NCBI GenBank assembly: GCA_017307855.1
Contig: JAFKGD010000005.1
Coordinates: forward strand, 124,001-188,000
DNA: 64,000 nt
Direction: 5' to 3'
Origin: Burkholderiales bacterium
GTDB lineage: Bacteria > Pseudomonadota > Gammaproteobacteria > Burkholderiales > Burkholderiaceae_C
Below, one piece after another: positions 1 through 64,000 of this stretch (position 1 is the stretch's first letter; the number at the start of each line of letters is the position of its first letter). The position numbers were made by a program, and so were the translations under genes. The notes beneath the pieces are model-generated. The model saw only the letters and a program-made list of their open reading frames with translations, was not told the origin of the DNA and ran no database searches.

Positions 1-82
1 GGTAGGCGCCGGCCTACAGGGCGGCAACGGACGGACCGCTATAGTCCGCGCCATAAAGCCACATCTGCGCTGGGGGATAGCC

Positions 83-595
83 ATGGGACATCGAGGGGCG
101 CTACACGCTGCTTCATTCATTCGCGCCGGCGCCGCCGCAGGCGCCTTGCTGCTGACCAGCGCCGGTGCATTCGCACAGACACCGCCGCCCACAACCGAGC
201 TCGACGTGCCGGCCGCCGGCACACTCAAGATCGTCGACGGAGATGTTCGCGTGGTGGGCACCGACTACGAAGAGCGCCGCGTCAAGCCCGGCGACCGCAT
301 CGCCTCCACCGAGCGCCTGGTCACGGGCCGGGAAAGCGCTGCCAGCGTGGTGCTGCGCGACGGCACGGTGATGGCGCTGGGCCCGCGCACCAACCTTGAC
401 CTCAGCCGCTTCAACTACAACGCCACGACACAGGAAGGCAGCCTGGCCGTGCGCCTGGTGCGCGGGTCCATGCGCATGATCACCGGCCTGATCGGCCGTT
501 CCAATCCTGACGCAGTGACCGTTGCGACACGCACCGCCACCGTCGGCATCCGCGGCACCGACTTCATCGTTACCGTCGACGAGGCCAACCCGTGA
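83..595 (+). CDS. FecR-domain periplasmic protein
   Basis: The 170-residue product begins with a signal peptide (hydrophobic stretch about residues 12-31, cleavage near AFAQ). The rest is one FecR-like beta domain, ending in the typical TVGIRGTDFIV segment. A GGGGA ribosome-binding site lies 5-10 bases before the ATG. FecR domains of this secreted kind are not tied to an ECF sigma factor and are thought to sense or bind something in the periplasm; the ligand here is unknown. The stop codon overlaps the start of the following OmpA-type lipoprotein, so the two are probably made together and may act as one envelope unit. The protein stops right after the FecR fold, with no C-terminal extension. 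Confidence 0.8.
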   Translation: MGHRGALHAASFIRAGAAAGALLLTSAGAFAQTPPPTTELDVPAAGTLKIVDGDVRVVGTDYEERRVKPGDRIASTERLVTGRESAASVVLRDGTVMALGPRTNLDLSRFNYNATTQEGSLAVRLVRGSMRMITGLIGRSNPDAVTVATRTATVGIRGTDFIVTVDEANP

Positions 596-1224
596 GCGGC
601 GGCCGGATGTCCGCCCTGCTGCGTTGCGCGGCACTGGTCATCGCCGTGGCACTGGCCGGCTGCGCGGCACCGCCGCCCAAGCCGCCATCGACACAGGTGG
701 TGCTGCTGCCGCAGGCCGACGGCAAACCGTCGGCCGTGACTGTGACCACACCAGGCGGCACCAGCATGCTGTCGGCACCGTACCAGCGCGCCAGCGTTCG
801 TGAGGGAGAAGCCGCGGCACCTTCGGTGGATGCCGTGAGCGCCGCGCAGATGCAGGCCGACCATGCGCAACTGCTGCAAGCCACGCCGGCGCCCGCCCGC
901 TCGTACACCATCTACTTCCAGACCGGCGGCACCCTGCTCAATCCCGAGTCGCGCTCGGTCATGGCCCAGGTACTCGACGAGGCGCCGCGCCGCCCGGGCG
1001 CCGAGCTGCTCATCACCGGACACACCGACACCCAGGGCAGTGTGGCGATCAACGACGCGTTGTCGCTGCGCCGCGCCAACGAGATGCGCGACCTGTTCGT
1101 CCAGCGCGGCTTTCCGGCCAGCCACATCGAAACCGTGGGCCGTGGCAAGCGGCAACTGGCTGTGCCCACGGCCGACAACGTGAACGAGCCGCGCAACCGG
1201 CGGGTCGAGATCACCGTCCGCTAA
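592..1224 (+). CDS. OmpA-family lipoprotein
   Basis: This 210-residue protein has a lipoprotein signal with lipobox LAGC near residue 24, a proline-rich linker, and a C-terminal OmpA-like peptidoglycan-binding domain from about residue 105. That domain shows the family landmarks GHTDTQG and RRVEITV. It is expected to be anchored in the outer membrane by lipid and to grip peptidoglycan. The start is a GTG that overlaps the upstream TGA (GTGA), with GAGG eight bases before it. An ATG at 607 is an alternative. The overlap with the FecR-domain gene argues for translational coupling. Confidence 0.85.
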   Translation: MSGGRMSALLRCAALVIAVALAGCAAPPPKPPSTQVVLLPQADGKPSAVTVTTPGGTSMLSAPYQRASVREGEAAAPSVDAVSAAQMQADHAQLLQATPAPARSYTIYFQTGGTLLNPESRSVMAQVLDEAPRRPGAELLITGHTDTQGSVAINDALSLRRANEMRDLFVQRGFPASHIETVGRGKRQLAVPTADNVNEPRNRRVEITVR

Positions 1225-1323
1225 AGGGGCGGCTTCGCATCGGATTGCAGGGGTTCGGATACGTCGGGCGGCGGGGCCAGCATGGCCCTTAGGCTGCAAT
1301 TCATTCCCAACACTGGATGCAGC

Positions 1324-1743
1324 ATGATCGGCCCTATTCCCAACCCCATTTCCATCATCACGGGCATCTTCGACAAGATCCACCCGAAGAACGAAATCAA
1401 CTTCAAGAAGGATTTCAAGGCAATGATCGATTCGCTGGGCGTGGACGAGTCCACGCGCGAACGGATCATGGCCGTGCTCAATTCGGGCAAGGATCAGGAT
1501 CTGAGCAAGAAGCTGATTGATCTCGTCAACGGCGACCTCCTCGACAAGAACGGCGAGCCCATCCAGCTGATGGATGCGAGCGGCGCGCCCATCCAGCTCG
1601 ACCCGGAACTCATCGCCCAGCTGGCCGAGAAGAACGGCGTGCCGCAAACGTCCATCAATACAGGCGATCTGCGGGCGGCCGGAATGCAAGACCCGGGCTT
1701 CGTCGACGAGTCGATGCAGCAGACGGGCTGGCTCGCGGGTTGA
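1324..1743 (+). CDS. Hypothetical acidic protein
   Basis: I do not recognise this family. The 139-residue product has no signal peptide and no membrane segment. It is rich in Asp, Lys and Ile, and has a short internal echo (EPIQLMD then APIQLDP). Codon use is less GC-biased than its neighbours, with many AAG, GAT and ATC codons. The N terminus MIGPIPNP is Pro/Ile-rich. I chose the ATG at 1324; an in-frame ATG at 1282 would add 14 residues and has a slightly better GGGG upstream. It ends 13 bases before the convergent tyrS stop. It may be a small secreted or phage-derived protein, but nothing in the sequence proves that. Confidence 0.55.
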   Translation: MIGPIPNPISIITGIFDKIHPKNEINFKKDFKAMIDSLGVDESTRERIMAVLNSGKDQDLSKKLIDLVNGDLLDKNGEPIQLMDASGAPIQLDPELIAQLAEKNGVPQTSINTGDLRAAGMQDPGFVDESMQQTGWLAG

Positions 1744-1756
1744 CCCTGTCGCGGGA

Positions 1757-2989
1757 TCAATCCAAGGTCACGCGCGCGAACTTGCGCTTGCCCACCTGCA
1801 GCACGTAAGTGCCTGCACCGAGCTTCAGCCCCTTGTCGCTGACGACCGACGAATCCACACGCACGCCGCCGCCCTCGATCAGGCGGTTGGCCTCGGAGGA
1901 CGAGGGTGCCAGGCCGGCCGCCTTGAGTAGCGCCGCGACGCCCAGCGGCGCGCCCGACAGGGCCACCTCGGGAATGTCGTCGGGCACGCCGCCCTTGCTG
2001 CGGTTGGCGAAATCCTGCTCGGCGGCGTCGGCAGCGGCCGAGCTGTGGAAGCGCGCGGTGATCTCGCGCGCCAGTTCCACCTTCACTTCCTTGGGATTGC
2101 GCCCACCGGCGATCTGCTCGCGCAATTTCGCGATGTCCGCCAGCGAGCGCATCGACAGCAGCGTGTACCAGTCCCACATCAGGTCGTCGCTGATGGAGAG
2201 CACCTTGGCGAACATGCTGTTGGCGTCCTCGGTGATGCCCACGTAGTTGTTCTTGCTCTTGGACATCTTGTCGACCCCGTCCAGGCCCACCAGCAGGGGC
2301 ATGGTGAGGATGCACTGCGGCTCCTGGCCGTATTCCTGCTGCAGGTGGCGGCCCATCAGCAGGTTGAACTTCTGGTCGGTGCCGCCCAGTTCGAGATCGC
2401 TCCTCAGCGCCACCGAGTCGTAACCCTGCATCAGCGGGTAGAGGAATTCGTGCACGCTGATCGACTGGCCAGACGAGAAGCGCTTGTGGAAGTCATCGCG
2501 CTCCATCATGCGGGCCACCGTGTACTTGGCGGCCAGCTGGATCAGACCGCGCGCGCCCAGCGGGTCGCTCCATTCGGAGTTGTAGCGCAGCTCGGTCTTC
2601 GAAGGATCGAGGATCTTGTCGGCCTGGGCGCGGTAGGTTTCGGCGTTGACCTTGATCTGGTCGGCCGTGAGTGGCGGGCGCGTGCTGTTACGACCCGAGG
2701 GGTCGCCGATCATGGAGGTGAAGTCGCCAATCAGGAAGATGACGGTGTGGCCCAGGTCCTGCAGCTGGCGCATCTTGTTGAGCACCACGGTATGGCCCAA
2801 ATGGATGTCGGGCGCGGTCGGATCGAGCCCCAGCTTGATGCGCAGCGGCACGCCCGTGGCGGCCGAACGCGCGAGCTTGTGCGTCCACTCGTCCTCGGGC
2901 AGCAACTCCTCGACCCCGCGGCGGGTCACGGCCAATGCCTCGCGCACGGCATCCGTGACCGGGAATTTTGTAACAGGTGCTTGATTCAT
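1757..2989 (-). CDS. tyrS: Tyrosyl-tRNA synthetase
   Basis: TyrS charges tRNA-Tyr with tyrosine in the cytoplasm. The 410-residue protein is full length for the class I TyrS family with the HxGH-type signature (HLGH at residues 63-66) and KMSKS near residue 240. It ends in an S4-type RNA-binding domain over roughly the last 65 residues. The start is the ATG at 2989, giving the N terminus MNQAPV. The reading frame stays open far upstream, but that extension is opposite the peptidase gene and has no family similarity. The gene is divergent from the M23 peptidase, with about 170 bases between them. Confidence 0.97.
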
Positions 2990-3163
2990 AAGGGTTTTTT
3001 GATCGACACGCCGGACACGGTCGGTATACTTCGCGCCAGTTTGCTGCAAGCGCCGGATTCTAATTGGCGTGGTTATTGCAATCCGCAGCGCATGTTTTTC
3101 CAGAATCCGGCTTCCCTTCCTACAGACGGGCCCGGCATTCGCTGACTTCCCCGGAGCCCATCC

Positions 3164-4501
3164 TTGAAGCAAGGACTGATCACCGCCGGCCAGGCCACTC
3201 TCGACATGGTTCGCCGCCACCCCCGCCGTCTGTCCACCGCTGTTGCAGCTTTTCTCCTGTGTGCCGGAGGCGGTGCCTTCGCCGTGGCCTCGCTGGGCCC
3301 CGATGCATCCGAATTGCCGGTCGAAACCGTGATCGAAGCCATCGACACCCTGCCTGTGGACGCGCAGGCGCTGGCCCTGGACACACACAGCTTCAACCTC
3401 TTCCGCACCGACCTGACGCGTTCGTCGGACACACCCGAGTCGCTGCTGCAGCGCCTGGGCATCGCCGACGCCGACGCCGCCGCCTTCCTGCGCCGCGACG
3501 CCAACGTGCGCCAGGTGCTCTGGGGCCGTGCCGGCCGCAATGTCAAGGCAGAAGCCAGCGACACCCACTCGCTCGTGGGACTGTCGGCCCGCTGGAGCGC
3601 CGACGACGGCAGCTTCAAGCGCCTGGTGGTCGAAAAAGGCTCCGCAGGGTTCATCTCCCGTATCGAGCAGGACGTCCTGACGACCTCGGCCCGCCTGGCC
3701 AGCGGCACCATCCAGTCGTCGCTGTTCGCCGCGGCCGACGAAGTCCGTCTGCCCGACAGCGTGGCCACGCAGCTGGCCGAGATTTTCTCGGGCGACATCG
3801 ACTTCCACCGCGCACTGCGCCGCGGCGACCGTTTCTCGGTGGTCTACGAAACGCTCGAAGCCGATGGCGAGCCGCTGCGCGCCGGCCGAGTGCTGTCGGC
3901 CGAGTTCGTGAACAACGGCAAGACCTTCCAGGCCATGTGGTTCCAGGAGCCGGGCACCAAGGGCGGCTACTACACGCTGAACGGCGACAGCCTGCAGCGC
4001 GCCTTCCTGGCCTCGCCGATGGCGTTTTCGCGCATCACCTCCGGCTTCAAGATGCGCTTCCACCCCATCCTGAAGACCTGGCGGGCCCACAACGGCGTGG
4101 ATTACGCCGCTCCCACGGGCACGCCGGTGCGCACTGTCGGCGATGGCGTGGTCGAGTTCGCGGGCGTCCAGAACGGCTTTGGCAACGTGGTGTTCGTCAA
4201 GCACCGCGGCGGCAACACCACGGTGTACGCCCACCTGAGCAAGATCAACGTGCGCCGCGGCCAGAACGTGGCGCAGGGCGACAACATCGGCGCCGTCGGC
4301 ATGACGGGCTGGGCCACGGGCCCGCACCTTCACTTCGAATTCCGCGTCAACGGCGAGGTGCGCGATCCGCTCACCGTGGCCCGCCAGGCCGAGACCGTGC
4401 CGCTGTCGACCGCTTCGCGACCGGCGTTCGAACGCCTGGCCGCCGGCTATCGCGTGCAACTGGGTGCTGCGGCGATCATGCAGCAGGCCAGCGCGCAGTA
4501 A
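3164..4501 (+). CDS. M23 (LytM) metallopeptidase
   Basis: This is a predicted cell-wall endopeptidase or activator acting in the periplasm. The 445-residue protein has an N-terminal membrane anchor or signal (about residues 24-44), a long middle region, and a C-terminal LytM domain. The zinc motifs are HNGVD for the first ligands and HLHFEF for the last, so the site looks intact. The start is a TTG preceded by GGAG eight bases upstream; a later ATG would cut into the signal. It is followed 27 bases later by anmK, which fits a shared role in peptidoglycan turnover. The family includes the MepM type of hydrolase, but I cannot assign the exact cleavage. Confidence 0.9.
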
Positions 4502-4528
4502 GCGCCAGCACCGGGCACACCCACCCCC

Positions 4529-5647
4529 GTGGATCCGCTGTTCATCGGCCTCATGTCGGGCACCTCGCTCGACGGGGTCGACGGCGTGCTGGCCGATCTC
4601 TCAGGCCACACGCCGCGCGTGCTGGGCCACGCCGCGCGGCCGCTGCCCGCCCTTCTGCGTGCTGAACTCATGGCGCTCAACACGCCCGGTGGCGTGAACG
4701 AACTGCACCGCGCAGCTCTGGCAGGCAATGCAATGGTGCGCGTTTACGCGGAGGTCGTCGCCACGCTGCTGGCTGACACCGGCCGTAGCGCGAGGGACGT
4801 CGCGGCCATCGGCGCCCACGGCCAGACCGTGCGCCACCAGCCCGGCCTGCACGATGGCACGGGCTACACGCTGCAGCTCAATCAGCCGGCCCTGCTGGCC
4901 GAAGTCACGGGCATCGCCGTGGTGGCCGATTTCCGCAGCCGCGACATCGCGGCAGGCGGCCAGGGCGCGCCGCTGGTGCCGGCCTTCCATCACGCGCTGT
5001 TCGCCCAACCGGCACGGACTGTCGCCGTGCTCAATCTTGGCGGCATCGCCAACATCAGCGTGCTGGCGGCCGACGGCGCCGTCACGGGCTTCGACTGCGG
5101 CCCTGCGAATGCGCTCATGGACCACTGGTGCCTGCAGCACACCGGCCAGCCGTTCGACCGCAATGGCACCTGGGCCGCGCAGGGCCGTGTTCTGCCCGCG
5201 TTGCTCAGGATGCTGCTGGCCGAGCCGTTCCTCGACCAGCCGCCACCCAAGAGCACCGGGCGCGATCTGTTCCACCCCGCCTGGCTGGCCTCGAAGCTGG
5301 TGGCCGCCGATGCGGTCGCTGCCGCCGCTGCAGACGTGCAGTCCACGCTGGCCGAGTTCACCGCCGAGGCCGCAGCCCGCCATGTACTCCGCCACGCTGC
5401 CGACGCCACCCGGCTGCTGGTGTGCGGTGGCGGCGCCCTCAATACGCACCTGATGTCACGGCTGGCCGCCCTGCTGCCCGGCATCGCCGTGGCCTCCACC
5501 AATACCGCCGGCCTGCCGCCGCTGCAGGTGGAAGCCTGCGCCTTCGCCTGGCTGGCGCAACGCACGCTCACCGGCCAGCCCGGTAACCTTCCGGCGGTGA
5601 CCGGCGCCCGCGGCCCGCGCGTGCTGGGCGCGATCTACCCCGCCTGA
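4529..5647 (+). CDS. anmK: Anhydro-N-acetylmuramic acid kinase
   Basis: AnmK phosphorylates 1,6-anhydro-MurNAc while opening the anhydro ring, feeding recycled cell-wall sugar back to MurNAc-6-phosphate. The 372-residue product has the family opening [11 protein letters not shown] near residue 8, followed by [11 protein letters not shown] and [11 protein letters not shown], all typical of AnmK. The start is a GTG; no strong ribosome-binding site is visible, but the family N terminus matches there. It lies directly behind the M23 peptidase gene and is probably co-transcribed with it. Confidence 0.95.
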
Positions 5648-5660
5648 AGCCGCCCCGGGG

Positions 5661-7097
5661 TCAGCCCGGATCGGCCGCATCGGCCGCACTGCCCGCTGGC
5701 GCGCGCTCGTGACCGCGCAGTTGCCAGAAGATGGCCGCCGACGCCATCGTGATTAGGCCCATGCACGCGAACGTGGCGTGGAAAGTGGTCAGCGTCTGTG
5801 CCGCAGACCCCGCGCCGAACAGGCCCGTGAAGGCCGCGAGCACCGCACCGGCGGTCGCCACACCCATGCCCATCGCCAGCATCTGCACCATCGACAGCAG
5901 GCTGTTGCCGCTGCTGGCGCGCACGTTGTCGATGTCCTTGAGCGTGAGGGTGTTCATGGCGGTGAACTGCAGCGAATTGACGGCCCCGAATGCTGCCAGC
6001 TGCAACGTGAGCAGCCACCACGGCTGCCCCAGGAACGTGAGCGCGAAACTGGCCATCGTCAGCCCCACCAGCAGCGTATTGCCCACCAGCACGCGGCGAT
6101 AGCCCGCACGCGTGATGAGTGGCGTGGCCAGTCGCTTCACCGCCATGCCGGCAATGGCCACCGGCAACATCATCAGCCCGGCCTGCAATGGCGAATAGCC
6201 CATGCCGACCTGCATGAGCAGCGGCACGAGGAACGGCATGCACGAGCTGCCCAGCCGCGAGAACAGGTTGCCCAGCAGTCCGATCGACAGCGTCGGGATG
6301 GAGAACAGCGAAGGCGAGAACAGCGGATCGGGCCGCTTCACGGCATGCAACCAATAGGCCGCCAGGCTGGCGAGACCGAACACCAGCAGCACCAGCACTC
6401 CGGCCTGCCGCAGCCCGAGGCCCGAGAGGCCGTCGAGCGCCAGCGAAACGCTCACCATGCCGAAGGCCAGCATCAGGTAGCCGGCCACATCGAACCGTCC
6501 CGCCGACGGCAGTGGCGCACCGCGCATCGCCACCAGCGTGGCCACGCAGCCGATGACGCCCACCGGAACGTTGATCAGGAAGATCCAGTGCCACGATGCG
6601 TACTCCACCAGCCAGCCGCCCAGGGTCGGCCCGATCAGCGGCCCCACCAGGCCCGGTATGGAGATGAAGCTCATCGCCGGCAGGAACATCTGTCGCGGGA
6701 ACGAGCGCAGCACCGCCAGGCGCCCCACGGGCAGCAGCAACGCGCCGCCCAGGCCCTGCACCACGCGCGCGGCCACCAGTTGCGTAAGGCTCGACGACAC
6801 GGCGCACAGCACCGAACCCAGCACGAACAGCGCGATGGCGCCCACGTAGACGCGCCGCGTGCCGAAGCGGTCGGCGATCCAGCCCGAGGCCGGAATCAGC
6901 ATGGCCATGGTGAGCGAGTACGCCACCACAACCGACTGCATGCGCAGCGGACTCTCACCCAGGCTGTGCGCCATCGACGGCAGTGCCGTGTTGACGATGG
7001 TGGCGTCCAGCGTCTGCATGAAGAAGCCGACGGCCACCAGCCACAGCAGGGTGTTGAGGGACTTTTCTGTGGCGGGATCGACCTGGGGGATCTTCAC
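5661..7097 (-). CDS. mdtD: MFS drug exporter, DHA2/MdtD-like
   Basis: The 478-residue inner-membrane protein belongs to the 14-helix DHA2 family. It closely resembles the E. coli MdtD type along its length (GFFMQTLDATIVNTALPSMA, ASWHWIFLINVPVGVIG, NTLTLKDIDN). It would export drugs or metabolites using the proton gradient; the substrate cannot be read from sequence. The gene starts with GTG at 7097 and converges on anmK with 13 bases between the two stops. The mdtABC pump genes that accompany mdtD in E. coli are absent here, so it probably works alone. Confidence 0.85.
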   Translation of the reverse strand: MKIPQVDPATEKSLNTLLWLVAVGFFMQTLDATIVNTALPSMAHSLGESPLRMQSVVVAYSLTMAMLIPASGWIADRFGTRRVYVGAIALFVLGSVLCAVSSSLTQLVAARVVQGLGGALLLPVGRLAVLRSFPRQMFLPAMSFISIPGLVGPLIGPTLGGWLVEYASWHWIFLINVPVGVIGCVATLVAMRGAPLPSAGRFDVAGYLMLAFGMVSVSLALDGLSGLGLRQAGVLVLLVFGLASLAAYWLHAVKRPDPLFSPSLFSIPTLSIGLLGNLFSRLGSSCMPFLVPLLMQVGMGYSPLQAGLMMLPVAIAGMAVKRLATPLITRAGYRRVLVGNTLLVGLTMASFALTFLGQPWWLLTLQLAAFGAVNSLQFTAMNTLTLKDIDNVRASSGNSLLSMVQMLAMGMGVATAGAVLAAFTGLFGAGSAAQTLTTFHATFACMGLITMASAAIFWQLRGHERAPAGSAADAADPG

Positions 7098-7125
7098 GGC
7101 GTCAGGGACGAAGCAAGGCGGAAAC

Positions 7126-7149
7126 GAAAAAGCCGCCCGATGGGCGGCT
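7126..7149 (-). terminator. Rho-independent terminator of erpA
   Basis: A perfect 8-bp stem (AGCCGCCC with GGGCGGCT) and a 3-base loop lie 18 bases past the erpA stop codon. On the minus strand the stem is followed by a run of five T. It also insulates the MFS gene, which starts 29 bases further on. Confidence 0.85.
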
Positions 7150-7166
7150 GGTGGCTGGGGGGATCG

Positions 7167-7532
7167 TCAGACCGAGAAGCTCGATCCGCAACCGCAGGTG
7201 GTTGTTGCGTTCGGATTCTTGATCACGAACTGCGCGCCCTGCAGGTCTTCCTTGTAATCGATCTCGGCGCCGAGCAGGTACTGGTAGCTCATGGCGTCGA
7301 TCAGCAACGACACGCCGTTCTTTGTCATGGTCGTATCGTCGTCGTTCGTGATCTCGTCGAACGTGAAGCCGTACTGGAAGCCGGAGCAGCCGCCGCCCTG
7401 CACGAACACGCGCAGCTTGAGGTCGGGGTTGCCTTCTTCGGCGATCAGGTCGGCCACTTTGGCGGCCGCGCTGTCCGTGAAGACGATCGGCGAAGGCATT
7501 TCGGTCTGGATGTTTTCGGCTACGGCGCTCAT
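7167..7532 (-). CDS. erpA: Iron-sulfur cluster insertion protein ErpA
   Basis: ErpA is an A-type carrier that delivers Fe-S clusters to apo-enzymes, classically those of isoprenoid synthesis. The 121-residue protein has the three conserved cysteines of the family, one in [11 protein letters not shown] and two in the C-terminal TCGCGSSF. Length is normal for ErpA. A GGAGAGA ribosome-binding site precedes the ATG. It is the last gene of a minus-strand run with the bactofilin and the DUF6776-like gene, and a clear terminator follows it. Confidence 0.95.
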
Positions 7533-7597
7533 GGGGTCTCTCCTGGAAGGAGTCGGAATGTCTGTCGATGGTATAGCAGTCTGCTGGGGAATTCAGG

Positions 7598-7993
7598 CTA
7601 CAGGTTGTTTGCCGCCAGCTTGAGTGTGGGCTTTGGCTCGATGCCGCCTTCGGGGCGGAGCTGGCCCGAAATCATGGCGCCCTGGTGCATTTCGAGGGCT
7701 TTGTAATGAACGTCCCCCTCGATGCGCGCCTTGGGCTGCAGTTCGAGCAGATTGGCAGCATGCACCGGGCCGTTGACGTGGCCGTTGACGATCACGTGGT
7801 CGGCATGGATGGCGCCATGGACAGAGGCCGACTCGGAGATCACCAGGATGCTGGCCAGTGCGTCGTCGGCCCGGATGTCGCCAACCACCTCGCCGTCGAT
7901 GCGCAGGCCGTCGCGGAACTCGACGTGACCGACGATGCGCGTGCCATGGGCGATCAGGCTGCGGATGGGCGGTTGCTTCTTGCGGGCGAACAT
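7598..7993 (-). CDS. Bactofilin
   Basis: Bactofilins (DUF583) polymerise without nucleotide into filaments that scaffold cell-wall enzymes at defined sites. The 131-residue product has a short basic N-terminal tail that could touch the membrane, then a repetitive beta-helix core with regularly spaced Val/Ile/Gly (VGHVEFRDGLRIDGEVVGDI, then VNGHVNGPVH), and a short Pro/Lys-rich tail. Length fits the family. It sits 62 bases downstream of a membrane coiled-coil gene and 65 bases upstream of erpA; the former is a plausible partner. Confidence 0.93.
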   Translation of the reverse strand: MFARKKQPPIRSLIAHGTRIVGHVEFRDGLRIDGEVVGDIRADDALASILVISESASVHGAIHADHVIVNGHVNGPVHAANLLELQPKARIEGDVHYKALEMHQGAMISGQLRPEGGIEPKPTLKLAANNL

Positions 7994-8055
7994 GGCGGCG
8001 ATCTCCTTGGAAACAGCGGTCGGATGACTGCGCGGGGGCGTGGACGGGACCGGGC

Positions 8056-8775
8056 TCAGAGCCGCTGGGTGAGCGATGCGCGCGTGGACGTGGCGTCCAG
8101 CACCCGGGCGGAGACGCTTTTTACCACGGCCCCCGCCGGCAGGTCGACCACGCCGTCGAGCCGCAGGTACTGACGGAACCGCAGGGCCATGGGACCTTCG
8201 GGCAACTGCATGCTCCAGGGTTTGCCGGCCAGCGTGCCGGCGAAGCCCACTTCCAGCCGGCCAGTGAACTCAGGCGCATTCTTCATGGGTTGCATCACCA
8301 GCACCTGCCAGCGCAGATGCTGGCCCTGCCCGTCGGCGGGCAAACGTTCGGCCTGCAGCCCGCGGATGGCCAACGTCCCCTCGCCGCTGGCGGGCAGCAG
8401 GTTCTCGAAGAAGCCCAGATCCTCGCGCAGCGAACGGTTGTCGGCCTCGAGCTGGCGCAACTGCCCCAGCAGCTTCTCCTGCGCCACGGCCTCGGCCACG
8501 CGCAGGCTCTCGGCCGTGTTCACCACGGACTGCGCCTTGTCGCGTTCTTCACGCAACTGCAGGTTCTCGGCACGCAGGCGGGTGATCTCCTCGCGCGCGG
8601 GACGCTCCAGGCCGGCGATGTCCTTTCCAAACTCGAACGCCCACAGCGCGATCGCGGCGCAAAAGCCCAACACGAGCGCGGCGCCGACCCAGCGCACCGG
8701 CCACGGCAATGCACTGCGCACCGCCATGCGCGGGGCACTGATGGTCAGGCGGCGGCGAAGAAGTCGGAGGCGCAT
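8056..8775 (-). CDS. Membrane coiled-coil protein, DUF6776-like
   Basis: The function is unknown; I recognise it as the DUF6776 type common in Burkholderiales. The 239-residue product has a basic N terminus, one membrane helix (about 28-47), a long coiled coil (about 58-125, rich in Leu, Glu, Arg), and a compact C-terminal beta-rich domain (130-239). The layout of helix, coiled coil and periplasmic beta domain resembles MreC in outline, though no sequence similarity is claimed. The ATG at 8775 is the likely start; an upstream ATG at 8895 would add an implausible Cys/Arg-rich leader. It is the first gene before bactofilin and erpA. Confidence 0.75.
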   Translation of the reverse strand: MRLRLLRRRLTISAPRMAVRSALPWPVRWVGAALVLGFCAAIALWAFEFGKDIAGLERPAREEITRLRAENLQLREERDKAQSVVNTAESLRVAEAVAQEKLLGQLRQLEADNRSLREDLGFFENLLPASGEGTLAIRGLQAERLPADGQGQHLRWQVLVMQPMKNAPEFTGRLEVGFAGTLAGKPWSMQLPEGPMALRFRQYLRLDGVVDLPAGAVVKSVSARVLDATSTRASLTQRL

Positions 8776-8945
8776 GGGCAAGAGGCCGGGGGCGCACCGC
8801 CCCCATGAACAGGGAGCGCACACTCTACAAGCACAGGCGGCAAAACCCAAGTCCGGCCACCGGACGCGCCCGCGGCGGCGACAAGCCCCGCGCACCCTCG
8901 AGGAATGGTTTCACATTCCGGCAGCAAGGCACGGCGGACCCCATG

Positions 8946-8981
8946 AAAAAGCCGCCATGCCTTGCGGCATGGCGGCTTTTC
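8946..8981 (-). terminator. Terminator of the rplM-rpsI operon
   Basis: A perfect 11-bp stem (GCCGCCATGCC with GGCATGGCGGC) and a 4-base loop lie 22 bases past the rpsI stop. It has A5 on one side and T4 on the other, so it can end transcription on both strands. Its main job is to end rplM-rpsI on the minus strand. Confidence 0.9.
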
Positions 8982-8998
8982 GTGCCAGCAGGCGGAGA

Positions 8999-9391
8999 TC
9001 AGCGCTTGCTGAACTGCTTGCGACGACGGGCGGAGTGCAGACCGACCTTCTTGCGCTCGACCTCGCGGGCGTCGCGGGTCACGAAGCCGGCCTGGCTGAG
9101 GGCGGGCTTGAGCGACGCGTCGTAATCGATCAGGGCGCGCGTGATGCCGTGGCGGGTCGCGCCGGCCTGGCCGGACTCGCCGCCGCCGTGCACGTTGACC
9201 TGGATGTCGAAGGTTTCGACATGGTTGGTCAAGAACAGCGGTTGCTTCGCGATCATGATGGACGTCTCGCGGCCGAAGTAGGCCTGGATGTCCTTGCCGT
9301 TCACCGTGATCTTGCCGGTGCCCTTCTTGATGAACACGCGGGCGACGCTCGATTTGCGGCGGCCGGTGCCATTGTTCCAATCACCAATCAT
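8999..9391 (-). CDS. rpsI: 30S ribosomal protein S9
   Basis: S9 is a component of the small ribosomal subunit; its C-terminal basic tail contacts tRNA in the P site. The 130-residue protein is full length. It has the typical start [13 protein letters not shown], the middle [14 protein letters not shown], and the tail ending KQFSKR. It follows rplM by 10 bases, in the usual rplM-rpsI order. A long terminator follows. Confidence 0.98.
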
Positions 9392-9401
9392 TCGGGGCTC
9401 C

Positions 9402-9833
9402 TCAGATTTCCAGCGGCTGCGGTTGCTGGGCGGTGTGCGGGTGCTCTGCACCGCCGTACACCTTGAGCTTCTTGATCATGGCGTAGCCGAGCGGGCCCTT
9501 GGGCAGCATGCCCTTGACGGCCTTCTCGAGTGCGCGGCCAGGATGCTTGGCCTGCATGTCGCGGAAGTTGGTGGCGTAGATGCCGCCCGGGAAGCCCGAG
9601 TGACGGTAGTACACCTTGTCCAGTTCCTTCGCGCCGGTGACGCGGAGCTTGGATGCGTTGATGACGACGATGTAGTCGCCGGTGTCGACGTGAGGCGTGT
9701 AAATGGCCTTGTGCTTGCCGCGCAGTCGGAGGGCAGCTTCGCTGGCAACCCGTCCGAGCACCTTGTCGGTGGCGTCAATCACAAACCACTCGTGCGTCAC
9801 GTCAGCGGGCTTTGCGCTGAACGTTTTGGTCAT
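9402..9833 (-). CDS. rplM: 50S ribosomal protein L13
   Basis: L13 is an early assembly protein of the large ribosomal subunit. The 143-residue product matches the family end to end, including [15 protein letters not shown] near the start and [19 protein letters not shown] at the end. The ATG at 9833 gives the standard N terminus MTKTFSAKP; the frame extends further upstream without family similarity. It is the first gene of rplM-rpsI. The 5' leader is about 120 bases if transcription starts just after the TATAAT at 9961-9966. Confidence 0.98.
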
Positions 9834-9960
9834 GAGTTTTCTCTTCGGGAGAGAGGTTTGAGCCAGCCCTTTTCCACGGTCGGTGTCCTTCTGTAGAGGA
9901 CCTCTTAGGTGGTATTTACGTCCTTCGCCGCGGGGCTGAAAAAGCGCTGCGAAGCCCGCG

Positions 9961-9989
9961 ATTATATGCAGAATCAAGGACTTGCGCCA
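9961..9989 (-). promoter_or_regulatory. Putative rplM-rpsI promoter
   Basis: A perfect TATAAT -10 hexamer reads on the minus strand at 9966-9961. The spot where a -35 box should lie (about 9984-9989, TGGCGC) matches only weakly. Position and direction fit the rplM-rpsI operon. The site lies in the 200-base gap shared with the divergent rlmJ gene. Confidence 0.5.
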
Positions 9990-10033
9990 GATCGGGCAAA
10001 GGAAAGATGACGGGCGGGTTACCATTCCGCCCT

Positions 10034-10942
10034 ATGTTCAGCTACCGCCACGGCTTCCACGCCGGCAACCACGCCGACGTGCTCAAGCACACCGTCCTCA
10101 TCGCCCTTCTGCGTTATCTGACCGAGAAGGACGCGGCGCTGATGGTGCTGGACACCCACGCCGGCGCCGGACTCTACCGCCTCGACGGTGACTACGCCCA
10201 GACCAGCGGGGAGGCGGACGAGGGCATCCACCGCCTGCTGGCCGACGACACCCCGGATCTGGTCGATCCGCTGCTGCAGGACTACGCCACCCTCATCGCC
10301 GGCTTCAATCCCGGCGGCAAGCTCAAGGTCTACCCCGGCTCGCCTTTCATCGCCCAGAGCCTGCTGCGCGCGCACGACAAGCTCAAACTGTTCGAGTTGC
10401 ACCCCGCCGACGCCCGCGCGCTGTCGGGGAACATCGCGCAACTCGACGCCGGTCGCCAGGTGTCCGTTCTGCACGAAGACGGTTTCGAGAGCGTGCGCAA
10501 ACTTCTGCCACCTCCCTCACGCCGTGCGCTCTTGCTGTGCGACCCCAGCTACGAGGTCAAGACCGACTACGGCCGCGTGCTCGACCTGGTCACCGAGTCG
10601 CTCAAGCGCTTCCCCACGGGCACCTACGCCGTCTGGTACCCGGTGATCCCGCGCCCCGAGGCCCATGATCTGCCGCGCCGCCTCAAGACGCTGGTCACCA
10701 AATCCGCCAAGCCCTGGCTGCACGCCACGCTCACCGTCAAGTCGGGCCGGATATCGGTCGGCCAGCGCGTCGCCGCGCAGACCGGCGGCCGGACCACCCG
10801 CCCCGGCCTGCCGGCCAGCGGCATGTTCATCGTCAATCCGCCTTATACGTTGGCGAAGGCGTTGCGCCCGGCCCTGGCGGAGATGGCCGAACTGCTGGGC
10901 CAGGACGGCGCCGGCAGCTTCACGCTCGAACACGGCGGTTGA
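10034..10942 (+). CDS. rlmJ: 23S rRNA (adenine-N6) methyltransferase RlmJ
   Basis: RlmJ methylates A2030 of 23S rRNA using S-adenosylmethionine. The 302-residue product starts with the highly typical FSYRHGFHAGNHADVLKH and DTHAGAGLYRL (SAM-binding). It carries the NPPY-like catalytic motif as IVNPPYTLAK near the C terminus. The ATG at 10034 was chosen because it gives the family start; the frame is open for nine codons upstream. It stands alone between rplM and the paa operon. Confidence 0.95.
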   Translation: MFSYRHGFHAGNHADVLKHTVLIALLRYLTEKDAALMVLDTHAGAGLYRLDGDYAQTSGEADEGIHRLLADDTPDLVDPLLQDYATLIAGFNPGGKLKVYPGSPFIAQSLLRAHDKLKLFELHPADARALSGNIAQLDAGRQVSVLHEDGFESVRKLLPPPSRRALLLCDPSYEVKTDYGRVLDLVTESLKRFPTGTYAVWYPVIPRPEAHDLPRRLKTLVTKSAKPWLHATLTVKSGRISVGQRVAAQTGGRTTRPGLPASGMFIVNPPYTLAKALRPALAEMAELLGQDGAGSFTLEHGG

Positions 10943-10982
10943 GCGTCGTGCCGGGGAAACCCGCACCCGGCCCGAATTAGCA

Positions 10983-11010
10983 AACCGATCGGTTGGTTAA
11001 TCACTAGAAT
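10983..11010 (+). promoter_or_regulatory. Putative paa operator and -10 box
   Basis: AACCGATCGGTT at 10983-10994 is a perfect 12-bp palindrome. A -10-like TAGAAT follows at 11005-11010, about 40 bases before the paaA start. The dyad would cover the -35 region. TetR-type regulators control paa genes in several proteobacteria, so this is a candidate site for such a repressor; no paa regulator gene is visible in the window. Confidence 0.5.
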
Positions 11011-11049
11011 GGCTCCATGCCGCGCCGGCCGGCGCGCGAGGAGACCGCC

Positions 11050-12069
11050 ATGTACACGCAGGCCATGGACGTGCCGCCCGGCACCTCCAGCCCCCACGAA
11101 ACGCCGTCCGCAACGTCGGTCGACCTGCGACAGCACGCCTTCGACGAGCGCATCGACGCCGACGGCCGCATCGAGCCGCGCGACTGGATGCCCGAGGCCT
11201 ACCGCCGCACGCTGCTGCGCCAGATCAGCCAGCATGCGCACAGTGAAATCATCGGCATGCAGCCCGAGGGCAACTGGATCAGCCGCGCCCCCAGCCTCAA
11301 GCGCAAGGCCATCCTGCTGGCCAAGGTGCAGGACGAGGGCGGCCACGGCCTCTATCTCTACAGTGCCGCCGAAACGCTGGGCACCAGCCGCGAGCAGATG
11401 CTCGACGCCCTGCACACCGGCCGCGCCAAGTACAGCAGCATCTTCAACTACCCCACCCTGAGCTGGGCCGACGTGGGCGTGATCGGCTGGCTGGTGGACG
11501 GCGCGGCGATCATGAACCAGGTGCCGATCTGCCGCTGCAGCTACGGCCCGTATGCACGCGCCATGATCCGCATCTGCAAGGAAGAGAGCTTCCACCAGCG
11601 CCAGGGCTTCGAGAGCCTCATGACGCTGATGCGCGGCACCGATGCGCAGCGCGCCATGGTCCAGGAGGCGGTGGACCGCTGGTGGTGGCCGGTGCTGGCC
11701 ATGTTCGGCCCGCCCGATGCCGACAGCCCCAACAGCGCGCAGGGCATGCGCTGGGGCATCAAGCGACTGTCCAACGACGCGCTGCGGCAGAAGTTCGTCG
11801 ACGCCACCGTGCCGCAGGCCGCCGTGCTCGGCATCACCCTGCCCGATCCCGAACTGCGCTGGAACGAGGCGCGCCAGGCGCACGACTTCGGTCCGATCGA
11901 CTGGGACGACTTCTGGTCGGTGGTGAATGGCAACGGCCCGTGCAACCGCGAGCGGCTGGCCACGCGCGTGCAGGCCCACGAGGACGGTGCCTGGGTGCGC
12001 GAGGCCGCGCTGGCCCACGCCGCGCGCCGCCGGCAGCACGAACAGGAGTCCATGAAGGAAGCCGCATGA
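11050..12069 (+). CDS. paaA: Phenylacetyl-CoA epoxidase subunit PaaA
   Basis: PaaA is the catalytic diiron subunit of the PaaABCE complex, which epoxidises phenylacetyl-CoA with O2 to start aerobic phenylacetate breakdown. The 339-residue protein has the ferritin-like diiron ligand segments [13 protein letters not shown] and [12 protein letters not shown]. The ATG at 11050 has a strong GAGGAGA site ahead of it; the frame stays open for 11 codons upstream. It is the first gene of a tightly packed paaABCDE operon and its stop overlaps the paaB start. Confidence 0.97.
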
Positions 12070-12362
12070 CCGACGTGACCCGCCACGAGTGGCCATTGTG
12101 GGAAGTCTTCGTGCGCAGCAGGCAGGGGCTGGAGCATCGCCACTGCGGCAGCCTGCATGCGGCCGATGCGAAACAGGCGCTGCAGATGGCCCGCGACGTG
12201 TACACGCGCCGGCAGGAAGGCGTGAGCCTGTGGGTCGTGCCCTCCGCCGCCATCATCGCGAGCGAGCCGCACGATCGGCCCGAGCTGTTCGACCCGATGG
12301 GCGACAAGATCTACCGCCACCCGGGCTTCTACGATATCCCCGACGACGTGGGGCATATGTGA
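12066..12362 (+). CDS. paaB: Phenylacetyl-CoA epoxidase subunit PaaB
   Basis: PaaB is a small structural subunit that bridges the PaaAC heterodimers of the epoxidase. The 98-residue product has the family pattern [21 protein letters not shown] and ends in [16 protein letters not shown]. It starts four bases inside the end of paaA (ATGA overlap) and its stop overlaps the GTG of paaC. Translation of the three subunits is therefore likely coupled. Confidence 0.96.
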
Positions 12363-13162
12363 CGAAGACCGCCACTGCCCCGCTGGAGCTGCTGCTTCAC
12401 CTGGCCGACTGCGCCCTGGTGCTGGGCCAGCGCAATGCCGAGTGGTGCGGCCACGGACCGGTGCTGGAAGAAGACATCGCGCTGGCCAACCTCAGCCTCG
12501 ACCTGATCGGCCAGGCGCGCCTCCTCTACCAGCACGCGGCCGCGCAGATCAACGACCAGCCGGGCCTGGCCGCTGCGCTGGGCCTGCCCGCCGCGGTGAG
12601 CGCGCCGGTCACCGAGGATTCGCTGGCGTACTTCCGCGACGCCGGAGCCTTCCGCAACTACACCTTGCTGGAACTGCCGCACACCGGACCACTCGCGCCC
12701 GGCGCATCGCACGCACGCGACTATGCCGTGACCACCGTGCGCAATTTCCTCTACAGCGCACTCATGGCGCTGCGCTGGGAGGCTCTGGCGGGCGATGCCG
12801 ACACGCAGCTGGCCGCCATCGCGGCACGCTCGCTCAAGGAGGCGCGCTACCACCTGCGCCACGCACGCGACTGGCTGGTCCGCCTGGGCGACGGCACAGC
12901 CGTCTCGCATGCACGCACGCAGGCCGCGCTCGACCACCTCATGCCCTACACGGCGGAGTTCTGGCACGACCCCGCCACCGCGGCACTGCGCGCCGCGTGG
13001 GACGCGCAGGTGGACGACGCGCTGGCCGAAGCCACGCTCTCGCGCCCCGATGCCCGCGCCGCCGCCACGCACGGCAGCCGCGGCCGCCACTCGGAGCACC
13101 TGGACTACCTGCTGGCCGAAATGCAGGTGCTGGCTCGGCAGCATCCCGGGGCGACATGGTGA
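12359..13162 (+). CDS. paaC: Phenylacetyl-CoA epoxidase subunit PaaC
   Basis: PaaC is the non-catalytic ferritin-like partner that forms a stable heterodimer with PaaA. The 267-residue product carries typical PaaC stretches: LADCALVLGQRNAEWCGHGP, LDLIGQARLLYQHA, and RHARDWLVRLGDGT. The GTG at 12359 overlaps the paaB stop (GTGA) and was chosen for that reason and for the fit of the N terminus. The frame is open upstream only as a shadow of paaB. Confidence 0.95.
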   Translation: MTKTATAPLELLLHLADCALVLGQRNAEWCGHGPVLEEDIALANLSLDLIGQARLLYQHAAAQINDQPGLAAALGLPAAVSAPVTEDSLAYFRDAGAFRNYTLLELPHTGPLAPGASHARDYAVTTVRNFLYSALMALRWEALAGDADTQLAAIAARSLKEARYHLRHARDWLVRLGDGTAVSHARTQAALDHLMPYTAEFWHDPATAALRAAWDAQVDDALAEATLSRPDARAAATHGSRGRHSEHLDYLLAEMQVLARQHPGATW

Positions 13163-13746
13163 CCGCCGGTGCCGCACGGCCGGTGCAGGACGCGGCGGCG
13201 CCACACGATGCGCTCGCCAACGAATCCGTGTCCGCGATCGGGATCGCGCATGCACGCGCGATCGCGGGTGCGGTGCCCGACCCGGAAATCCCTGTCGTCA
13301 CGCTCGACGATCTGGGCATCCTGCGCGACGTCCGGCTGGCGGCCGACGGCGTACTCGACGTCGTACTCACGCCCACCTACAGCGGCTGCCCCGCCACGGA
13401 ACAGATCGCGGCCGACGTGCAGGCGGCCCTGGCCGACGCCGGCTGGCGCTCACGCGTGCTCACGCAACTCGCGCCTGCCTGGACCACCGACTGGATCCGG
13501 CCCGCGGCACGGCAGCGGCTGGCCGACTACGGCATCGCGCCACCGCATCGCGCCTTCGTGGGCGAGGCTGGCACGGCCGTGCCCCTGCGTCCGGCGCGCC
13601 GCGACATCCCTGCCGACGCCGTGGCCTGCCCTCGCTGCGGCTCGCACGACACCACCGAGACCTCGCACTTCGGCTCCACCGCCTGCAAGGCGCTGTACCG
13701 ATGCCTGGCCTGTCTCGAGCCCTTCGACTATTTCAAGCCGTACTGA
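13156..13746 (+). CDS. paaD: PaaD, DUF59 Fe-S assembly factor
   Basis: PaaD is needed for a working phenylacetyl-CoA epoxidase in vivo and is thought to help mature its metal or Fe-S centres. The 196-residue product has an N-terminal DUF59 (SufT-like) domain with DPEIPVVTLDDLGI and a TPTYSGCPATE cysteine motif. It ends in a zinc-ribbon-like module with CPRC and CLAC pairs and the tail FDYFKPY. ATG at 13156 or GTG at 13159 are both possible; either overlaps the end of paaC. Confidence 0.95.
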   Translation: MVTAGAARPVQDAAAPHDALANESVSAIGIAHARAIAGAVPDPEIPVVTLDDLGILRDVRLAADGVLDVVLTPTYSGCPATEQIAADVQAALADAGWRSRVLTQLAPAWTTDWIRPAARQRLADYGIAPPHRAFVGEAGTAVPLRPARRDIPADAVACPRCGSHDTTETSHFGSTACKALYRCLACLEPFDYFKPY

Positions 13747-13759
13747 TGAGGCCCCGACG

Positions 13760-14854
13760 ATGACCGCCGCGCGCTTCCACGACCTGCCCATCCACGCCCT
13801 GCGGCCCGAGGCCGCGGGCGCCGTCGCGATCACGCTGGGGGTACCCGAGGCCCTGCGCGACACCTTCGCGTTCGAGCCCGGCCAATACCTCACGCTCCGG
13901 ATGCTGGTGGATGGCGCGGAGCAGCGGCGCAGCTACTCGATCTGTTCGAGCCGTGCGCGATTCGCGGCCAGGGGCGAGATCGAGATCGGCGTGAAGCCCG
14001 TCGAGGGCGGCCGCGTCTCCCCCTGGCTGGCGCAGGCCAGCCACGTGGGCGGGACGCTGGCGGTGCTGCCGCCGCAGGGCCGCTTCACGCCCACGCCGGG
14101 CGCGCACCACCGCGTGGGCTTCGCAGCGGGCTCGGGGATCACGCCGCTGCTGTCGATCATCGAAAGCAGCTTGCAGGGCGAGCCTGATTCGCGCTTCACG
14201 CTGGTGTATGGCAACCAGCGCGTGGACAGCATCATGTTCGGCGAGGCGCTGCAGGACCTGAAGGACCGCTACCCCACACGGCTGTCGCTGCTTCACGTGC
14301 TCTCACGCCAGGCGGGCGACGTGCCGCTGCTGCACGGCCGGCTCGACCAGGAGCGCGTCTCGACGCTGCTGCGCACCTTGCTGTCGCCCGACCGGATCGA
14401 CGAGGCCTTCGTGTGCGGGCCCGGCGGCATGATCGAGGCCGTGGAGCGCGCGCTCTCTGCCGCCGGCGTGCCAGCCGCGCGCGTGCACAGCGAGCGGTTC
14501 CTGGCCGATGGCGCGACGCTGCCTGCGGCCCGCCCCGCGCGCATCGACTTATCGCGCGCGGCCCCGTCCGCCGCTGCCGGCGCCATGCAGGTGGTGCTGC
14601 ACGGAAAGACCCACAGCTTTGCCATCGACGCGCACGAGCGCGTGCTCGACGTGGCGCTTCAGGGCGGGCTCGACCTCCCGTGGTCGTGCAAGGCCGGCGT
14701 GTGCTGCACCTGCCGCGCGCGCGTCCTCGAAGGCGAGGTGGCGATGGAGCGGAACTTCACACTCGAGCCCGACGAGATCGCGCGCGGCTTCGTGCTGACC
14801 TGCCAGGCCCGGCCGCTCACGCCGCATCTGGTGGTGAGCTACGACGAGCGGTGA
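13760..14854 (+). CDS. paaE: Phenylacetyl-CoA epoxidase reductase PaaE
   Basis: PaaE passes electrons from NADPH through FAD and a [2Fe-2S] cluster to the PaaA diiron site. The 364-residue protein has the FAD motif RRSYSICSS (about residues 57-65), the nucleotide motif SGITPLLSI and CGPGGMI. A C-terminal plant-type ferredoxin domain carries CKAGVCCTC plus a distal Cys in LTCQA. All four cluster cysteines are present. Some groups call it PaaK. It closes the operon in this window; the ring-opening and beta-oxidation genes (paaZ, paaG and others) are not here. Confidence 0.96.
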   Translation: MTAARFHDLPIHALRPEAAGAVAITLGVPEALRDTFAFEPGQYLTLRMLVDGAEQRRSYSICSSRARFAARGEIEIGVKPVEGGRVSPWLAQASHVGGTLAVLPPQGRFTPTPGAHHRVGFAAGSGITPLLSIIESSLQGEPDSRFTLVYGNQRVDSIMFGEALQDLKDRYPTRLSLLHVLSRQAGDVPLLHGRLDQERVSTLLRTLLSPDRIDEAFVCGPGGMIEAVERALSAAGVPAARVHSERFLADGATLPAARPARIDLSRAAPSAAAGAMQVVLHGKTHSFAIDAHERVLDVALQGGLDLPWSCKAGVCCTCRARVLEGEVAMERNFTLEPDEIARGFVLTCQARPLTPHLVVSYDER

Positions 14855-14884
14855 GCGCCGCCGCTCCAGAGACCCGACGGGCTC

Positions 14885-14934
14885 GCCTTCGGCCGGAGAA
14901 CGAGGCGTCCCAACGCAGTTCTACGGCCGAAGGC
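14885..14934. repeat. Inverted repeat between paaE and ompW
   Basis: GCCTTCGGCCG (14885-14895) is repeated exactly inverted as CGGCCGAAGGC (14924-14934) with a 28-base spacer. It lies in the short gap between the convergent paaE and ompW genes. There is no T tract, so it is not a classic terminator, although it could still form a transcript-end hairpin for both genes. Confidence 0.5.
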
Positions 14935-14941
14935 AAATCCG

Positions 14942-15553
14942 TCAGAAGCGCCAGCCCAGGCCCACGCCGAACAGCACCGGATCGGCCTTGAACGTGCCGA
15001 TCTTCGTGCCGGCCGCCGACACGTCGGTGCGGATCTGCACCTTCTTTACGTCGAAGTTGAGCGACAGGTTGCGCGTGAGCGGGATGTCCACGCCGGCCTG
15101 CAGTGCCAGGCCGAAACTGTTGCGGTCGATGTCCACGCCGGCCGGCAGGTTCACCGAGCTGAAGCGCGTGTAGTTGACCCCCGCACCCACGTAGGGGCGC
15201 ACGCTCGCGCCCGGCGCGAAGTGGTACTGCACGGTCAGCGTGGGCGGGAGGTGCTTGAAGCTGCCGATAGGACCGCCGAGGACACTGGAGGACAGCGTCT
15301 GCTTCTGCGGCACGGTCAGCACCAGTTCGGTTGCGATGTTGGGTGTGAAGAAGTAGCTGATGTCGACTTCGGGAATGGTCTTGTCGTTCATCGACAGGCC
15401 CAGGCCGGTGCTGTCCTTGTTGGCGGCATCCAGGTTGACGGCGCGCACGCGTACCAGCCACGGGCCTTCGGCGCTGGATTGCGCGGCGGCGGGCAGGGCG
15501 ATGAGCGAGGCGGCGGCGCAGGCCGCCAGCAGCACGGCGGAGTTCTTCTTCAT
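14942..15553 (-). CDS. ompW: OmpW-family outer membrane protein
   Basis: OmpW proteins are small 8-stranded beta-barrels that form a narrow hydrophobic channel in the outer membrane. The 203-residue product has a signal peptide cut near PAAAQ. It shows the family pattern VEVDISYFFTPNIATEL-like in strand 2-3 (here PEVDISYFFTPNIATELVL), then LPPTLTVQYHF and PYVGAGVNYTRF, and ends in Trp-Arg-Phe with a terminal aromatic. The ATG at 15553 has GGAAAG ahead of it. Substrate is unknown. It sits convergent to paaE and may aid uptake of hydrophobic aromatics, which is an inference from position only. Confidence 0.92.
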   Translation of the reverse strand: MKKNSAVLLAACAAASLIALPAAAQSSAEGPWLVRVRAVNLDAANKDSTGLGLSMNDKTIPEVDISYFFTPNIATELVLTVPQKQTLSSSVLGGPIGSFKHLPPTLTVQYHFAPGASVRPYVGAGVNYTRFSSVNLPAGVDIDRNSFGLALQAGVDIPLTRNLSLNFDVKKVQIRTDVSAAGTKIGTFKADPVLFGVGLGWRF

Positions 15554-15690
15554 GATGACGTTCTTTCCAGTGGACTCGGGGACATCCCCCGGTGACCATT
15601 GGAGAACGCCATGCGCACGCAGGCCCTGACGCAACGCAAGGCACGCGACCTGCGCGTGCCTTGCCAAGCGGTCTCTTGCGTCACCTCAAG

Positions 15691-15716
15691 AAAAAGGGCC
15701 TCCACCGGAGGCCCTT
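15691..15716 (-). terminator. Rho-independent terminator of metF
   Basis: A perfect 10-bp stem (AAGGGCCTCC with GGAGGCCCTT) with a 3-base loop lies 25 bases past the metF stop on the minus strand. It is followed by a short T run. It ends the ahcY-tlyA-metF transcript before ompW. Confidence 0.85.
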
Positions 15717-15740
15717 GCATGCAGCAGACGCGGCGCGCGC

Positions 15741-16571
15741 TCAGCCCAGGCCGAGCCGCCGGCAGATCTCCAGCGTCGCGGCCGACTGGTTCATCGTGTA
15801 GAAGTGCAGCGCCGGCGCGCCGGCTGCGACGAGGCGCTCGGTCAGGTCGGTCACCACGTCGAGGCCGAAGGCGCGGATCGAGGCTGCGTCGTCGCCATAC
15901 GCCGACAGGCGCAGCCGGATCCAGCGCGGAATCTCGGCGCCGCAGGCATCCGAGAAGCGCATCAGCTGCGTCGAGCTGGTGATCGGCATCACGCCCGGCA
16001 CCACCGGAATCGCGATGCCTGCCGCGCGCGCTTCATCGACGAAGCGCACATAGGCATCCGCGTTGTAGAAGTACTGCGTGATCGCCGAATCGGCCCCGGC
16101 CGCGGCCTTGGCCGCGAAGGCCTTGAGGTCCGACTCGGGCGAGCGCGCCTGCGGATGCGTCTCGGGATAGCAGGCCACCTCGATGTGGAAGGCGCTGCCG
16201 GTCTCGGCGCGGATGAAGGCCACCAGGTCGCTGGCGTACTGGAACTCGCCGCCCGCGCCGTAGCCGCTGGGCAGGTCGCCGCGCAGCGCCACCAGGCGCT
16301 TCACGCCGATGGCCTGCAGTTGCGACAGCTGCTCGCGCACGCCGGCGCGCGTGGCGCCCACGCACGAAAAATGGCTGGCCGCATCGACACCTTCCGCGAG
16401 GATCTCGCGCACGGCGCCGAAGGTGCCTTCCTGCGTGGAGCCGCCGGCGCCATAGGTGACCGAGCAGAACTGCGGCTTCAGCGCGTACAGCTGCTGGCGC
16501 GCCGCGCGCAGCTTGACCGCACCTTCGGGCGTCTTGGTCGGGAAGAATTCAAGGCTCAAGGGAAGCGTCAT
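15741..16571 (-). CDS. metF: Methylenetetrahydrofolate reductase
   Basis: MetF reduces 5,10-methylene-THF to 5-methyl-THF with NADH and FAD, supplying the methyl group for methionine synthesis. The 276-residue protein shows the family stretches LSLEFFPTKTPEG (with the catalytic Glu), TYGAGGST, RGDLP, and the C-terminal HFYTMN. A strong GGAGGAAG site lies just before the ATG at 16571. It is the last gene behind ahcY and tlyA, so the SAH riboswitch upstream of ahcY probably controls it too. Confidence 0.96.
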   Translation of the reverse strand: MTLPLSLEFFPTKTPEGAVKLRAARQQLYALKPQFCSVTYGAGGSTQEGTFGAVREILAEGVDAASHFSCVGATRAGVREQLSQLQAIGVKRLVALRGDLPSGYGAGGEFQYASDLVAFIRAETGSAFHIEVACYPETHPQARSPESDLKAFAAKAAAGADSAITQYFYNADAYVRFVDEARAAGIAIPVVPGVMPITSSTQLMRFSDACGAEIPRWIRLRLSAYGDDAASIRAFGLDVVTDLTERLVAAGAPALHFYTMNQSAATLEICRRLGLG

Positions 16572-16584
16572 CGCTTCCTCCTTT

Positions 16585-17328
16585 TCACGAACGTGTTGCG
16601 TACACAAAGAACTCGCGGTTGCCGTCGCCGCCTTCGATCGGGCTGTCCAGCCATTGCCGCACCGTGAGGCCCGACGCGGCGCAGGCCTCGCGAATGCGCG
16701 CCTCGACCCGCGGATACAGGGCTGCATCGCGCACCACGCCGCCCTTGCCGATGTCGCCCGGCTGCAGTTCGAACTGCGGCTTCACCAGCATCAGCACATG
16801 GCCGCCCGCCCGCACCAGCGGCGCCACGGCCGGCAGCACCAGCGTGAGCGAGATGAACGACAGGTCGCCCACGGCCAGGTCGAAATCGTGGGCGCCGCCC
16901 AGATCGCCAGCCGTGAGCGCGCGGGCGTTCACGCCTTCGATGCAGGTGACGCGCGGATCGCTGCGCACGCGCGCGTGCAGCTGGCCATGGCCGACGTCCA
17001 CGCCGACGACGTGCGCCGCGCCGCGCACGAGCAGGCAGTCGGTGAATCCGCCGGTGGACTGGCCCACGTCGAGACAGCGCCAGCCGTCCATCTCCAGGCC
17101 CGTGGCCGCCAGCGCGCCTTCGAGCTTGAGCCCGCCGCGCGAGACATAGCGGGCCTCGGCATCGTCGGCCAGCTCCAGCCGCGCATCGGCCGGCACCTCG
17201 TCGCCATTCTTGGCCACGCTGCGCCAGCCGCGCCCGTCATGCCAGCGCAGGCCGCCCGCGATCAGCCGCTGCGCCTGCGAGCGCGAGGCAGCCAGGCCGC
17301 GTTCGACGAGGAGTTGATCGGCACGCAT
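16585..17328 (-). CDS. tlyA: TlyA-family rRNA methyltransferase
   Basis: TlyA proteins 2'-O-methylate cytidines in 16S and 23S rRNA; some are annotated as haemolysin A. The 247-residue product has an N-terminal S4 RNA-binding domain (MRADQLLVERGLAASRSQAQ) and a Rossmann methyltransferase domain with SRGGLKLEGAL, DVGQSTGGFTDCLL and LVKPQFE. The usual Ala in the SAM motif DVGAS is Gln here. The gene lies 13 bases upstream of metF and 132 bases downstream of ahcY. As a SAM user it makes SAH, which suits the neighbourhood of ahcY. Confidence 0.92.
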   Translation of the reverse strand: MRADQLLVERGLAASRSQAQRLIAGGLRWHDGRGWRSVAKNGDEVPADARLELADDAEARYVSRGGLKLEGALAATGLEMDGWRCLDVGQSTGGFTDCLLVRGAAHVVGVDVGHGQLHARVRSDPRVTCIEGVNARALTAGDLGGAHDFDLAVGDLSFISLTLVLPAVAPLVRAGGHVLMLVKPQFELQPGDIGKGGVVRDAALYPRVEARIREACAASGLTVRQWLDSPIEGGDGNREFFVYATRS

Positions 17329-17460
17329 GGTGTCAGGCGCGATGCAGGCCAGGAATGCGGCGCAACCGGCTTTGCCGGGCCGCTCGCGTCGCCCCTTTTT
17401 GAGACCTAGTCACAAAGGGGGCTGGCGAAGCGGCACGTCGTGCCGCGCAGCCTGGGGGGA
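17329..17460. other. ahcY-tlyA gap with two hairpins
   Basis: No gene is visible in these 132 bases. They hold two inverted repeats: CCCCTTT/AAAGGGG (17392-17398 and 17414-17420) and a perfect 7-bp hairpin GCGGCAC/GTGCCGC (17430-17446). Neither has a T tract on the minus strand. They may partly attenuate or process the ahcY transcript before tlyA and metF. Confidence 0.5.
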
Positions 17461-18915
<1,455 letters not shown>

Positions 18916-18997
18916 GGTGGCTCCAGAAGTCAGAGGGCGGACACCACGGACGGCAGCAGGGGCGCGGAGGCGGACCTCACGCCACGGCGGCAGGCCG

Positions 18998-19080
18998 TGG
19001 GTGAGCGCGGTTGGACGGATGTTCCGAGCCTGGCCCCATGCATCGACGGACGATGGCGGGGTCGCAGCGCCCCTCGGAAG
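18998..19080 (-). promoter_or_regulatory. SAH riboswitch upstream of ahcY
   Basis: The minus strand carries the core of the S-adenosylhomocysteine riboswitch. CCGAGGGGCGCTGCGAC begins near 19077 and CCAGGCTCGG reads at 19033-19024. The outer stem pairs CCGAG with CTCGG, and the downstream GCGCTCACCC (19008-18999) is the expected pseudoknot strand. It lies about 85 bases before the ahcY start. In this class SAH binding turns expression on, so high SAH should raise ahcY and the genes behind it. Confidence 0.88.
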
Positions 19081-19088
19081 AAGCGCCG

Positions 19089-19117
19089 ATTGTAGCTTCA
19101 GACCCCGAGCCAGGTGC
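19089..19117 (-). promoter_or_regulatory. Putative ahcY promoter
   Basis: TACAAT on the minus strand at 19094-19089 would start transcription close to 19082, just before the riboswitch outer stem. The -35 position (about 19112-19117) reads GCACCT, a poor match, and falls inside the end of livF. The spacing to the riboswitch is the main support. Confidence 0.5.
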
Positions 19118-19826
19118 GCCGCAGCCAGTCGCTGGCGGCCAGCTCGGCCATCGGGCCGTGGTGGCGGATCTGGCCCTGCTCCAGCACGTAGGCGCGGTCG
19201 CAGACCAGCGCGGCGAAATGCAGGTTCTGCTCCGACAGCAGGATGGACACGCCCTGCGCCTTGAGTTCCAGGATCATCTGCGCCATCTGCTCGACGATGA
19301 CCGGCGCCACACCTTCGGACGGCTCGTCCAGCAGCACGAGATAGGGGTTGCCCATCAGCGTGCGTGCCACGGTCAGCATCTGCTGCTCGCCGCCGCTCAT
19401 GCGCCCGCCGGGGCGTCGCGGCATCTCGCCGAGGTTGGGGAACAGCGTGAACAGCCGCTCGGGCGTCCACAAGGGAGCGGGCGTGCCGTCGGGCCAGTGC
19501 CTGGGGCCCTGCCGGCCGACTTCGAGGTTCTCCATGACGGTCAGGTCGGTGAAGATGCGCCGGTCCTCGGGCACGAAGCCCAGGCCCCGGCGCGCCGCTT
19601 CGTGCGGCCGCGCGCGCGACAGGTCGTGCCCCATGAACCGGATCTCGCCGGTGCGATGCGCCAGCAGGCCGACGATGGCCTTGAGCGTGGTGGACTTGCC
19701 GGCGCCGTTGCGCCCCATCAGCGCCACCACCTCGCCCCGGCCGACCTGAAGGTCGATGCCGTGCAGGATCTGCGCCGCGCCATACCAGCCTTCGAGCCCG
19801 CGCACCGACAGCAGCGGCTCGCTCAT
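19098..19826 (-). CDS. livF: LivF-type ABC transporter ATPase
   Basis: This is one of two ATPases of a branched-chain amino acid/amide-type (HAAT) importer. The 242-residue product has Walker [10 protein letters not shown], the signature MSGGEQQML, Walker [11 protein letters not shown] and an H-loop-like residue after it. The EGVAPVIV stretch is typical of LivF. The start overlaps the livG stop by four bases. The substrate of this family ranges from Leu/Ile/Val to amides, urea and aromatic acids and cannot be read here. Confidence 0.93.
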
Positions 19827-20611
19827 GACGCCACCTCCACTGCAGGCCCGGCCGCGCCGAATGTCCGGCCGCTGCCGAAATACACCTCGCGCACCTGCGG
19901 ATGCGCGCGCACCTCGTCGGGTGTGCCCTGGGCGATCAACCGGCCGCGCGCCAGCACGATCACGCGGTGCGCATAAGTGAAGACCACGTCCATGCTGTGC
20001 TCGGTGAACAGCACGCCGATGCCGCGGCGCGTGGCGAGATCGCGCGTGAGCGACATGAGCGCGTTGCGCTCGCCGGGTGCCATGCCGGCGGTGGGCTCGT
20101 CCATCAGCAGCAGGCGTGGAGCATGGGCCAGCGCCATGGCCAGTTCGACGCGCTTGACATCGCCGTAGGCCAGTTCGCCGGCGGGGCGGTCGGCCTGGGC
20201 GTCCATCCCCACCTGCGCCAGCAACTCCAGCGCGTCGGCGCGTCGGTGGCGCGTGGCGCGGCGCCACAGCGACGCCAGCAGGCCGTCGTGCGAGAGCAGC
20301 GCCATCTGCACGTTTTCGGACACGGTGAGCGAGGCGAAGGTCTCGGCGATCTGGAAGGTGCGGCCCACGCCCAGCCGCCAGATGTCGCGCGGACGCCGGC
20401 CCAGCAGTTCGGCGCCGCCCAGCCGCACCGAGCCGGCATCGGCCGGCAACTGCCCGTTGATCATGTTGAAGGTGGTGGACTTGCCCGCGCCGTTGGGGCC
20501 GATCAGCGCCAGCAGCTCGCCGGCCGCCAGCTCGAAGCCCACGTCGTCGACGGCGCGCACGCCGCCGAACGATTTGCCCAGGCCCGACACGATGAGCAGC
20601 GACGTGCTCAT
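19823..20611 (-). CDS. livG: LivG-type ABC transporter ATPase
   Basis: This is the second ATPase of the same importer. The 262-residue product has Walker [10 protein letters not shown], the LivG-type [15 protein letters not shown] and [17 protein letters not shown] segments, and Walker [12 protein letters not shown]. Its signature is [12 protein letters not shown], a LivG variant of LSGGQ. The ATG at 20611 overlaps the end of the fused permease gene by four bases, so permease, LivG and LivF are translated as a coupled set. Confidence 0.93.
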
Positions 20612-22518
20612 CGAACGTCCTCCCGCCCACCGGTTCGCCGCTGCATCAGCCAGCCCCAGGCCTGCCGGCCTGCGCCCGCGATGCCCTGCGGGAACAGCAG
20701 CACCAGCGCCAGGATGATGCCGCCCAGCAGCGCGCGCCAATAGTCGGTGCTGCGAGCCACGGTGTCGTGCAGCCAGGTGAAGCTGAACGCGCCCACCACG
20801 GGCCCTGCCAGTGTCTGCAGGCCGCCCAGCAGCACCATCACCAGGCCGTCCACCGACTTGGCGATCGACAGGCTCTCGGGCGAGATGCTGCCCTTGGAAA
20901 ACGCGAACAGCGCGCCCGCCAGCCCGGCCGCCGCGCCCGCGATGACGAAGGCCATCCACTGCAGGCGCCGGACGTCGATGCCGATGGCGTCGGCGCGCAG
21001 CGGCGAATCGCGGCCCGCGCGCAACGCATAGCCGAAGGGCGAGAACAGCACGCGACGCAGCGCCCACAGCCCGGCCAGCACCAGCGCAACCGTGAGCCAG
21101 TAGTAGGCACGGCGATCCGACAGCCAGTCGGCGGGCCACACGCCGGTGAGCCCGTTGCTGCCGCCCGTGAACGCGTTCCACTGGAAGGTGACGGCCCACA
21201 CGATCTGCGCGAACGCCAGCGTCAGCATCGCCAGGTACACGCCCGAGAGGCGCACCGCGAACCAGCCGAACACCAGCGCGCCGGCCGCCGCCACCAGCGG
21301 TGCCAGCAGCAGCCCCGCCTCCATCGGCAGGCCTGCAGCGCGCACCAGCAGCGCCGCGCCATAGGCGCCCAGGCCGAAATACGCCGCGTGGCCGAACGAA
21401 TGCATGCCCGCCGGCCCCATGAGGAAATGCAGGCTGGCCGCGAACAGCGCGGCGATCAGCAGGTCGATCAGCAGCACCAGCGTGTAAGGCGAACCGGTGG
21501 TGAAGAACGGCATGGCTGCGAGCACCAGCGCGAAGGTGGCGGCCACGGCCAGCCCTGCGGGGCCCGGCAGGCGCAGCGGCGCCTCGCGCCAGCCCGCGTG
21601 GCGGCTGGGCGCCTGCGGCCGGCCCAGCAGGCCCCATGGCCGCCACACCAGCACAGCCGCCATCACCAGGAAATCAACCACCAGCGTGAGCTTGGAGAAC
21701 GACACCTCGAGGCCGAACACGTCGACCACGCCCAGCCAGATGCAGATGGCCTTGAGCTCGGCGATCAGCAGCGCCGCCAGGTAGGCGCCGGGCAGCGAGC
21801 CCATCCCGCCCACCACCACCACCACGAACGCGGCGCCGATGGTGTGCAGGTCCATCTCGAGGTTGGCCGGCTCGCGCGGCAGCTGCAGCGCACCCCCGAG
21901 GCCGGCCAGCATCGCGCCCAGCGCGAACACGGCCGTGAAGAGCCAGGCCTGGTTCACGCCCAGCGCGCCCACCATCTCGCGGTCCTGCGTGGCTGCACGC
22001 ACCAGCAGGCCCAGCCGCGTGCGCGTGAGCAGCAGCCAGGTCAGGCCCAGCACCAGCGGCCCCACCACCATGAGGAACAGGTCGTACGCAGGAAACTGCC
22101 GGCCCAGGATATCCACCGAGCCGCGCAGGCCCGGCGCGCGCGGGCCCAGCAGTTCCTCGGGGCCCCAGAACCACAGCACGGCGTCGCGGATCACCAGCAC
22201 CAGCGCGAAGGTGGCCAGCAGCTGGAACAGCTCGGGCGCCCGATAGATGCGCCGCAGCAACAGCACCTCGATCAGCGCGCCCAGCCCCCCCACGCAGACC
22301 GCCGCCAGCAGCAGCGCGGGCCAGAAGCCCAGGCTGGCACCGAACTGCTCCACCAGCGTGTAGGCCAGGTAGATGCCCACCATGTAGAACGAGCCGTGCG
22401 CGAAGTTGACGATGCGCGTGACGCCGAAGATCAGCGACAGTCCCGCCGCGACCAGGAACAGCGTCGACGCGCTGGCCAGGCCGTTGAGCAACTGGACGAT
22501 GAAGCCGGAAAAGCTCAT
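20608..22518 (-). CDS. LivH-LivM fused ABC permease
   Basis: Both permeases of the importer are joined in one 636-residue polypeptide. Residues 1 to about 290 form the LivH half (SLIFGVTRIVNFAHGSFYMVG near residue 30, VVVVVGGMGSLPGA near 235). After a short Pro/Arg linker, residues from about 315 form the LivM half (GPAGMHSFGHAAYFGLGAYG, SVDGLVMVLLGGLQTLAGP). Separate genes are the rule in E. coli; the fusion fixes a 1:1 ratio. No stop or frameshift is seen at the joint, so it is a true fusion. It is preceded 87 bases upstream by the binding protein gene. Confidence 0.93.
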   Translation of the reverse strand: MSFSGFIVQLLNGLASASTLFLVAAGLSLIFGVTRIVNFAHGSFYMVGIYLAYTLVEQFGASLGFWPALLLAAVCVGGLGALIEVLLLRRIYRAPELFQLLATFALVLVIRDAVLWFWGPEELLGPRAPGLRGSVDILGRQFPAYDLFLMVVGPLVLGLTWLLLTRTRLGLLVRAATQDREMVGALGVNQAWLFTAVFALGAMLAGLGGALQLPREPANLEMDLHTIGAAFVVVVVGGMGSLPGAYLAALLIAELKAICIWLGVVDVFGLEVSFSKLTLVVDFLVMAAVLVWRPWGLLGRPQAPSRHAGWREAPLRLPGPAGLAVAATFALVLAAMPFFTTGSPYTLVLLIDLLIAALFAASLHFLMGPAGMHSFGHAAYFGLGAYGAALLVRAAGLPMEAGLLLAPLVAAAGALVFGWFAVRLSGVYLAMLTLAFAQIVWAVTFQWNAFTGGSNGLTGVWPADWLSDRRAYYWLTVALVLAGLWALRRVLFSPFGYALRAGRDSPLRADAIGIDVRRLQWMAFVIAGAAAGLAGALFAFSKGSISPESLSIAKSVDGLVMVLLGGLQTLAGPVVGAFSFTWLHDTVARSTDYWRALLGGIILALVLLFPQGIAGAGRQAWGWLMQRRTGGREDVR

Positions 22519-22605
22519 GCGGTGCGTGTCGCAAGCGCGTGTCGCCGCCAGCCGGCGGCGTCACGGACCGCCGGGTGGATACCCCGGCGGATGGGCCGCT
22601 GGCAA

Positions 22606-23814
22606 TCAGTCGTCGGTACGGGAGGCCTTGATCTGCGCGGCCGAGGGCTGGAAGCGTGCATCGGCGCCATCGGCATAGACGAAGTCCACCATGACGCCCT
22701 TGCCGCCGTCGTTGCGCGTGCGGCCCACATAGGCGCCCATGGTGGCCTGGTGGTCCTCGGCGCGGTAGCTGATGGGGCCGAACGGCGAGTCGAGCTTGAG
22801 GCCCCGGAAGGCCGCGATCAGCTTCTCGGCATCGGTGCTGCCGGCCCGGGCGATGCCGGCGGCCGCCGACTTGATCATGGTGTAGCCCACCACCGAGCCC
22901 AGGCGCGGGTAGTCCTTGAAGCGCGCCTGGTAGGCGTCGAGGAAACGCTTGTGCGAGGGCGTGTCGATGGCATACCAGGGATAGCCGGTCACGATCCAGC
23001 CGTCGGGCGTCTCGTCCTTGAGCGCGTCGAGGTACTCGGGTTCGCCGGTCAGCACGCTGACGACGGGGCGATCCTTGAACAGGCCGCGCGTGTTGCCTTC
23101 ACGCACGAAGCGCGAGAGATCGGCCGCGAACAGCACGTTGAAGATGGCGTCGGGCTTCGCGTCGGCCAGCGCCTGCACCACGCTGCCGGCATCGACCTTG
23201 CCCAGCGGCGTGGCCTGTTCGGCCACGAATTCCACGTCGGGCTGGGCCGCCTTCATCAGCTGCTTGAACGCCGCTACCGCCGACTGGCCGTATTCGTAGT
23301 TCGGGTAGACGATGGCCCAGCGCTTCTTCTTCAGTTTGGCCGCCTCGGGCACCAGCATCGCGGCCTGCATGTAGGTGCCGGGGCGCAGGCGGAAGGTGTA
23401 GCGGTTGCCGCCCTGCCAGGTCATCTTGTCGGTGAGCGGCTCGCCCGCCAGGTAGAAGAACTTGCGCTGTTTGGCGAAGTCGGCCAGCGCCAGGCCGGTG
23501 TTGGAGAGGAAGGCGCCGGTGAGGACTTCGACCTTCTCGCGCGAGATCAGCTCTTCGGCCAGGCGCACCGCGTCGCCGGGGTTGGCGTTGTCGTCGCGGG
23601 TGATCAGTTCGACCTTGCGGCCGTTCACGCCGCCGGCGGCGTTGATCTCGGCCACGGCCAGGTCCATCCCTTTCTTGTAGGGCTCCAGGAAGGCCGGCTG
23701 GGCCTTGTAGCTGTTGATCTCGCCGATGCGCAGCACGCCCTGGGCGTAGGCGACCGACGTGCTGGCGAGTGTTGCCACGGCGGCGAGCCGGGCAACCAGA
23801 CGCAGGGATTTCAT
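22606..23814 (-). CDS. HAAT-type ABC substrate-binding protein
   Basis: This is the periplasmic receptor of the importer encoded downstream. The 402-residue product has a signal peptide cut near AYAQG, then a type I periplasmic-binding fold (Peripla_BP_6). It shows VLRIGEINSYKAQPAFLEPY, NAAGGVNGRKVELI and DDNANPGDAVRLAEELI, all usual in the LivK-like family. The ligand is not predictable; such proteins in Burkholderiales often bind aromatic acids rather than leucine. It is divergent from fpr across a 174-base gap. Confidence 0.9.
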   Translation of the reverse strand: MKSLRLVARLAAVATLASTSVAYAQGVLRIGEINSYKAQPAFLEPYKKGMDLAVAEINAAGGVNGRKVELITRDDNANPGDAVRLAEELISREKVEVLTGAFLSNTGLALADFAKQRKFFYLAGEPLTDKMTWQGGNRYTFRLRPGTYMQAAMLVPEAAKLKKKRWAIVYPNYEYGQSAVAAFKQLMKAAQPDVEFVAEQATPLGKVDAGSVVQALADAKPDAIFNVLFAADLSRFVREGNTRGLFKDRPVVSVLTGEPEYLDALKDETPDGWIVTGYPWYAIDTPSHKRFLDAYQARFKDYPRLGSVVGYTMIKSAAAGIARAGSTDAEKLIAAFRGLKLDSPFGPISYRAEDHQATMGAYVGRTRNDGGKGVMVDFVYADGADARFQPSAAQIKASRTDD

Positions 23815-23988
23815 GAGTGACTCCTGGAGGTTTTGAAAACGTGGAAACCATCAGGCCGCCCGGAATCCACCGGATTCCCGCGCACCGCATCACCCGCGAT
23901 TTTGCCTGCCCGCAAAACAGGACTCCCGCGTTCCGGGACAATACGGGTTGCAACCTCTCCCTTTCCGCCCTAGCCCAAGGTTTTTCCG

Positions 23989-24762
23989 ATGAGTGCTTTC
24001 AACGAGGAACGCGTCCTCTCGGTCCACCACTGGACCGACCGGCTGTTCTCCTTCACCACCACGCGCGATCCGGCGCTGCGCTTCTCCAACGGCCACTTCA
24101 CCATGATCGGCCTGCGCGTGAACGACAAGCCGTTGCTGCGTGCCTACAGCATCGTCAGCGCCAATTACGAGGAACACCTCGAATTCCTCTCGATCAAGGT
24201 GCCCGACGGCCCCCTGACCTCGCGCCTGCAGCACATCCAGGTGGGCGACACCATCATCGTCGGCAAGAAACCCACCGGCACCCTGCTGTGCGACTATTTG
24301 CTGCCCGGAAAGCGCCTGTACCTGCTCTCCACCGGCACGGGCCTGGCGCCCTTCATGAGCATCATCCGCGACCCCGAGACCTACGAGCGCTTCGACAAGG
24401 TCATCCTGGTGCACGGCGTGCGCCAGGTAGACGAGCTGGCCTATCACGACCTCGTGACCGACCACCTGCCGGCCCACGAGTTCCTGGGCGAGTTCGTGAA
24501 AGACAAGCTGCTCTACTACCCCACGGTCACGCGCGAGCCGTATCGTCACATGGGCCGCGTGACGGAACTCATCGAGAACGGCAAGCTGGCCGCCGACCTC
24601 GGCCTGCCGGCGCTCAACCGCGAGGAAGACCGCGTGATGATCTGCGGCAGCCCGGCCATGCTGAGCGACCTCAAGCACATGCTCGAGGCGCGCGGCTTCG
24701 CCGAGGGCAACACCACGCGCCCCGGCGACTTCGTCATCGAGCGCGCCTTCGCCGAAAAATGA
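23989..24762 (+). CDS. fpr: Ferredoxin-NADP reductase
   Basis: Fpr moves electrons between NADPH and ferredoxin or flavodoxin, often supporting Fe-S cluster repair and oxidative stress defence. The 257-residue product has the FAD motif RAYSIVSA (about residues 51-58) and the nucleotide motif STGTGLAPFMSI. It also has MICGSPAML and the C-terminal VIERAFAEK typical of bacterial subclass I Fpr. AAGG lies eight bases before the ATG. It stands divergent to the LivK-like gene. Confidence 0.95.
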   Translation: MSAFNEERVLSVHHWTDRLFSFTTTRDPALRFSNGHFTMIGLRVNDKPLLRAYSIVSANYEEHLEFLSIKVPDGPLTSRLQHIQVGDTIIVGKKPTGTLLCDYLLPGKRLYLLSTGTGLAPFMSIIRDPETYERFDKVILVHGVRQVDELAYHDLVTDHLPAHEFLGEFVKDKLLYYPTVTREPYRHMGRVTELIENGKLAADLGLPALNREEDRVMICGSPAMLSDLKHMLEARGFAEGNTTRPGDFVIERAFAEK

Positions 24763-24797
24763 GCGCCGGCGCGGCTTGCGGCATGGATAATGCCCGC

Positions 24798-25244
24798 ATG
24801 CCGCGCCTGTCCGCCCTCCTCCTCGCCTGCGCGGCCCTGGCCGCGGGCACAGCGGCAGGGGCAGCGCAGACCACCTGGCTCACCATCACGGGCGACCCGG
24901 CCGACGCCTCGTCTGACGTGGTGCAGATCGAGCCCGAGAGCGTGGTCGTGTTCTCCAACCTGCGCACCATCCGCATCCGCGTCTCACGCGCCCACCCGCG
25001 CAAGGGCTACGACGACCAGACCTATCGCGCCTTCATCGGCGCCGTGCACATCGACTGTGCCAACGCCACGGCGCGCTACCGCCAGCTGCAGATGTTCAAC
25101 GGCCCGCTCTGGACCGGTGCAAGCCGGGTCGTCAACTACACCGAGGCCGCCATGCCGCCCATGGCGTTCCGCGACATCCAGCCCAATCCCACCGCGCGCA
25201 TCGTCCAGGCCGCCTGCACGATCGATCGCGTGCAGACGAAGTAG
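24798..25244 (+). CDS. Exported protein, surface-adhesin E-like
   Basis: The 148-residue product has a signal peptide (cleavage near AAGAAQ) and one small domain. The layout, with an acidic DVVQIEPESVVVFSNLRTIRIRV strand pair, then CANATARYRQLQMF and a final Cys in VQAACTIDR, resembles the Adhesin_E (PF16747) family. The name comes from one Haemophilus protein and does not show adhesion here. The two mature cysteines could form a disulfide. ATG at 24798 was chosen; an in-frame ATG at 24783 adds five residues. Confidence 0.7.
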   Translation: MPRLSALLLACAALAAGTAAGAAQTTWLTITGDPADASSDVVQIEPESVVVFSNLRTIRIRVSRAHPRKGYDDQTYRAFIGAVHIDCANATARYRQLQMFNGPLWTGASRVVNYTEAAMPPMAFRDIQPNPTARIVQAACTIDRVQTK

Positions 25245-25340
25245 CCGCGCCAGCCACCCGCGCTGCCGCAGGCGGTGGCGGATAATCGCGGGTTCGCCGC
25301 CCCGGCCGCCCGGCCTGCTGCGGCCCGACTCCCGCCTGCC

Positions 25341-26969
25341 ATGTCCTACGCCTCCGAAACGCGGCGCCGCCGCACCTTTGCCATCATTTCCCACCCTGAC
25401 GCGGGCAAGACCACGCTGACGGAAAAGCTGCTGCTGTTCTCGGGCGCGATCCAGATCGCCGGCTCGGTGAAAGCGCGCAAGGCGTCGCGCCACGCCACGT
25501 CGGACTGGATGGAGATCGAGAAGCAGCGCGGCATCTCGGTGGCCAGCTCGGTGATGCAGATGGCCTACCGCGATCACGTCATCAACCTGCTCGACACGCC
25601 TGGCCACAAGGACTTCTCCGAAGACACCTACCGCGTGCTCACGGCCGTCGATTCGGCGCTGATGGTGATCGACGCGGCCAACGGCGTGGAAGCGCAGACG
25701 CGGCGCCTGATCGAGGTGTGCCGCCAGCGCGACACGCCCATCATCACCTTCGTCAACAAGATGGACCGCGAGGTGCGCGACCCGCTGGACATCCTCGACG
25801 AGGTGGAGCGCGAGCTGGGCATGCCCTGCGTGCCCATGACCTGGCCGGTGGGCCAGGGCAAGAACTTCGGCGGCATCGTCAACCTGCGCACGCAGGCGAT
25901 GACGGTGTTCGAGTCGGGCAGCGAGCGCCGCCCGCAGGATTTCGAAACCATCCCGCTGTCCGAGCAGGACCGGCTCGCCGCACGTTTCGGCGGCGAGTGG
26001 CAGGCCGCCATGGACAGCATGGAACTGGCCACCGGCGCCTCGCCCGAATGGGACCACGAAGCTTTCCTCGCCGCGAAGCAGACACCGGTGTTCTTCGGCT
26101 CGGGCGTCAACAACTTCGGCGTGATGGAAGTGCTGGACGCGCTGGTCGACCTGGCGCCCTCGCCGCGCCCACGCACCAGCACCGTGGTGGTCAACCGCCA
26201 GCCGGTCAGCAAGACCATCGAGCCCGAGGACAAGGACTTTGCCGGCGTGGTGTTCAAGGTGCAGGCCAACATGGACGCCAACCACCGCGACCGCATCGCC
26301 TTCGTGCGGATGGCCTCGGGCAAGTACACGCCGGGCATGAAGCTCAAGGTGATGCGCACCTCGAAAGAGCTGCGTCCCACCAGCGTGGTCACCTTCATGA
26401 GCCAGCGCCGCGAGGCAGTGGACGAAGCCTACGCGGGCGACATCATCGGCTTCACCACGCACGGCGGCGTGCAGCTGGGCGACACCATCACCGACGGCGC
26501 CAGCCTGCAGTTCACCGGCCTGCCGTTCTTCGCGCCCGAACTGTTCATGACCGTGATCCTGAAGAACCCGCTGCGCACCAAGCAGCTGCAGCAGGGGCTG
26601 GAGCAACTGGGCGAGGAAGGCGCGATCCAGGTCTTCAAGCCCGAGGTGGGCGGCCCCATGCTGCTGGGCGCGATCGGCCAGCTGCAGTTCGAAGTGGTGC
26701 AGCACCGCCTCAAGACCGAATACGACTGCGACGTGCGCCTGGAGAGCTGCCAGTACACCGGCGCGCGCTGGATCACGGCCGACAACGCGCAGGACCTGCG
26801 CGCCTTCACCGACACCTATCCGCAGCGGCTGGCGCGCGACGCCGCCGACACGCTGGCCTACCTGTGCACCAGCCCGTACGACGTGCGGCTGGCCCAGGAG
26901 CGCTTCCCCAGGATCCACTTCCACCCGCTGCGCGAGCATGCAGGCCTGGCGCTGGGCCACGCCGGCTGA
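25341..26969 (+). CDS. prfC: Peptide chain release factor 3
   Basis: RF3 is a GTPase that recycles RF1 and RF2 from the ribosome after termination. The 542-residue protein has G1 SHPDAGKTTLTEK near residue 18, the switch segment RGISVASSVMQ, G3 DTPGH, G4 NKMD, then the EF-G-like domains II and III. Length is normal. The ATG at 25341 gives the standard start MSYASETRRRRTFAIISHPD. It is followed 25 bases later by a HAD phosphatase. Confidence 0.97.
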   Translation: MSYASETRRRRTFAIISHPDAGKTTLTEKLLLFSGAIQIAGSVKARKASRHATSDWMEIEKQRGISVASSVMQMAYRDHVINLLDTPGHKDFSEDTYRVLTAVDSALMVIDAANGVEAQTRRLIEVCRQRDTPIITFVNKMDREVRDPLDILDEVERELGMPCVPMTWPVGQGKNFGGIVNLRTQAMTVFESGSERRPQDFETIPLSEQDRLAARFGGEWQAAMDSMELATGASPEWDHEAFLAAKQTPVFFGSGVNNFGVMEVLDALVDLAPSPRPRTSTVVVNRQPVSKTIEPEDKDFAGVVFKVQANMDANHRDRIAFVRMASGKYTPGMKLKVMRTSKELRPTSVVTFMSQRREAVDEAYAGDIIGFTTHGGVQLGDTITDGASLQFTGLPFFAPELFMTVILKNPLRTKQLQQGLEQLGEEGAIQVFKPEVGGPMLLGAIGQLQFEVVQHRLKTEYDCDVRLESCQYTGARWITADNAQDLRAFTDTYPQRLARDAADTLAYLCTSPYDVRLAQERFPRIHFHPLREHAGLALGHAG

Positions 26970-26994
26970 CGGCCGCACACGCCGGTAACGCGCC

Positions 26995-27786
26995 ATGCTC
27001 TGGGACATCAACGCCTGGCCCGCCGATGACCGGCGCCGCATCGTCGGCGTTTTCACCGACATCGACGACACGCTGACCACCGACGGCCGCGCCACGCCGG
27101 ACGCGCTGCTGGCGCTGGCCCGGCTGAAGTCGGCCGGGCTGCACGTGATCCCCATCACCGGGCGGCCCGCCGGCTGGAGCGCGCCCTTCGCGGCCGTCTG
27201 GCCGGTGGACACCATCGTGGCCGAGAACGGATCCGTGGCGCTCACCCACCCCGCCGGCGGTGCGCTGGTCAAGCGCTACCAGCAGGACGAGGCCACGCGC
27301 ACTCGCAACTTCGCGCGCATGCAGGACGTGGCGCTGCGCGTGCTGCGCGAGGTGCCGGGCGCGCAACTCTCGCGCGACAGCATCGGCCGCGAAACCGACA
27401 TCGCCATCGACCACAGCGAGTTCAACCACATGGATGCCAGCGCCATCGCACGCGCCGTGCGCATCATGCAGGCCGAGGGCATGACGGCCACCGTGAGCAG
27501 CATCCACATCAACGGCTGGTACGGCACGCACAACAAGCTCGAGGGCGCACGCTGGATCGTGCGCGAGCTGTTCGGCCGCGACCTCGATGCCGAATCCGAC
27601 CGCTGGGTCTACGTGGGCGATTCCACCAACGACCAGCTGATGTTCGAGCACTTCGCCAACAGCATCGGCGTGGCCAACATCCGCCGCTTCGAGCGAGAAC
27701 TCGCGCACAAGCCGCGCTACATCACACGCGGCGAGCGCGGCGAGGGCTTCGCAGAAGTCTCGGTGAAGCTGCTGGCTGTGCGTTGA
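26995..27786 (+). CDS. HAD-IIB family phosphatase
   Basis: The 263-residue cytoplasmic protein is a Cof/sucrose-phosphatase-type HAD hydrolase. Motif I is FTDIDDTLT with the nucleophile and acid Asp pair, motif II is ITGRP, a Lys follows in HNKLEGARW, and motif IV is GDSTNDQLM. Substrates of the class are sugar phosphates such as mannosyl-3-phosphoglycerate or sucrose-6-phosphate. I cannot say which applies, and no partner synthase is nearby. It converges on the FAD dehydrogenase gene with nine bases between stops. Confidence 0.88.
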   Translation: MLWDINAWPADDRRRIVGVFTDIDDTLTTDGRATPDALLALARLKSAGLHVIPITGRPAGWSAPFAAVWPVDTIVAENGSVALTHPAGGALVKRYQQDEATRTRNFARMQDVALRVLREVPGAQLSRDSIGRETDIAIDHSEFNHMDASAIARAVRIMQAEGMTATVSSIHINGWYGTHNKLEGARWIVRELFGRDLDAESDRWVYVGDSTNDQLMFEHFANSIGVANIRRFERELAHKPRYITRGERGEGFAEVSVKLLAVR

Positions 27787-27795
27787 CGCGGGGGC

Positions 27796-29544
27796 CTATC
27801 GCGCCGGCGGCGCGGCGCGCCCTGCCGCATGCATGGCTGCGCGCCAGCCGAACACCAGGGCCGGCCCCAGCGTGACGCCGGGCCCGGGATACCGCCCGCG
27901 CATGATCGAGGCCATGTCGGCGCCGCAGGCATACAAGCCCTCCACGGCGTCGCCGTGCGCGTCGAGCACTCGCGCGTTCGCGTCGGTGACCAGGCCGGCG
28001 CTCATGCCGGCATCGGCCGGCCACACGGCCACCGCGTAGAACGGCGCACGGCCGATCGGGCCCAGGCAGGGGTTGGGCCGCTGCCTGGAATCACCGTTGA
28101 AGCGGTTGAGCTCGCGCCGGCCCCGGCCGAAGTCCTCGTCCACGCCCGAGGCGGCGAAGCGGTTGTTGCGCGCCACCGAGTCGGCCAGGCCGGCCGCGTC
28201 CACGTGCATCCCTGCGGCCAGTTGCGCCAGCGTCGGCGCGCTCAGCACATCGCCGCGCCGCACGGCGGCGGCCAGGCCCCAGCCGCCGGGGCGGATACGG
28301 CCCAGGCCGTAGCGCCGCACGAAGACGGCATCGCACACCAGCCAGGCCGGAAGTGTCGGCACGCTGCGGTGCGAACGGTACATGCCGAGCACGAAGTCGT
28401 GGTAGGAGTCGGCCTCGTTGACGAACCGTCGTCCCGCGGCATTGACCGCGATGAGACCGGGCTTGGCGCGATCGAGCGCGAAGTGGGGAAACCAGCTGCG
28501 CTGGCCGCCCGAGCACTCCGTCCAGGCCGAGGTCGGCACCCAGAACGCCGGTGTGGCGTGACCGTCGGCGCGCGCCACGGCGCCCACGGCCGTGGCCAGA
28601 TCGAGACCGTCGCCCGTGTTGCCCTCGAACATGAGCGAGGGCGTGTGCGCTTCGTTGGCCGCCTGCGGCAACCACTGGCGCCGCCAGGCCGTGCCATGGG
28701 CGAAGCCGCCGCAGGCCAGCACCACGCCGCGCCGCGCACGCACGACGCGCGTGCCGCCAGCATGCGCGATCGTGGCGGCCTCGACGCGCCCGCCGGCCGC
28801 GCGGTGCAGCCGCATGGCGTGGACGCCGGACATCAGCGGCACACCGCGCTCGCGCAGGCTGAGCATCAGGCGCGCGATCAACGCATTGCCCATGACCAGG
28901 CGCGTGCCGCGCGGATACACCAGCCGGTCGCGCGCATGGCGCAGCAGCAGCGACGCGGCATGGCCGAACGCGCGCCACGACGACCACGGGGCCAGCAGCG
29001 GCGCCACGTCGTCCTTGGCGACCGACATGCCGCCCAGCACCATCATGCTGGCCATGGGCGGGCGCAGCCGCGCGAAATCCGCGCCCAGCCGCCTGCCGTC
29101 GAACGGCCGCGCCACCAGTGCGCGGCCACCGATGGCAGCACCGGGATGCTCGTCGTGGTAGTCGGGATGGCGCACGGCCGGCGTGAAGTGCACGTGGCTG
29201 TGTTGCTCCAGATAGTCGAGTACGCGCGGGCCGGTGGCCAGGTAGGTGGCGCGCAGGCGTTGGCCGACCGTGTCGGCGCCGCCACCGGATTCGTCGATCT
29301 CGGCGGCCAGGTAGGCGCGTGCCCATTCCACCGGATCGGCCAGGCCCGCCGCCTCGGCCTGGCGGCTGCCCGGCACCCACACCGTGCCGGCCGAGGTGGC
29401 GGCCGTACCGCCGAACTGACTGCTCTTCTCGCACACCAGCACGCTCAGACCCTCGATGGCGGCGACCAGCGCAGTGGCCAGGCCCGCCACGCCGCCGCCC
29501 AGCACCAGCAGGTCGACTTCGTCAGGTGTGTCGAGGGTGGACAC
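27796..29544 (-). CDS. FAD-dependent dehydrogenase, FRD/KstD-like
   Basis: The 582-residue flavoprotein has the FAD dinucleotide motif LVLGGGVAGLATALVAAIEG about 10 residues in and FGGTAATSAGTVWVPGS after it. The C-terminal GPGVTLGPALVFGW is typical of the fumarate reductase/3-ketosteroid dehydrogenase superfamily. It probably desaturates or reduces an organic acid or cyclic ketone next to a carbonyl. I chose the GTG at 29544, which lies 23 bases inside the end of the amidase gene; the frame is open further up only as a shadow. It is the last gene of a nine-gene catabolic operon. Confidence 0.85.
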   Translation of the reverse strand: MSTLDTPDEVDLLVLGGGVAGLATALVAAIEGLSVLVCEKSSQFGGTAATSAGTVWVPGSRQAEAAGLADPVEWARAYLAAEIDESGGGADTVGQRLRATYLATGPRVLDYLEQHSHVHFTPAVRHPDYHDEHPGAAIGGRALVARPFDGRRLGADFARLRPPMASMMVLGGMSVAKDDVAPLLAPWSSWRAFGHAASLLLRHARDRLVYPRGTRLVMGNALIARLMLSLRERGVPLMSGVHAMRLHRAAGGRVEAATIAHAGGTRVVRARRGVVLACGGFAHGTAWRRQWLPQAANEAHTPSLMFEGNTGDGLDLATAVGAVARADGHATPAFWVPTSAWTECSGGQRSWFPHFALDRAKPGLIAVNAAGRRFVNEADSYHDFVLGMYRSHRSVPTLPAWLVCDAVFVRRYGLGRIRPGGWGLAAAVRRGDVLSAPTLAQLAAGMHVDAAGLADSVARNNRFAASGVDEDFGRGRRELNRFNGDSRQRPNPCLGPIGRAPFYAVAVWPADAGMSAGLVTDANARVLDAHGDAVEGLYACGADMASIMRGRYPGPGVTLGPALVFGWRAAMHAAGRAAPPAR

Positions 29545-30967
29545 CGGCGGCCTCGTACTGCTTGGGCCTGCGATCGAACCAGGGCCGCGCCTGCTCCAGC
29601 TGCGCGCCGATCGAGAACAGCAGGCTCTCGTCGCCATAACGTGCTGCGAACTGCACCCCGATCGGAATGCCACTCTCGCTCCAGTACAACGGCACCGATG
29701 CCGCCGGCTGCCCCGTCACGTTGAAGAGGTAGGTGAACGGCAGGTAGGCCTCGAGCTTGCCGAGCCAGGCATCGACGTCGTCGCTGTCGATGCCGAACCA
29801 GCCGATGGGCCGGGGCGTCTGCGCCAGCGTGGGCGTGAGCCAGAGATCGAAGCGCTCGAAGAACGCGGCCACGCGGCGCGATTGCCGCTGCAGACCCTGC
29901 AGCGCGAGGATGAAGCGCGCGGCATCCACGGCGCGGCCGCGCTCGGCCAGTGCGCGCGTCATGGGCTCCACGAGGCCATCGCCCGCAGGCGCGGCGCCGG
30001 TCACGCGCGCGATGTTGGCCAGCGTGTTGCATGCGAACACGGTCTGGAAGCCCTGCGCCACGGCCGCGGCGTCGTAGTCGGGCGCGGCTTCCTCGACGTG
30101 GTGGCCCAGCGATTCGCACAGCCGCGCCGCGTCGTGCACGGCGGCGGCGCAGGCTGCATCCACCGGCATGCCGTTGGGCGCCACGGCGCTGAAGGCGATA
30201 CGCAGACGGCCAGGCGCGCGTCGCGCGGCGTCGAGGAAACTGCCGGCCGGCGGCGCAGCGCTGTACGGATCGCCGGGCATGGCGCCGGCGATCACGTCGA
30301 GCAGCGCCGCGCTGTCGCGCACGCTGCGGCTCACGACGTGCTGGCAGGCCAGGCCCGACAGGCCCTCGCCACCTTCCGGGCCGGCCGTCACGCGCGCCCG
30401 CGTGGGCTTGAGGCCGAACAGCCCGCAGGCCGACGCCGGAATGCGGATCGACCCGCCGCCGTCGGTGGCATGCGCCATCGGCACCATGCCGGCCGCCACG
30501 GCGGCGGCCGAGCCGCCGCTGCTGCCCCCGGGCGACAGCGACAGATCCCACGGATTGCGCGTGATGCCGTAGAGCTGCGACTCGGTGGTGGGCGAGAGAC
30601 CGAACTCGGGCGTGTTGGTCTTGCCCGCGATCACCATGCCCGCGCGGCGCAGGCGCGCGATGGCTTCGCTGTCGTGCGTGGCGCGGTTGCCGGCATAAAG
30701 GCGCGAGCCCGAGGTGGTGGCCGTGCCGGCCACCGAGCTCACGAGTTCCTTGACGAGGAACGGCACGCCGCAGAGCGGGCCGGCCGGCACGCCCTGCGCC
30801 ACGGCCGCGCGCGCCGCATCGAACAGCGGTGTGACGACGGCGTTGAGCGCGGGGTTGCGAGCCGTGATGCGCACGATGGCGGCCTCGAGCACCTCGCTGG
30901 CCGTGGCCTCGCCGCGCCGCACGAGATCGGCGAGCGCCAGGGCATCGAATCGTTCGAAATCGTCCAT
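29522..30967 (-). CDS. Amidase signature family hydrolase
   Basis: The 481-residue enzyme belongs to the amidase signature family (Ser-cisSer-Lys triad). The catalytic Lys lies in GVPFLVKELV. The Gly/Ser-rich signature SPGGSSGGSAAAVAAG holds the cis-Ser, and the nucleophile lies in DGGGSIRIPASACG. It would hydrolyse an amide to acid and ammonia. The start is the ATG at 30967 (MDDFERFDALAL). It sits 19 bases after the enolase-superfamily gene and overlaps the next gene, so its substrate is probably an amide made or taken up by the same operon. Confidence 0.9.
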   Translation of the reverse strand: MDDFERFDALALADLVRRGEATASEVLEAAIVRITARNPALNAVVTPLFDAARAAVAQGVPAGPLCGVPFLVKELVSSVAGTATTSGSRLYAGNRATHDSEAIARLRRAGMVIAGKTNTPEFGLSPTTESQLYGITRNPWDLSLSPGGSSGGSAAAVAAGMVPMAHATDGGGSIRIPASACGLFGLKPTRARVTAGPEGGEGLSGLACQHVVSRSVRDSAALLDVIAGAMPGDPYSAAPPAGSFLDAARRAPGRLRIAFSAVAPNGMPVDAACAAAVHDAARLCESLGHHVEEAAPDYDAAAVAQGFQTVFACNTLANIARVTGAAPAGDGLVEPMTRALAERGRAVDAARFILALQGLQRQSRRVAAFFERFDLWLTPTLAQTPRPIGWFGIDSDDVDAWLGKLEAYLPFTYLFNVTGQPAASVPLYWSESGIPIGVQFAARYGDESLLFSIGAQLEQARPWFDRRPKQYEAAGVHPRHT

Positions 30968-30986
30968 GGCGCCCGGCGTCGTGAAG

Positions 30987-32438
30987 CTAGGCCGCGGCGG
31001 GCCAGGCGGCTGCGGGCATCGCGGCCGTGCTGTCCAGCTGTGGCGACACGCCACTGCCGAAGCCGGGCGTGGCGAGCGAGCCCAGCGCCAGTTGACCCTG
31101 CATCAGCCGCAACCGTACCGGGCCCTGTGTGTCCTCGTAGAGATCGGGATGGGCCGTCATGAATTCACGCGCCTCGGCGCGCGGTCGGCCGTCGAAGCCG
31201 TCGATGAAGTGGTGCGCGTTGCGCTCCACGTGTGTGATGCCCATCAGGCTGACCAGCGCCAGGTCCTGCTGCACGGCCGTCCCGGGCTGCATGGTGAGGT
31301 CTTCGGCCGACATGAAGTACCGGCCTGCTGCGCCGGGTGCTTCCTGCGCATTCCACATCCGGCAGCGCGCCAGGTTGAGAAGCGATTTGTAGAGACCCTT
31401 GCACGACTTGGTCGACACACCGGCATAGCCCAGCGCGCGGGCGCGCAAGAAGGCGTCGATCTCGCCATCGCTCTCGTCGATGATGACGGGCCGGTGGCGC
31501 GCCAGTGCGTCCACGGGTTCGGCCAGCGCCTGCTGCCGCTTGATGGGTTGCTCGATCAGCAGCGTGCTGGCCACCAGCTGCGCCAGCGCGGGCGTTACCC
31601 GGGCGCGCTCCCACAGCGCGGTGATGGCGGCCGCATCGGCATACTGTTCGTTGCCATCGAGCGTGACGCGATAGGGCGAGCCCTGCGCGTCGAGCACAGC
31701 CGCGATGCGTGCGAGCCTGTCGATGTCGGCGTCGAGCTGGCCCGAGACCTTGAGCTTGAACCAGCGGTTGCCGTAGGTGGCGATGACCTCTTCCAGCGTC
31801 TCGGGCAGGCCGTCGTTCACGCGCGTGCCGGGCGCCTGGTCGGCAGCCGTGATCGGGTCGACCAGCCCCACGGTGTGGCGCACGTCGATGCGCGGCAGCG
31901 GCGCCAGCCCGGCCAGCATCGCCGGCAGGTCGAAGTCCGCCAGGTCGGGCGTGAGCGTGGCGTCCAGCCCCGCCAGGTTGGCGCGCATCGCGTCGAAGAA
32001 GCTGATGCCCTGGGCGCGGCACAGCGCGTCGAGCACCGCGCGGTCGAGCAGCGCCGGGCCGTAGGACGCCACCAGCGGCGGCGACTGCTCGGCGCCGCAG
32101 GCCGCGATCAGGGCCGGATAGTGTTTCGCGTGCAGGCCGAATGCCGTCATCGGCCCGGCCTGCAGGTAGGCATCGCGCGTGAGCTGCACCGCACGGCGCA
32201 GCTGGTGGCGGTTGTCCTCGTCGGAGAGCTGCGGGTTCTTGTCGAACCACTTGGCGCCCAGCGCCTCGGCGGCGTAGCCCGTGGCTTCGCGGCCGTCCGC
32301 CAGCCGCACGCGCACGCGCGCGATCGCCTGCACGCCTTCGGTGACCGTGATGACGCCGAAGCGGAAGGGCAGGCGCAGCCGGTACGGCGCCTCGAACAGG
32401 TCGACGCCGGTGACCCGGAGCTCGGGTGCCGCGTTCAT
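30987..32438 (-). CDS. Enolase-superfamily dehydratase/racemase
   Basis: The 483-residue protein belongs to the mandelate racemase/muconate lactonizing group. The KxK base motif is FKLKV. The three metal ligands are visible in VTLDGNEQ, LLIEQPI and VIIDESDGE, and a later Lys in STKSCKGLYKSL could be the opposite-face base. Such enzymes abstract a proton next to a carboxylate to dehydrate or racemise an acid. It is longer than typical members, with an extended C terminus. It lies 10 bases after the ABC ATPase gene in the operon. Confidence 0.87.
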   Translation of the reverse strand: MNAAPELRVTGVDLFEAPYRLRLPFRFGVITVTEGVQAIARVRVRLADGREATGYAAEALGAKWFDKNPQLSDEDNRHQLRRAVQLTRDAYLQAGPMTAFGLHAKHYPALIAACGAEQSPPLVASYGPALLDRAVLDALCRAQGISFFDAMRANLAGLDATLTPDLADFDLPAMLAGLAPLPRIDVRHTVGLVDPITAADQAPGTRVNDGLPETLEEVIATYGNRWFKLKVSGQLDADIDRLARIAAVLDAQGSPYRVTLDGNEQYADAAAITALWERARVTPALAQLVASTLLIEQPIKRQQALAEPVDALARHRPVIIDESDGEIDAFLRARALGYAGVSTKSCKGLYKSLLNLARCRMWNAQEAPGAAGRYFMSAEDLTMQPGTAVQQDLALVSLMGITHVERNAHHFIDGFDGRPRAEAREFMTAHPDLYEDTQGPVRLRLMQGQLALGSLATPGFGSGVSPQLDSTAAMPAAAWPAAA

Positions 32439-32448
32439 CGGCCGCCCC

Positions 32449-33261
32449 TCACCAGTGCGGACCGCTGCGGGTCTCGCCCGGCTTCGCGGTGCTGCCGGAC
32501 AGCTCGGTGTAGATCTCGAAGGCCATGCGGCCGAGTTCGGGATCGGCGCGCGTCTCGGCCGTGCGCGGGCGGGGAATGTGCACCTCGCGGATGTTGGCCA
32601 CGCGGCCGGGCCGCGGCGACATCACGACCACGCGGTCGGCCAGGAACACGGCCTCGGGGATGGAGTGCGTGACGAACACGATCGTCTTGCGCTGATTGCC
32701 GCCGCCCGCCTCGCCCCAGATGCGCAGCAGCTCGATGTTCATCTCGTCGCGCGTCATCGCGTCGAGTGCGCCGAACGGCTCGTCCATCAGCAGGATGGGC
32801 GGATCCATGATGAGCGCGCGGCACAGCGCCGCTCGCTGCTGCATGCCGCCCGAGAGTTCGCGCGGGCGCTTGTCGGCGAAGTCGCCCAGGCCCACCATCT
32901 TCAGCAGTTCGCGTGCGCGGTCACGGTATTGCGCGGTGTTGCCGCCCGACAGTTCCACGGGCAGCAGCACGTTGTCGAGCACGGTGCGCCACTTGAGCAG
33001 CAGCGCTGCCTGGAACACCATGCCGACCTTGGGAATGGGCTTGTCGACCACCGCGCCGTCCACACGGATGCTGCCGCTGGTCACGGGGCGCAGCCCCGCG
33101 ATCGCGCGCATCAGCGTGGACTTGCCGCAGCCCGAGGGGCCGACCAGCGCGACGAACTCGCCTTCGCCCACGGTCAGCGAGATGTCGCGCAGCGCCTCCA
33201 CCGGGCCGCTGTCGGCCTGGTAGATCATGCCCGCGTGGTCGACCTCGATCAGGTTGCGCAT
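32449..33261 (-). CDS. NitT/TauT-type ABC transporter ATPase
   Basis: This is the ATPase of a nitrate/sulfonate/taurine-type importer. The 270-residue product has Walker A GPSGCGKST, the signature LSGGMQQRAALCRAL, Walker B ILLMDEPFGALD and the H-loop VTHS. The ATG at 33261 is preferred; a TTG two codons earlier is possible. It is encoded with a permease and a binding protein in the order permease, receptor, ATPase, inside the catabolic operon, so it likely imports that operon's substrate. Confidence 0.93.
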   Translation of the reverse strand: MRNLIEVDHAGMIYQADSGPVEALRDISLTVGEGEFVALVGPSGCGKSTLMRAIAGLRPVTSGSIRVDGAVVDKPIPKVGMVFQAALLLKWRTVLDNVLLPVELSGGNTAQYRDRARELLKMVGLGDFADKRPRELSGGMQQRAALCRALIMDPPILLMDEPFGALDAMTRDEMNIELLRIWGEAGGGNQRKTIVFVTHSIPEAVFLADRVVVMSPRPGRVANIREVHIPRPRTAETRADPELGRMAFEIYTELSGSTAKPGETRSGPHW

Positions 33262-33307
33262 TCCCAACTTCTTCCTCGTGTGTGTGCTGTCGTGTGCGGT
33301 TGCCGGA

Positions 33308-34315
33308 TCACTTCACCGGCAGCGGCATCGCCACCTTGGTGAAGAATTCGCCGGTGTACACCGCCTTGCAGTCCACCTTCTTGGGCAGGCCCATGTAGGT
33401 GTTGACGATCTCGACCGAGTTGCACATCTTCTTCTCGTCGATCCAGCCGATGCCGTTGTCGGCGTAGCCCTTGGTGCGCATGAGCTCGAAGCCCAGCATC
33501 ATGTTCTGCTCGATGATGGCCACGTCGATCTCGGGCACGCGCTTCTTGAAGATGGCCAGCGCCTCCTTCGGGTTGGCCATCACGTCGCGCCAGCCCATGT
33601 ACGAAGCTTCGAGGAAGGCCTTGAGCTGGCGCGGCTTCTCGGCCATGGTCTTCTCGCTGGCCATGATCGACATCGCGTAGAGGTCGAAGCCGAAGTCAGA
33701 CCACGCCATGCGCGCCGACTTGCCGGGGCCCACGGCCTTGTCGAGGAAGGGCTGGCCGGTGGTGTAGTCGGCCACGCCGTCCATGCGCTTCTCGGCGATG
33801 GAGGCGTACTTGGCGGTGGGCTCGATGTTGACCCACGTCACCTTGGACGCATCGACGTTGTTGATCTTGGCGAACACCGGGAAGGCCAGGCGCTGGCTGT
33901 CGCCTGCGGGCGCGCCGATGGTCTTGCCTTCGAGATCCTTGGGCTTGAGCAGCGGCTTGTCGGCATGGCTGAAGATCGTCATCGGCGTCTTGTCGAACAC
34001 CATGCCGACCATCTTCACGCGCGCGCCGCGCGAGGTGGCGCTGATGATGGGCACCGCGTCGGCCAGTCCCGCGTCGGCGCGGCCGGTGTCCACCTTGGCG
34101 ATGGAGTCGCCCGAGCCCTTGGAATTCTCCAGCGACACGTCGAGGCCGCGCTGGGCGTAGTAGCCCTTTTCCAGCGCCACCCAGTAGGCCGCGTGGTCAC
34201 CCACGGCGAACCAGTTGAGCGCGAACGTGAACTTCTCGGGCGTCTGGGCCTGCGCGGGCAGGGCCATCAGGGCCAGGGCCAGCGCAGAGAGGGGTGCGGC
34301 GATGCGGGTCTTCAT
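33308..34315 (-). CDS. NMT1-like ABC substrate-binding protein
   Basis: The 335-residue periplasmic receptor has a signal peptide cut near PAQAQ and a type II binding fold. The FALNWFAVGDHAAYWVALEKG motif and GRADAGLADA resemble the NMT1/ThiY group, whose ligands include pyrimidine precursors, taurine, sulfonates and aromatic acids. It has two late cysteines (CNSVEI and VDCKAVY). Ligand unknown. It is co-transcribed with the permease upstream and the ATPase downstream. Confidence 0.9.
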   Translation of the reverse strand: MKTRIAAPLSALALALMALPAQAQTPEKFTFALNWFAVGDHAAYWVALEKGYYAQRGLDVSLENSKGSGDSIAKVDTGRADAGLADAVPIISATSRGARVKMVGMVFDKTPMTIFSHADKPLLKPKDLEGKTIGAPAGDSQRLAFPVFAKINNVDASKVTWVNIEPTAKYASIAEKRMDGVADYTTGQPFLDKAVGPGKSARMAWSDFGFDLYAMSIMASEKTMAEKPRQLKAFLEASYMGWRDVMANPKEALAIFKKRVPEIDVAIIEQNMMLGFELMRTKGYADNGIGWIDEKKMCNSVEIVNTYMGLPKKVDCKAVYTGEFFTKVAMPLPVK

Positions 34316-34401
34316 GGTGCGTCCTTTCGGGGCGTGAGAGGCGTTGCGGAGGGGGAAGGGAAATCGTTGGTCGGGAATCGGGGTCAGGAGAAGCGGCTCG
34401 C

Positions 34402-35190
34402 TCAGTGCGTACCTTCGTCGGCCCACGGGGCCAGCAGGCGCGAGAGAACGGCCACCAGGCCGTACACGGCCAGGCCGATGATCGAGATGTAGACCAGCGC
34501 CGCGAAGGCGGCCGGCGTGTTCATGCTGCTTTGCGTGGTGATGATCACGTAGCCCAGACCCTTCTGCGAGGCCACGAACTCGCCCACCACCGCGCCCACC
34601 ACGGCCGAGGTGGCGGTGACCTTGAGCGCCGAGAGGATGTACGGATAGGCATTGGGGATGCGGATCTTCCAGAACACCTTCCACTTCGGTGCGCTGAAGA
34701 CGCGGCCCAGGTCCACCAGGTCGGCGTCGATCTGCGTCAGGCCCACGGCCGTGTTGATCACCACGGGGAAGAAGCCGATCAGTGCGCCGATCAGCATGTT
34801 GGGCACGATGCCGTAACCCATCCACATGAGGAACAGAGGCGCGATGGCCACCTTGGGCAGCGTGTTCACGAACACCAGGAAGGGCGTGAGCGCGCGCGAG
34901 ATGCCCGCCGACCAGGCGATGGCGCCGCCCAGCAGCACGCCGGCCACGCCCGCGATCACGAAGGCGCCGACGATCTCCACCGTGGTGATCCACGCGTGCG
35001 TGGCCCACTGGATTTCGCCGGGCTTCATGGCCTGCAGCACCGACAGCGGGCTGGGCAGCAGGTACTCGCGGATGTCGAACACCGACACCGACACCTGCCA
35101 CAGCGCGATGAAGGCCGCGAACAGGCCCACGGCCGGCAGGTAGTGCGCGGCCCAGCGGGCGATGGGGTTGGAAGGGGTGCTACTGCTCAT
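34402..35190 (-). CDS. NitT/TauT-type ABC permease
   Basis: The 262-residue inner-membrane protein has six predicted helices and a BPD_transp_1 domain. The EAA-like loop is GRVFSAPKWKVFWKIRIPNAYPYIL, followed by VGAVVGEFVASQKGLGYVI, which is typical of SsuC/TauC. The ATG at 35190 gives the natural start MSSSTPSN; upstream frame is a shadow of the aldolase gene. It follows that gene by 10 bases. Confidence 0.92.
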   Translation of the reverse strand: MSSSTPSNPIARWAAHYLPAVGLFAAFIALWQVSVSVFDIREYLLPSPLSVLQAMKPGEIQWATHAWITTVEIVGAFVIAGVAGVLLGGAIAWSAGISRALTPFLVFVNTLPKVAIAPLFLMWMGYGIVPNMLIGALIGFFPVVINTAVGLTQIDADLVDLGRVFSAPKWKVFWKIRIPNAYPYILSALKVTATSAVVGAVVGEFVASQKGLGYVIITTQSSMNTPAAFAALVYISIIGLAVYGLVAVLSRLLAPWADEGTH

Positions 35191-35200
35191 GGTGGACGGT

Positions 35201-36271
35201 TCAGGCCAGCCAGCGCTGGAGGTTGGCGGCCACGAACGCGTCGTCGGCCAGATCGGCGTGTTGCGCCGAAACGCGGTCGAGTTCTTCCTTCTGGCCGGGC
35301 GACAGGCCCTCGGCCGGGTCGAGGCACCAGATGCCTTCGAGCAGGCCCTGGCGGCGCAGGATTTCATGGCAGCCGGCGATGCAGCCGTGGAAGTCGTTGG
35401 CCACGTCGAAGAAGGCGCTGTTGCAGTCGGTGACGCGCGAGTCGAGCGCGAGCATCCCGGCCGAAACGGCGCCGTCCGCCGCCGAGCTGGCAGCAGCCTT
35501 GCAGCGCGCGAGGATGTCCACCGCGCCCTTCGTCCACACCGACCAGTGGCCCAGCAGGCCGCCCTGGAAGCGCACGGTGACGGGCTGGCCGTCGCGCATC
35601 ACGGTGAACGGCGTGACCAGGTCGAGCACGATGTGGTCGTCGTTGCCGGTGTAGAGCGTGATGCGGTCCTCTGCGCGCGCGGCCACCACGCCGCGTATCA
35701 CGTCGAGGGTTCGGTAGCGGTGGAACGGCGCCACCTTGATCGCCACCACGTTGTCGATGGCGGCGAAGCGGGCCCAGAACGACGCGGGCAGCTGCATGCC
35801 GCCCACGGCCGGCTGCAGGTAGAAGCCGACCACGGGGATTTCCTGCGCCACGGCTTCGACGTGCGCGATGAGTTCGTCTTCGGTGGCGCCCTTCATCGCG
35901 GCCAGGCTGAGCAGGCCCGCGTGATAGCCCAGGCCCGTGGCCAGCTTCGCTTCTTTCAGTGCCTGATCGGTGCGGCCGCACACGCCGGCCACCATGGCCA
36001 GCTCGCGGCCGGGTGCCCAGGTGGTGGCCTCTTCCATCGCCAGGCGCAGCACGGGTTCGTACAGCCCCACGTCGCGGATCGCGAACTGCGTGGTGTGCAC
36101 GCCCACGGCCAGGCCGCCCACGCCGGCATCGATGTAGTAGCGCGACAGCGCGCGCTGGCGGCGCTCGTCGAGCTGGCGCGCTGCGTTCAGCGCCAGTGGC
36201 TGGGCCGGGATGGCGACGCCGCGCGCCAGCAGCGCGCGCGCCTGGGAGACCTGTTGCGAAGTGATGCTCAT
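35201..36271 (-). CDS. DapA-family lyase/aldolase
   Basis: The 356-residue protein belongs to the DHDPS/N-acetylneuraminate lyase superfamily, which form a Schiff base with a 2-oxo acid. The probable Schiff-base Lys is in VVAIKVAPFHRYRT and the supporting Tyr in VVGFYLQPAVGG. It is longer than DapA (about 290) with an extra C-terminal region. It may split or dehydrate a sugar acid or branched oxo acid in this operon. The ATG at 36271 was chosen over a TTG four codons earlier. Lysine synthesis is unlikely given the catabolic neighbours. Confidence 0.85.
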   Translation of the reverse strand: MSITSQQVSQARALLARGVAIPAQPLALNAARQLDERRQRALSRYYIDAGVGGLAVGVHTTQFAIRDVGLYEPVLRLAMEEATTWAPGRELAMVAGVCGRTDQALKEAKLATGLGYHAGLLSLAAMKGATEDELIAHVEAVAQEIPVVGFYLQPAVGGMQLPASFWARFAAIDNVVAIKVAPFHRYRTLDVIRGVVAARAEDRITLYTGNDDHIVLDLVTPFTVMRDGQPVTVRFQGGLLGHWSVWTKGAVDILARCKAAASSAADGAVSAGMLALDSRVTDCNSAFFDVANDFHGCIAGCHEILRRQGLLEGIWCLDPAEGLSPGQKEELDRVSAQHADLADDAFVAANLQRWLA

Positions 36272-36279
36272 GGAATCGT

Positions 36280-37134
36280 TCAACCGAATTCAGGACCGGC
36301 CAGCACGAACTGGCGGTCGTGCGCCTGGGCATGCAGGCGCGCGCCGGGCGCCGTGAGGGCCATGCGCACGAAGGGGCGCTGGGGCGCGAAGCCGTGGGAT
36401 TGCAGCCAGACCGCGAGCCGGCCCCAGCGGTCGGGCACATCGAGGAACACCGGCCCGCGCACGCGCGCCATCACGGCCTGCAGCAGCGCCAGCGCATCGT
36501 CTTCATTGCCAGCGACCAGCGGGCCGACCTGCACGGCGCGCACGCCCCCGCGCGCCAGCACGAAGCCCGTGCCGTCGTGCAGCGTCAGGGCCTGCGTGCC
36601 CGGCCGCGCCAGCACGTCGCGCAGCAGGAAGCCGCGGTCGAGTCCGGTGACTTCGCGGTCCAGCGCGCCGATGGCGTCGGCGTCGGCGGGGCCGGCGTCG
36701 CGCACGCGCGCATCCGCCGTCGGGCCCGCAACGCCCTGCCCCTGCCAGCGCGCGAGCGCGAAGCCTTCGACGAAGCCGATGCGTCGGTATACCTCGGCGC
36801 CGTCCGGCGTCGCGTCCAGCACGGGCGTCACCGCGCGTGCATGCAGCGCGCGCACGCAATCGTTCAGCAGCTGTGTGGCCAGGCCCCGGCGCCGCCAGTC
36901 GTCACGCACCAGCACCATCGAGATCCAGCCCTGGCCGCCCGCGTAGGGGAGCGCGGCGGCCGTGGCCACCAGCGTACCGGCGTCATCCTTGAGGCCCGTG
37001 ACTTCGCCATGGCCGATGAACAGCTGCCAGTCGGCCAGCGTCTGGTTCCAGCCCGACGCGGTGGACAGCAGCAGGCCGCCGGCCGCATCGGCCGGCGAGA
37101 GCTTCACCCGCGCGAGCGAGTCAGAAGCCACCAT
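36280..37134 (-). CDS. GNAT-family acetyltransferase
   Basis: The 284-residue product has an N-terminal GNAT fold with the acetyl-CoA loop VRDDWRRRGLATQLL (about residues 76-90). A second GNAT-like C-terminal half follows from about residue 140, as in the two-domain YitH-like group. The acetylated substrate is unknown. Its first 14 bases overlap the end of the SDR gene and it ends eight bases before the DapA-like start, so it is firmly in the operon. It may detoxify or tag an intermediate. Confidence 0.82.
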   Translation of the reverse strand: MVASDSLARVKLSPADAAGGLLLSTASGWNQTLADWQLFIGHGEVTGLKDDAGTLVATAAALPYAGGQGWISMVLVRDDWRRRGLATQLLNDCVRALHARAVTPVLDATPDGAEVYRRIGFVEGFALARWQGQGVAGPTADARVRDAGPADADAIGALDREVTGLDRGFLLRDVLARPGTQALTLHDGTGFVLARGGVRAVQVGPLVAGNEDDALALLQAVMARVRGPVFLDVPDRWGRLAVWLQSHGFAPQRPFVRMALTAPGARLHAQAHDRQFVLAGPEFG

Positions 37135-38200
37135 CCCGCACCTCGAACTTGGTGGGCTTGCCGTGCGCGGGTTGCTCGCGGCTGATCCAGTCGGCCACCC
37201 AGTCGATCATCTGGCCCAGCGGTACCAGCGGGTAGCCGAACAGGCGGTTGGCCAGCGTGGTGTCGGACAGCAGCGCGTTGGGTGCTTCCTGCCCGCTCAC
37301 CTGTACCGGCACGCCGAAGCGGTGGGCGAACTGCGTCACCAGCCAGCGCACGGAGATGGTTTCGGGGCCCGTGCAGTTGATGGGCGTCGAGGGCGTCGTG
37401 CAGTGACGCAGGCAGCGCAGCACCTGTGCGTTGGCGTCGCCCTGCCAGATCACGTTGACGTAGCCCATGGTCACGTCCACCACCTCGCCGCGATGCACGC
37501 GGCTGGCGATGTCGTAGAGCACGCCGTAGCGCATGTCGATGGCGTAGTTGAGACGGAAGATGCGTCCGGGCGTGTCGTACTTGCCGGAGAAATACTCGAA
37601 CATGCGCTCGCGGCCGATGCACGACTGCGCGTATTCGCCCACCGGACCGGGCGGCGTCGCTTCGTCCGCGCCCTGGCGGCCCACGGGCGTGAGGGGGTAG
37701 ATGTTGCCGGTGGAGAACGCCACGATGCGCGAGGCCTTGAACACCTCGGCCACCAGCGCGGGCACGTGCGTGTTCATGGCCCAGGTGAGCGACTGGTTGG
37801 ATGAGGCGCCGAACTTGTGGCCCGCCGCGAAGATGACATTGGGCACCTTGGGCAGCGCCTCGAGCGCGGCGCGGTCGAGCAGATCGCAGGCGATGGTCTC
37901 GACGCCCCAGGCCTCGAGGCGATCGCGCACGGTGGCGTCCGAGAAGCGCGCCACGCCGATCACGCGCTTGTGCGGCGCCGCGTTCTTCGCCAGGCGCGCG
38001 AGCGTGGGGCCCATCTTGCCGGCCACGCCCAGGATCATGATGTCGCCATCCACCTGCGCGAGATCGTCCACCAGTGCCTGGCTGGGCCGCGCGAGGAAAT
38101 CCTCCAGCGCGTCCACCGATTCGAAGCTGGCCGGCAGGCGCGCGGCGTCGAGCAGGGCCGCGCCACCAGAGGCGGCGCCGATCGGGGTTCTCATGTTCAT
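37121..38200 (-). CDS. NAD-dependent epimerase/dehydratase (SDR)
   Basis: This extended SDR has a Rossmann start DIMILGVAGKMGPTLARLAK at about residues 53-72, a serine region AFSTGNIYP and later FRLNYAIDMRYGVLYDIA. In place of the classical YxxxK the sequence has EYAQSCIGRERM, so the catalytic Tyr is present but the Lys position is not conserved. A weak ribosome-binding site precedes the ATG at 38200. It is the first gene of the nine-gene operon, 41 bases after a likely -10 box. The sugar or acid substrate is unknown. Confidence 0.82.
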   Translation of the reverse strand: MNMRTPIGAASGGAALLDAARLPASFESVDALEDFLARPSQALVDDLAQVDGDIMILGVAGKMGPTLARLAKNAAPHKRVIGVARFSDATVRDRLEAWGVETIACDLLDRAALEALPKVPNVIFAAGHKFGASSNQSLTWAMNTHVPALVAEVFKASRIVAFSTGNIYPLTPVGRQGADEATPPGPVGEYAQSCIGRERMFEYFSGKYDTPGRIFRLNYAIDMRYGVLYDIASRVHRGEVVDVTMGYVNVIWQGDANAQVLRCLRHCTTPSTPINCTGPETISVRWLVTQFAHRFGVPVQVSGQEAPNALLSDTTLANRLFGYPLVPLGQMIDWVADWISREQPAHGKPTKFEVRDGGF

Positions 38201-38240
38201 GGCGGGACTTTCACGCGTTTGAAACCAACGGACGGCAATG

Positions 38241-38281
38241 AGCTTATGGGCTGGTTTCCGGCGTGTCAACCGTTTGGTTGA
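38241..38281 (-). promoter_or_regulatory. Promoter with TetR-type operator
   Basis: On the minus strand a perfect TTGACA (38269-38264) is followed after 17 bases by TAAGCT (38246-38241). The dyad TCAACC-N4-GGTTGA (38266-38281) covers the -35 box. This layout fits repression of the nine-gene operon by the TetR protein encoded just upstream. The half-site AACC is shared with the palindrome before paaA. Confidence 0.65.
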
Positions 38282-38384
38282 AATGGCGAGGGTTAGCCCG
38301 GATGCAGTGCATGCGGGGCACTGACTTCGGGCGCGGTGCACCAGATGGGCCGGTGTTCTGCGAAGGTTCTCCACGTTGCGCCCG

Positions 38385-38481
38385 GACCCGGGATCCACGC
38401 CCCCTTGCGCCGCTCATGTCCCCCGCCGGCTGCGCCGGCTCCTCCTTGACTTCGCTTTGCAAGGGGGCCTGATCCCGGGTC
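38385..38481. repeat. Structured palindromic element, left copy
   Basis: An outer stem pairs GACCCGGGATC (38385-38395) with GATCCCGGGTC (38471-38481), and GCCCCCTTG (38399-38407) with CAAGGGGGC (38460-38468). Inside, GCCGGC-TGC-GCCGGC (38425-38439) forms a short hairpin. It is flanked by TGTCCCCC on one side and TCCTCCTTGAC on the other. The right copy has the same core in the opposite direction. Confidence 0.7.
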
Positions 38482-38526
38482 TTGGAGCCACGGTGGCGTG
38501 CGGGAGCAGTCGTGAGCCGCACTGCT

Positions 38527-38624
38527 GCGAGAGCGCGGGGTGGTTGCCGCAGCGAGGTCAAGGAGGAGAGTCGGCGCAGCCGACTCGGGGGACACGAGCG
38601 GAGGCGACCACCCCGCGATCTCGC
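38527..38624. repeat. Structured palindromic element, right copy
   Basis: An outer stem pairs GCGAGA-g-CGCGGGGTGGT (38527-38544) with ACCACCCCGCG-a-TCTCGC (38607-38624). The inner hairpin is GAGTCGGC-GCA-GCCGACTC (38568-38586). Read in reverse it repeats the left copy's core (TGTCCCCC, hairpin, TCCTCCTTGAC, TCGCT). Both stems have other bases than in the left copy, yet remain paired. Confidence 0.7.
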
Positions 38625-38660
38625 CCCTCACCAACGGAAAGCACGCCCCCGGAAGAAAGC

Positions 38661-39338
38661 TCAGGGCCGCAACGCGGCCATCGCGAACGACACCACGTGT
38701 TCGCGGTACGACTTCTGTGCCTTCGGCGCCGTGAGGTCGCGGTCGAAGATCGACGACAGCGTGAGCCGGTTGGAGAAGAAGAAGTACGACATGCCGGCCA
38801 CCGAGATGTAGAGCTCCACCGCATCGACACCGCGCCGGAATGCACCCGCGCGCGTGCCGCGCGCGAGCGTCTTGGCGATCAGCTCGATCAATGGCGAGTT
38901 GGTCTCGCGGATCGCGCGCGAATCGCGCACGTGCGCCGCGCCCTGCGCGTTCTCGTGGTTGAGCAGGCCGATGAAATCCGGGTGCTGCGCCAGGTAGTCG
39001 AACGAGAAGCCGATCAGCGCGGCCATGGCCTCGGCCGGCGCCATGTCGGCCAGATGCAGTTGCGCTTCGAGCGAGCGGATCTCCAGGTAGACCACCTCCA
39101 GCGCCGTGCGGTAGAGGTCTTCCTTGCTGCCGAAGTAGTAGTAGATGAGCTGCTTGTTGACGCCCGCGCGCGCTGCGATCTCGTTGACGCGTGCGCCGGC
39201 CAGGCCCCGCGCCGAGAACTCGGCGCGGGCCGCCGCGAGGATGGCTTCGCGTGCGCCGCCGGTGTCGCGGACGGCGGCACTCTCGTCGATCGTGCGGGCG
39301 TTGGCGGGGAGGACGGGCGATGCGGCGCGGCGGGGCAT
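38661..39338 (-). CDS. TetR-family regulator
   Basis: The 225-residue protein has an N-terminal TetR helix-turn-helix (about residues 28-75, with VNEIAARAGVNKQLIYYYFGSKEDLYR). The C-terminal ligand domain resembles the RutR/NicS-like group. It is encoded on the same strand and just upstream of the nine-gene catabolic operon, whose promoter carries a matching dyad. It is therefore the likely repressor, with a pathway metabolite as inducer. The N-terminal 25 residues form a loose extension. The ATG at 39338 was used. Confidence 0.88.
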   Translation of the reverse strand: MPRRAASPVLPANARTIDESAAVRDTGGAREAILAAARAEFSARGLAGARVNEIAARAGVNKQLIYYYFGSKEDLYRTALEVVYLEIRSLEAQLHLADMAPAEAMAALIGFSFDYLAQHPDFIGLLNHENAQGAAHVRDSRAIRETNSPLIELIAKTLARGTRAGAFRRGVDAVELYISVAGMSYFFFSNRLTLSSIFDRDLTAPKAQKSYREHVVSFAMAALRP

Positions 39339-39394
39339 GGGAGCGAAGGGATGGCGGCAGGCGATTATGGCTGCGACGCATGGCGCGCTTGCCC

Positions 39395-39823
39395 TCAGGC
39401 CGACAGGCGTACGAAACGGTAGGTGCGCCCGCCCAGGGTGTGGTCGCAGGCGAACGCGTCCGCCTCCACGGCCAGCAGGGCACAGGTGAAGAACCCGGTC
39501 TGCGCCGTACCCAGCCGTTCACCGCCACTGCGTGTGGTCTTGAGCTTGAACAGGCCGGCGGTCACGAACCACTCGCCCGAATACTGCTCTTCCGGATTGG
39601 AGGCCACCCGTTCGGTGCCACTGAACACCCCTGTGACACCGAGCCGCAGCGTGCCTTCAATAGGCTGGCCCACGGCATCGCGCGATTCGTAGCGCCAGGC
39701 ACCTTCGAGCTGCCGCTTGTGGGCAGCGTCGGCAGGCGAGTCCTGCACACCGCAGGCGGCCAGCGCCGCCGCGGCGAGCAGCGTCGCCGTCACCCGGCGC
39801 GCCAAGCCCATGCACAGACGCAT
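39395..39823 (-). CDS. Small lipoprotein, unknown function
   Basis: I do not recognise the family. The 142-residue product has a lipoprotein signal with lipobox LAAC near residue 24. A compact domain follows (LEGAWRYESRDAVGQPIEGTLRLGV) that looks like a lipocalin-type or META-like small beta barrel. It has a Cys pair late in the chain (FFTCALLAV and FACDHTL). The start at 39823 has GAGG upstream; an ATG at 39844 overlapping the upstream gene is possible. It follows the DUF4399 gene and is likely co-transcribed. Confidence 0.7.
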   Translation of the reverse strand: MRLCMGLARRVTATLLAAAALAACGVQDSPADAAHKRQLEGAWRYESRDAVGQPIEGTLRLGVTGVFSGTERVASNPEEQYSGEWFVTAGLFKLKTTRSGGERLGTAQTGFFTCALLAVEADAFACDHTLGGRTYRFVRLSA

Positions 39824-39833
39824 GACGGCAGCC

Positions 39834-40718
39834 TCAGCGCGCATTCACCGTGATGCCGACCGGCTGCGTGCGCGCCATCACGGCCGAGCCGTCGCCCGCG
39901 TTGCTCACCAGTTCCAGCCGCAGCGTGTAGTCGCCCGGCGGCGGCTGCAGCCAGGTTTCGGTCTGGCCGCCCGTGAAGTCGATGGCTTCGCGCTTACCGG
40001 CGCGTTCGAGCGTGAGCCGGAAGTGGCCCGTGTCCTTGAGCCTGGGGCCGGCGTGCGACACGTTGTAGCCGCTGGCATGAAACTGAACGCGGAACGGCCC
40101 GCGCAGTGCCTGACCCGGCTGCAGCCCGAGCATCTCGATGCGCGGCGGACCCAGCACGCTTTCGGGCGTGACGCCCTTGTTCTGCTTCGTGACGGTGAAC
40201 TGCAGCGGCTTGCTGTAGACGAAGTACGGGATGTGGCCCTGGTCGGCCAGCAGCAGGCGCAATTCGTAGCGGCCCGGCGGCAGGTCCACCAGGTATTCCA
40301 TCTGGCCCTTGCCGAAGTGGATGTACTTCTCGGTGAAGGGCAGCGGCCGGGTGAAGTCCAGCGGCAGCGGCTGGTTGATCAGCAGGTGGTGATGCCCCGC
40401 GTTGCCCGCCACTAGGCCGGCCGGCACGATGCCGCGCATCGACAGGCCGAAGCGCGCGACGAAGGGCGCCTCGCGCGAATCGCCGTTGCGCAGATTGGTG
40501 AAATAGGTCTCGGGCGCACGCGAAGGCGGCGGTACGACCCAGGGGTGAGGCGCGGGCTCGGACTCGGCAGGTGCCGCCGCTGTGGCCGCGGGCGCGCCAT
40601 GCGCATGCGGTTCCGCCGGGGCCTGCGCGAGAACGCTGGTGGCCGCCCCCCAGGCCAGCAGCGCCAGCACGGCGGCAGGTTCACGAAGCGCGGTTCGGCG
40701 CGCGACAGCGGTCGTCAT
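39834..40718 (-). CDS. DUF4399 exported protein
   Basis: The 294-residue product has a signal peptide cut near VLAQ and a His/Ala/Pro-rich linker. A DUF4399 domain follows (GNAGHHHLLINQPL, then DLPPGRYELRLLLADQGHIPY), and a second beta-rich region of similar length from about residue 190 ends in GDYTLRLELV. DUF4399 proteins are periplasmic with no set role; the HHH motif could bind metal. It is followed directly by a small lipoprotein gene. Confidence 0.8.
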   Translation of the reverse strand: MTTAVARRTALREPAAVLALLAWGAATSVLAQAPAEPHAHGAPAATAAAPAESEPAPHPWVVPPPSRAPETYFTNLRNGDSREAPFVARFGLSMRGIVPAGLVAGNAGHHHLLINQPLPLDFTRPLPFTEKYIHFGKGQMEYLVDLPPGRYELRLLLADQGHIPYFVYSKPLQFTVTKQNKGVTPESVLGPPRIEMLGLQPGQALRGPFRVQFHASGYNVSHAGPRLKDTGHFRLTLERAGKREAIDFTGGQTETWLQPPPGDYTLRLELVSNAGDGSAVMARTQPVGITVNAR

Positions 40719-40805
40719 GAAAGCCCCTCCTCGTCGCCGCGGTGCGGGGCCGTCGATCGGCGCCTCGTCCGGGCGGACGCCGCAGTGTAGCGGCGGCCCG
40801 CGCGG

Positions 40806-41132
40806 TCAGCGTACCCGCGGCGGCACCTCGATGGCGGCGTCGCAGCCGCTGCCGGCCGAGATCCATCGCCGCGCCAGCCGCGCGAGCAGCGGCGCCGCGA
40901 ACCGCCAGCGCGGCCCCAGCACCTCCGCCGGATCGGCCACCATGCCGCACACGTAGCGCGCCTCGGCCGCGCGCCAGCGCAGTGCGTCGCAGGCGCCGTG
41001 GCGACGGCGCGAAACCACCATGCCCAGCGGGCACGGCTCGGCCAGGCAGCACACGCCGCAGCCGTTGCATGGCGCGCCGTACGCCGGCTTGGCCGGCGCC
41101 TCGGGGTGGATGTGGATGACCTGGCCGTCCAT
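40806..41132 (-). CDS. Cys-rich small protein, Fe-S or zinc type
   Basis: The 108-residue product has a cluster PCNGCGVCCLAEPCPLG at residues 21-38, then single Cys residues at CDALRW and YVCGMV. This pattern is typical of the YkgJ/Fe-S cluster-like small proteins in Burkholderiales, though I cannot tell Fe-S from zinc. The start ATG at 41132 gives MDGQVIHIHPEA. It follows uvrA by 26 bases on the same strand. Confidence 0.75.
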   Translation of the reverse strand: MDGQVIHIHPEAPAKPAYGAPCNGCGVCCLAEPCPLGMVVSRRRHGACDALRWRAAEARYVCGMVADPAEVLGPRWRFAAPLLARLARRWISAGSGCDAAIEVPPRVR

Positions 41133-41158
41133 CGTCCGCCCCGTCGTTCGCGCCCGCT

Positions 41159-44100
41159 TCAGCGCGCCAGCACCGGCGCCAGTGCCACACCCGTGTGCGT
41201 GCCCTGCGCCACCACGTCCTCGGGCGTCGCCTGCGCCACCACGCGGCCGCCGCCGTCGCCGCCCTCGGGGCCCAGGTCGATGATCCAGTCGGCCTCGGCG
41301 ATGATGTCCAGGTCGTGCTCGATCACCACCACGCTGTGGCCGCCGCCCACCAGACGGTGCAACACGTGCGCGAGCTTCTCCACGTCGGCCATGTGCAGGC
41401 CCACGGTGGGCTCGTCCAGCACGTAGAGCGTGTGCGGCGCCTTCTGCCCGCGTCGCGTGATGTCGTCGCGCACCTTGCTGAGTTCGGTCACGAGCTTGAT
41501 GCGCTGCGCTTCGCCGCCCGAGAGCGTGGGGCTGGGCTGGCCCAGCGTGAGGTAGCCCAGGCCCACGTCCTTGAGCAGTTGCAGCGGATGCGCGATGTTG
41601 GGCATGCTGGCGAAGAACTCCACCGCCTCGTCCACCTCCATCTGCAGCACGTCGCCGATGCTCTTGCCGCGCCAGCTCACGGCCAGCGTCTCGGGGTTGA
41701 AGCGCGCGCCGTGGCAGACCTCGCAAGGCACCTTCACGTCGGGCAGGAAGCTCATCTCGATGGTGCGCATGCCCTGGCCTTCGCAGGCGGGGCAGCGGCC
41801 TTCGCCGGTGTTGAACGAGAAACGCCCCGGTCCGTAGCCGCGCGCCTTGGCTTCCAGCGTGTCGGCGAACAATTTGCGCACCGTGTCCCAGAAGCCGATG
41901 TAGGTGGCGGGGCACGAGCGTGGCGTCTTGCCGATGGGGGTCTGGTCCACCTCCAGCACGCGGTCGATCACCTCGTAGCCGGCCAGCGAGCGCAGGCCGT
42001 TCCAGGCCGGGTGCTTGCCGGCATCGTCGGCATCGCGGCCGGCCTTCGTGCTGCGCTGCTGCACGGCGGCGCTCACGTTGGCCAGCAACACGTCGCGCGC
42101 CAGCGTGCTCTTGCCCGAGCCCGACACGCCGGTCACCACCACGAGGCGATGCAGCGGTACGTCCACCGTGACCTCGGCCAGGTTGTGCAGGTGCGCGCCG
42201 TTGACCAGCAGGCGCGGCGTGTCGGCCTCGATGGCGCGCCGCGCTGACACGGGGTGTCGCATGGCGTGCAGCAGGTAGCGGCCGGTCACCGAATCGGCCT
42301 GGCCCGCCACGTCGTCCACGCTGCCCTGCGCCACCAGCCGGCCGCCACGCCTGCCCGCGCTCGGACCGATGTCGATGATGTGGTCGGCGCGGCGGATGGT
42401 GTCCTCGTCGTGCTCCACCACCACCAGCGTGTTGCCCTTGTCGCCGAGCTTGTGCAGCGCATCGAGCAGGATCTGGTTGTCGCGCGCATGCAGGCCGATG
42501 GTCGGCTCGTCGAGCACGTAGCACACGCCCTGCAGGTTGCTGCCCAGCTGCGCGGCCAGACGGATGCGCTGCGCCTCGCCGCCCGAGAGCGTGGGCGCGC
42601 CCCGGTCGAGCGTGAGGTAGCCCAGGCCCACTTCCTCGAGGAATTCGAGACGGCTGGCGATCTCGGGGATCAGGTCGCGGGCGATGTCGCGTTCGCGCTG
42701 GGTGAGCTGATAGAGCCCGATGCTGGCGGCGCCGCTGCTGGCCGCATCAGCCTTCAGCGCGACTTCGCCGAGTGAGGCCACCCACTTGCGCACGTCCTGC
42801 ACCGACATGCGCGCGATGTCGGTGATGGCCACACCGGCAAAACGCACGGCGCGCGCGGTGGCATTGAGGCGGGTGCCTTCGCAGCCCGGGCAGATGGCCT
42901 CGCCCACGTCTTCCACGTCGGGCTCGGCGAACGTCTGCTCGCGGCCCCGGTTGTCATCGGACTGCACCGAGTCGTCCAGCGCCCGGCGCTGGTCCTTGGT
43001 TAGCTTGACGCCCGTGCCCACGCAATCGGGGCACCAGCCGTGTTTGCTGTTGTAGGAGAACAGGCGCGGGTCCAGCTCGGCATAGCTGGTGCTGCACACC
43101 GGGCAGGCCCGGCGGGTGGAGAACACCTGCAGCGCGCCGATGCCGGCCGTGGGCGTGCCATCGCGCATGGCATCGGCCAGCGCGCCCAGCGACGACAGCA
43201 CGTGCAGCACGCCCTTGCCGTGCTCCAGCGCCGTGGCGAGCTTGTCGCGCAGCAGCGCCTCGTTGGCCGGCGTGATGTCCAGGCTGGCCACCGGCAGCTC
43301 GATGGTGTGCTCCTTGAAGCGGTCGATGCGCGGAAAGCCGGTGGTCGGCAGGAAGTTGCCGTCCACCCGCAGGTGCGTGTAGCCGCGCGGGCGCGCCCAG
43401 TCGGCCAGCTCGGTGTAAACGCCCTTGCGCGCCACCACCAGCGGCGCGAGCAGGCCGATGTGCTGCCCCCTGAACTGGCGCATGAGCTGCGCCACGATGC
43501 TGTCGGGCGTCTGCGGCTGCACGGCCGCGCCGTCGTGCACGCAGTGCTGCGTGCCCAGCTTCACGTACAGCAGGCGCAGGAAGTGCCACACCTCGGTGGT
43601 GGTGCCCACCGTGCTCTTGCGGCCGCCACGCGAGAGGCGCTGCTCGATCGCCACCGTGGGCGGAATGCCCCACACGGCATCGACCTCGGGCCGCCCGGCC
43701 GGTTGCACGATGCTGCGCGCATAGGCGTTGAGCGATTCGAGGTAGCGGCGCTGGCCTTCGTTGAACAGGATGTCGAACGCCAGCGTCGACTTGCCCGAGC
43801 CCGACACGCCCGTGACCACGTTGAACTTGCCCCGCGGGATGTCCACCGACAATGACTTGAGGTTGTGTTCGCGCGCGTTGACGATCTCGATGGCGTCGCG
43901 TGGGGCCACGGCCGGCTTCACCGCGTAGGAGGCGGCAGGCTCGGCCGCCACCATGGCGCCCTCGCCCATCGCCGCCTCGTACTCGCGCAGCGCCTGCCCG
44001 GTGTGCGAGGTGGGATGCTGGCGCACCTCTTCGGGCGTGCCCTGGGCCACCACCAGGCCGCCGGCGTCGCCGCCTTCGGGGCCCAGGTCGATCAGCCAGT

Positions 44101-46930
44101 CGCTGGCGCGGATCACGTCGAGGTTGTGCTCGATGACGACCAGCGAGTGGCCAGCCTCCAGCAGCCGGCGCAGCGCGCGCATGAGCTTGGCGATGTCGTC
44201 GAAGTGCAGGCCGGTGGTCGGCTCGTCGAACAGGAACAGCGTGCCCTTCTTGGCGACGGGCTGGCTGCTGCCGCGGCCCTTCGCGGCATCGGCCAGGAAG
44301 CCGGCGAGCTTGAGCCGCTGCGCCTCACCGCCCGAGAGCGTGGGCACGGGCTGGCCCAGGCGCACGTACTCCAGGCCCACATCGACGATGGGCTGCAGCG
44401 CGCGGATCACCTCGCGGTCCTGCGCGAACAGCTGCGCGGCCTCGCTCACAGTGAGCTCCAGCATGTCGGCCACCGACAGCACGCGCGGGCGCACGCTGCC
44501 CACGGCCTGGCGCTCGATGGTCACCTCCAGGATCTCGGGGCGCCAGCGGCGGCCGTCGCATTCCTGGCAGCGCAGGTAGACGTCGGAGAGGAACTGCATC
44601 TCCACATGCTCGAAGCCCGACCCGCCGCACAGCGGGCAACGGCCATCGCCGGAGTTGAAGCTGAACTTCGACGCCGTGTAGCCGCGCTGCTTGGCCAGCG
44701 GCGCATTGGCGAAGATCTCGCGGATGGCGTCCCATGCGCCCACGTAGCTCACGGGGTTGGAACGCGCGGTCTTGCCGATGGGCGACTGGTCGACGAACAC
44801 CACGTCGGCCAGGTGGTCGGCGCCCAGCAGGCGGTCGTGGCGGCCGGGCGATTCGGTGGCACGGCCGAAGTGGCGCATCAGCGCGGGCGCCAGCACGTCC
44901 TGGATCAGCGTGGACTTGCCCGAGCCCGACACGCCGGTCACCGTGACCAGGCGCTGCAGCGGGAAATCCACCGACACGTCTTTGAGGTTGTGCTCGCGCA
45001 CGCCTTCGAGGATGAGGCGCGGTGTGCTCTCCGTCACCAGCCGCTTGAGGCCCAGGCCGATGCTCTTGCGCGCGCCCAGGTAGGCGCCGGTGAGCGTGTC
45101 GGCGCGCCGCAGGTCGGCCGTGGCGCCATCGAACACGATGTTGCCGCCGCGCTCGCCCGGGCCCGGGCCCATGTCGATCATGCGGTCGGCCGCGAACATC
45201 ACGGCCGGGTCGTGCTCCACCACCACGAGCGTGTTGCCCGCGTCGCGCAGGCGCTGCATGGCCGTGATGATGCGGCCCATATCGCGCGGGTGCAGGCCGA
45301 TGCTCGGCTCGTCCAGCACGAACAGGGTGTTGACCAGCGAGGTTCCCAACGCGGTGGTGAGGTTGATGCGCTGCACCTCGCCGCCGGAGAGCGTGCGGCT
45401 CTGCCGGTCGAGCGTGAGGTAGCCGATGCCGACCTCGGCCAGGTACTTCAACCGTGTGGTGATTTCCTCGTGCAGCAGGGCCAGCGCCTGTTCCTCGCCC
45501 GCGGCGGCGGCGTGCTGCGTGGTCTCGATGGATTCGAAGAAGCGCCGCAGCCGGTCGATGGGCAGCAGCATGAGGTCATGCAGGCACAGGCCCGGCAAGG
45601 CTTCCAGTTGCTCGCGCGACCACTTCACGCCGCGCGGCATGAACCGCTTCGACGGTTCGAGGACGGCGTCGGCAGCCTGCTTGCCGCCGATGCGCCAGAG
45701 CAGGCTGTCGGTCTTCAGGCGCGCGCCGCCGCATACCTCGCACGGCGTGTAGCTGCGGTACTTGGACAGCAGCACGCGGATGTGCATCTTGTAGGCCTTG
45801 CTCTCCAGGTAGGCGAAGAAGCGGCGGATGCCATACCACTGCTTGTTCCAGTTGCCTTCCTTGAAGTTGGGCGTGCCCTCGATGACCCAGCGCTTGTGTT
45901 CCTCGGTGAGCTTGTTCCAGGGCGTGTCGCGCGGGATGCCGGCCGCCTCGGCGTGGCGCATGAGATCGTCCTGCGCCTCCGCCCAGGCGGGTGTCTGGAT
46001 GGTCTTGATGGCGCCCGCGCGCAGCGTGAGTTTCTCGTTGGGCACCACCAGTGCCCAGTCCACGCCGATCACGCGGCCGAATCCGCGGCATGTCTCGCAG
46101 GCGCCGGCGGGCGAGTTGAACGAGAACATCGAGGGCACGGGCTCGGCGTAGCGCAGGTCGCTGTCGGGGCAGTGCAGGCCGGTGGAGAACCTCCACAACA
46201 CGGCCTCTTGATCTTCCTGGACGACGTACACGTTCAGCCGCCCGCTGCCGCGCTTGAGCGCCGTCTCGATGGCCTCAACGACGCGGATGCGCTCGGCCGA
46301 CGAGAAGCGGAAGCGGTCGGCCACGACATCGAGCACCTTGCGGGGCCCTGTGGGCGTGGCTACCTCGCGCTCAGCCTGCACACGGGTGAAGCCGCTGGCG
46401 GACAGCCATTGTTCGACCTCTTCGGGCGTGGTGCTGGCAGGCAATTCGACCGGAAACGTGAGCACCAGGCGCGGCTCGCCCGCTCCGAACCCCTTGACCC
46501 GCTCCTGGATCTGCGCATAGATCGTGTCCGGCGAATCGTGCCGCACGGGCTGCGCCGTTTCGCGGTCGAACAACGCGGCCGCGCGCGCAAAAAGCAGCTT
46601 GAGGTGGTCGTTGAGCTCGGTCATCGTGCCCACGGTGGAGCGCGACGAACGCACGGGGTTGGTCTGGTCGATGGCGATGGCCGGCGGCACGCCTTCGACG
46701 CGATCCACCGCGGGCTTGTCCATGCGGTCGAGGAACTGGCGCGCATAGGCGCTGAACGTCTCGACGTAGCGGCGCTGGCCTTCGGCGTACAGGGTGTCGA
46801 ACACCAGGCTGGACTTGCCCGACCCGCTGGGGCCCGTGACCACCGTCAGCTCGCCGGTGCGGATGTCGAGATCGAGGTTCTTGAGGTTGTGCTGGCGCGC
46901 TCCGCGGATGCGGATGGTTCCCTGTGTCAT
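41159..46930 (-). CDS. uvrA: Tandem (double) UvrA excinuclease subunit
   Basis: The 1,923-residue protein is two UvrA units in one chain. It has four Walker A motifs (GPSGSGKSS then three GVSGSGKST) and four LSGGE signatures, so each half is a complete pair of ABC modules. The first half (to about residue 1000) keeps the UvrB-binding-like region and a long insertion domain with CEVCGGARL. The second half (from about 1005) has a much shorter insertion. UvrA finds DNA damage and loads UvrB. A chain like this would act as an intramolecular dimer. It is probably a paralogue beside a standard uvrA elsewhere. Confidence 0.95.
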
Positions 46931-47027
46931 GTACGGCTTTCCGGGGTGAGGCCGAACATTCTAGGCAGCCGCAATGACACGCCGCGTCACGCGGTCTTGC
47001 AAATGCAACCGGGTGCGCCGGGCGGGA

Positions 47028-47312
47028 TCAGGTGTCGCCGTCGGGTGGCGGGAACCGGCGTTCCAGCCGGTTCATCGTGGCCGCATAGGCCACGCAGATG
47101 GCCAGGTAGACCAGCAGGCTGCCCTGCACCGACATCCAGTACGAGAACGACCAGCCGAACAGCCGGAAATCGAGCGAGCGTGCCAGTGCCGGAATGGCGA
47201 AGCTGACCACGAACCAGGCCAGCAGCAAGGCCAGCGTCACGGTGCGTGCCCGCCGCCGGGCAACGCGGGCCGCGCCCGCGTCGGCAGCAGGCCGCCGGGT
47301 TGCGGCTTCCAT
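47028..47312 (-). CDS. DUF4212 symporter small subunit, orphan
   Basis: The 94-residue product has a basic N terminus and two membrane helices (about residues 26-47 and 62-83). The C-terminal pattern FGWSFSYWMSVQGSLLVYLAI and MNRLERRF matches DUF4212, the small subunit of sodium:solute (ActP-like) symporters. The large subunit is normally the next gene; none is here. The gene is 97 bases upstream of uvrA and six bases after a hypothetical gene. Confidence 0.78.
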   Translation of the reverse strand: MEAATRRPAADAGAARVARRRARTVTLALLLAWFVVSFAIPALARSLDFRLFGWSFSYWMSVQGSLLVYLAICVAYAATMNRLERRFPPPDGDT

Positions 47313-47318
47313 GGATGG

Positions 47319-47900
47319 TCAGCCCTCGCCGCGCAGGGCGGCGGCCAGTGGCACGAACTTGTCGGCACCCACCGCGTCGCGGATCTTCGGTGCGACTTCG
47401 AGCAGCTCCTCGTAGCTGCCCGCCGCCTCGACGGCCAGGTTGAGCCGGAAGCCGCGCAGTCCCAACGAAGCAGTGAGTTTGGTGGCCAGCGGATAGGCCG
47501 ACTGGTAGCGGCGGCGGCCTTCTTCCTGCGGCACGGGCTCGAACGACAGCGACGAGGTGCGCGATCCGCCCGCGGGCTCCAGCGACGCCGGCCGGGACGA
47601 CCGCCCCAGCGGCATGGGCCGGGATTCCAGCGGCATGGGACGGGACAGCGTGCTGGGCGGCGGCTGGGTCAGCGGTCCGCGCGAGGTGCCCGTGCCCTCG
47701 GGCGTGCCCTCGAGCAGGCCCATCTCCAGCATGTGGATGACGTCCTCGGGGGTGACGCCCAGGCCCGACGTCGCCTCGAGCACCTCGGAAAGGCTGCGGC
47801 GGCCGTCGAACAGGATGAAAGCCGAGCGCTGGCGAGGGGTGAGCGGAACCGAACGGTCCTTGAAGGTGCGCTGCCCGATCTCCGTCTTGCTGTAAGCCAT
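47319..47900 (-). CDS. Hypothetical protein with Pro/Ser-rich linker
   Basis: I do not recognise the family. The 193-residue product has an N-terminal region (about 1-65) that looks like a small winged-helix (TPRQRSAFILFDGRRSLSEVLEATSG). A low-complexity Pro/Ser/Arg linker follows with two SRPMPL repeats. The C-terminal domain (about 130-193) is alpha-helical and ends in AALRGEG. No signal peptide or membrane helix is visible. It lies six bases before the DUF4212 gene, with which it may be co-transcribed. Confidence 0.65.
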   Translation of the reverse strand: MAYSKTEIGQRTFKDRSVPLTPRQRSAFILFDGRRSLSEVLEATSGLGVTPEDVIHMLEMGLLEGTPEGTGTSRGPLTQPPPSTLSRPMPLESRPMPLGRSSRPASLEPAGGSRTSSLSFEPVPQEEGRRRYQSAYPLATKLTASLGLRGFRLNLAVEAAGSYEELLEVAPKIRDAVGADKFVPLAAALRGEG

Positions 47901-47993
47901 GGACCCCTCGAGATTTTTTCTTGCGCGAATCTTACTGGCCGCCCGGCCGCCCGCTACCGGAAAGACCCTGCCGGGGCCGGGCCACGGGCACCA

Positions 47994-48188
47994 TCAGGGT
48001 GCGCTGGCCGCCGGCGCCGGCACGGGCGCGGCCGGTGCCACCCCCGCAGCCGGGGCCGAGGCGGCCGGTTTGGCATGGATGTCACCGCTGTGTTTCTCGC
48101 CGCCCATCTCGATCTTGTCACCCGCCTGGGAGATGAAATACAGGGCAGCAGCCGCGAAGATGACAAAGCCGACAGCGATTTTCCACAT
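47994..48188 (-). CDS. Small single-pass membrane protein
   Basis: The 64-residue product has one N-terminal membrane helix (about residues 3-20) and a short polar stretch with HSGDIHAKP. An Ala/Pro tail follows. A strong AAGGAG ribosome-binding site sits eight bases before the ATG at 48188, which supports a real gene. The frame is open upstream without an equal start. Function is unknown. It is on the same strand as, and 93 bases upstream of, the hypothetical gene at 47319-47900. Confidence 0.65.
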   Translation of the reverse strand: MWKIAVGFVIFAAAALYFISQAGDKIEMGGEKHSGDIHAKPAASAPAAGVAPAAPVPAPAASAP

Positions 48189-48239
48189 GAAACGCACTCC
48201 TTGATGAAAGCAGGGGTGGCACGACACGCACCCCTCATG

Positions 48240-48271
48240 AAAAAGGCCTCATGCCCGAAGGCATGAGGCCT
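48240..48271 (-). terminator. Terminator of the MHS permease gene
   Basis: A perfect 12-bp stem (AGGCCTCATGCC with GGCATGAGGCCT) and a 4-base loop lie 53 bases past the MFS stop on the minus strand. A T run of at least four follows. It separates this gene from the small membrane protein gene downstream. Confidence 0.88.
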
Positions 48272-48323
48272 GTGGGACCGTGGGGCCCGCCACCCGGCGG
48301 CGGCAGGCCGGCGCGGTACGGGA

Positions 48324-49991
48324 TCAGTCGTTGGCGTAGATGTCCACGTCCTTGGTCTCGCGCACGAACAACGTGCCCATCACCAGCGTCATGCCGGCGA
48401 TGATGATCGGGTACCAGAGGCCGTTGTACATGTTGCCGGTGGAGGCCACGATGGCGAACGCCGTGGTCGGCAGCAGGCCGCCGAACCAGCCGTTGCCGAT
48501 GTGATACGGCAGGCTCATCGAGGTGTAGCGGATGCGCGTGGGGAACAGTTCCACCAGCATCGCGGCGATCGGGCCGTACACCATGGTCACCAGCAGCACC
48601 AGATAGAACAGGATGGCGATCATCAGCACCTTGTTCATCTTGGCCGGATCGGCCTTGGCGGGATAGCCGGCCAGCTTCAGGTCGTCGGCCACTTCCTTCT
48701 TGAAGGCGGCGATGGCGGCGGCCGAGGCGGCGTCGAACTTCAGGTCGACCACGTTGCCGGTGGGCGCCGTGACGGTCTTGTCGCCGATCTTCACCACGGC
48801 CGGCGAGCCCGCCGGACCAGCGGCGTTTTCATAGCTCACCGAGTTCTGCACTAGGTAGCGCTTGGCGATGTCGCACGAGCTGCGGAAATCGATCTCGCGC
48901 GCCACCGGATTGCCCTGGAACGAGCAGGTGGCCGGGTCGGCCGTCACCACCACGCCGGCCGTGGCCTGCGCACGGGCCAGGTCGGGGTTGGCGGCCGAGG
49001 TGAGCGCCTTGAACACCGGGAAGTACGTCAGCACCGCCAGCAGGCAGCCGGCCATGATGATGGGCTTGCGGCCGATCTTGTCGGACAACGTGCCGAACAC
49101 GATGAAGAACGGCGTGCCCAGCAGCAGCGCGGCGGCGATCATCAGGTTGGCGGTGGTCGCGTCGACCTTCAGCTGCTGCGTCAGGAAGAACAGCGCGTAG
49201 AACTGGCCCGTGTACCAGACCACGGCCTGGCCGGCCGTCAGGCCCACCAGCGCCAGGATCACGATCTTGAGGTTCTTCCACTGGCCGAACGATTCGGCCA
49301 GCGGCGCCTTCGAGGTCTTGCCTTCGGCCTTCATGCGCTGGAAGGCGGGCGATTCGCTCAGAGACAGGCGGATCCACACCGAGATGCCCAGCAGCAGGAT
49401 CGACACCAGGAACGGAATGCGCCAGCCCCAGTCGGCGAAGGCCTGCTCACCCAGCCAGGTGCGCACGCCCAGGATCACCAGCAGCGACAGGAACAGGCCC
49501 AGCGTCGCCGTGGTCTGGATCCACGAGGTGTAGGCGCCACGCTTGCCGTGCGGCGCGTGCTCGGCCACGTAGGTGGCCGCGCCGCCGTACTCGCCGCCCA
49601 GTGCCAGGCCCTGCAGCATGCGCAGGATGATCAGGATGACCGGCGCGGCCACGCCGATGGTGGCGTAGGTCGGCAGCAGGCCCACGATGAACGTGGACAG
49701 GCCCATGATCAGGATGGTGACGAGGAAGGTGTACTTGCGTCCGATCATGTCGCCCAGGCGGCCGAACACGATGGCGCCGAACGGGCGCACCAGGAAGCCG
49801 GCGGCGAACGCCAGCAGCGCGAAGATGAACGCGGCACCCGCGTCCAGCCCGCTGAAGAACTGGCGCGCGATGATCGCGGCCAGCGAACCGTAGAGGTAGA
49901 AGTCGTACCACTCGAACACGGTGCCCAGCGACGAGGCGAAGATGACTTTCTTCTCCTCGGGCGACATGGGCCTGTTTTCAGCAGTTGCCAT
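48324..49991 (-). CDS. MHS-family MFS permease with periplasmic insert
   Basis: The 555-residue inner-membrane protein is a metabolite:H+ symporter of the MHS family. It has GTVFEWYDFYLYGSLA near residue 22, the loop GRLGDMIGRKYT and GLALGGEYGGAATYVAEHAP. Such proteins import shikimate, proline, 2-oxoglutarate or related acids. The family is usually about 430 residues; here about 120 residues (roughly 328-450) sit between helices 9 and 10, in a loop that should face the periplasm. The insert has two Cys that could form a disulfide. A possible hairpin in the leader covers the ribosome-binding site. Confidence 0.9.
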   Translation of the reverse strand: MATAENRPMSPEEKKVIFASSLGTVFEWYDFYLYGSLAAIIARQFFSGLDAGAAFIFALLAFAAGFLVRPFGAIVFGRLGDMIGRKYTFLVTILIMGLSTFIVGLLPTYATIGVAAPVILIILRMLQGLALGGEYGGAATYVAEHAPHGKRGAYTSWIQTTATLGLFLSLLVILGVRTWLGEQAFADWGWRIPFLVSILLLGISVWIRLSLSESPAFQRMKAEGKTSKAPLAESFGQWKNLKIVILALVGLTAGQAVVWYTGQFYALFFLTQQLKVDATTANLMIAAALLLGTPFFIVFGTLSDKIGRKPIIMAGCLLAVLTYFPVFKALTSAANPDLARAQATAGVVVTADPATCSFQGNPVAREIDFRSSCDIAKRYLVQNSVSYENAAGPAGSPAVVKIGDKTVTAPTGNVVDLKFDAASAAAIAAFKKEVADDLKLAGYPAKADPAKMNKVLMIAILFYLVLLVTMVYGPIAAMLVELFPTRIRYTSMSLPYHIGNGWFGGLLPTTAFAIVASTGNMYNGLWYPIIIAGMTLVMGTLFVRETKDVDIYAND

Positions 49992-49995
49992 GGGT

Positions 49996-50061
49996 TGTCT
50001 CCAGTTTGGTTATGCGGCGCGCCCGCAAGGCACGGGTAGCCTGGGAGCATTCTTGGAGACA
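49996..50061 (-). promoter_or_regulatory. Leader hairpin masking the MFS ribosome site
   Basis: TGGAGACA, which holds the GGAG ribosome-binding site of the MHS permease, lies at 50003-49996 on the minus strand. Its exact complement TGTCTCCA lies at 50061-50054. The 8-bp pairing would hide the ribosome site. A short GC-rich hairpin may form in the loop. Confidence 0.4.
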
Positions 50062-50165
50062 GCACTGACCGCGTTCTGACGCGAATCCAACAGGGGCTGA
50101 CGAATTAGGGTGAAACCCGCGGCAGCGCTTTCACGATGTGGAGAATCGCCGGTCCGCTCGGGCCG

Positions 50166-50888
50166 TCAGGCCTCGATGATGTGCACTTCCTCGATCCGGT
50201 AGACAGCGAACGGGGCCAGCAGCGGATCCGCGTGGACCATGGCGTGGCCGGCCGGCGTGGCCAGCGCGGCGCGCAGGGCCTGCGCATCGTCGAACCACAT
50301 CTCTGACATCGTCTCGACATACGCCGCATCGCCCGCCGGCACGCCGGCCTGCACCGGATGGCTGCGGTCGATCACGAAGTTCTGCACCCAGCGCCCGGCG
50401 CCGGGCAGGCGGGCGGGCGCGCGGCCGACCTCCTGCAGCCAGCGTCCGCGAAGGTCCCCGGCCGGCACCTCCGGACGGCGTGCGGACAGCCACACGAGCT
50501 TGGCACCGGCCGAACGCCGCTCGCCTCCTTCGGCCTGCACGACCCGGGGCGGCGGCGCTTCGACGACTTGATCGGCCTTCAGCACCAGGATCGTGATGCC
50601 ACCCTGGAACAGGGGGATGTCGGCCTTGGCCAGCGCGTACTGGTCCGAGGCATCGGATCGCTCCATCGCGCCGATGTCGTCGAACGCCAGCTGGGAGATG
50701 CCGTCGATGGATTGCACCGGTGCCATGGCGTCCTCGAAGAAGCGCTCGGCGATGTGGTTCTGCCGGTACGTGCCGACGCCGGGCAGCCCGGCTGCGATGG
50801 CGCCGTGCACGCGGATCCAGTGCTTGCGGAACTGCGTTTCGGTCAGGCCGGGGCGGCGATTGATGAGGGCGCTGCGGTAGATGGTCAT
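50166..50888 (-). CDS. Double EthD-domain protein
   Basis: The 240-residue product holds two EthD-like ferredoxin-fold domains in tandem. The first runs from RSALINRRPGLTETQFRKHW to about residue 105; the second from LVWLSARRPEV to the end. EthD domains are small dimeric proteins linked with ring-cleaving or decarboxylating steps in aromatic and ether breakdown; a fused dimer is a natural variant. No cofactor motif is visible. It is the last gene of the IclR/TRAP operon, 24 bases after the SDR gene. Confidence 0.75.
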   Translation of the reverse strand: MTIYRSALINRRPGLTETQFRKHWIRVHGAIAAGLPGVGTYRQNHIAERFFEDAMAPVQSIDGISQLAFDDIGAMERSDASDQYALAKADIPLFQGGITILVLKADQVVEAPPPRVVQAEGGERRSAGAKLVWLSARRPEVPAGDLRGRWLQEVGRAPARLPGAGRWVQNFVIDRSHPVQAGVPAGDAAYVETMSEMWFDDAQALRAALATPAGHAMVHADPLLAPFAVYRIEEVHIIEA

Positions 50889-50912
50889 GTGTCGCCTCGT
50901 GCGAAGGCCATG

Positions 50913-51962
50913 TCAGGGAATGAGCCGCAGTTGGCGCAGCTCGTCGAACCGCATGCGCAGCGCGGCCTCCGAGTCCACGCTGGCGTGGAAGCCCGCGCGG
51001 CGCAGCTTGCCCAGCTCGAACAGCACGTCGTTGGCGAAGGCTGTCTTGAACATGTAGTCGGCCCAGCGCCAGTCGACCAGTGCATGGATGTCGTGCTGGA
51101 CCAGTCCATGCCTGCGCGCCAGCACCTCCCAGTGCGGCGCCATGGCCTCGGCCAGCTGTGTCAGCGGGACCGGCAGCGGATCGCCTGCCGCCACGTCGAA
51201 GTGGGCGGCGATGGCGGGCCAGAGGTGGCACCAGCGTCCGGGGTCGCCATTGGCGACATTGAAGATCTCTCCTGCGGCGGCCGGACTGACGGCGGCCCAG
51301 GCCGCGGCCTCGGCGATCTGGCTGGCGTCTGCCAGGTGATGCAGGGCCTGCCAGGCCGCGGCCGGACCAGGAAAGCGCAGCAGCGCGCCCTGCTCGCGCG
51401 CCAGCGTGGCCAGCACGGCGATCGCCATCACCAGGTTCATCGGCGCCCGCGTGGAGAAGCCCGTGACGTACGGCGGGACGAGATGGGTCCAGCTCCAGCG
51501 CGCTCCCTGCGCACGCTGCTGCAGGTGGTCATGTTGCTGGTAGTAGAAGTTGGGGCCCAGGTGACGCGGGTCGGTCTCGCGCGCCGGCGTCTTGATCGCG
51601 CCCCACTGCAGGCCGTAGTACTTTCCGCCGGTGACCAGCACCACGCGCGACAGCGCATCGCCCGTGGCCTCCGCCAGGTCGACCGCATGGCGCAGCAGGG
51701 CAAGGTTGGGCTCGATTTCCTCGGTGCGCGACGGGCGCGGCTGGTATCCCGCGAAGAAGACGTGCGTGACGGGCGCGAGACCGCGTGCAGCCGCGGCCAC
51801 CGCCCGCTCTTCGAGCAGGTCCACCGCCACACCCGCGGCCGTGCCGACGGCCGTGCCCGCGCGCGAGACGCAACTCACGCGCCATTCGCCGTCCAGCGCC
51901 AGGTGGCGGGCGATCCCGCCACCGATCACGCCGGTGGCACCGATGACCAGCGCGTGCTTCAC
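50913..51962 (-). CDS. PRISE-type SDR reductase
   Basis: The 349-residue protein is an extended SDR with ALVIGATGVIGGGIARHL at the N terminus and VTGGKYYGLQWG in place of the usual YxxxK. That latter motif and length resemble the progesterone 5-beta-reductase/iridoid synthase (PRISE) group, which reduce enones with NADPH. The natural substrate is unknown. It starts with GTG at 51962, overlapping the previous stop. The neighbours (SnoaL-like, EthD, TRAP, IclR) suggest a role in catabolism of a ring acid. Confidence 0.82.
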   Translation of the reverse strand: MKHALVIGATGVIGGGIARHLALDGEWRVSCVSRAGTAVGTAAGVAVDLLEERAVAAAARGLAPVTHVFFAGYQPRPSRTEEIEPNLALLRHAVDLAEATGDALSRVVLVTGGKYYGLQWGAIKTPARETDPRHLGPNFYYQQHDHLQQRAQGARWSWTHLVPPYVTGFSTRAPMNLVMAIAVLATLAREQGALLRFPGPAAAWQALHHLADASQIAEAAAWAAVSPAAAGEIFNVANGDPGRWCHLWPAIAAHFDVAAGDPLPVPLTQLAEAMAPHWEVLARRHGLVQHDIHALVDWRWADYMFKTAFANDVLFELGKLRRAGFHASVDSEAALRMRFDELRQLRLIP

Positions 51963-52486
51963 GATGCCGGGTCCAGCCAGCGCGCATCTGGCGCGCGCCC
52001 TGCGCCGCCAGCCGGAAACGCCGTACCTGCCGGCAGCGGGTCGATCCGCAGCCGCGACAGCCGCAGGAAAGCCATCTTCCACTGGCCCTCTTCCCGCACG
52101 TATTCCTCCTCGTAGTGCCCGGAGCCGACGAAGCCCGTTGCGTCCGGCAGCTCGCGCAGGACGATGGCGTGCGGCCACTGCAGGTGGTCCTGCATGGCCC
52201 AGACGCCGCGTGCGCGTGTCGGCGTCAGCAACACGATCTCGGGGGTGTGGCAGTGGTGCGTCGACACCGCCTGCGCCAGCCGGCTGGACACGCCGGCGAC
52301 GAAGGCGTCGGCATCCGAGCCATCCGGCGCGGACCCGAAGCCCTCGAATCGCGCGCCGCTGGAGAACAGCCCCCGCAGCGCCTGCCACTGCTTGGTGTCG
52401 ATGAAGCGGCAATAGCGCGCCTTGAGCGTGCGGATCTGCTCCAGCGCCTCGAGACGTTCGAGCGGTGGAAGGTCACTGGCGGTCAT
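51959..52486 (-). CDS. SnoaL/NTF2-like protein
   Basis: The 175-residue product has the NTF2-like cone fold pattern: LEQIRTLKARYCRFIDTKQW for the first helices, then VSTHHCHTPEIVLL and HYEEEYVREEGQWKM for the beta sheet. The fold includes SnoaL-type aldol cyclases, ketosteroid isomerases and dehydratases. The polar His/Asp cluster could be catalytic but I cannot assign a reaction. It overlaps the SDR start by four bases, so the two are translated together. Confidence 0.78.
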   Translation of the reverse strand: MTASDLPPLERLEALEQIRTLKARYCRFIDTKQWQALRGLFSSGARFEGFGSAPDGSDADAFVAGVSSRLAQAVSTHHCHTPEIVLLTPTRARGVWAMQDHLQWPHAIVLRELPDATGFVGSGHYEEEYVREEGQWKMAFLRLSRLRIDPLPAGTAFPAGGAGRAPDARWLDPAS

Positions 52487-52537
52487 GGTGTTCCAGGAGC
52501 GGGACGAGGCTGCGGGACAACCGCGCCGCGCCGGGTT

Positions 52538-53374
52538 TCAGGGAGTGCTGGCGACGCGTCGCCGGCGCGGAGTCGATGACGACGAGGCGCCGGAAACCAG
52601 CGCGTCGTCCGTGCCGTCGGTGCCAGCCTGCTGCGCGACGATGCGTTCGGTGATGCGCGCCGCCGCCTCGAGGATGAGCTTGCGCAACCGGTTGAAGTCG
52701 GTCTCGGCCCATTGCCGCTCGGAGACGACGAACGTGATGCTGCCCAGGATCTTGCGCTCGCCGTCGAAGATGGGGGCCGAAATGCCGCCGGTACCTGCCA
52801 CCATCTCCGAGCGCGTGATGGCGTAGCCCTGCCGCGCCAGCTCGCTCATGTGGGAGCGGAACTCGCTCCAGTTCGAGCCGAGCCCGGCGGCGCGTATCTC
52901 GTCGGCGTAGTTGAGCACCATGTTCTTGAGCTGGTAGGGCGAGAGATGCGCGAGGATGATCTTCGCCATCGCGCCCTTGAACAGCGACATCGGGCGCCCG
53001 CGCTCGAAGTTGGCCGGGATGTCGGCGTCGGGCCAGGCAATATCCACGCACATGATGCTGTCGCGGTAGAAACTCGCCAGCATCATGTTCAGCTTGCGCC
53101 GCGCGCTGACCTCGTGCATCACGCGGCTGCCTTCCACCAGCAGCGGGTCGCTGATGCGCATGAGCCGGTCGAGCTCCACGATGCGCGGCCCCAGGACGTA
53201 CACCCCTCCGGCCGTGGGAGCGAGCAGCCCGGCGTCGCACAGCGTCCCCAGATACCGGTAGGTGGTGGCGCGCGACGTGCCCAGCGCCTGGACGATGTCT
53301 TCGAGGTGCGCGCTGATGCGCCCCTCGCGGAAGAATTCCAGAATGCTCAGACCCTTGGCGAAACTGCTGTTCAC
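52538..53374 (-). CDS. IclR-family regulator
   Basis: The 278-residue protein has an IclR helix-turn-helix at the N terminus (KGLSILEFFREGR then TSRATTYRYLGTL) and a GAF-like effector domain ending near residue 250. A Ser/Arg tail follows. The start is GTG. It lies inside the operon, between the TRAP genes and the SnoaL-like gene, so it probably regulates both. Its most likely target is the dyad in the AT-rich promoter region at 56403-56436. The effector is unknown. Confidence 0.9.
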   Translation of the reverse strand: MNSSFAKGLSILEFFREGRISAHLEDIVQALGTSRATTYRYLGTLCDAGLLAPTAGGVYVLGPRIVELDRLMRISDPLLVEGSRVMHEVSARRKLNMMLASFYRDSIMCVDIAWPDADIPANFERGRPMSLFKGAMAKIILAHLSPYQLKNMVLNYADEIRAAGLGSNWSEFRSHMSELARQGYAITRSEMVAGTGGISAPIFDGERKILGSITFVVSERQWAETDFNRLRKLILEAAARITERIVAQQAGTDGTDDALVSGASSSSTPRRRRVASTP

Positions 53375-53419
53375 GGTGTGGCGACCTCGTGGTTGTTGGC
53401 ACTGATGCGCGGCACCCGG

Positions 53420-54700
53420 TCAGCCTCCCAGCCAGCGGGCCGGCACGGTGACCAGCCAGGGGCAGAACACCAGCAGCAGCACCACGCCGAACTGCGCACA
53501 CATGAACGGAACCACGCCCTTCGTGACCTGATCCATGGACATGCGCCCGACCCCGGCCACGACGTTGAGCACTGTACCAACAGGCGGCGTGACCAGGCCG
53601 ATGGCGTTGTTCATGATGAACAGCACGCCGAAGTACACCGGATCGATGCCCGCCGCCTTGACCACCGGCACCAGGATGGGCGTGAGGATCAGGATCGTGG
53701 GCGTCATGTCCATGGCCGTGCCCACCGCGATCACCAGCAGCATGATGGCCAGCAGCAGCAGCGTGGGATATTCCAGCAGCGGCTCGAGCAGACGCGTGAT
53801 CTCGTTGGGAATGTCGGCCACGGTGATCAGCCAGGCCGAGACCATGGCGGCCGCGATCAGGAACATCACCACCGCCGTCGTCCTGGCGGCCGAGGCGAAC
53901 ACTTCGTAGAGCTGGCGCCACGAGAGTTCACGGTAGACCAGCGTGGCCACCAGGAACGAGTACACCGCCGCCACGCCGGCCGCCTCGGTGGGCGTGAACA
54001 CCCCCATCTTCAGGCCCACCAGCACGATCGCGGGCAGCGCCAGCGCCCACAGCGAATCGCGCAGCGCGACCAGCTGCTCGCGCCGGGAAGCGCGCGGGGG
54101 CAGCGGCACGTTCTCGCGCCGGCTGACCCAGGCCCAGGCGCCGGCGATGGCCACCCCCATGAGAACGCCGGGCACGATGCCGGCCATGAAGAGCTTGCTG
54201 ACCGAGACGTTGCCGGCCACGCCGAAGATGATGAATGCAATGGAGGGCGGAATCACCGGCGCGATGACGCTGGCCGAGGCGATGAGGCCGCCCGCACGCG
54301 CCGGATCGTGGCCGGCGCGCACCATCATCGGCAGCAGCATGGCCGACAGCGCTGCGGCGTCGGCCACGGCCGAGCCCGACAGTGCCGCCATCAGGCAGGC
54401 CGCCACCACCGCCACATAGCCCAGCCCGCCGCGACGGTGGCCCACCAGGGTCATCGCCAGCGCCAGGATGCGGCGCGACAGGCCGCCAGCGTTCATCAGT
54501 TCGCCCGCCAGCATGAACAGCGGCACGGCCAGGAGCGGGAAGCTGTCGGCGCCGTTGATCAGGTTCTGCGCCAGGATCTGGGTGTCGAACATGTCCAGGT
54601 GCCACATCAGCGCCACGCCGCTGACCAGCAACGAATAAGCGATCGGGATGCCGATGAGCATGGCGGCCAGCAGCGCGCCGAGGAAGATCACGATGGTCAT
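53420..54700 (-). CDS. dctM: TRAP transporter large permease
   Basis: The 426-residue integral membrane protein has the DctM pattern across its length: GVALMWHLDM, AVPLFMLAGELMNAGGLSRRI, SGSAVADAAALS, and FGVLFIMNNAIGLVTPPVGTVLN near the C terminus. It forms the sodium-driven channel of the TRAP importer. It starts within the last bases of the small permease gene (four-base overlap), as is usual. Confidence 0.94.
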   Translation of the reverse strand: MTIVIFLGALLAAMLIGIPIAYSLLVSGVALMWHLDMFDTQILAQNLINGADSFPLLAVPLFMLAGELMNAGGLSRRILALAMTLVGHRRGGLGYVAVVAACLMAALSGSAVADAAALSAMLLPMMVRAGHDPARAGGLIASASVIAPVIPPSIAFIIFGVAGNVSVSKLFMAGIVPGVLMGVAIAGAWAWVSRRENVPLPPRASRREQLVALRDSLWALALPAIVLVGLKMGVFTPTEAAGVAAVYSFLVATLVYRELSWRQLYEVFASAARTTAVVMFLIAAAMVSAWLITVADIPNEITRLLEPLLEYPTLLLLAIMLLVIAVGTAMDMTPTILILTPILVPVVKAAGIDPVYFGVLFIMNNAIGLVTPPVGTVLNVVAGVGRMSMDQVTKGVVPFMCAQFGVVLLLVFCPWLVTVPARWLGG

Positions 54701-55236
54701 TCATTACCCCTGTGGACGGGCGCATGCGGCTCGTCCTCGGACTCGCGCACGGCAATCAGGTCTTCGGTCGAGACGCGGCCCGAGAGCATGCAGAGCAGTT
54801 GCCAGCCGAGGATGGCGAGCGCCGACAGGCCGAACACCACGCCCGCGGCATAGAACACCGCCACCGGCGTGGAGCTCACGGGCGCGAGCACGTCCACGTT
54901 CAACCGCGCCTGGGTGAGGCTTCCATCGGTGAGCAGCCAGGTGACGTAGATCATGATGGCGTAGGCCAGCGTCATGCACGCCATGCGGCCGTGGCGGCCC
55001 AGCCGCCGCACCAGCAGATCGGTGCCCAGGTGGGCGCGCTCGCGCAGCGCCACGATGGCGCCCAGGAAGGTGAGCCACACGAAGAACCAGCGCGAGAGCT
55101 CTTCCGAGATCAGGATGCCGGAGTTGAAGCCGTAGCGCAGCACCACGTTGCCGAACACCAGCACCACGATGGCCAGCAACAGCAGCGCGCTCAGTGCGTC
55201 GAGACAGCGGCAGTAGAAGTCGATGCAGCGCTGCAT
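54697..55236 (-). CDS. dctQ: TRAP transporter small permease
   Basis: The 179-residue product has four membrane helices and the DctQ pattern ISEELSRWFFVWLTFLGAIVALRERAHLGTDLLV near residues 42-75. It links receptor and large permease. It lies 25 bases after the binding-protein gene and overlaps dctM. Confidence 0.93.
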   Translation of the reverse strand: MQRCIDFYCRCLDALSALLLLAIVVLVFGNVVLRYGFNSGILISEELSRWFFVWLTFLGAIVALRERAHLGTDLLVRRLGRHGRMACMTLAYAIMIYVTWLLTDGSLTQARLNVDVLAPVSSTPVAVFYAAGVVFGLSALAILGWQLLCMLSGRVSTEDLIAVRESEDEPHAPVHRGNE

Positions 55237-55261
55237 GGCGGCTCCGTCGGGCGGTGCGTGC

Positions 55262-56272
55262 TCAGCGCACGGTTTCGTGGATGCGCTTCATCTCCGCGTT
55301 GTAGAGCTGCACCAGCTTCGGGTCATAGCTGGCCGCGAACTTCTGCGCCACCGGCGCCGTGGCGGCTCGCATCGCGGCGATCACGGGCGCGGGGACGTCG
55401 TTGATCTTCATGCCCTTGGCTTCGAGCTCGCGGCGCGCCTTGTCGGCCGCATCGCGGCTGACCTGCAGCTGGTAGGCGCCGGCTTCCCTGGCGGCATCGG
55501 CGAGGATCTTCTGCTCGGTGGCCGAGAGCTTGTCCCAGAAGCGCTTGCTGACCATGAAGATGTTCGCCGTGTAGACGTGGTTGGTCACGCTCATGAACTT
55601 CTGCACTTCGTTGAACTTGCTCGTCAGCACGATGCTGTACGGGTTCTCCTGCGCATCGAGCGCGCGCGATTCGAGCGCGCCGTAGAGCTCGCCGAACGCC
55701 ATGGGCACGGGATTGGTTCCCAGGGCCTGGAACGACTCCAGGAACAGCGGATTGCCCATCACGCGGATCTTCAGCCCGCGCACGTCGTCGACCGAGGTGA
55801 TGGGCTTGCGGCTGTTGGTGATGTTGCGGAAGCCCGTTTCCCAGTAACCGAGGGCGACGATGCCCTTCTCCGGCAGTTTCTGCGCCACCGCCTCGCCGAA
55901 CGGGCCCTGCAGCAGGGCGTCGACCTGCCGCGCGCTGGAGAACGAGAAAGGCGTGTCGATCAGGCTCATCTCCTTGACCAGCGAGGCCGCGGACGTGGTG
56001 GCCGGAAGGAAGATTTCCTGCACCCCGCCCTGCACGGCGCCCACCTGCTGGGATTCGCTGCCGAGCACCGAAGCACCGTATTCGCGCACCTTGAGCTTGC
56101 CCCCCGACTTGGCGGCCACGATCTCGGCGAACTTCTGCGTGCCCAGCGCGATCGGGTGGCCCGGCTGCACGAGATGGCCGAATTTGATCGTTCGTTCCTG
56201 GATGTCCTGCGCGGACGCGGTGACAGCAGCAAGGGCCAGGCCGGCGACGAGACAGAGTTGGCGGAGTTTCAT
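55262..56272 (-). CDS. dctP: TRAP transporter substrate-binding protein
   Basis: The 336-residue periplasmic receptor has a signal peptide cut near VTASAQ and the DctP family pattern FGHLVQPGHPIALGTQKFAEIV. The conserved Arg that usually grips a carboxylate is expected in KIRVMGNPLFLESFQALG, and ALDAQENPYSIVLTSKF follows. Ligands of the family are mainly organic acids. It is the first gene of the TRAP-IclR-SDR operon. Confidence 0.93.
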   Translation of the reverse strand: MKLRQLCLVAGLALAAVTASAQDIQERTIKFGHLVQPGHPIALGTQKFAEIVAAKSGGKLKVREYGASVLGSESQQVGAVQGGVQEIFLPATTSAASLVKEMSLIDTPFSFSSARQVDALLQGPFGEAVAQKLPEKGIVALGYWETGFRNITNSRKPITSVDDVRGLKIRVMGNPLFLESFQALGTNPVPMAFGELYGALESRALDAQENPYSIVLTSKFNEVQKFMSVTNHVYTANIFMVSKRFWDKLSATEQKILADAAREAGAYQLQVSRDAADKARRELEAKGMKINDVPAPVIAAMRAATAPVAQKFAASYDPKLVQLYNAEMKRIHETVR

Positions 56273-56374
56273 GGTGGGTCCCCAAGAGTGGATGTGAGGG
56301 GCCCCGTCAACTGCCGCGCCCCGGACTGATGAGGTGCGCAGCTTAGTCTTGAGGCCCGTCAAAGATTCATAAGG

Positions 56375-56450
56375 TTTTCCCGTATATTGCTATTTTTCGT
56401 TTATCTCTTTTAATGAGAATTCTTTAAATAAGAGATTATTCGATTGACGG
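56375..56450. promoter_or_regulatory. AT-rich divergent promoter with dyad
   Basis: This is the most AT-rich stretch I see in the window. It holds a 34-bp element with two-fold symmetry: ATCTCTT (56403-56409) mirrored by AAGAGAT (56430-56436) around a central GAATTC (56417-56422). All share the centre 56419.5. It lies between the divergent dctP operon and the cupin gene, so it is a candidate operator, most likely for the IclR protein. Confidence 0.6.
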
Positions 56451-56515
56451 GCCGCGCCGGTCCCAGCGACTGGCGCGGTGCATCGACTCCACTTTTCCGC
56501 AGGAAGTCACCCACC

Positions 56516-56914
56516 ATGCCCACCACTCCCGGACTCGCTGGCGAGCACGCCCTCGACCCCCTGGCCTCCCGCTACGTCCACGTCGACGCCTTGCCGTGGA
56601 AGCCCACGCCAACGCCCGGCATCGACATGAAGGTTCTGCTCGAAGACCCGGATTCGGGCCTGCTCACCGCCCTCTTCCGCTGGCAGCCCGGCACGGCGCT
56701 CGACCTGCACGAGCACGTCGAGGTGGAGCAGACGTACGTGCTGGAGGGCAGCATCGTCGACGACGAAGGCGAGGTCCGCGCGGGCGACTATGTCTGGCGG
56801 CCCAAGGGCAACCGTCACCTGGCCCGCTCGCCGGGGGGCGCCCTGGTGCTGTCGTTCTTCCTCAAGCCCAACAAGTTCGTGGGCGGCGCGCTCGCCGGCC
56901 AGGAACTCAAGTAG
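56516..56914 (+). CDS. ChrR-like cupin
   Basis: The 132-residue product is a single small cupin. Motif 1 is G-TALDL-H-E-H-VEV-E with G after six residues, and motif 2 is GDYVWRPKGNRH. Together these give three His and a Glu for metal. Similar single cupins occur as dioxygenases and as ChrR sensors. AGGAAG lies nine bases before the ATG. It is transcribed away from the TRAP operon across a shared promoter region, so it may act in the same pathway. Its end overlaps the convergent gene by eight bases. Confidence 0.85.
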   Translation: MPTTPGLAGEHALDPLASRYVHVDALPWKPTPTPGIDMKVLLEDPDSGLLTALFRWQPGTALDLHEHVEVEQTYVLEGSIVDDEGEVRAGDYVWRPKGNRHLARSPGGALVLSFFLKPNKFVGGALAGQELK

Positions 56915-57551
56915 GACGGTGCGGCAGCCCGGAAGGCAGCGCAGCCGCCCGCGCCCACGCGCCGCTTTCGAACCACGCATCGCCCGTGAGCGCGGCGCGC
57001 AGCATCGGCAGGGCGTCCAGGCCCCAGAAATGGCGGCCGTCGGCCACCAGCATCGGCACGCCGAAGATGCCCTGGGCGAGCGCTGCATCCGTGTTGGCGC
57101 GCAACTGGTCCTTGACCTCGGCGCTGCCCACGTCGCGCGCGGGAGCGAGGCGCCCGGCCAGCACGGCCAGGCGCGCCGGATCGACAGCGTCGCCGCCGCC
57201 GTTCCAGACGTGGCGGAAGATCGTCTCGCAGACGTGGCGGTTGGCGGCTCCATCCTGGCCGCACGCGATGGCCAGCCGCAGCAGCGGCAGCGGATTGAAG
57301 GGGTGGGCGGCCGGCAGGTCCAGGGCGATGCCATGCGTGTGGGCCAGCCATTGCACGTGGCGATACGTCCAGTCGCGCTTGTGGGCGGTCTCGGCCGGGC
57401 CGGGCACCTGGCCGGCCGCCAGCAGCGCGCCCAGCAGCACCGGCCGGTATTCAACGCTGTGGCTCACGCCTTGCAGCACGTGCGGCAGCCGCTCGAACGC
57501 CAGCATGGCGTAGGGCGACAGGAAGTCGAGGTGGAAGACGATGTGCTTCAT
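56907..57551 (-). CDS. 2-hydroxychromene-2-carboxylate isomerase-like
   Basis: The 214-residue product is a DsbA-fold, kappa-class GST-like protein. The N-terminal FHLDFLSPYAML has the Ser that binds glutathione in this family, and the cis-Pro is in IFGVPMLVADGRHFWG. The founding enzyme isomerises a naphthalene breakdown product. The real substrate here is unknown; leucine-degradation neighbours do not require it. The ATG overlaps the DUF1289 stop (ATGA). Confidence 0.85.
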   Translation of the reverse strand: MKHIVFHLDFLSPYAMLAFERLPHVLQGVSHSVEYRPVLLGALLAAGQVPGPAETAHKRDWTYRHVQWLAHTHGIALDLPAAHPFNPLPLLRLAIACGQDGAANRHVCETIFRHVWNGGGDAVDPARLAVLAGRLAPARDVGSAEVKDQLRANTDAALAQGIFGVPMLVADGRHFWGLDALPMLRAALTGDAWFESGAWARAAALPSGLPHRPT

Positions 57552-58015
57552 GGCGCAGGCGGTGAAGTGGCCGGAGTGGAAAACGTGCCGGCGGCGCGCG
57601 CGGCCACGCGTTGCCAGATGACGCGGCGCAGCGCATCGTCGGCGCGGCTCCAGCCGGCAATCTCGTCGATGCTGCGCAGGCAGCCCGCGCACAGGCCAAG
57701 CGCATCGTCCATGCGGCAGACGGAAACGCAGGGCGACGGCAGGTCGCTCGCATCGACGGCGCTGACGATCATGCGCGCACGCAGCATCAGGCGCCGCCGC
57801 GTGCCGGCCAGCGCCGAGTCCGCCGCAGCGGGCAGCAGACGACCTCCGCCTTCGGCTGCGGCGCGAGCGCCTTCGGGCGGCCGGGCGGCGCTCACCGGCC
57901 AACCTCCGCCTTCGGCTGCGGCGCGAGCGCCTTCGGGCGGCCGGGCGGCGCTCACCGGCCAACCTCCGCCTTCGGCTGCGGCGCGAGCGCCTTCGGGCGG
58001 CCGGGCGGCGCTCAT
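57548..58015 (-). CDS. DUF1289 protein with repeat-derived N terminus
   Basis: The C-terminal part (SPCVSVCRMDDALGLCAGC, then IAGWSRADDA) is a DUF1289 domain with four Cys, probably metal-binding. Its role is unknown. The ATG at 58015 overlaps the ybaK stop (ATGA). It gives 155 residues whose first 60 are three copies of a 20-residue unit (SAARPPEGARAAAEGGG plus three), encoded by a 60-bp DNA repeat. A start at 57772 or 57787 would give a normal 74-79 residue DUF1289 protein. I list the coupled start but cannot tell which is used. Confidence 0.7.
   Translation of the reverse strand: MSAARPPEGARAAAEGGGWPVSAARPPEGARAAAEGGGWPVSAARPPEGARAAAEGGGRLLPAAADSALAGTRRRLMLRARMIVSAVDASDLPSPCVSVCRMDDALGLCAGCLRSIDEIAGWSRADDALRRVIWQRVAARAAGTFSTPATSPPAP
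57841..58014. repeat. Three tandem copies of a 60-bp repeat
   Basis: Units start at 57841, 57901 and 57961. The first two differ only at their first base, and the third differs only at its last few. Each holds GGCGCGAGCGCC and GGGCGGCCGGGCGGCGCTCA. A 35-base stretch matches a segment inside mccA at 31 of 35 positions. The period is a multiple of three and holds no stop on the minus strand, so the DUF1289 frame stays open. Confidence 0.9.
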
Positions 58016-58515
58016 GTCGCAAGCTCCTGTGTGACGTTGGCGAAGGCCGCGCCGGTGAGGCGCTCGAGATCGGCCGGTGCCAGCCGGAACACGCCGTGCG
58101 GATGGCCGGCCGCGGCCCACACTTCGCCGAAGCGCAGGAGCTCGCGGTCGATCAGCGTGACGGGCTTGTGCGTGTGGGCCACGGGCGAGACGCCGCCGAT
58201 GGCGAACCCGGTGCGACCGCGCACGAAATCCGCATCGGCCCGGCCCAGCGCGCCCACCAGCGCGGCCACCTTCTTCTCGTCGACGCGGCGGTCGCCCGAC
58301 GTGATCACCAGCACGGCGGCCTCGTCGCTCTTGCGGCGGAAGATGATGCTCTTGGCGATCTGCCCCAGCTGCACGCCCAGCGCATCGGCCGCCTCCTGCG
58401 CGGTGCGCGCGGCACCGTCGAGCATGACGGGTGCGTGCGGATGGCCCAGCTGTTCCAGCTCGCGCGCCACGCGTTGCACGCTCTCGGGCAGGGTCTTGAG
58501 TTCGGCTCCACACAT
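58012..58515 (-). CDS. YbaK/EbsC-family deacylase
   Basis: YbaK-like proteins remove wrongly attached amino acids from tRNA, classically Cys from tRNA-Pro. The 167-residue product has the family fold: TAQEAADALGVQLGQIAKSI with the conserved Lys, then VLVITSGDRRVDEKK and GFAIGGVSPVAH. It lies 44 bases after the HMG-CoA lyase gene and overlaps the next gene. It is probably a bystander in this operon. Confidence 0.92.
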   Translation of the reverse strand: MCGAELKTLPESVQRVARELEQLGHPHAPVMLDGAARTAQEAADALGVQLGQIAKSIIFRRKSDEAAVLVITSGDRRVDEKKVAALVGALGRADADFVRGRTGFAIGGVSPVAHTHKPVTLIDRELLRFGEVWAAAGHPHGVFRLAPADLERLTGAAFANVTQELAT

Positions 58516-58559
58516 GGCGACACGGTGCTGATGAAAGGGCCGATTCTCGCCTGACCGGG

Positions 58560-59483
58560 TCAGGCCGAGCGTTGGTTGAGCATCGCGGTCGCCGCGCGCG
58601 AGTTGGGCTTGCGCTGCAGGAAGTCGCTGATGTAGCGGCCGGCATCGATCAGCCTGTCCAGGTCGATGCCGGTATCGATGCCCATGCCGCGCAGCATGTA
58701 CACCACGTCTTCGGTGGCCACGTTACCCGTGGCGCCCTTCGCATAGGGACAGCCGCCCAGCCCGGCACTGGACGCGTCGTACTGCCAGACGCCCAGCTCC
58801 AGCGACGCCAGCGTGTTGGCAAGTGCCTGGCCATAGGTGTCGTGGAAGTGGCCGGCCAGCAGGTCGAGCGGGTAGTGGCGCAGCGCGGCCTCCATGGCGG
58901 CCTGCACCTTGCGCGGCGTGCCGACGCCGATGGTGTCGGCCACGTAGAGCTCGTCGACGCCGATGTCCTTCATCAGGCGCGCCACAAGCTCCACACGCGA
59001 GGGCGGTACCTCGCCTTCGTAGGGGCAGCCCACGGCGCACGAGATGGCACCGCGCACGCGGATGCCCTTGTCGTGCGCGGCCGCCACCACGGGCGCGAAG
59101 CGCTCGATGCTCTCGGCAATCGAGCAGTTGATGTTCTTCTGGCTGAACGCTTCGCTGGCCGCGCCGAACACCACGATCTCGTCAGGCCACAGCGAGCGGT
59201 CGGGCGCCACCGCGGCCTCGAAGCCCTTCATGTTGGGCGTAAGCACCGAGTAGCGCACGCCAGGCCGGCGCTCGATGCCGGCCATCACCTCGGCGGCATC
59301 GGCCATCTGCGGCACCCACTTCGGACTCACGAAACTCGTGGCTTCGATGCTCTGGACGCCGGCGTCCTGCAGGCGGTGCACCAGGCCGATCTTGACCGCG
59401 GCAGGCACATTGCCCTTCTCGTTCTGCAGTCCGTCGCGCGGGCCGACGTCGGTGATCTTCACGCGGGTGGGCAGGGTTGCCAT
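58560..59483 (-). CDS. mvaB: Hydroxymethylglutaryl-CoA lyase
   Basis: This enzyme splits HMG-CoA into acetoacetate and acetyl-CoA, the last step of leucine degradation. The 307-residue product is full length. It has VGPRDGLQNE at the start, GHFHDTYGQALAN for metal His, and the signature GLGGCPYAKGATGN with the catalytic Cys. It follows ghrA-like and mccA genes in one minus-strand run with the enoyl-CoA hydratase, which together give most of the liu pathway. Confidence 0.96.
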   Translation of the reverse strand: MATLPTRVKITDVGPRDGLQNEKGNVPAAVKIGLVHRLQDAGVQSIEATSFVSPKWVPQMADAAEVMAGIERRPGVRYSVLTPNMKGFEAAVAPDRSLWPDEIVVFGAASEAFSQKNINCSIAESIERFAPVVAAAHDKGIRVRGAISCAVGCPYEGEVPPSRVELVARLMKDIGVDELYVADTIGVGTPRKVQAAMEAALRHYPLDLLAGHFHDTYGQALANTLASLELGVWQYDASSAGLGGCPYAKGATGNVATEDVVYMLRGMGIDTGIDLDRLIDAGRYISDFLQRKPNSRAATAMLNQRSA

Positions 59484-59513
59484 GGGGTGTCTCCGTCCTG
59501 TGTTGTTGGGTGT

Positions 59514-60446
59514 TCAGTAGCCGCGCGCCGCATCCACGACGCCGGTGATGGGCTGGCCCTGGCCGAGCGTCCGGATCTTGCCCGCGATCTGGGTCACGCA
59601 TTCGCGCACCAGGCTGCGGGCGGAGGTGTGCGGCGTCACCGTCACCTTCGGGTGATGCCAGAACGCATGGCCGGCAGGCAGCGGCTCGGTGCGGAACACG
59701 TCGAGCGTGGCGCCCGCCAGGCGCCCTTCGTCCAGCAGCGCGATCAGGTCGTCATCGACCAGGTGGGCGCCGCGCGCGACGTTGATGAGGTAGCCGCCCG
59801 GCCGCAGCTTCGAGAGCGTGCGGCGATCGAGGATGCCTTCGGTCTCCGCCGTGAGCGGCAGCAGGCACACGAGGATGCGCGTGGCCGCGAGGAATTCGTC
59901 GAACCCTTCGGGGCCCGCGTAGGTGCGCACGCCGGCCAGCTGGTGCGGCGTGCGGCTCCAGCCCGCCACCGGGAATTCGAACGCCGCCACCGCACGCGCC
60001 ACGCGCGCGCCGAGCACGCCCAGGCCGAGCACCCCCACGGGAAAGTCTTCGCGCGGCAGCGGATCGCGGTCTTCCCACACGCCCCGCGCCTGGTCGGCCT
60101 GGAACCGTTCGAAGCCGCGGTAGTGGCGGATGACGGCATGCGTCACGTACTCGGCCATCTGTACGCCCATGCCCGCGTCTTCCACACGCACCATCGGCAC
60201 GCCAGGCGGCAGGCGCAGGCCGACGAGGGCATCGACGCCCGCGCCGATGTTGAACACCGCGCGCAGGCCCGAGTGCGCATCGACGAAAGCCTGCGGCGGG
60301 CGCCACACCACGGCGTAGTCGGCCGGGCGCGGCGGATCGCCGGGCTGCCAGGCGAAGAGGTTGGCCTCGGGCAGCGCCTGGCGGAAGGCGGCCATCCAGG
60401 TGTCGGGTGCGAAGCCCGTGAAGCAGAAGGCGATGTTCACGGGCAC
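59514..60446 (-). CDS. ghrA: Glyoxylate/hydroxypyruvate reductase A-like
   Basis: The 310-residue D-2-hydroxyacid dehydrogenase has the NAD(P) motif GVLGLGVLGARVARAV and LPLTAETEGILDRRTLSKL. The catalytic Arg/Glu/His appear in INVARGAHLV, LDVFRTEPL and HPKVTVTPH. It would reduce glyoxylate or hydroxypyruvate. The start is GTG at 60446; another GTG two codons later is possible. It has no clear role in leucine breakdown, but it lies within that operon. Confidence 0.9.
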   Translation of the reverse strand: MPVNIAFCFTGFAPDTWMAAFRQALPEANLFAWQPGDPPRPADYAVVWRPPQAFVDAHSGLRAVFNIGAGVDALVGLRLPPGVPMVRVEDAGMGVQMAEYVTHAVIRHYRGFERFQADQARGVWEDRDPLPREDFPVGVLGLGVLGARVARAVAAFEFPVAGWSRTPHQLAGVRTYAGPEGFDEFLAATRILVCLLPLTAETEGILDRRTLSKLRPGGYLINVARGAHLVDDDLIALLDEGRLAGATLDVFRTEPLPAGHAFWHHPKVTVTPHTSARSLVRECVTQIAGKIRTLGQGQPITGVVDAARGY

Positions 60447-60501
60447 GAGTCTGACAGCGTTGATGCAGCCCCGGGAGAGGGTCGGACTTACCGCCGTGCG
60501 T

Positions 60502-62628
60502 TCACGCGGACTGAAGCCGCAGCAGCGCCGCGCCCTCGGCCACCTGGTCGCCCGGAGCGTAGAGCAGTTCCTCGACCTCGCCGTCGGCCGGTGCGGCGAT
60601 GGTGTGTTCCATCTTCATCGCCTCCATCACCGCCAGTGGCTGGCCCTTGGCCACCTTGTCGCCGGCCTTCACGGCGAACGACACCACCTTGCCCGGCATG
60701 GGCGCGGTGAGCTGTCCGCCTTCGGCATGCGATGCGCCCGCGCGTGCCAGCGGATCGACCACCGCCAGCTGGGCCGCGCCGGCCGGCGTGAACACGTGCA
60801 GCACCTGGCCTTGCGCGTCGGCGCCCGCGTGAACATGCGCCACGGTGCGCTGGCCGGCGAAGTCCACGCGCAGCGCGCCATGGGCGGCGGGCGCGAAGGC
60901 CAGCGGCTGCGGCGCTGCGTCGCCCACGGCCAGGGTGAGCGCGCTGCCGTCGGCCAGCGTGCGGCCGTAGTGCAGCGTGGCGCGCACGGGCTCGCCCGCC
61001 ACCTCGAAGCTGAAGCCGCGCTGCGCCACGGCGTGCGAATGGAAGCCGTCGCGCGCAGCCCACGGGTCGGCCCAGCCGGCCGCGGCCGGCGCCTGCTCGC
61101 CATGCAGCCGGTGCGCCACGGCCACGGCCACCGCCTGGTCGGGCGCCACGGGCTGCTGTCTGAACAGCGCCTCGCGGTCGCGCTGGATCAGCGCGGTGTC
61201 CAGGTCGGCCCGCGCGAACGCACCGCCCGGCCGCACCACGCGGCGCAGGAACTGCACGTTGGTGGCCAGGCCCACGATGCGCACCTGTGCCAGCGCGGCG
61301 TCGAGCCGGGCCAGCGCCTGTTCGCGCGTGTCGCCGTGCACGATGAGCTTGGCGATCATCGAGTCGTAATGCGGCGAGATCGCATCGCCCTGCTCCACGC
61401 CGTCGTCGATGCGCACGTCGCCCACGGCGAAGGCCGTGGCGGGCGGGCGGGCATAGATGGCCAGCATGCCGGTGGCGGGCAGGAAATCGTTGTCGGGGCT
61501 TTCGGCGCAGATGCGCGCCTCGATGGCGTGGCCGTGGATCTTCAACTGCTCCTGCGCCAGCGGCAGCGGCTGGCCGGCGGCCACGCGCAACTGCCATTCG
61601 ACGAGATCGAGCCCGGTGATGGCTTCGGTCACCGGATGCTCCACCTGCAGCCGCGTGTTCATCTCCATGAAGTAGAAGACCCCCACGCTCCCCACTGCGT
61701 GTGGTTCGCTGCCCCCCGAGGGGGCGCTCGCGCCTTGGGGCGGCCCGGCGGCGCTCAAGGCGCCGGCCGGGTCCTTTTGCGCCTCGCCTTGCTCCACGAT
61801 GAACTCCACCGTGCCCGCGCCCACGTAACCCACGGCCTGGGCCGCCGCCACGGCGGCTTCGCCCATCTGGCGGCGCAGGGCGTCGGTCATGCCGGGGGCA
61901 GGCGCTTCCTCCAGCACCTTCTGGTGGCGCCGCTGCACCGAGCAGTCGCGCTCGAACAGGTAGACCGCATTGCCGTGCGTGTCGGCAAACACCTGGATCT
62001 CGATGTGGCGCGGGCGCTTGACGTATTTCTCGACCAGCACGGCCTGGTCGCCGAAGCTGTTGGCCGCCTCGCGCTGGCACGAGGCGAGCGCGGCGGCGAA
62101 GTCGCCGGCCTGTTCCACCACGCGCATGCCCTTGCCGCCGCCGCCCGCGCTGGCCTTGATGAGCACGGGATAGCCGATGCGGGCAGCCTCGCGCTCGAGC
62201 AGCGCGGCGTCCTGATCGGCGCCGTGGTAGCCCGGCACCAGGGGCACGCCGGCGCGCTCCATCAGCCGCTTGGATTCGGCCTTCAGGCCCATCGCCTCGA
62301 TGGCCGCAGGCGGCGGGCCGATGAACACCAGGCCGGCATCGGCGCAGGCCTGGGCAAAGGCCTCGTTCTCGCTGAGGAAGCCGTAGCCCGGGTGGATGGC
62401 CTGCGCACCCGTGGCCTGGGCCGCATCGAGGATGCGCTGCCACTGCAGGTAGCTCTCGCGCGGCGCGCTGCCGCCGATGTGCACGGCCTCGTCGCAGGCG
62501 GCCACGTGCTTGGCATGGGCGTCGGCATCGGAATAGACGGCCACCGTCTTGATGCCGAGGCGACGCGCCGTGGCGGCCACGCGACAGGCGATTTCACCGC
62601 GGTTGGCGATCAGGATTTTTTCGAACAT
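60502..62628 (-). CDS. mccA: Methylcrotonyl-CoA carboxylase alpha subunit
   Basis: The 708-residue protein joins biotin carboxylase (residues 1 to about 480) with a C-terminal biotin carrier domain. It has the ATP-grasp Lys/Gly motif KASAGGGGKGM and EMNTRLQVEHPVTE. The biotin Lys is in MEAMKMEH. The alpha/beta pair carboxylates 3-methylcrotonyl-CoA in leucine degradation; I infer that substrate from the HMG-CoA lyase and methylglutaconyl-type hydratase beside it. A 32-residue Ala/Gly/Pro-rich insert sits just before VFYFMEMNTR and matches a DNA repeat. Confidence 0.92.
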   Translation of the reverse strand: MFEKILIANRGEIACRVAATARRLGIKTVAVYSDADAHAKHVAACDEAVHIGGSAPRESYLQWQRILDAAQATGAQAIHPGYGFLSENEAFAQACADAGLVFIGPPPAAIEAMGLKAESKRLMERAGVPLVPGYHGADQDAALLEREAARIGYPVLIKASAGGGGKGMRVVEQAGDFAAALASCQREAANSFGDQAVLVEKYVKRPRHIEIQVFADTHGNAVYLFERDCSVQRRHQKVLEEAPAPGMTDALRRQMGEAAVAAAQAVGYVGAGTVEFIVEQGEAQKDPAGALSAAGPPQGASAPSGGSEPHAVGSVGVFYFMEMNTRLQVEHPVTEAITGLDLVEWQLRVAAGQPLPLAQEQLKIHGHAIEARICAESPDNDFLPATGMLAIYARPPATAFAVGDVRIDDGVEQGDAISPHYDSMIAKLIVHGDTREQALARLDAALAQVRIVGLATNVQFLRRVVRPGGAFARADLDTALIQRDREALFRQQPVAPDQAVAVAVAHRLHGEQAPAAAGWADPWAARDGFHSHAVAQRGFSFEVAGEPVRATLHYGRTLADGSALTLAVGDAAPQPLAFAPAAHGALRVDFAGQRTVAHVHAGADAQGQVLHVFTPAGAAQLAVVDPLARAGASHAEGGQLTAPMPGKVVSFAVKAGDKVAKGQPLAVMEAMKMEHTIAAPADGEVEELLYAPGDQVAEGAALLRLQSA
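61681..61776. repeat. In-frame repeat insert within mccA
   Basis: This 96-base segment encodes 32 residues absent from typical biotin carboxylases, which run from EFxxE almost directly into FYFMEMN. It holds GGCGCTCGCGCCTTGGGGCGG and CCCGGCGGCGCTCA, matching the tandem repeat at 57841-58014 at 31 of 35 bases in the same orientation and reading frame (peptide SAAGPPQGA here, SAARPPEGA there). It carries palindromic CCCCCCGAGGGGG. Confidence 0.8.
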
Positions 62629-62631
62629 GTC

Positions 62632-63255
62632 TCACACCACTTCTTTTGCAGGACCAGAAGAAACCAGAGCGCCCAGCCGCCGCAGCACGGCGCGTGCGAA
62701 CCTGAACAGCACCACCAGCAGCAGCACCGACACCGCGAGCACCAGCGCCAGTGCCACGGCGAACACCAGCGGGTGCTGGGTGGCCAGCCACACCATGAAA
62801 ACCACCAGGCCATCCTCGAAGAACGACAGCAGCCAGTTGGAGAACGGCTCGGGCGAGGTGTTGGCCGCCGCCCGCGCCGTCATCTTGGTGGCCAGCGCCG
62901 TGGCCGACAGCGAGCCGCCCATCAACGCGGCCAGCAGCGTCATCACGCCGCCGTCGAGCCCGAACACGCCCGCCGCCAGCAGCGCGCCGGCCGGCACGCG
63001 GATGAAGGCGTGCAACGCGTCCCACAGGCTGTCGAGCCAGGGCAGCTTGTCGGCGAAGAACTCCACGCACAGCATCACGCCGCTGCCCACCAGCACGGCC
63101 GGGTGCTGCAGCAGCGTCAGGCCCGGCGGCAACGGCAGCCAGCCCAGCCAGCCCATCGCGCCCACAATGAACACCACGGCGTACAGGCGCACGCCGCTGG
63201 CCCAGCCGAGCGCGGCGGCCAGTGCGGCGAGTGCGGGCAGATCGAGCGATTGCAT
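62632..63255 (-). CDS. DUF4126 membrane protein
   Basis: The 207-residue inner-membrane protein has about five hydrophobic helices. It shows the DUF4126 pattern SGVRLYAVVFIVGAMGWLG, FFADKLPWLDSLWDALHAFIRVPAGA and GSLSATALATKMTARAAAN. No function is known. It lies three bases upstream of mccA, so it is surely part of the leucine-degradation transcript. It could help with transport or membrane handling, but that is a guess. Confidence 0.83.
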   Translation of the reverse strand: MQSLDLPALAALAAALGWASGVRLYAVVFIVGAMGWLGWLPLPPGLTLLQHPAVLVGSGVMLCVEFFADKLPWLDSLWDALHAFIRVPAGALLAAGVFGLDGGVMTLLAALMGGSLSATALATKMTARAAANTSPEPFSNWLLSFFEDGLVVFMVWLATQHPLVFAVALALVLAVSVLLLVVLFRFARAVLRRLGALVSSGPAKEVV

Positions 63256-63281
63256 GCGGGCGAGCTTCCGGGGGAAGCGGA

Positions 63282-64000
63282 TCAGTCGAGCCAGTTGGGC
63301 CGGCGCTTGTGCAGGAAGGACTGCACGCCTTCCTTGCCTTCGTCGCTGGCGCGGATGTCGGCGATGCGCTTGGCGGTGTCGGCGCGCAGCTCGGCCGACA
63401 GCGGCTCGGCCGCGACGTGGCGCACCAGCTTCTTGCTGGCGCGCACCGCCTTCGGGCCGTTGGCGCAGATCGTGGCAACGACTTCGGCCACCTTGGCGTC
63501 CAGCGCCTCGGGCGCCACCAGCTCATGCACGAAACCCAAGGCCCTGGCATCGGCCGCGCTGAAGCGCTCGGCCGTCGTCATGTAGCGGCGCGAGGCCTGC
63601 TCGCCCAGGGCGCGCACCACGTAGGGGCTGATGGTGGCGGGCAGCAGGCCCAGGCGAGCCTCGGACAGGCAGAAGGTGACGCCCTCGGCGGCCACCAGCA
63701 CGTCGCACACCGCCGCCAGGCCCATGCCGCCCGCGTAGCAGTCGCCCTGCACGCGGCCCACCACCGGCACGGGACAGCGCCACAGCGCCCACAGCATGTC
63801 GGCGAGGCGGCCGGCGTCGGCGCGGTTCTGCTCCCAGCTGAAATCGGCCATGGCGCGCATCCAGTTGAGATCGGCGCCAGCGCAGAACGCCTTGCCATGC
63901 GCGGCCAGCACCACCACGCGCAGCTCGTCGTCTTCGGCCAGCTCGGTGAAGGTGCGCGTGAGCAGGGCGATGACTTCTTCGTTGAAGGCGTTGCGCACGT
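63282..64000 (-). CDS. Enoyl-CoA hydratase, partial (methylglutaconyl type)
   Basis: The gene runs off the right edge of the window, so its start is not seen. The visible 239 residues have the crotonase oxyanion-hole segments HGKAFCAGADLNWMR and GDCYAGGMGLAAVCD, and the Glu-bearing SEARLGLLPATISPYV. The last pattern is usual in methylglutaconyl-CoA hydratase (LiuC), which makes HMG-CoA in leucine degradation. The next genes (DUF4126, mccA, HMG-CoA lyase) support that reading. Confidence 0.88.
   Translation of the reverse strand, partial: VRNAFNEEVIALLTRTFTELAEDDELRVVVLAAHGKAFCAGADLNWMRAMADFSWEQNRADAGRLADMLWALWRCPVPVVGRVQGDCYAGGMGLAAVCDVLVAAEGVTFCLSEARLGLLPATISPYVVRALGEQASRRYMTTAERFSAADARALGFVHELVAPEALDAKVAEVVATICANGPKAVRASKKLVRHVAAEPLSAELRADTAKRIADIRASDEGKEGVQSFLHKRRPNWLD

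Follow-up and report, generated by a model that had tools for sequence, protein, structure and literature searches.

Paired strand-specific hairpins in Burkholderiales form a widespread, apparently undescribed repeat family

Introduction

REPINs and BIMEs, in the parts of PMC3116915 and PMC8266576 that deal with them, are built of two inverted hairpins with a spacer, are present in many intergenic copies, and are recognised on one strand. The element that we describe here is similar in these respects, recognition of one strand being what we propose for it. The arms of REPINs and BIMEs are 20–50 nt long, whereas those of the element are about 100 nt. The element also differs from them in its long covarying outer stem, its nearly invariant internal loop, the flank overlaps found at some sites, and the absence of a linked Y1 gene. 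The REPs tabled in PMC2817692 have a GTAG or GTGG head before the hairpin, and this head is absent from the 5′ core of the element, GCAGCGARRTMAAGGAGGA.

ERIC, Correia/NEMIS, and RUP repeats, as treated in part of PMC2229807, are like the element in being small, non-coding, dispersed, and foldable, and in lying within operons; they also have short target duplications, for which the element has candidates at some sites. Unlike them, the element has two separate and complete hairpin arms with a common core and freely changing stems; it has no autonomous relative that we could find, and in Variovorax it has a fixed orientation after stop codons. Integron attC sites and the ends of IS200/IS605 are acted on as folded single strands, by proteins of a kind named in PMC8266576, and by analogy this is the principle that we propose for the element. 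The attC sites stand in arrays, whereas the element occurs in dispersed pairs. The box sequences of attC presumably do not match the element core either.

We found no published description of the repeat family in open-licence PubMed Central papers, including with 15-base core stretches as query; PMC3733652 and PMC10969869 likewise gave no hits. The paired strand-specific hairpins, found in certain soil and water bacteria, make up a repeat family that is real, widespread, and apparently undescribed. In our view, the pair analysed here is probably one instance of a mobile DNA repeat that is non-autonomous, resembles a MITE or REPIN, and consists of little more than two inverted structured ends.

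Results and discussion

The window, the whole 64,000-nt stretch of contig JAFKGD010000005.1 that was analysed, contains two arms in opposite orientation. Copy 1 is at 38374–38492, with minus as its folding strand and a covariance-model match at 38392–38472, and copy 2 is at 38527–38624, with plus as its folding strand and a match at 38535–38619; the bounds of both are approximate. On the folding strand, copy 1 consists of an outer stem, the core AAGGAGGA / GGGGGACA, and the inner hairpin GCCGGC-GCA-GCCGGC. Copy 2 has the same core, the inner hairpin GAGTCGGC-GCA-GCCGACTC, and an outer stem that differs in sequence from that of copy 1. The original prediction, made from the letters of this DNA, had described two opposed elements with a common core and inner hairpins, which it wrote as GCCGGC-TGC-GCCGGC (copy 1) and GAGTCGGC-TGC-GCCGACTC (copy 2), and these are present in the sequence. 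The core stretches of the two copies are 94% complementary, and the outer stems are without common sequence, as had been stated.

The spacer between the outer stems (38493–38526) contains no promoter-like site that we could find. A TetR-family regulator gene (38661–39338, minus strand; PF00440, PF17938) has its stop codon 36 bp from copy 2, and a gene for an NAD-dependent epimerase/dehydratase (37121–38194, minus strand; PF01370; start codon of our choice) lies downstream in the same direction as tetR. Neither a sigma-70-like promoter nor a terminator-like site was found in the intergenic stretch 38195–38660 by our scan, which could miss such a site. The pair had been placed between the TetR gene and the promoter that it probably controls. 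It does lie beside tetR, after the stop codon; no promoter was found in 38195–38660, and control by TetR is suggested by position only. Any effect of the pair on tetR or on the epimerase gene would be secondary. Elsewhere in the window, on the minus strand at 41159–46930, there is an open frame of 1923 aa that contains a pair of UvrA interaction domains as well as several stretches of ABC ATPase type; it seems to combine two UvrA-like halves in a single protein.

The 17-base core tail occurs eight times in the genome, and its control does not occur. The pattern of core plus variable hairpin occurs 15 times and the reversed control pattern zero times, so the pair is not due to chance. With a covariance model built from those 15 copies, the count for the genome rises to 18; seven pairs, all in the (−,+) layout, account for 14 of them, and four are solo. 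A single Variovorax genome (G150) has 74 arms, in 31 pairs and 12 solo arms, and all 31 pairs are again (−,+), with a spacer of 66–69 bp between model matches. Typed by eye, 11 of the solo arms are 10 alpha and one beta, the weak solo arm L305 not being among them.

Within the same family, the element was matched in 69 of 150 genomes, in some of them up to the ceiling of 30 scored candidates. Across the phylum, it was matched in 11 of 398 genomes belonging to only two families, seven of them in the family of the host and the remaining four in a second family, which belongs to the same class and from the record names would be Xanthomonadaceae. Match counts per genome range from 1 to 74. Since at most 30 candidates per genome were scored for the 150 genomes and at most 11 for the 398, with stricter filters, these copy numbers and presences are lower bounds. 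Among the matches listed in the named scan (80 loci of at least 119 stretches), the genera include Variovorax, Ramlibacter, Rhodoferax, Rubrivivax, Hydrogenophaga, Acidovorax and others, and Sulfurisoma, together with records of Xanthomonadaceae type (Luteimonas, Lysobacter, Thermomonas, and others) and one record labelled Bacillus subtilis, for which we suspect mislabelling.

Some matches are on plasmids. The Burkholderia anthina plasmid NZ_CP071828.1, which is typed as conjugative, has a single arm (2983–3069, minus strand) in a catabolic gene cluster, between genes annotated as alpha/beta hydrolase and semialdehyde dehydrogenase that run in the same direction. Two Variovorax plasmid records, for which the gene table is absent, each contain a full pair. 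Plasmids could carry the repeat family between species. The sole match among viral contigs is one arm at the end of an IMG/VR contig filed as viral (5476–5562, minus strand), which may be host sequence.

On the better-folding strand, the order of an arm is a free-sequence outer stem, GCAGCGARRTMAAGGAGGA, a free-sequence inner hairpin, GGGGGACANNHGCGG, and the other side of the stem. The outer stem is 14 bp in the covariance model and up to about 25 bp in single copies. By contrast with these free stems, AAGGAGGA and GGGGGACA are nearly invariant across 144 distinct rows of the alignment. Both window copies fold better as DNA than 200 of 200 shuffles (z = −4.35 for copy 1 and −3.51 for copy 2), and as RNA both strands of both copies also fold better than 200 of 200 shuffles, with z from −5.73 to −7.86.

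Among the 15 pattern-derived copies (13 distinct), both partners have changed in 15 of 24 base pairs, and pairing is kept in 94.6% of cells, vs 30–49% when the partners are slid. In the 144 rows, both sides change in 20 of 24 pairs, a count that is weak alone because shuffles average 18.2. There are 810 double-change cells vs 204.8 in shuffles, and 93.2% of cells pair vs 31–44% with slid partners. Selection of the stems for structure, as originally predicted, is thus strongly supported by the pattern of base changes. The prediction had named beforehand two outcomes that would speak against it, no further copies and stem changes that break pairing, and neither occurred. Two pairs of the inner core helix fail in 72 and 86 of the 144 rows, so the drawn structure is uncertain in that helix. 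Certain core variants co-occur in the rows read by eye: GAAAT with ACATTCGC, GAAGT with ACATGAGC, and GAGGT with ACACGAGC. This looks like an exchange between two alternative local structures. The internal loop of GGAGG and GGGGG could possibly form a small G-quadruplex, and the entire unit is also able to fold as one long hairpin.

The summed stability over the 15 copies is −1063 kcal/mol for the complement of the strand that was first written, vs −963 kcal/mol for that strand itself, though not so in every copy. The elements therefore stand as originally proposed with the strand reversed, copy 1 folding on minus and copy 2 on plus. Departures from pairing in the outer stem on the folding strand are 196 G.U, 7 A.C, and 37 others in 144 rows (four duplicates of 148 were left out), and without the two columns richest in G.U, 111 G.U to 5 A.C remain; the p values for these counts take related copies as independent and are indicative only. 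Equal weight on both strands should give similar counts of G.U and A.C, so the large excess of G.U defines a strand. The covariance model could itself favour G.U, but in units from Variovorax that had been found by BLAST the ratios for the two arms are 75:5 and 95:3. In these BLAST units, G.U is found at stem position 7 in 34 and 34 of 40, and at position 13 in 36 and 33 of 40. Strand-biased C-to-T change could be a partial source of the G.U pairs. Read along either strand, the unit has its folding hairpin nearer the 3′ side, which would fit the two equivalent ends of a mobile unit. We propose, from the evolutionary signature of 196 G.U to 7 A.C, that one folded strand and not its complement is recognised.

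All 40 Variovorax units examined, from five genomes and with some sites possibly shared, lie between predicted genes, as called by our own codon-score script and checked by eye only. The gene on the beta side ends toward the unit in 39 of 40 (20 of 20 in G150); the arrangement is tandem in that direction in 30, convergent in nine, tandem the other way in one, and never divergent. Loci of many genera gave 46 classifiable pairs once duplicate copies and 21 groups lying at the edges of loci had been removed, and these are 28 tandem, 17 convergent, and one divergent. The fixed orientation could come from selection after insertion or from a directional target.

What is the function of such a structure? 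The arm could be an RNA element, acting in mRNA as an intercistronic or 3′-end structure that sets the stability of the message or the translation of the next gene, in which case selection would explain structure, orientation, and place together. The position after stop codons in one orientation agrees with this (39 of the 40 Variovorax units), as do the G.U pairs, which suit RNA. The conserved AAGGAGGA also resembles a Shine-Dalgarno sequence. PMC2229807 reports that an ERIC repeat lying in an operon makes the transcript upstream of it less stable by way of an RNase E site, and that the orientation of the repeat is crucial. Against this, in the 28 pairs between genes of the same direction, the folding strand of one arm is in the message and that of the other is antisense to it, and G.U:A.C is 36:0 in the sense arms and 46:1 in the antisense arms; the 17 convergent pairs give 42:0. 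Since the antisense arms have the same bias as the sense arms, the fold is not accounted for by the operon message by itself, and we reject selection through the message as the sole cause. Furthermore, Rfam 15 gives no match at the gathering threshold for 38200–38800 up to E = 1, the two hits below threshold having E = 0.028 (22.8 of 200 bits) and E = 0.3 (17.9 of 50 bits), and the intergenic stretch of the window has no promoter-like or terminator-like site. We therefore consider an RNA element an unlikely explanation of the pair, with an RNA role that is at least secondary being possible.

Hairpins of DNA that move agree with the results better than does an RNA element acting in the operon. 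In Variovorax, the pair is part of a recurring unit, about 256 bp long, that runs from TTCRGGGYG to CRCCCYGAA and has two inverted arms and no predicted gene inside (locus L286 is absent from our table of unit ends). It is thus a short non-coding repeat with terminal inverted repeats, as is a MITE. A comparison of 12 Variovorax genomes with one occupied region as query showed numerous copies of the unit in each, and the whole-unit matches listed are mostly 81–95% identical. The query site is occupied in five genomes and contains a remnant in one, and in two others there is hardly any gap between the flanking genes; the flanks of the occupied site overlap by 4 bp in an empty relative. Eight further sites were compared with 57 loci from relatives, labelled by motif as 12 filled, eight partial, and 37 empty; ‘empty’ means that there is no intact core motif, and several such loci have remnants (e.g. 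L358, L369, and L408), while some ‘partial’ loci hold the whole unit with a changed motif (L390 and L403), and eight loci have no match to the downstream flank.

At three of these eight sites, the empty relative shows a flank overlap of 7–10 bp: 8 bp for L270 with L367, 8 bp for L262 with L371, and, for L276, 7 bp with L404 and 10 bp with L405. No flank overlap with relatives was seen at the remaining five sites. We read the overlaps of 7–10 bp, from comparison of the aligned flanks, as probable target duplications. They include the start codon, and therefore both overlapping genes stay whole. Matching of the flanks of 40 units gave a negative result for target duplication, with a mean longest match of 6.3 within units vs 6.09 across units. 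Up to about 50 bp lie between the conserved unit and the overlaps, so the true ends of the unit are not fixed. For the site in the window, an empty relative was sought, and the best relatives match just one of the two flanking genes. In Luteimonas terricola (L166), two inverted units at 546–833 and 4203–4491, 3.4 kb apart, are 97–99% complementary over the arms, possibly reflecting recent spread and providing a site for inversion. The original prediction had left the choice between an RNA (leader, terminator, or small RNA) and mobile DNA hairpins. The occupied and empty sites, the short flank overlaps, and the G.U signature of the antisense arms favour the DNA hairpins; the RNA forms lose ground with the lack of an Rfam match and of promoter-like or terminator-like sites.

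If the unit moves, which enzyme moves it? A REP or BIME proper, moved by a RAYT (Y1) transposase, is suggested by the inverted pairs with a spacer, the intergenic location, and the strand-specific hairpins, as in the REPINs and TnpA-REP of the passages concerned in PMC3116915 and PMC8266576, and GGAG is present 5′ of the inner hairpin. Two inverse copies with a linker, as in REPs and REPINs, are found in 7 of 7 pairs in the host genome and 31 of 31 in G150. The REP head is missing, at least by comparison with the REPs in the table of PMC2817692, and the cognate Y1 gene flanked by the repeat is missing also. In the host genome, a single Y1 transposase gene was found, and its locus of 3.3 kb contains no arm; the covariance model gives 0 matches in 31 Y1 loci with about 1.5 kb on each side, these loci being part of the Y1 genes listed. 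Over 150 genomes, Y1 genes are present in 53 of the 69 that carry the element and in 59 of the 81 that lack it (p = 0.71, no association). There are 16 genomes that bear the element and have no Y1 match, one of them with 26 copies. The RAYT as mobiliser thus has no support from either the loci or the genomes. Overlaps of 7–10 bp, moreover, are not expected from Y1 enzymes. We regard a REP or BIME proper as quite improbable. One relative in the set has no match to the element but 20 to Y1 transposases, several of them equal in score.

No autonomous relative with the same ends was found in the fetched stretches, and no partner was found there for the 12 solo arms of G150. Two wide gaps between arms were candidates for an autonomous copy and were rejected: that in L171 holds a DUF2306 gene, and the predicted genes in the 3.4 kb gap of L166 look, by eye, like ordinary metabolic genes.

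The element could also be an intergenic site at which the host binds or transcription stops, and which selection, not mobility, has spread. This would agree with a symmetric element that has just one of 46 classifiable pairs between divergent genes, but we think it most improbable given that some units separate operon genes which, in relatives that lack the unit, overlap or have almost no gap, that the intergenic stretch of the window has no terminator-like site, and that presence is patchy (69 of 150) with match counts from 1 to 74.

The mobile DNA repeat is thus the reading that we prefer, and the observations beneath it are the dispersal of the copies, the (−,+) layout, the occupied and empty Variovorax sites, some flank overlaps, and the strand-specific structure in both arms. 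In the mechanism that we propose, each arm would act as a folded single strand, and it would be recognised by its shape and its purine-rich internal loop, not by the sequence of the stem. An enzyme encoded elsewhere would move the unit, probably in the folded form. Copies would persist mainly after stop codons because insertion there spares both neighbours.

A further, tentative possibility is that this is a new transposition system, with ends that are defined by shape, as a strand-specific hairpin with a fixed purine-rich loop and free stems. Its enzyme would recognise DNA as a folded single strand, like Y1 transposases and integron integrases, but the target duplications that it leaves would be staggered, like those of DDE enzymes. 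The units would insert at operon junctions with one orientation relative to transcription.

If the mobile repeat reading is right, there is a large repeat family, not in Rfam, with dozens of copies in Variovorax and with copies in many genomes of the host's own family and in some Xanthomonadaceae. Such a family is easily mistaken for regulatory RNA. It would also allow a natural test of the idea that recognition of mobile DNA can depend on the shape into which one strand is folded, and insertion at the stop/start junctions of operons would be an unannotated change in the coupling of neighbouring genes. In Luteimonas sp. J29, at about 1011–1065 of the locus (L137), a short run of GGCACAA units repeated in tandem is present in the spacer between two arms.
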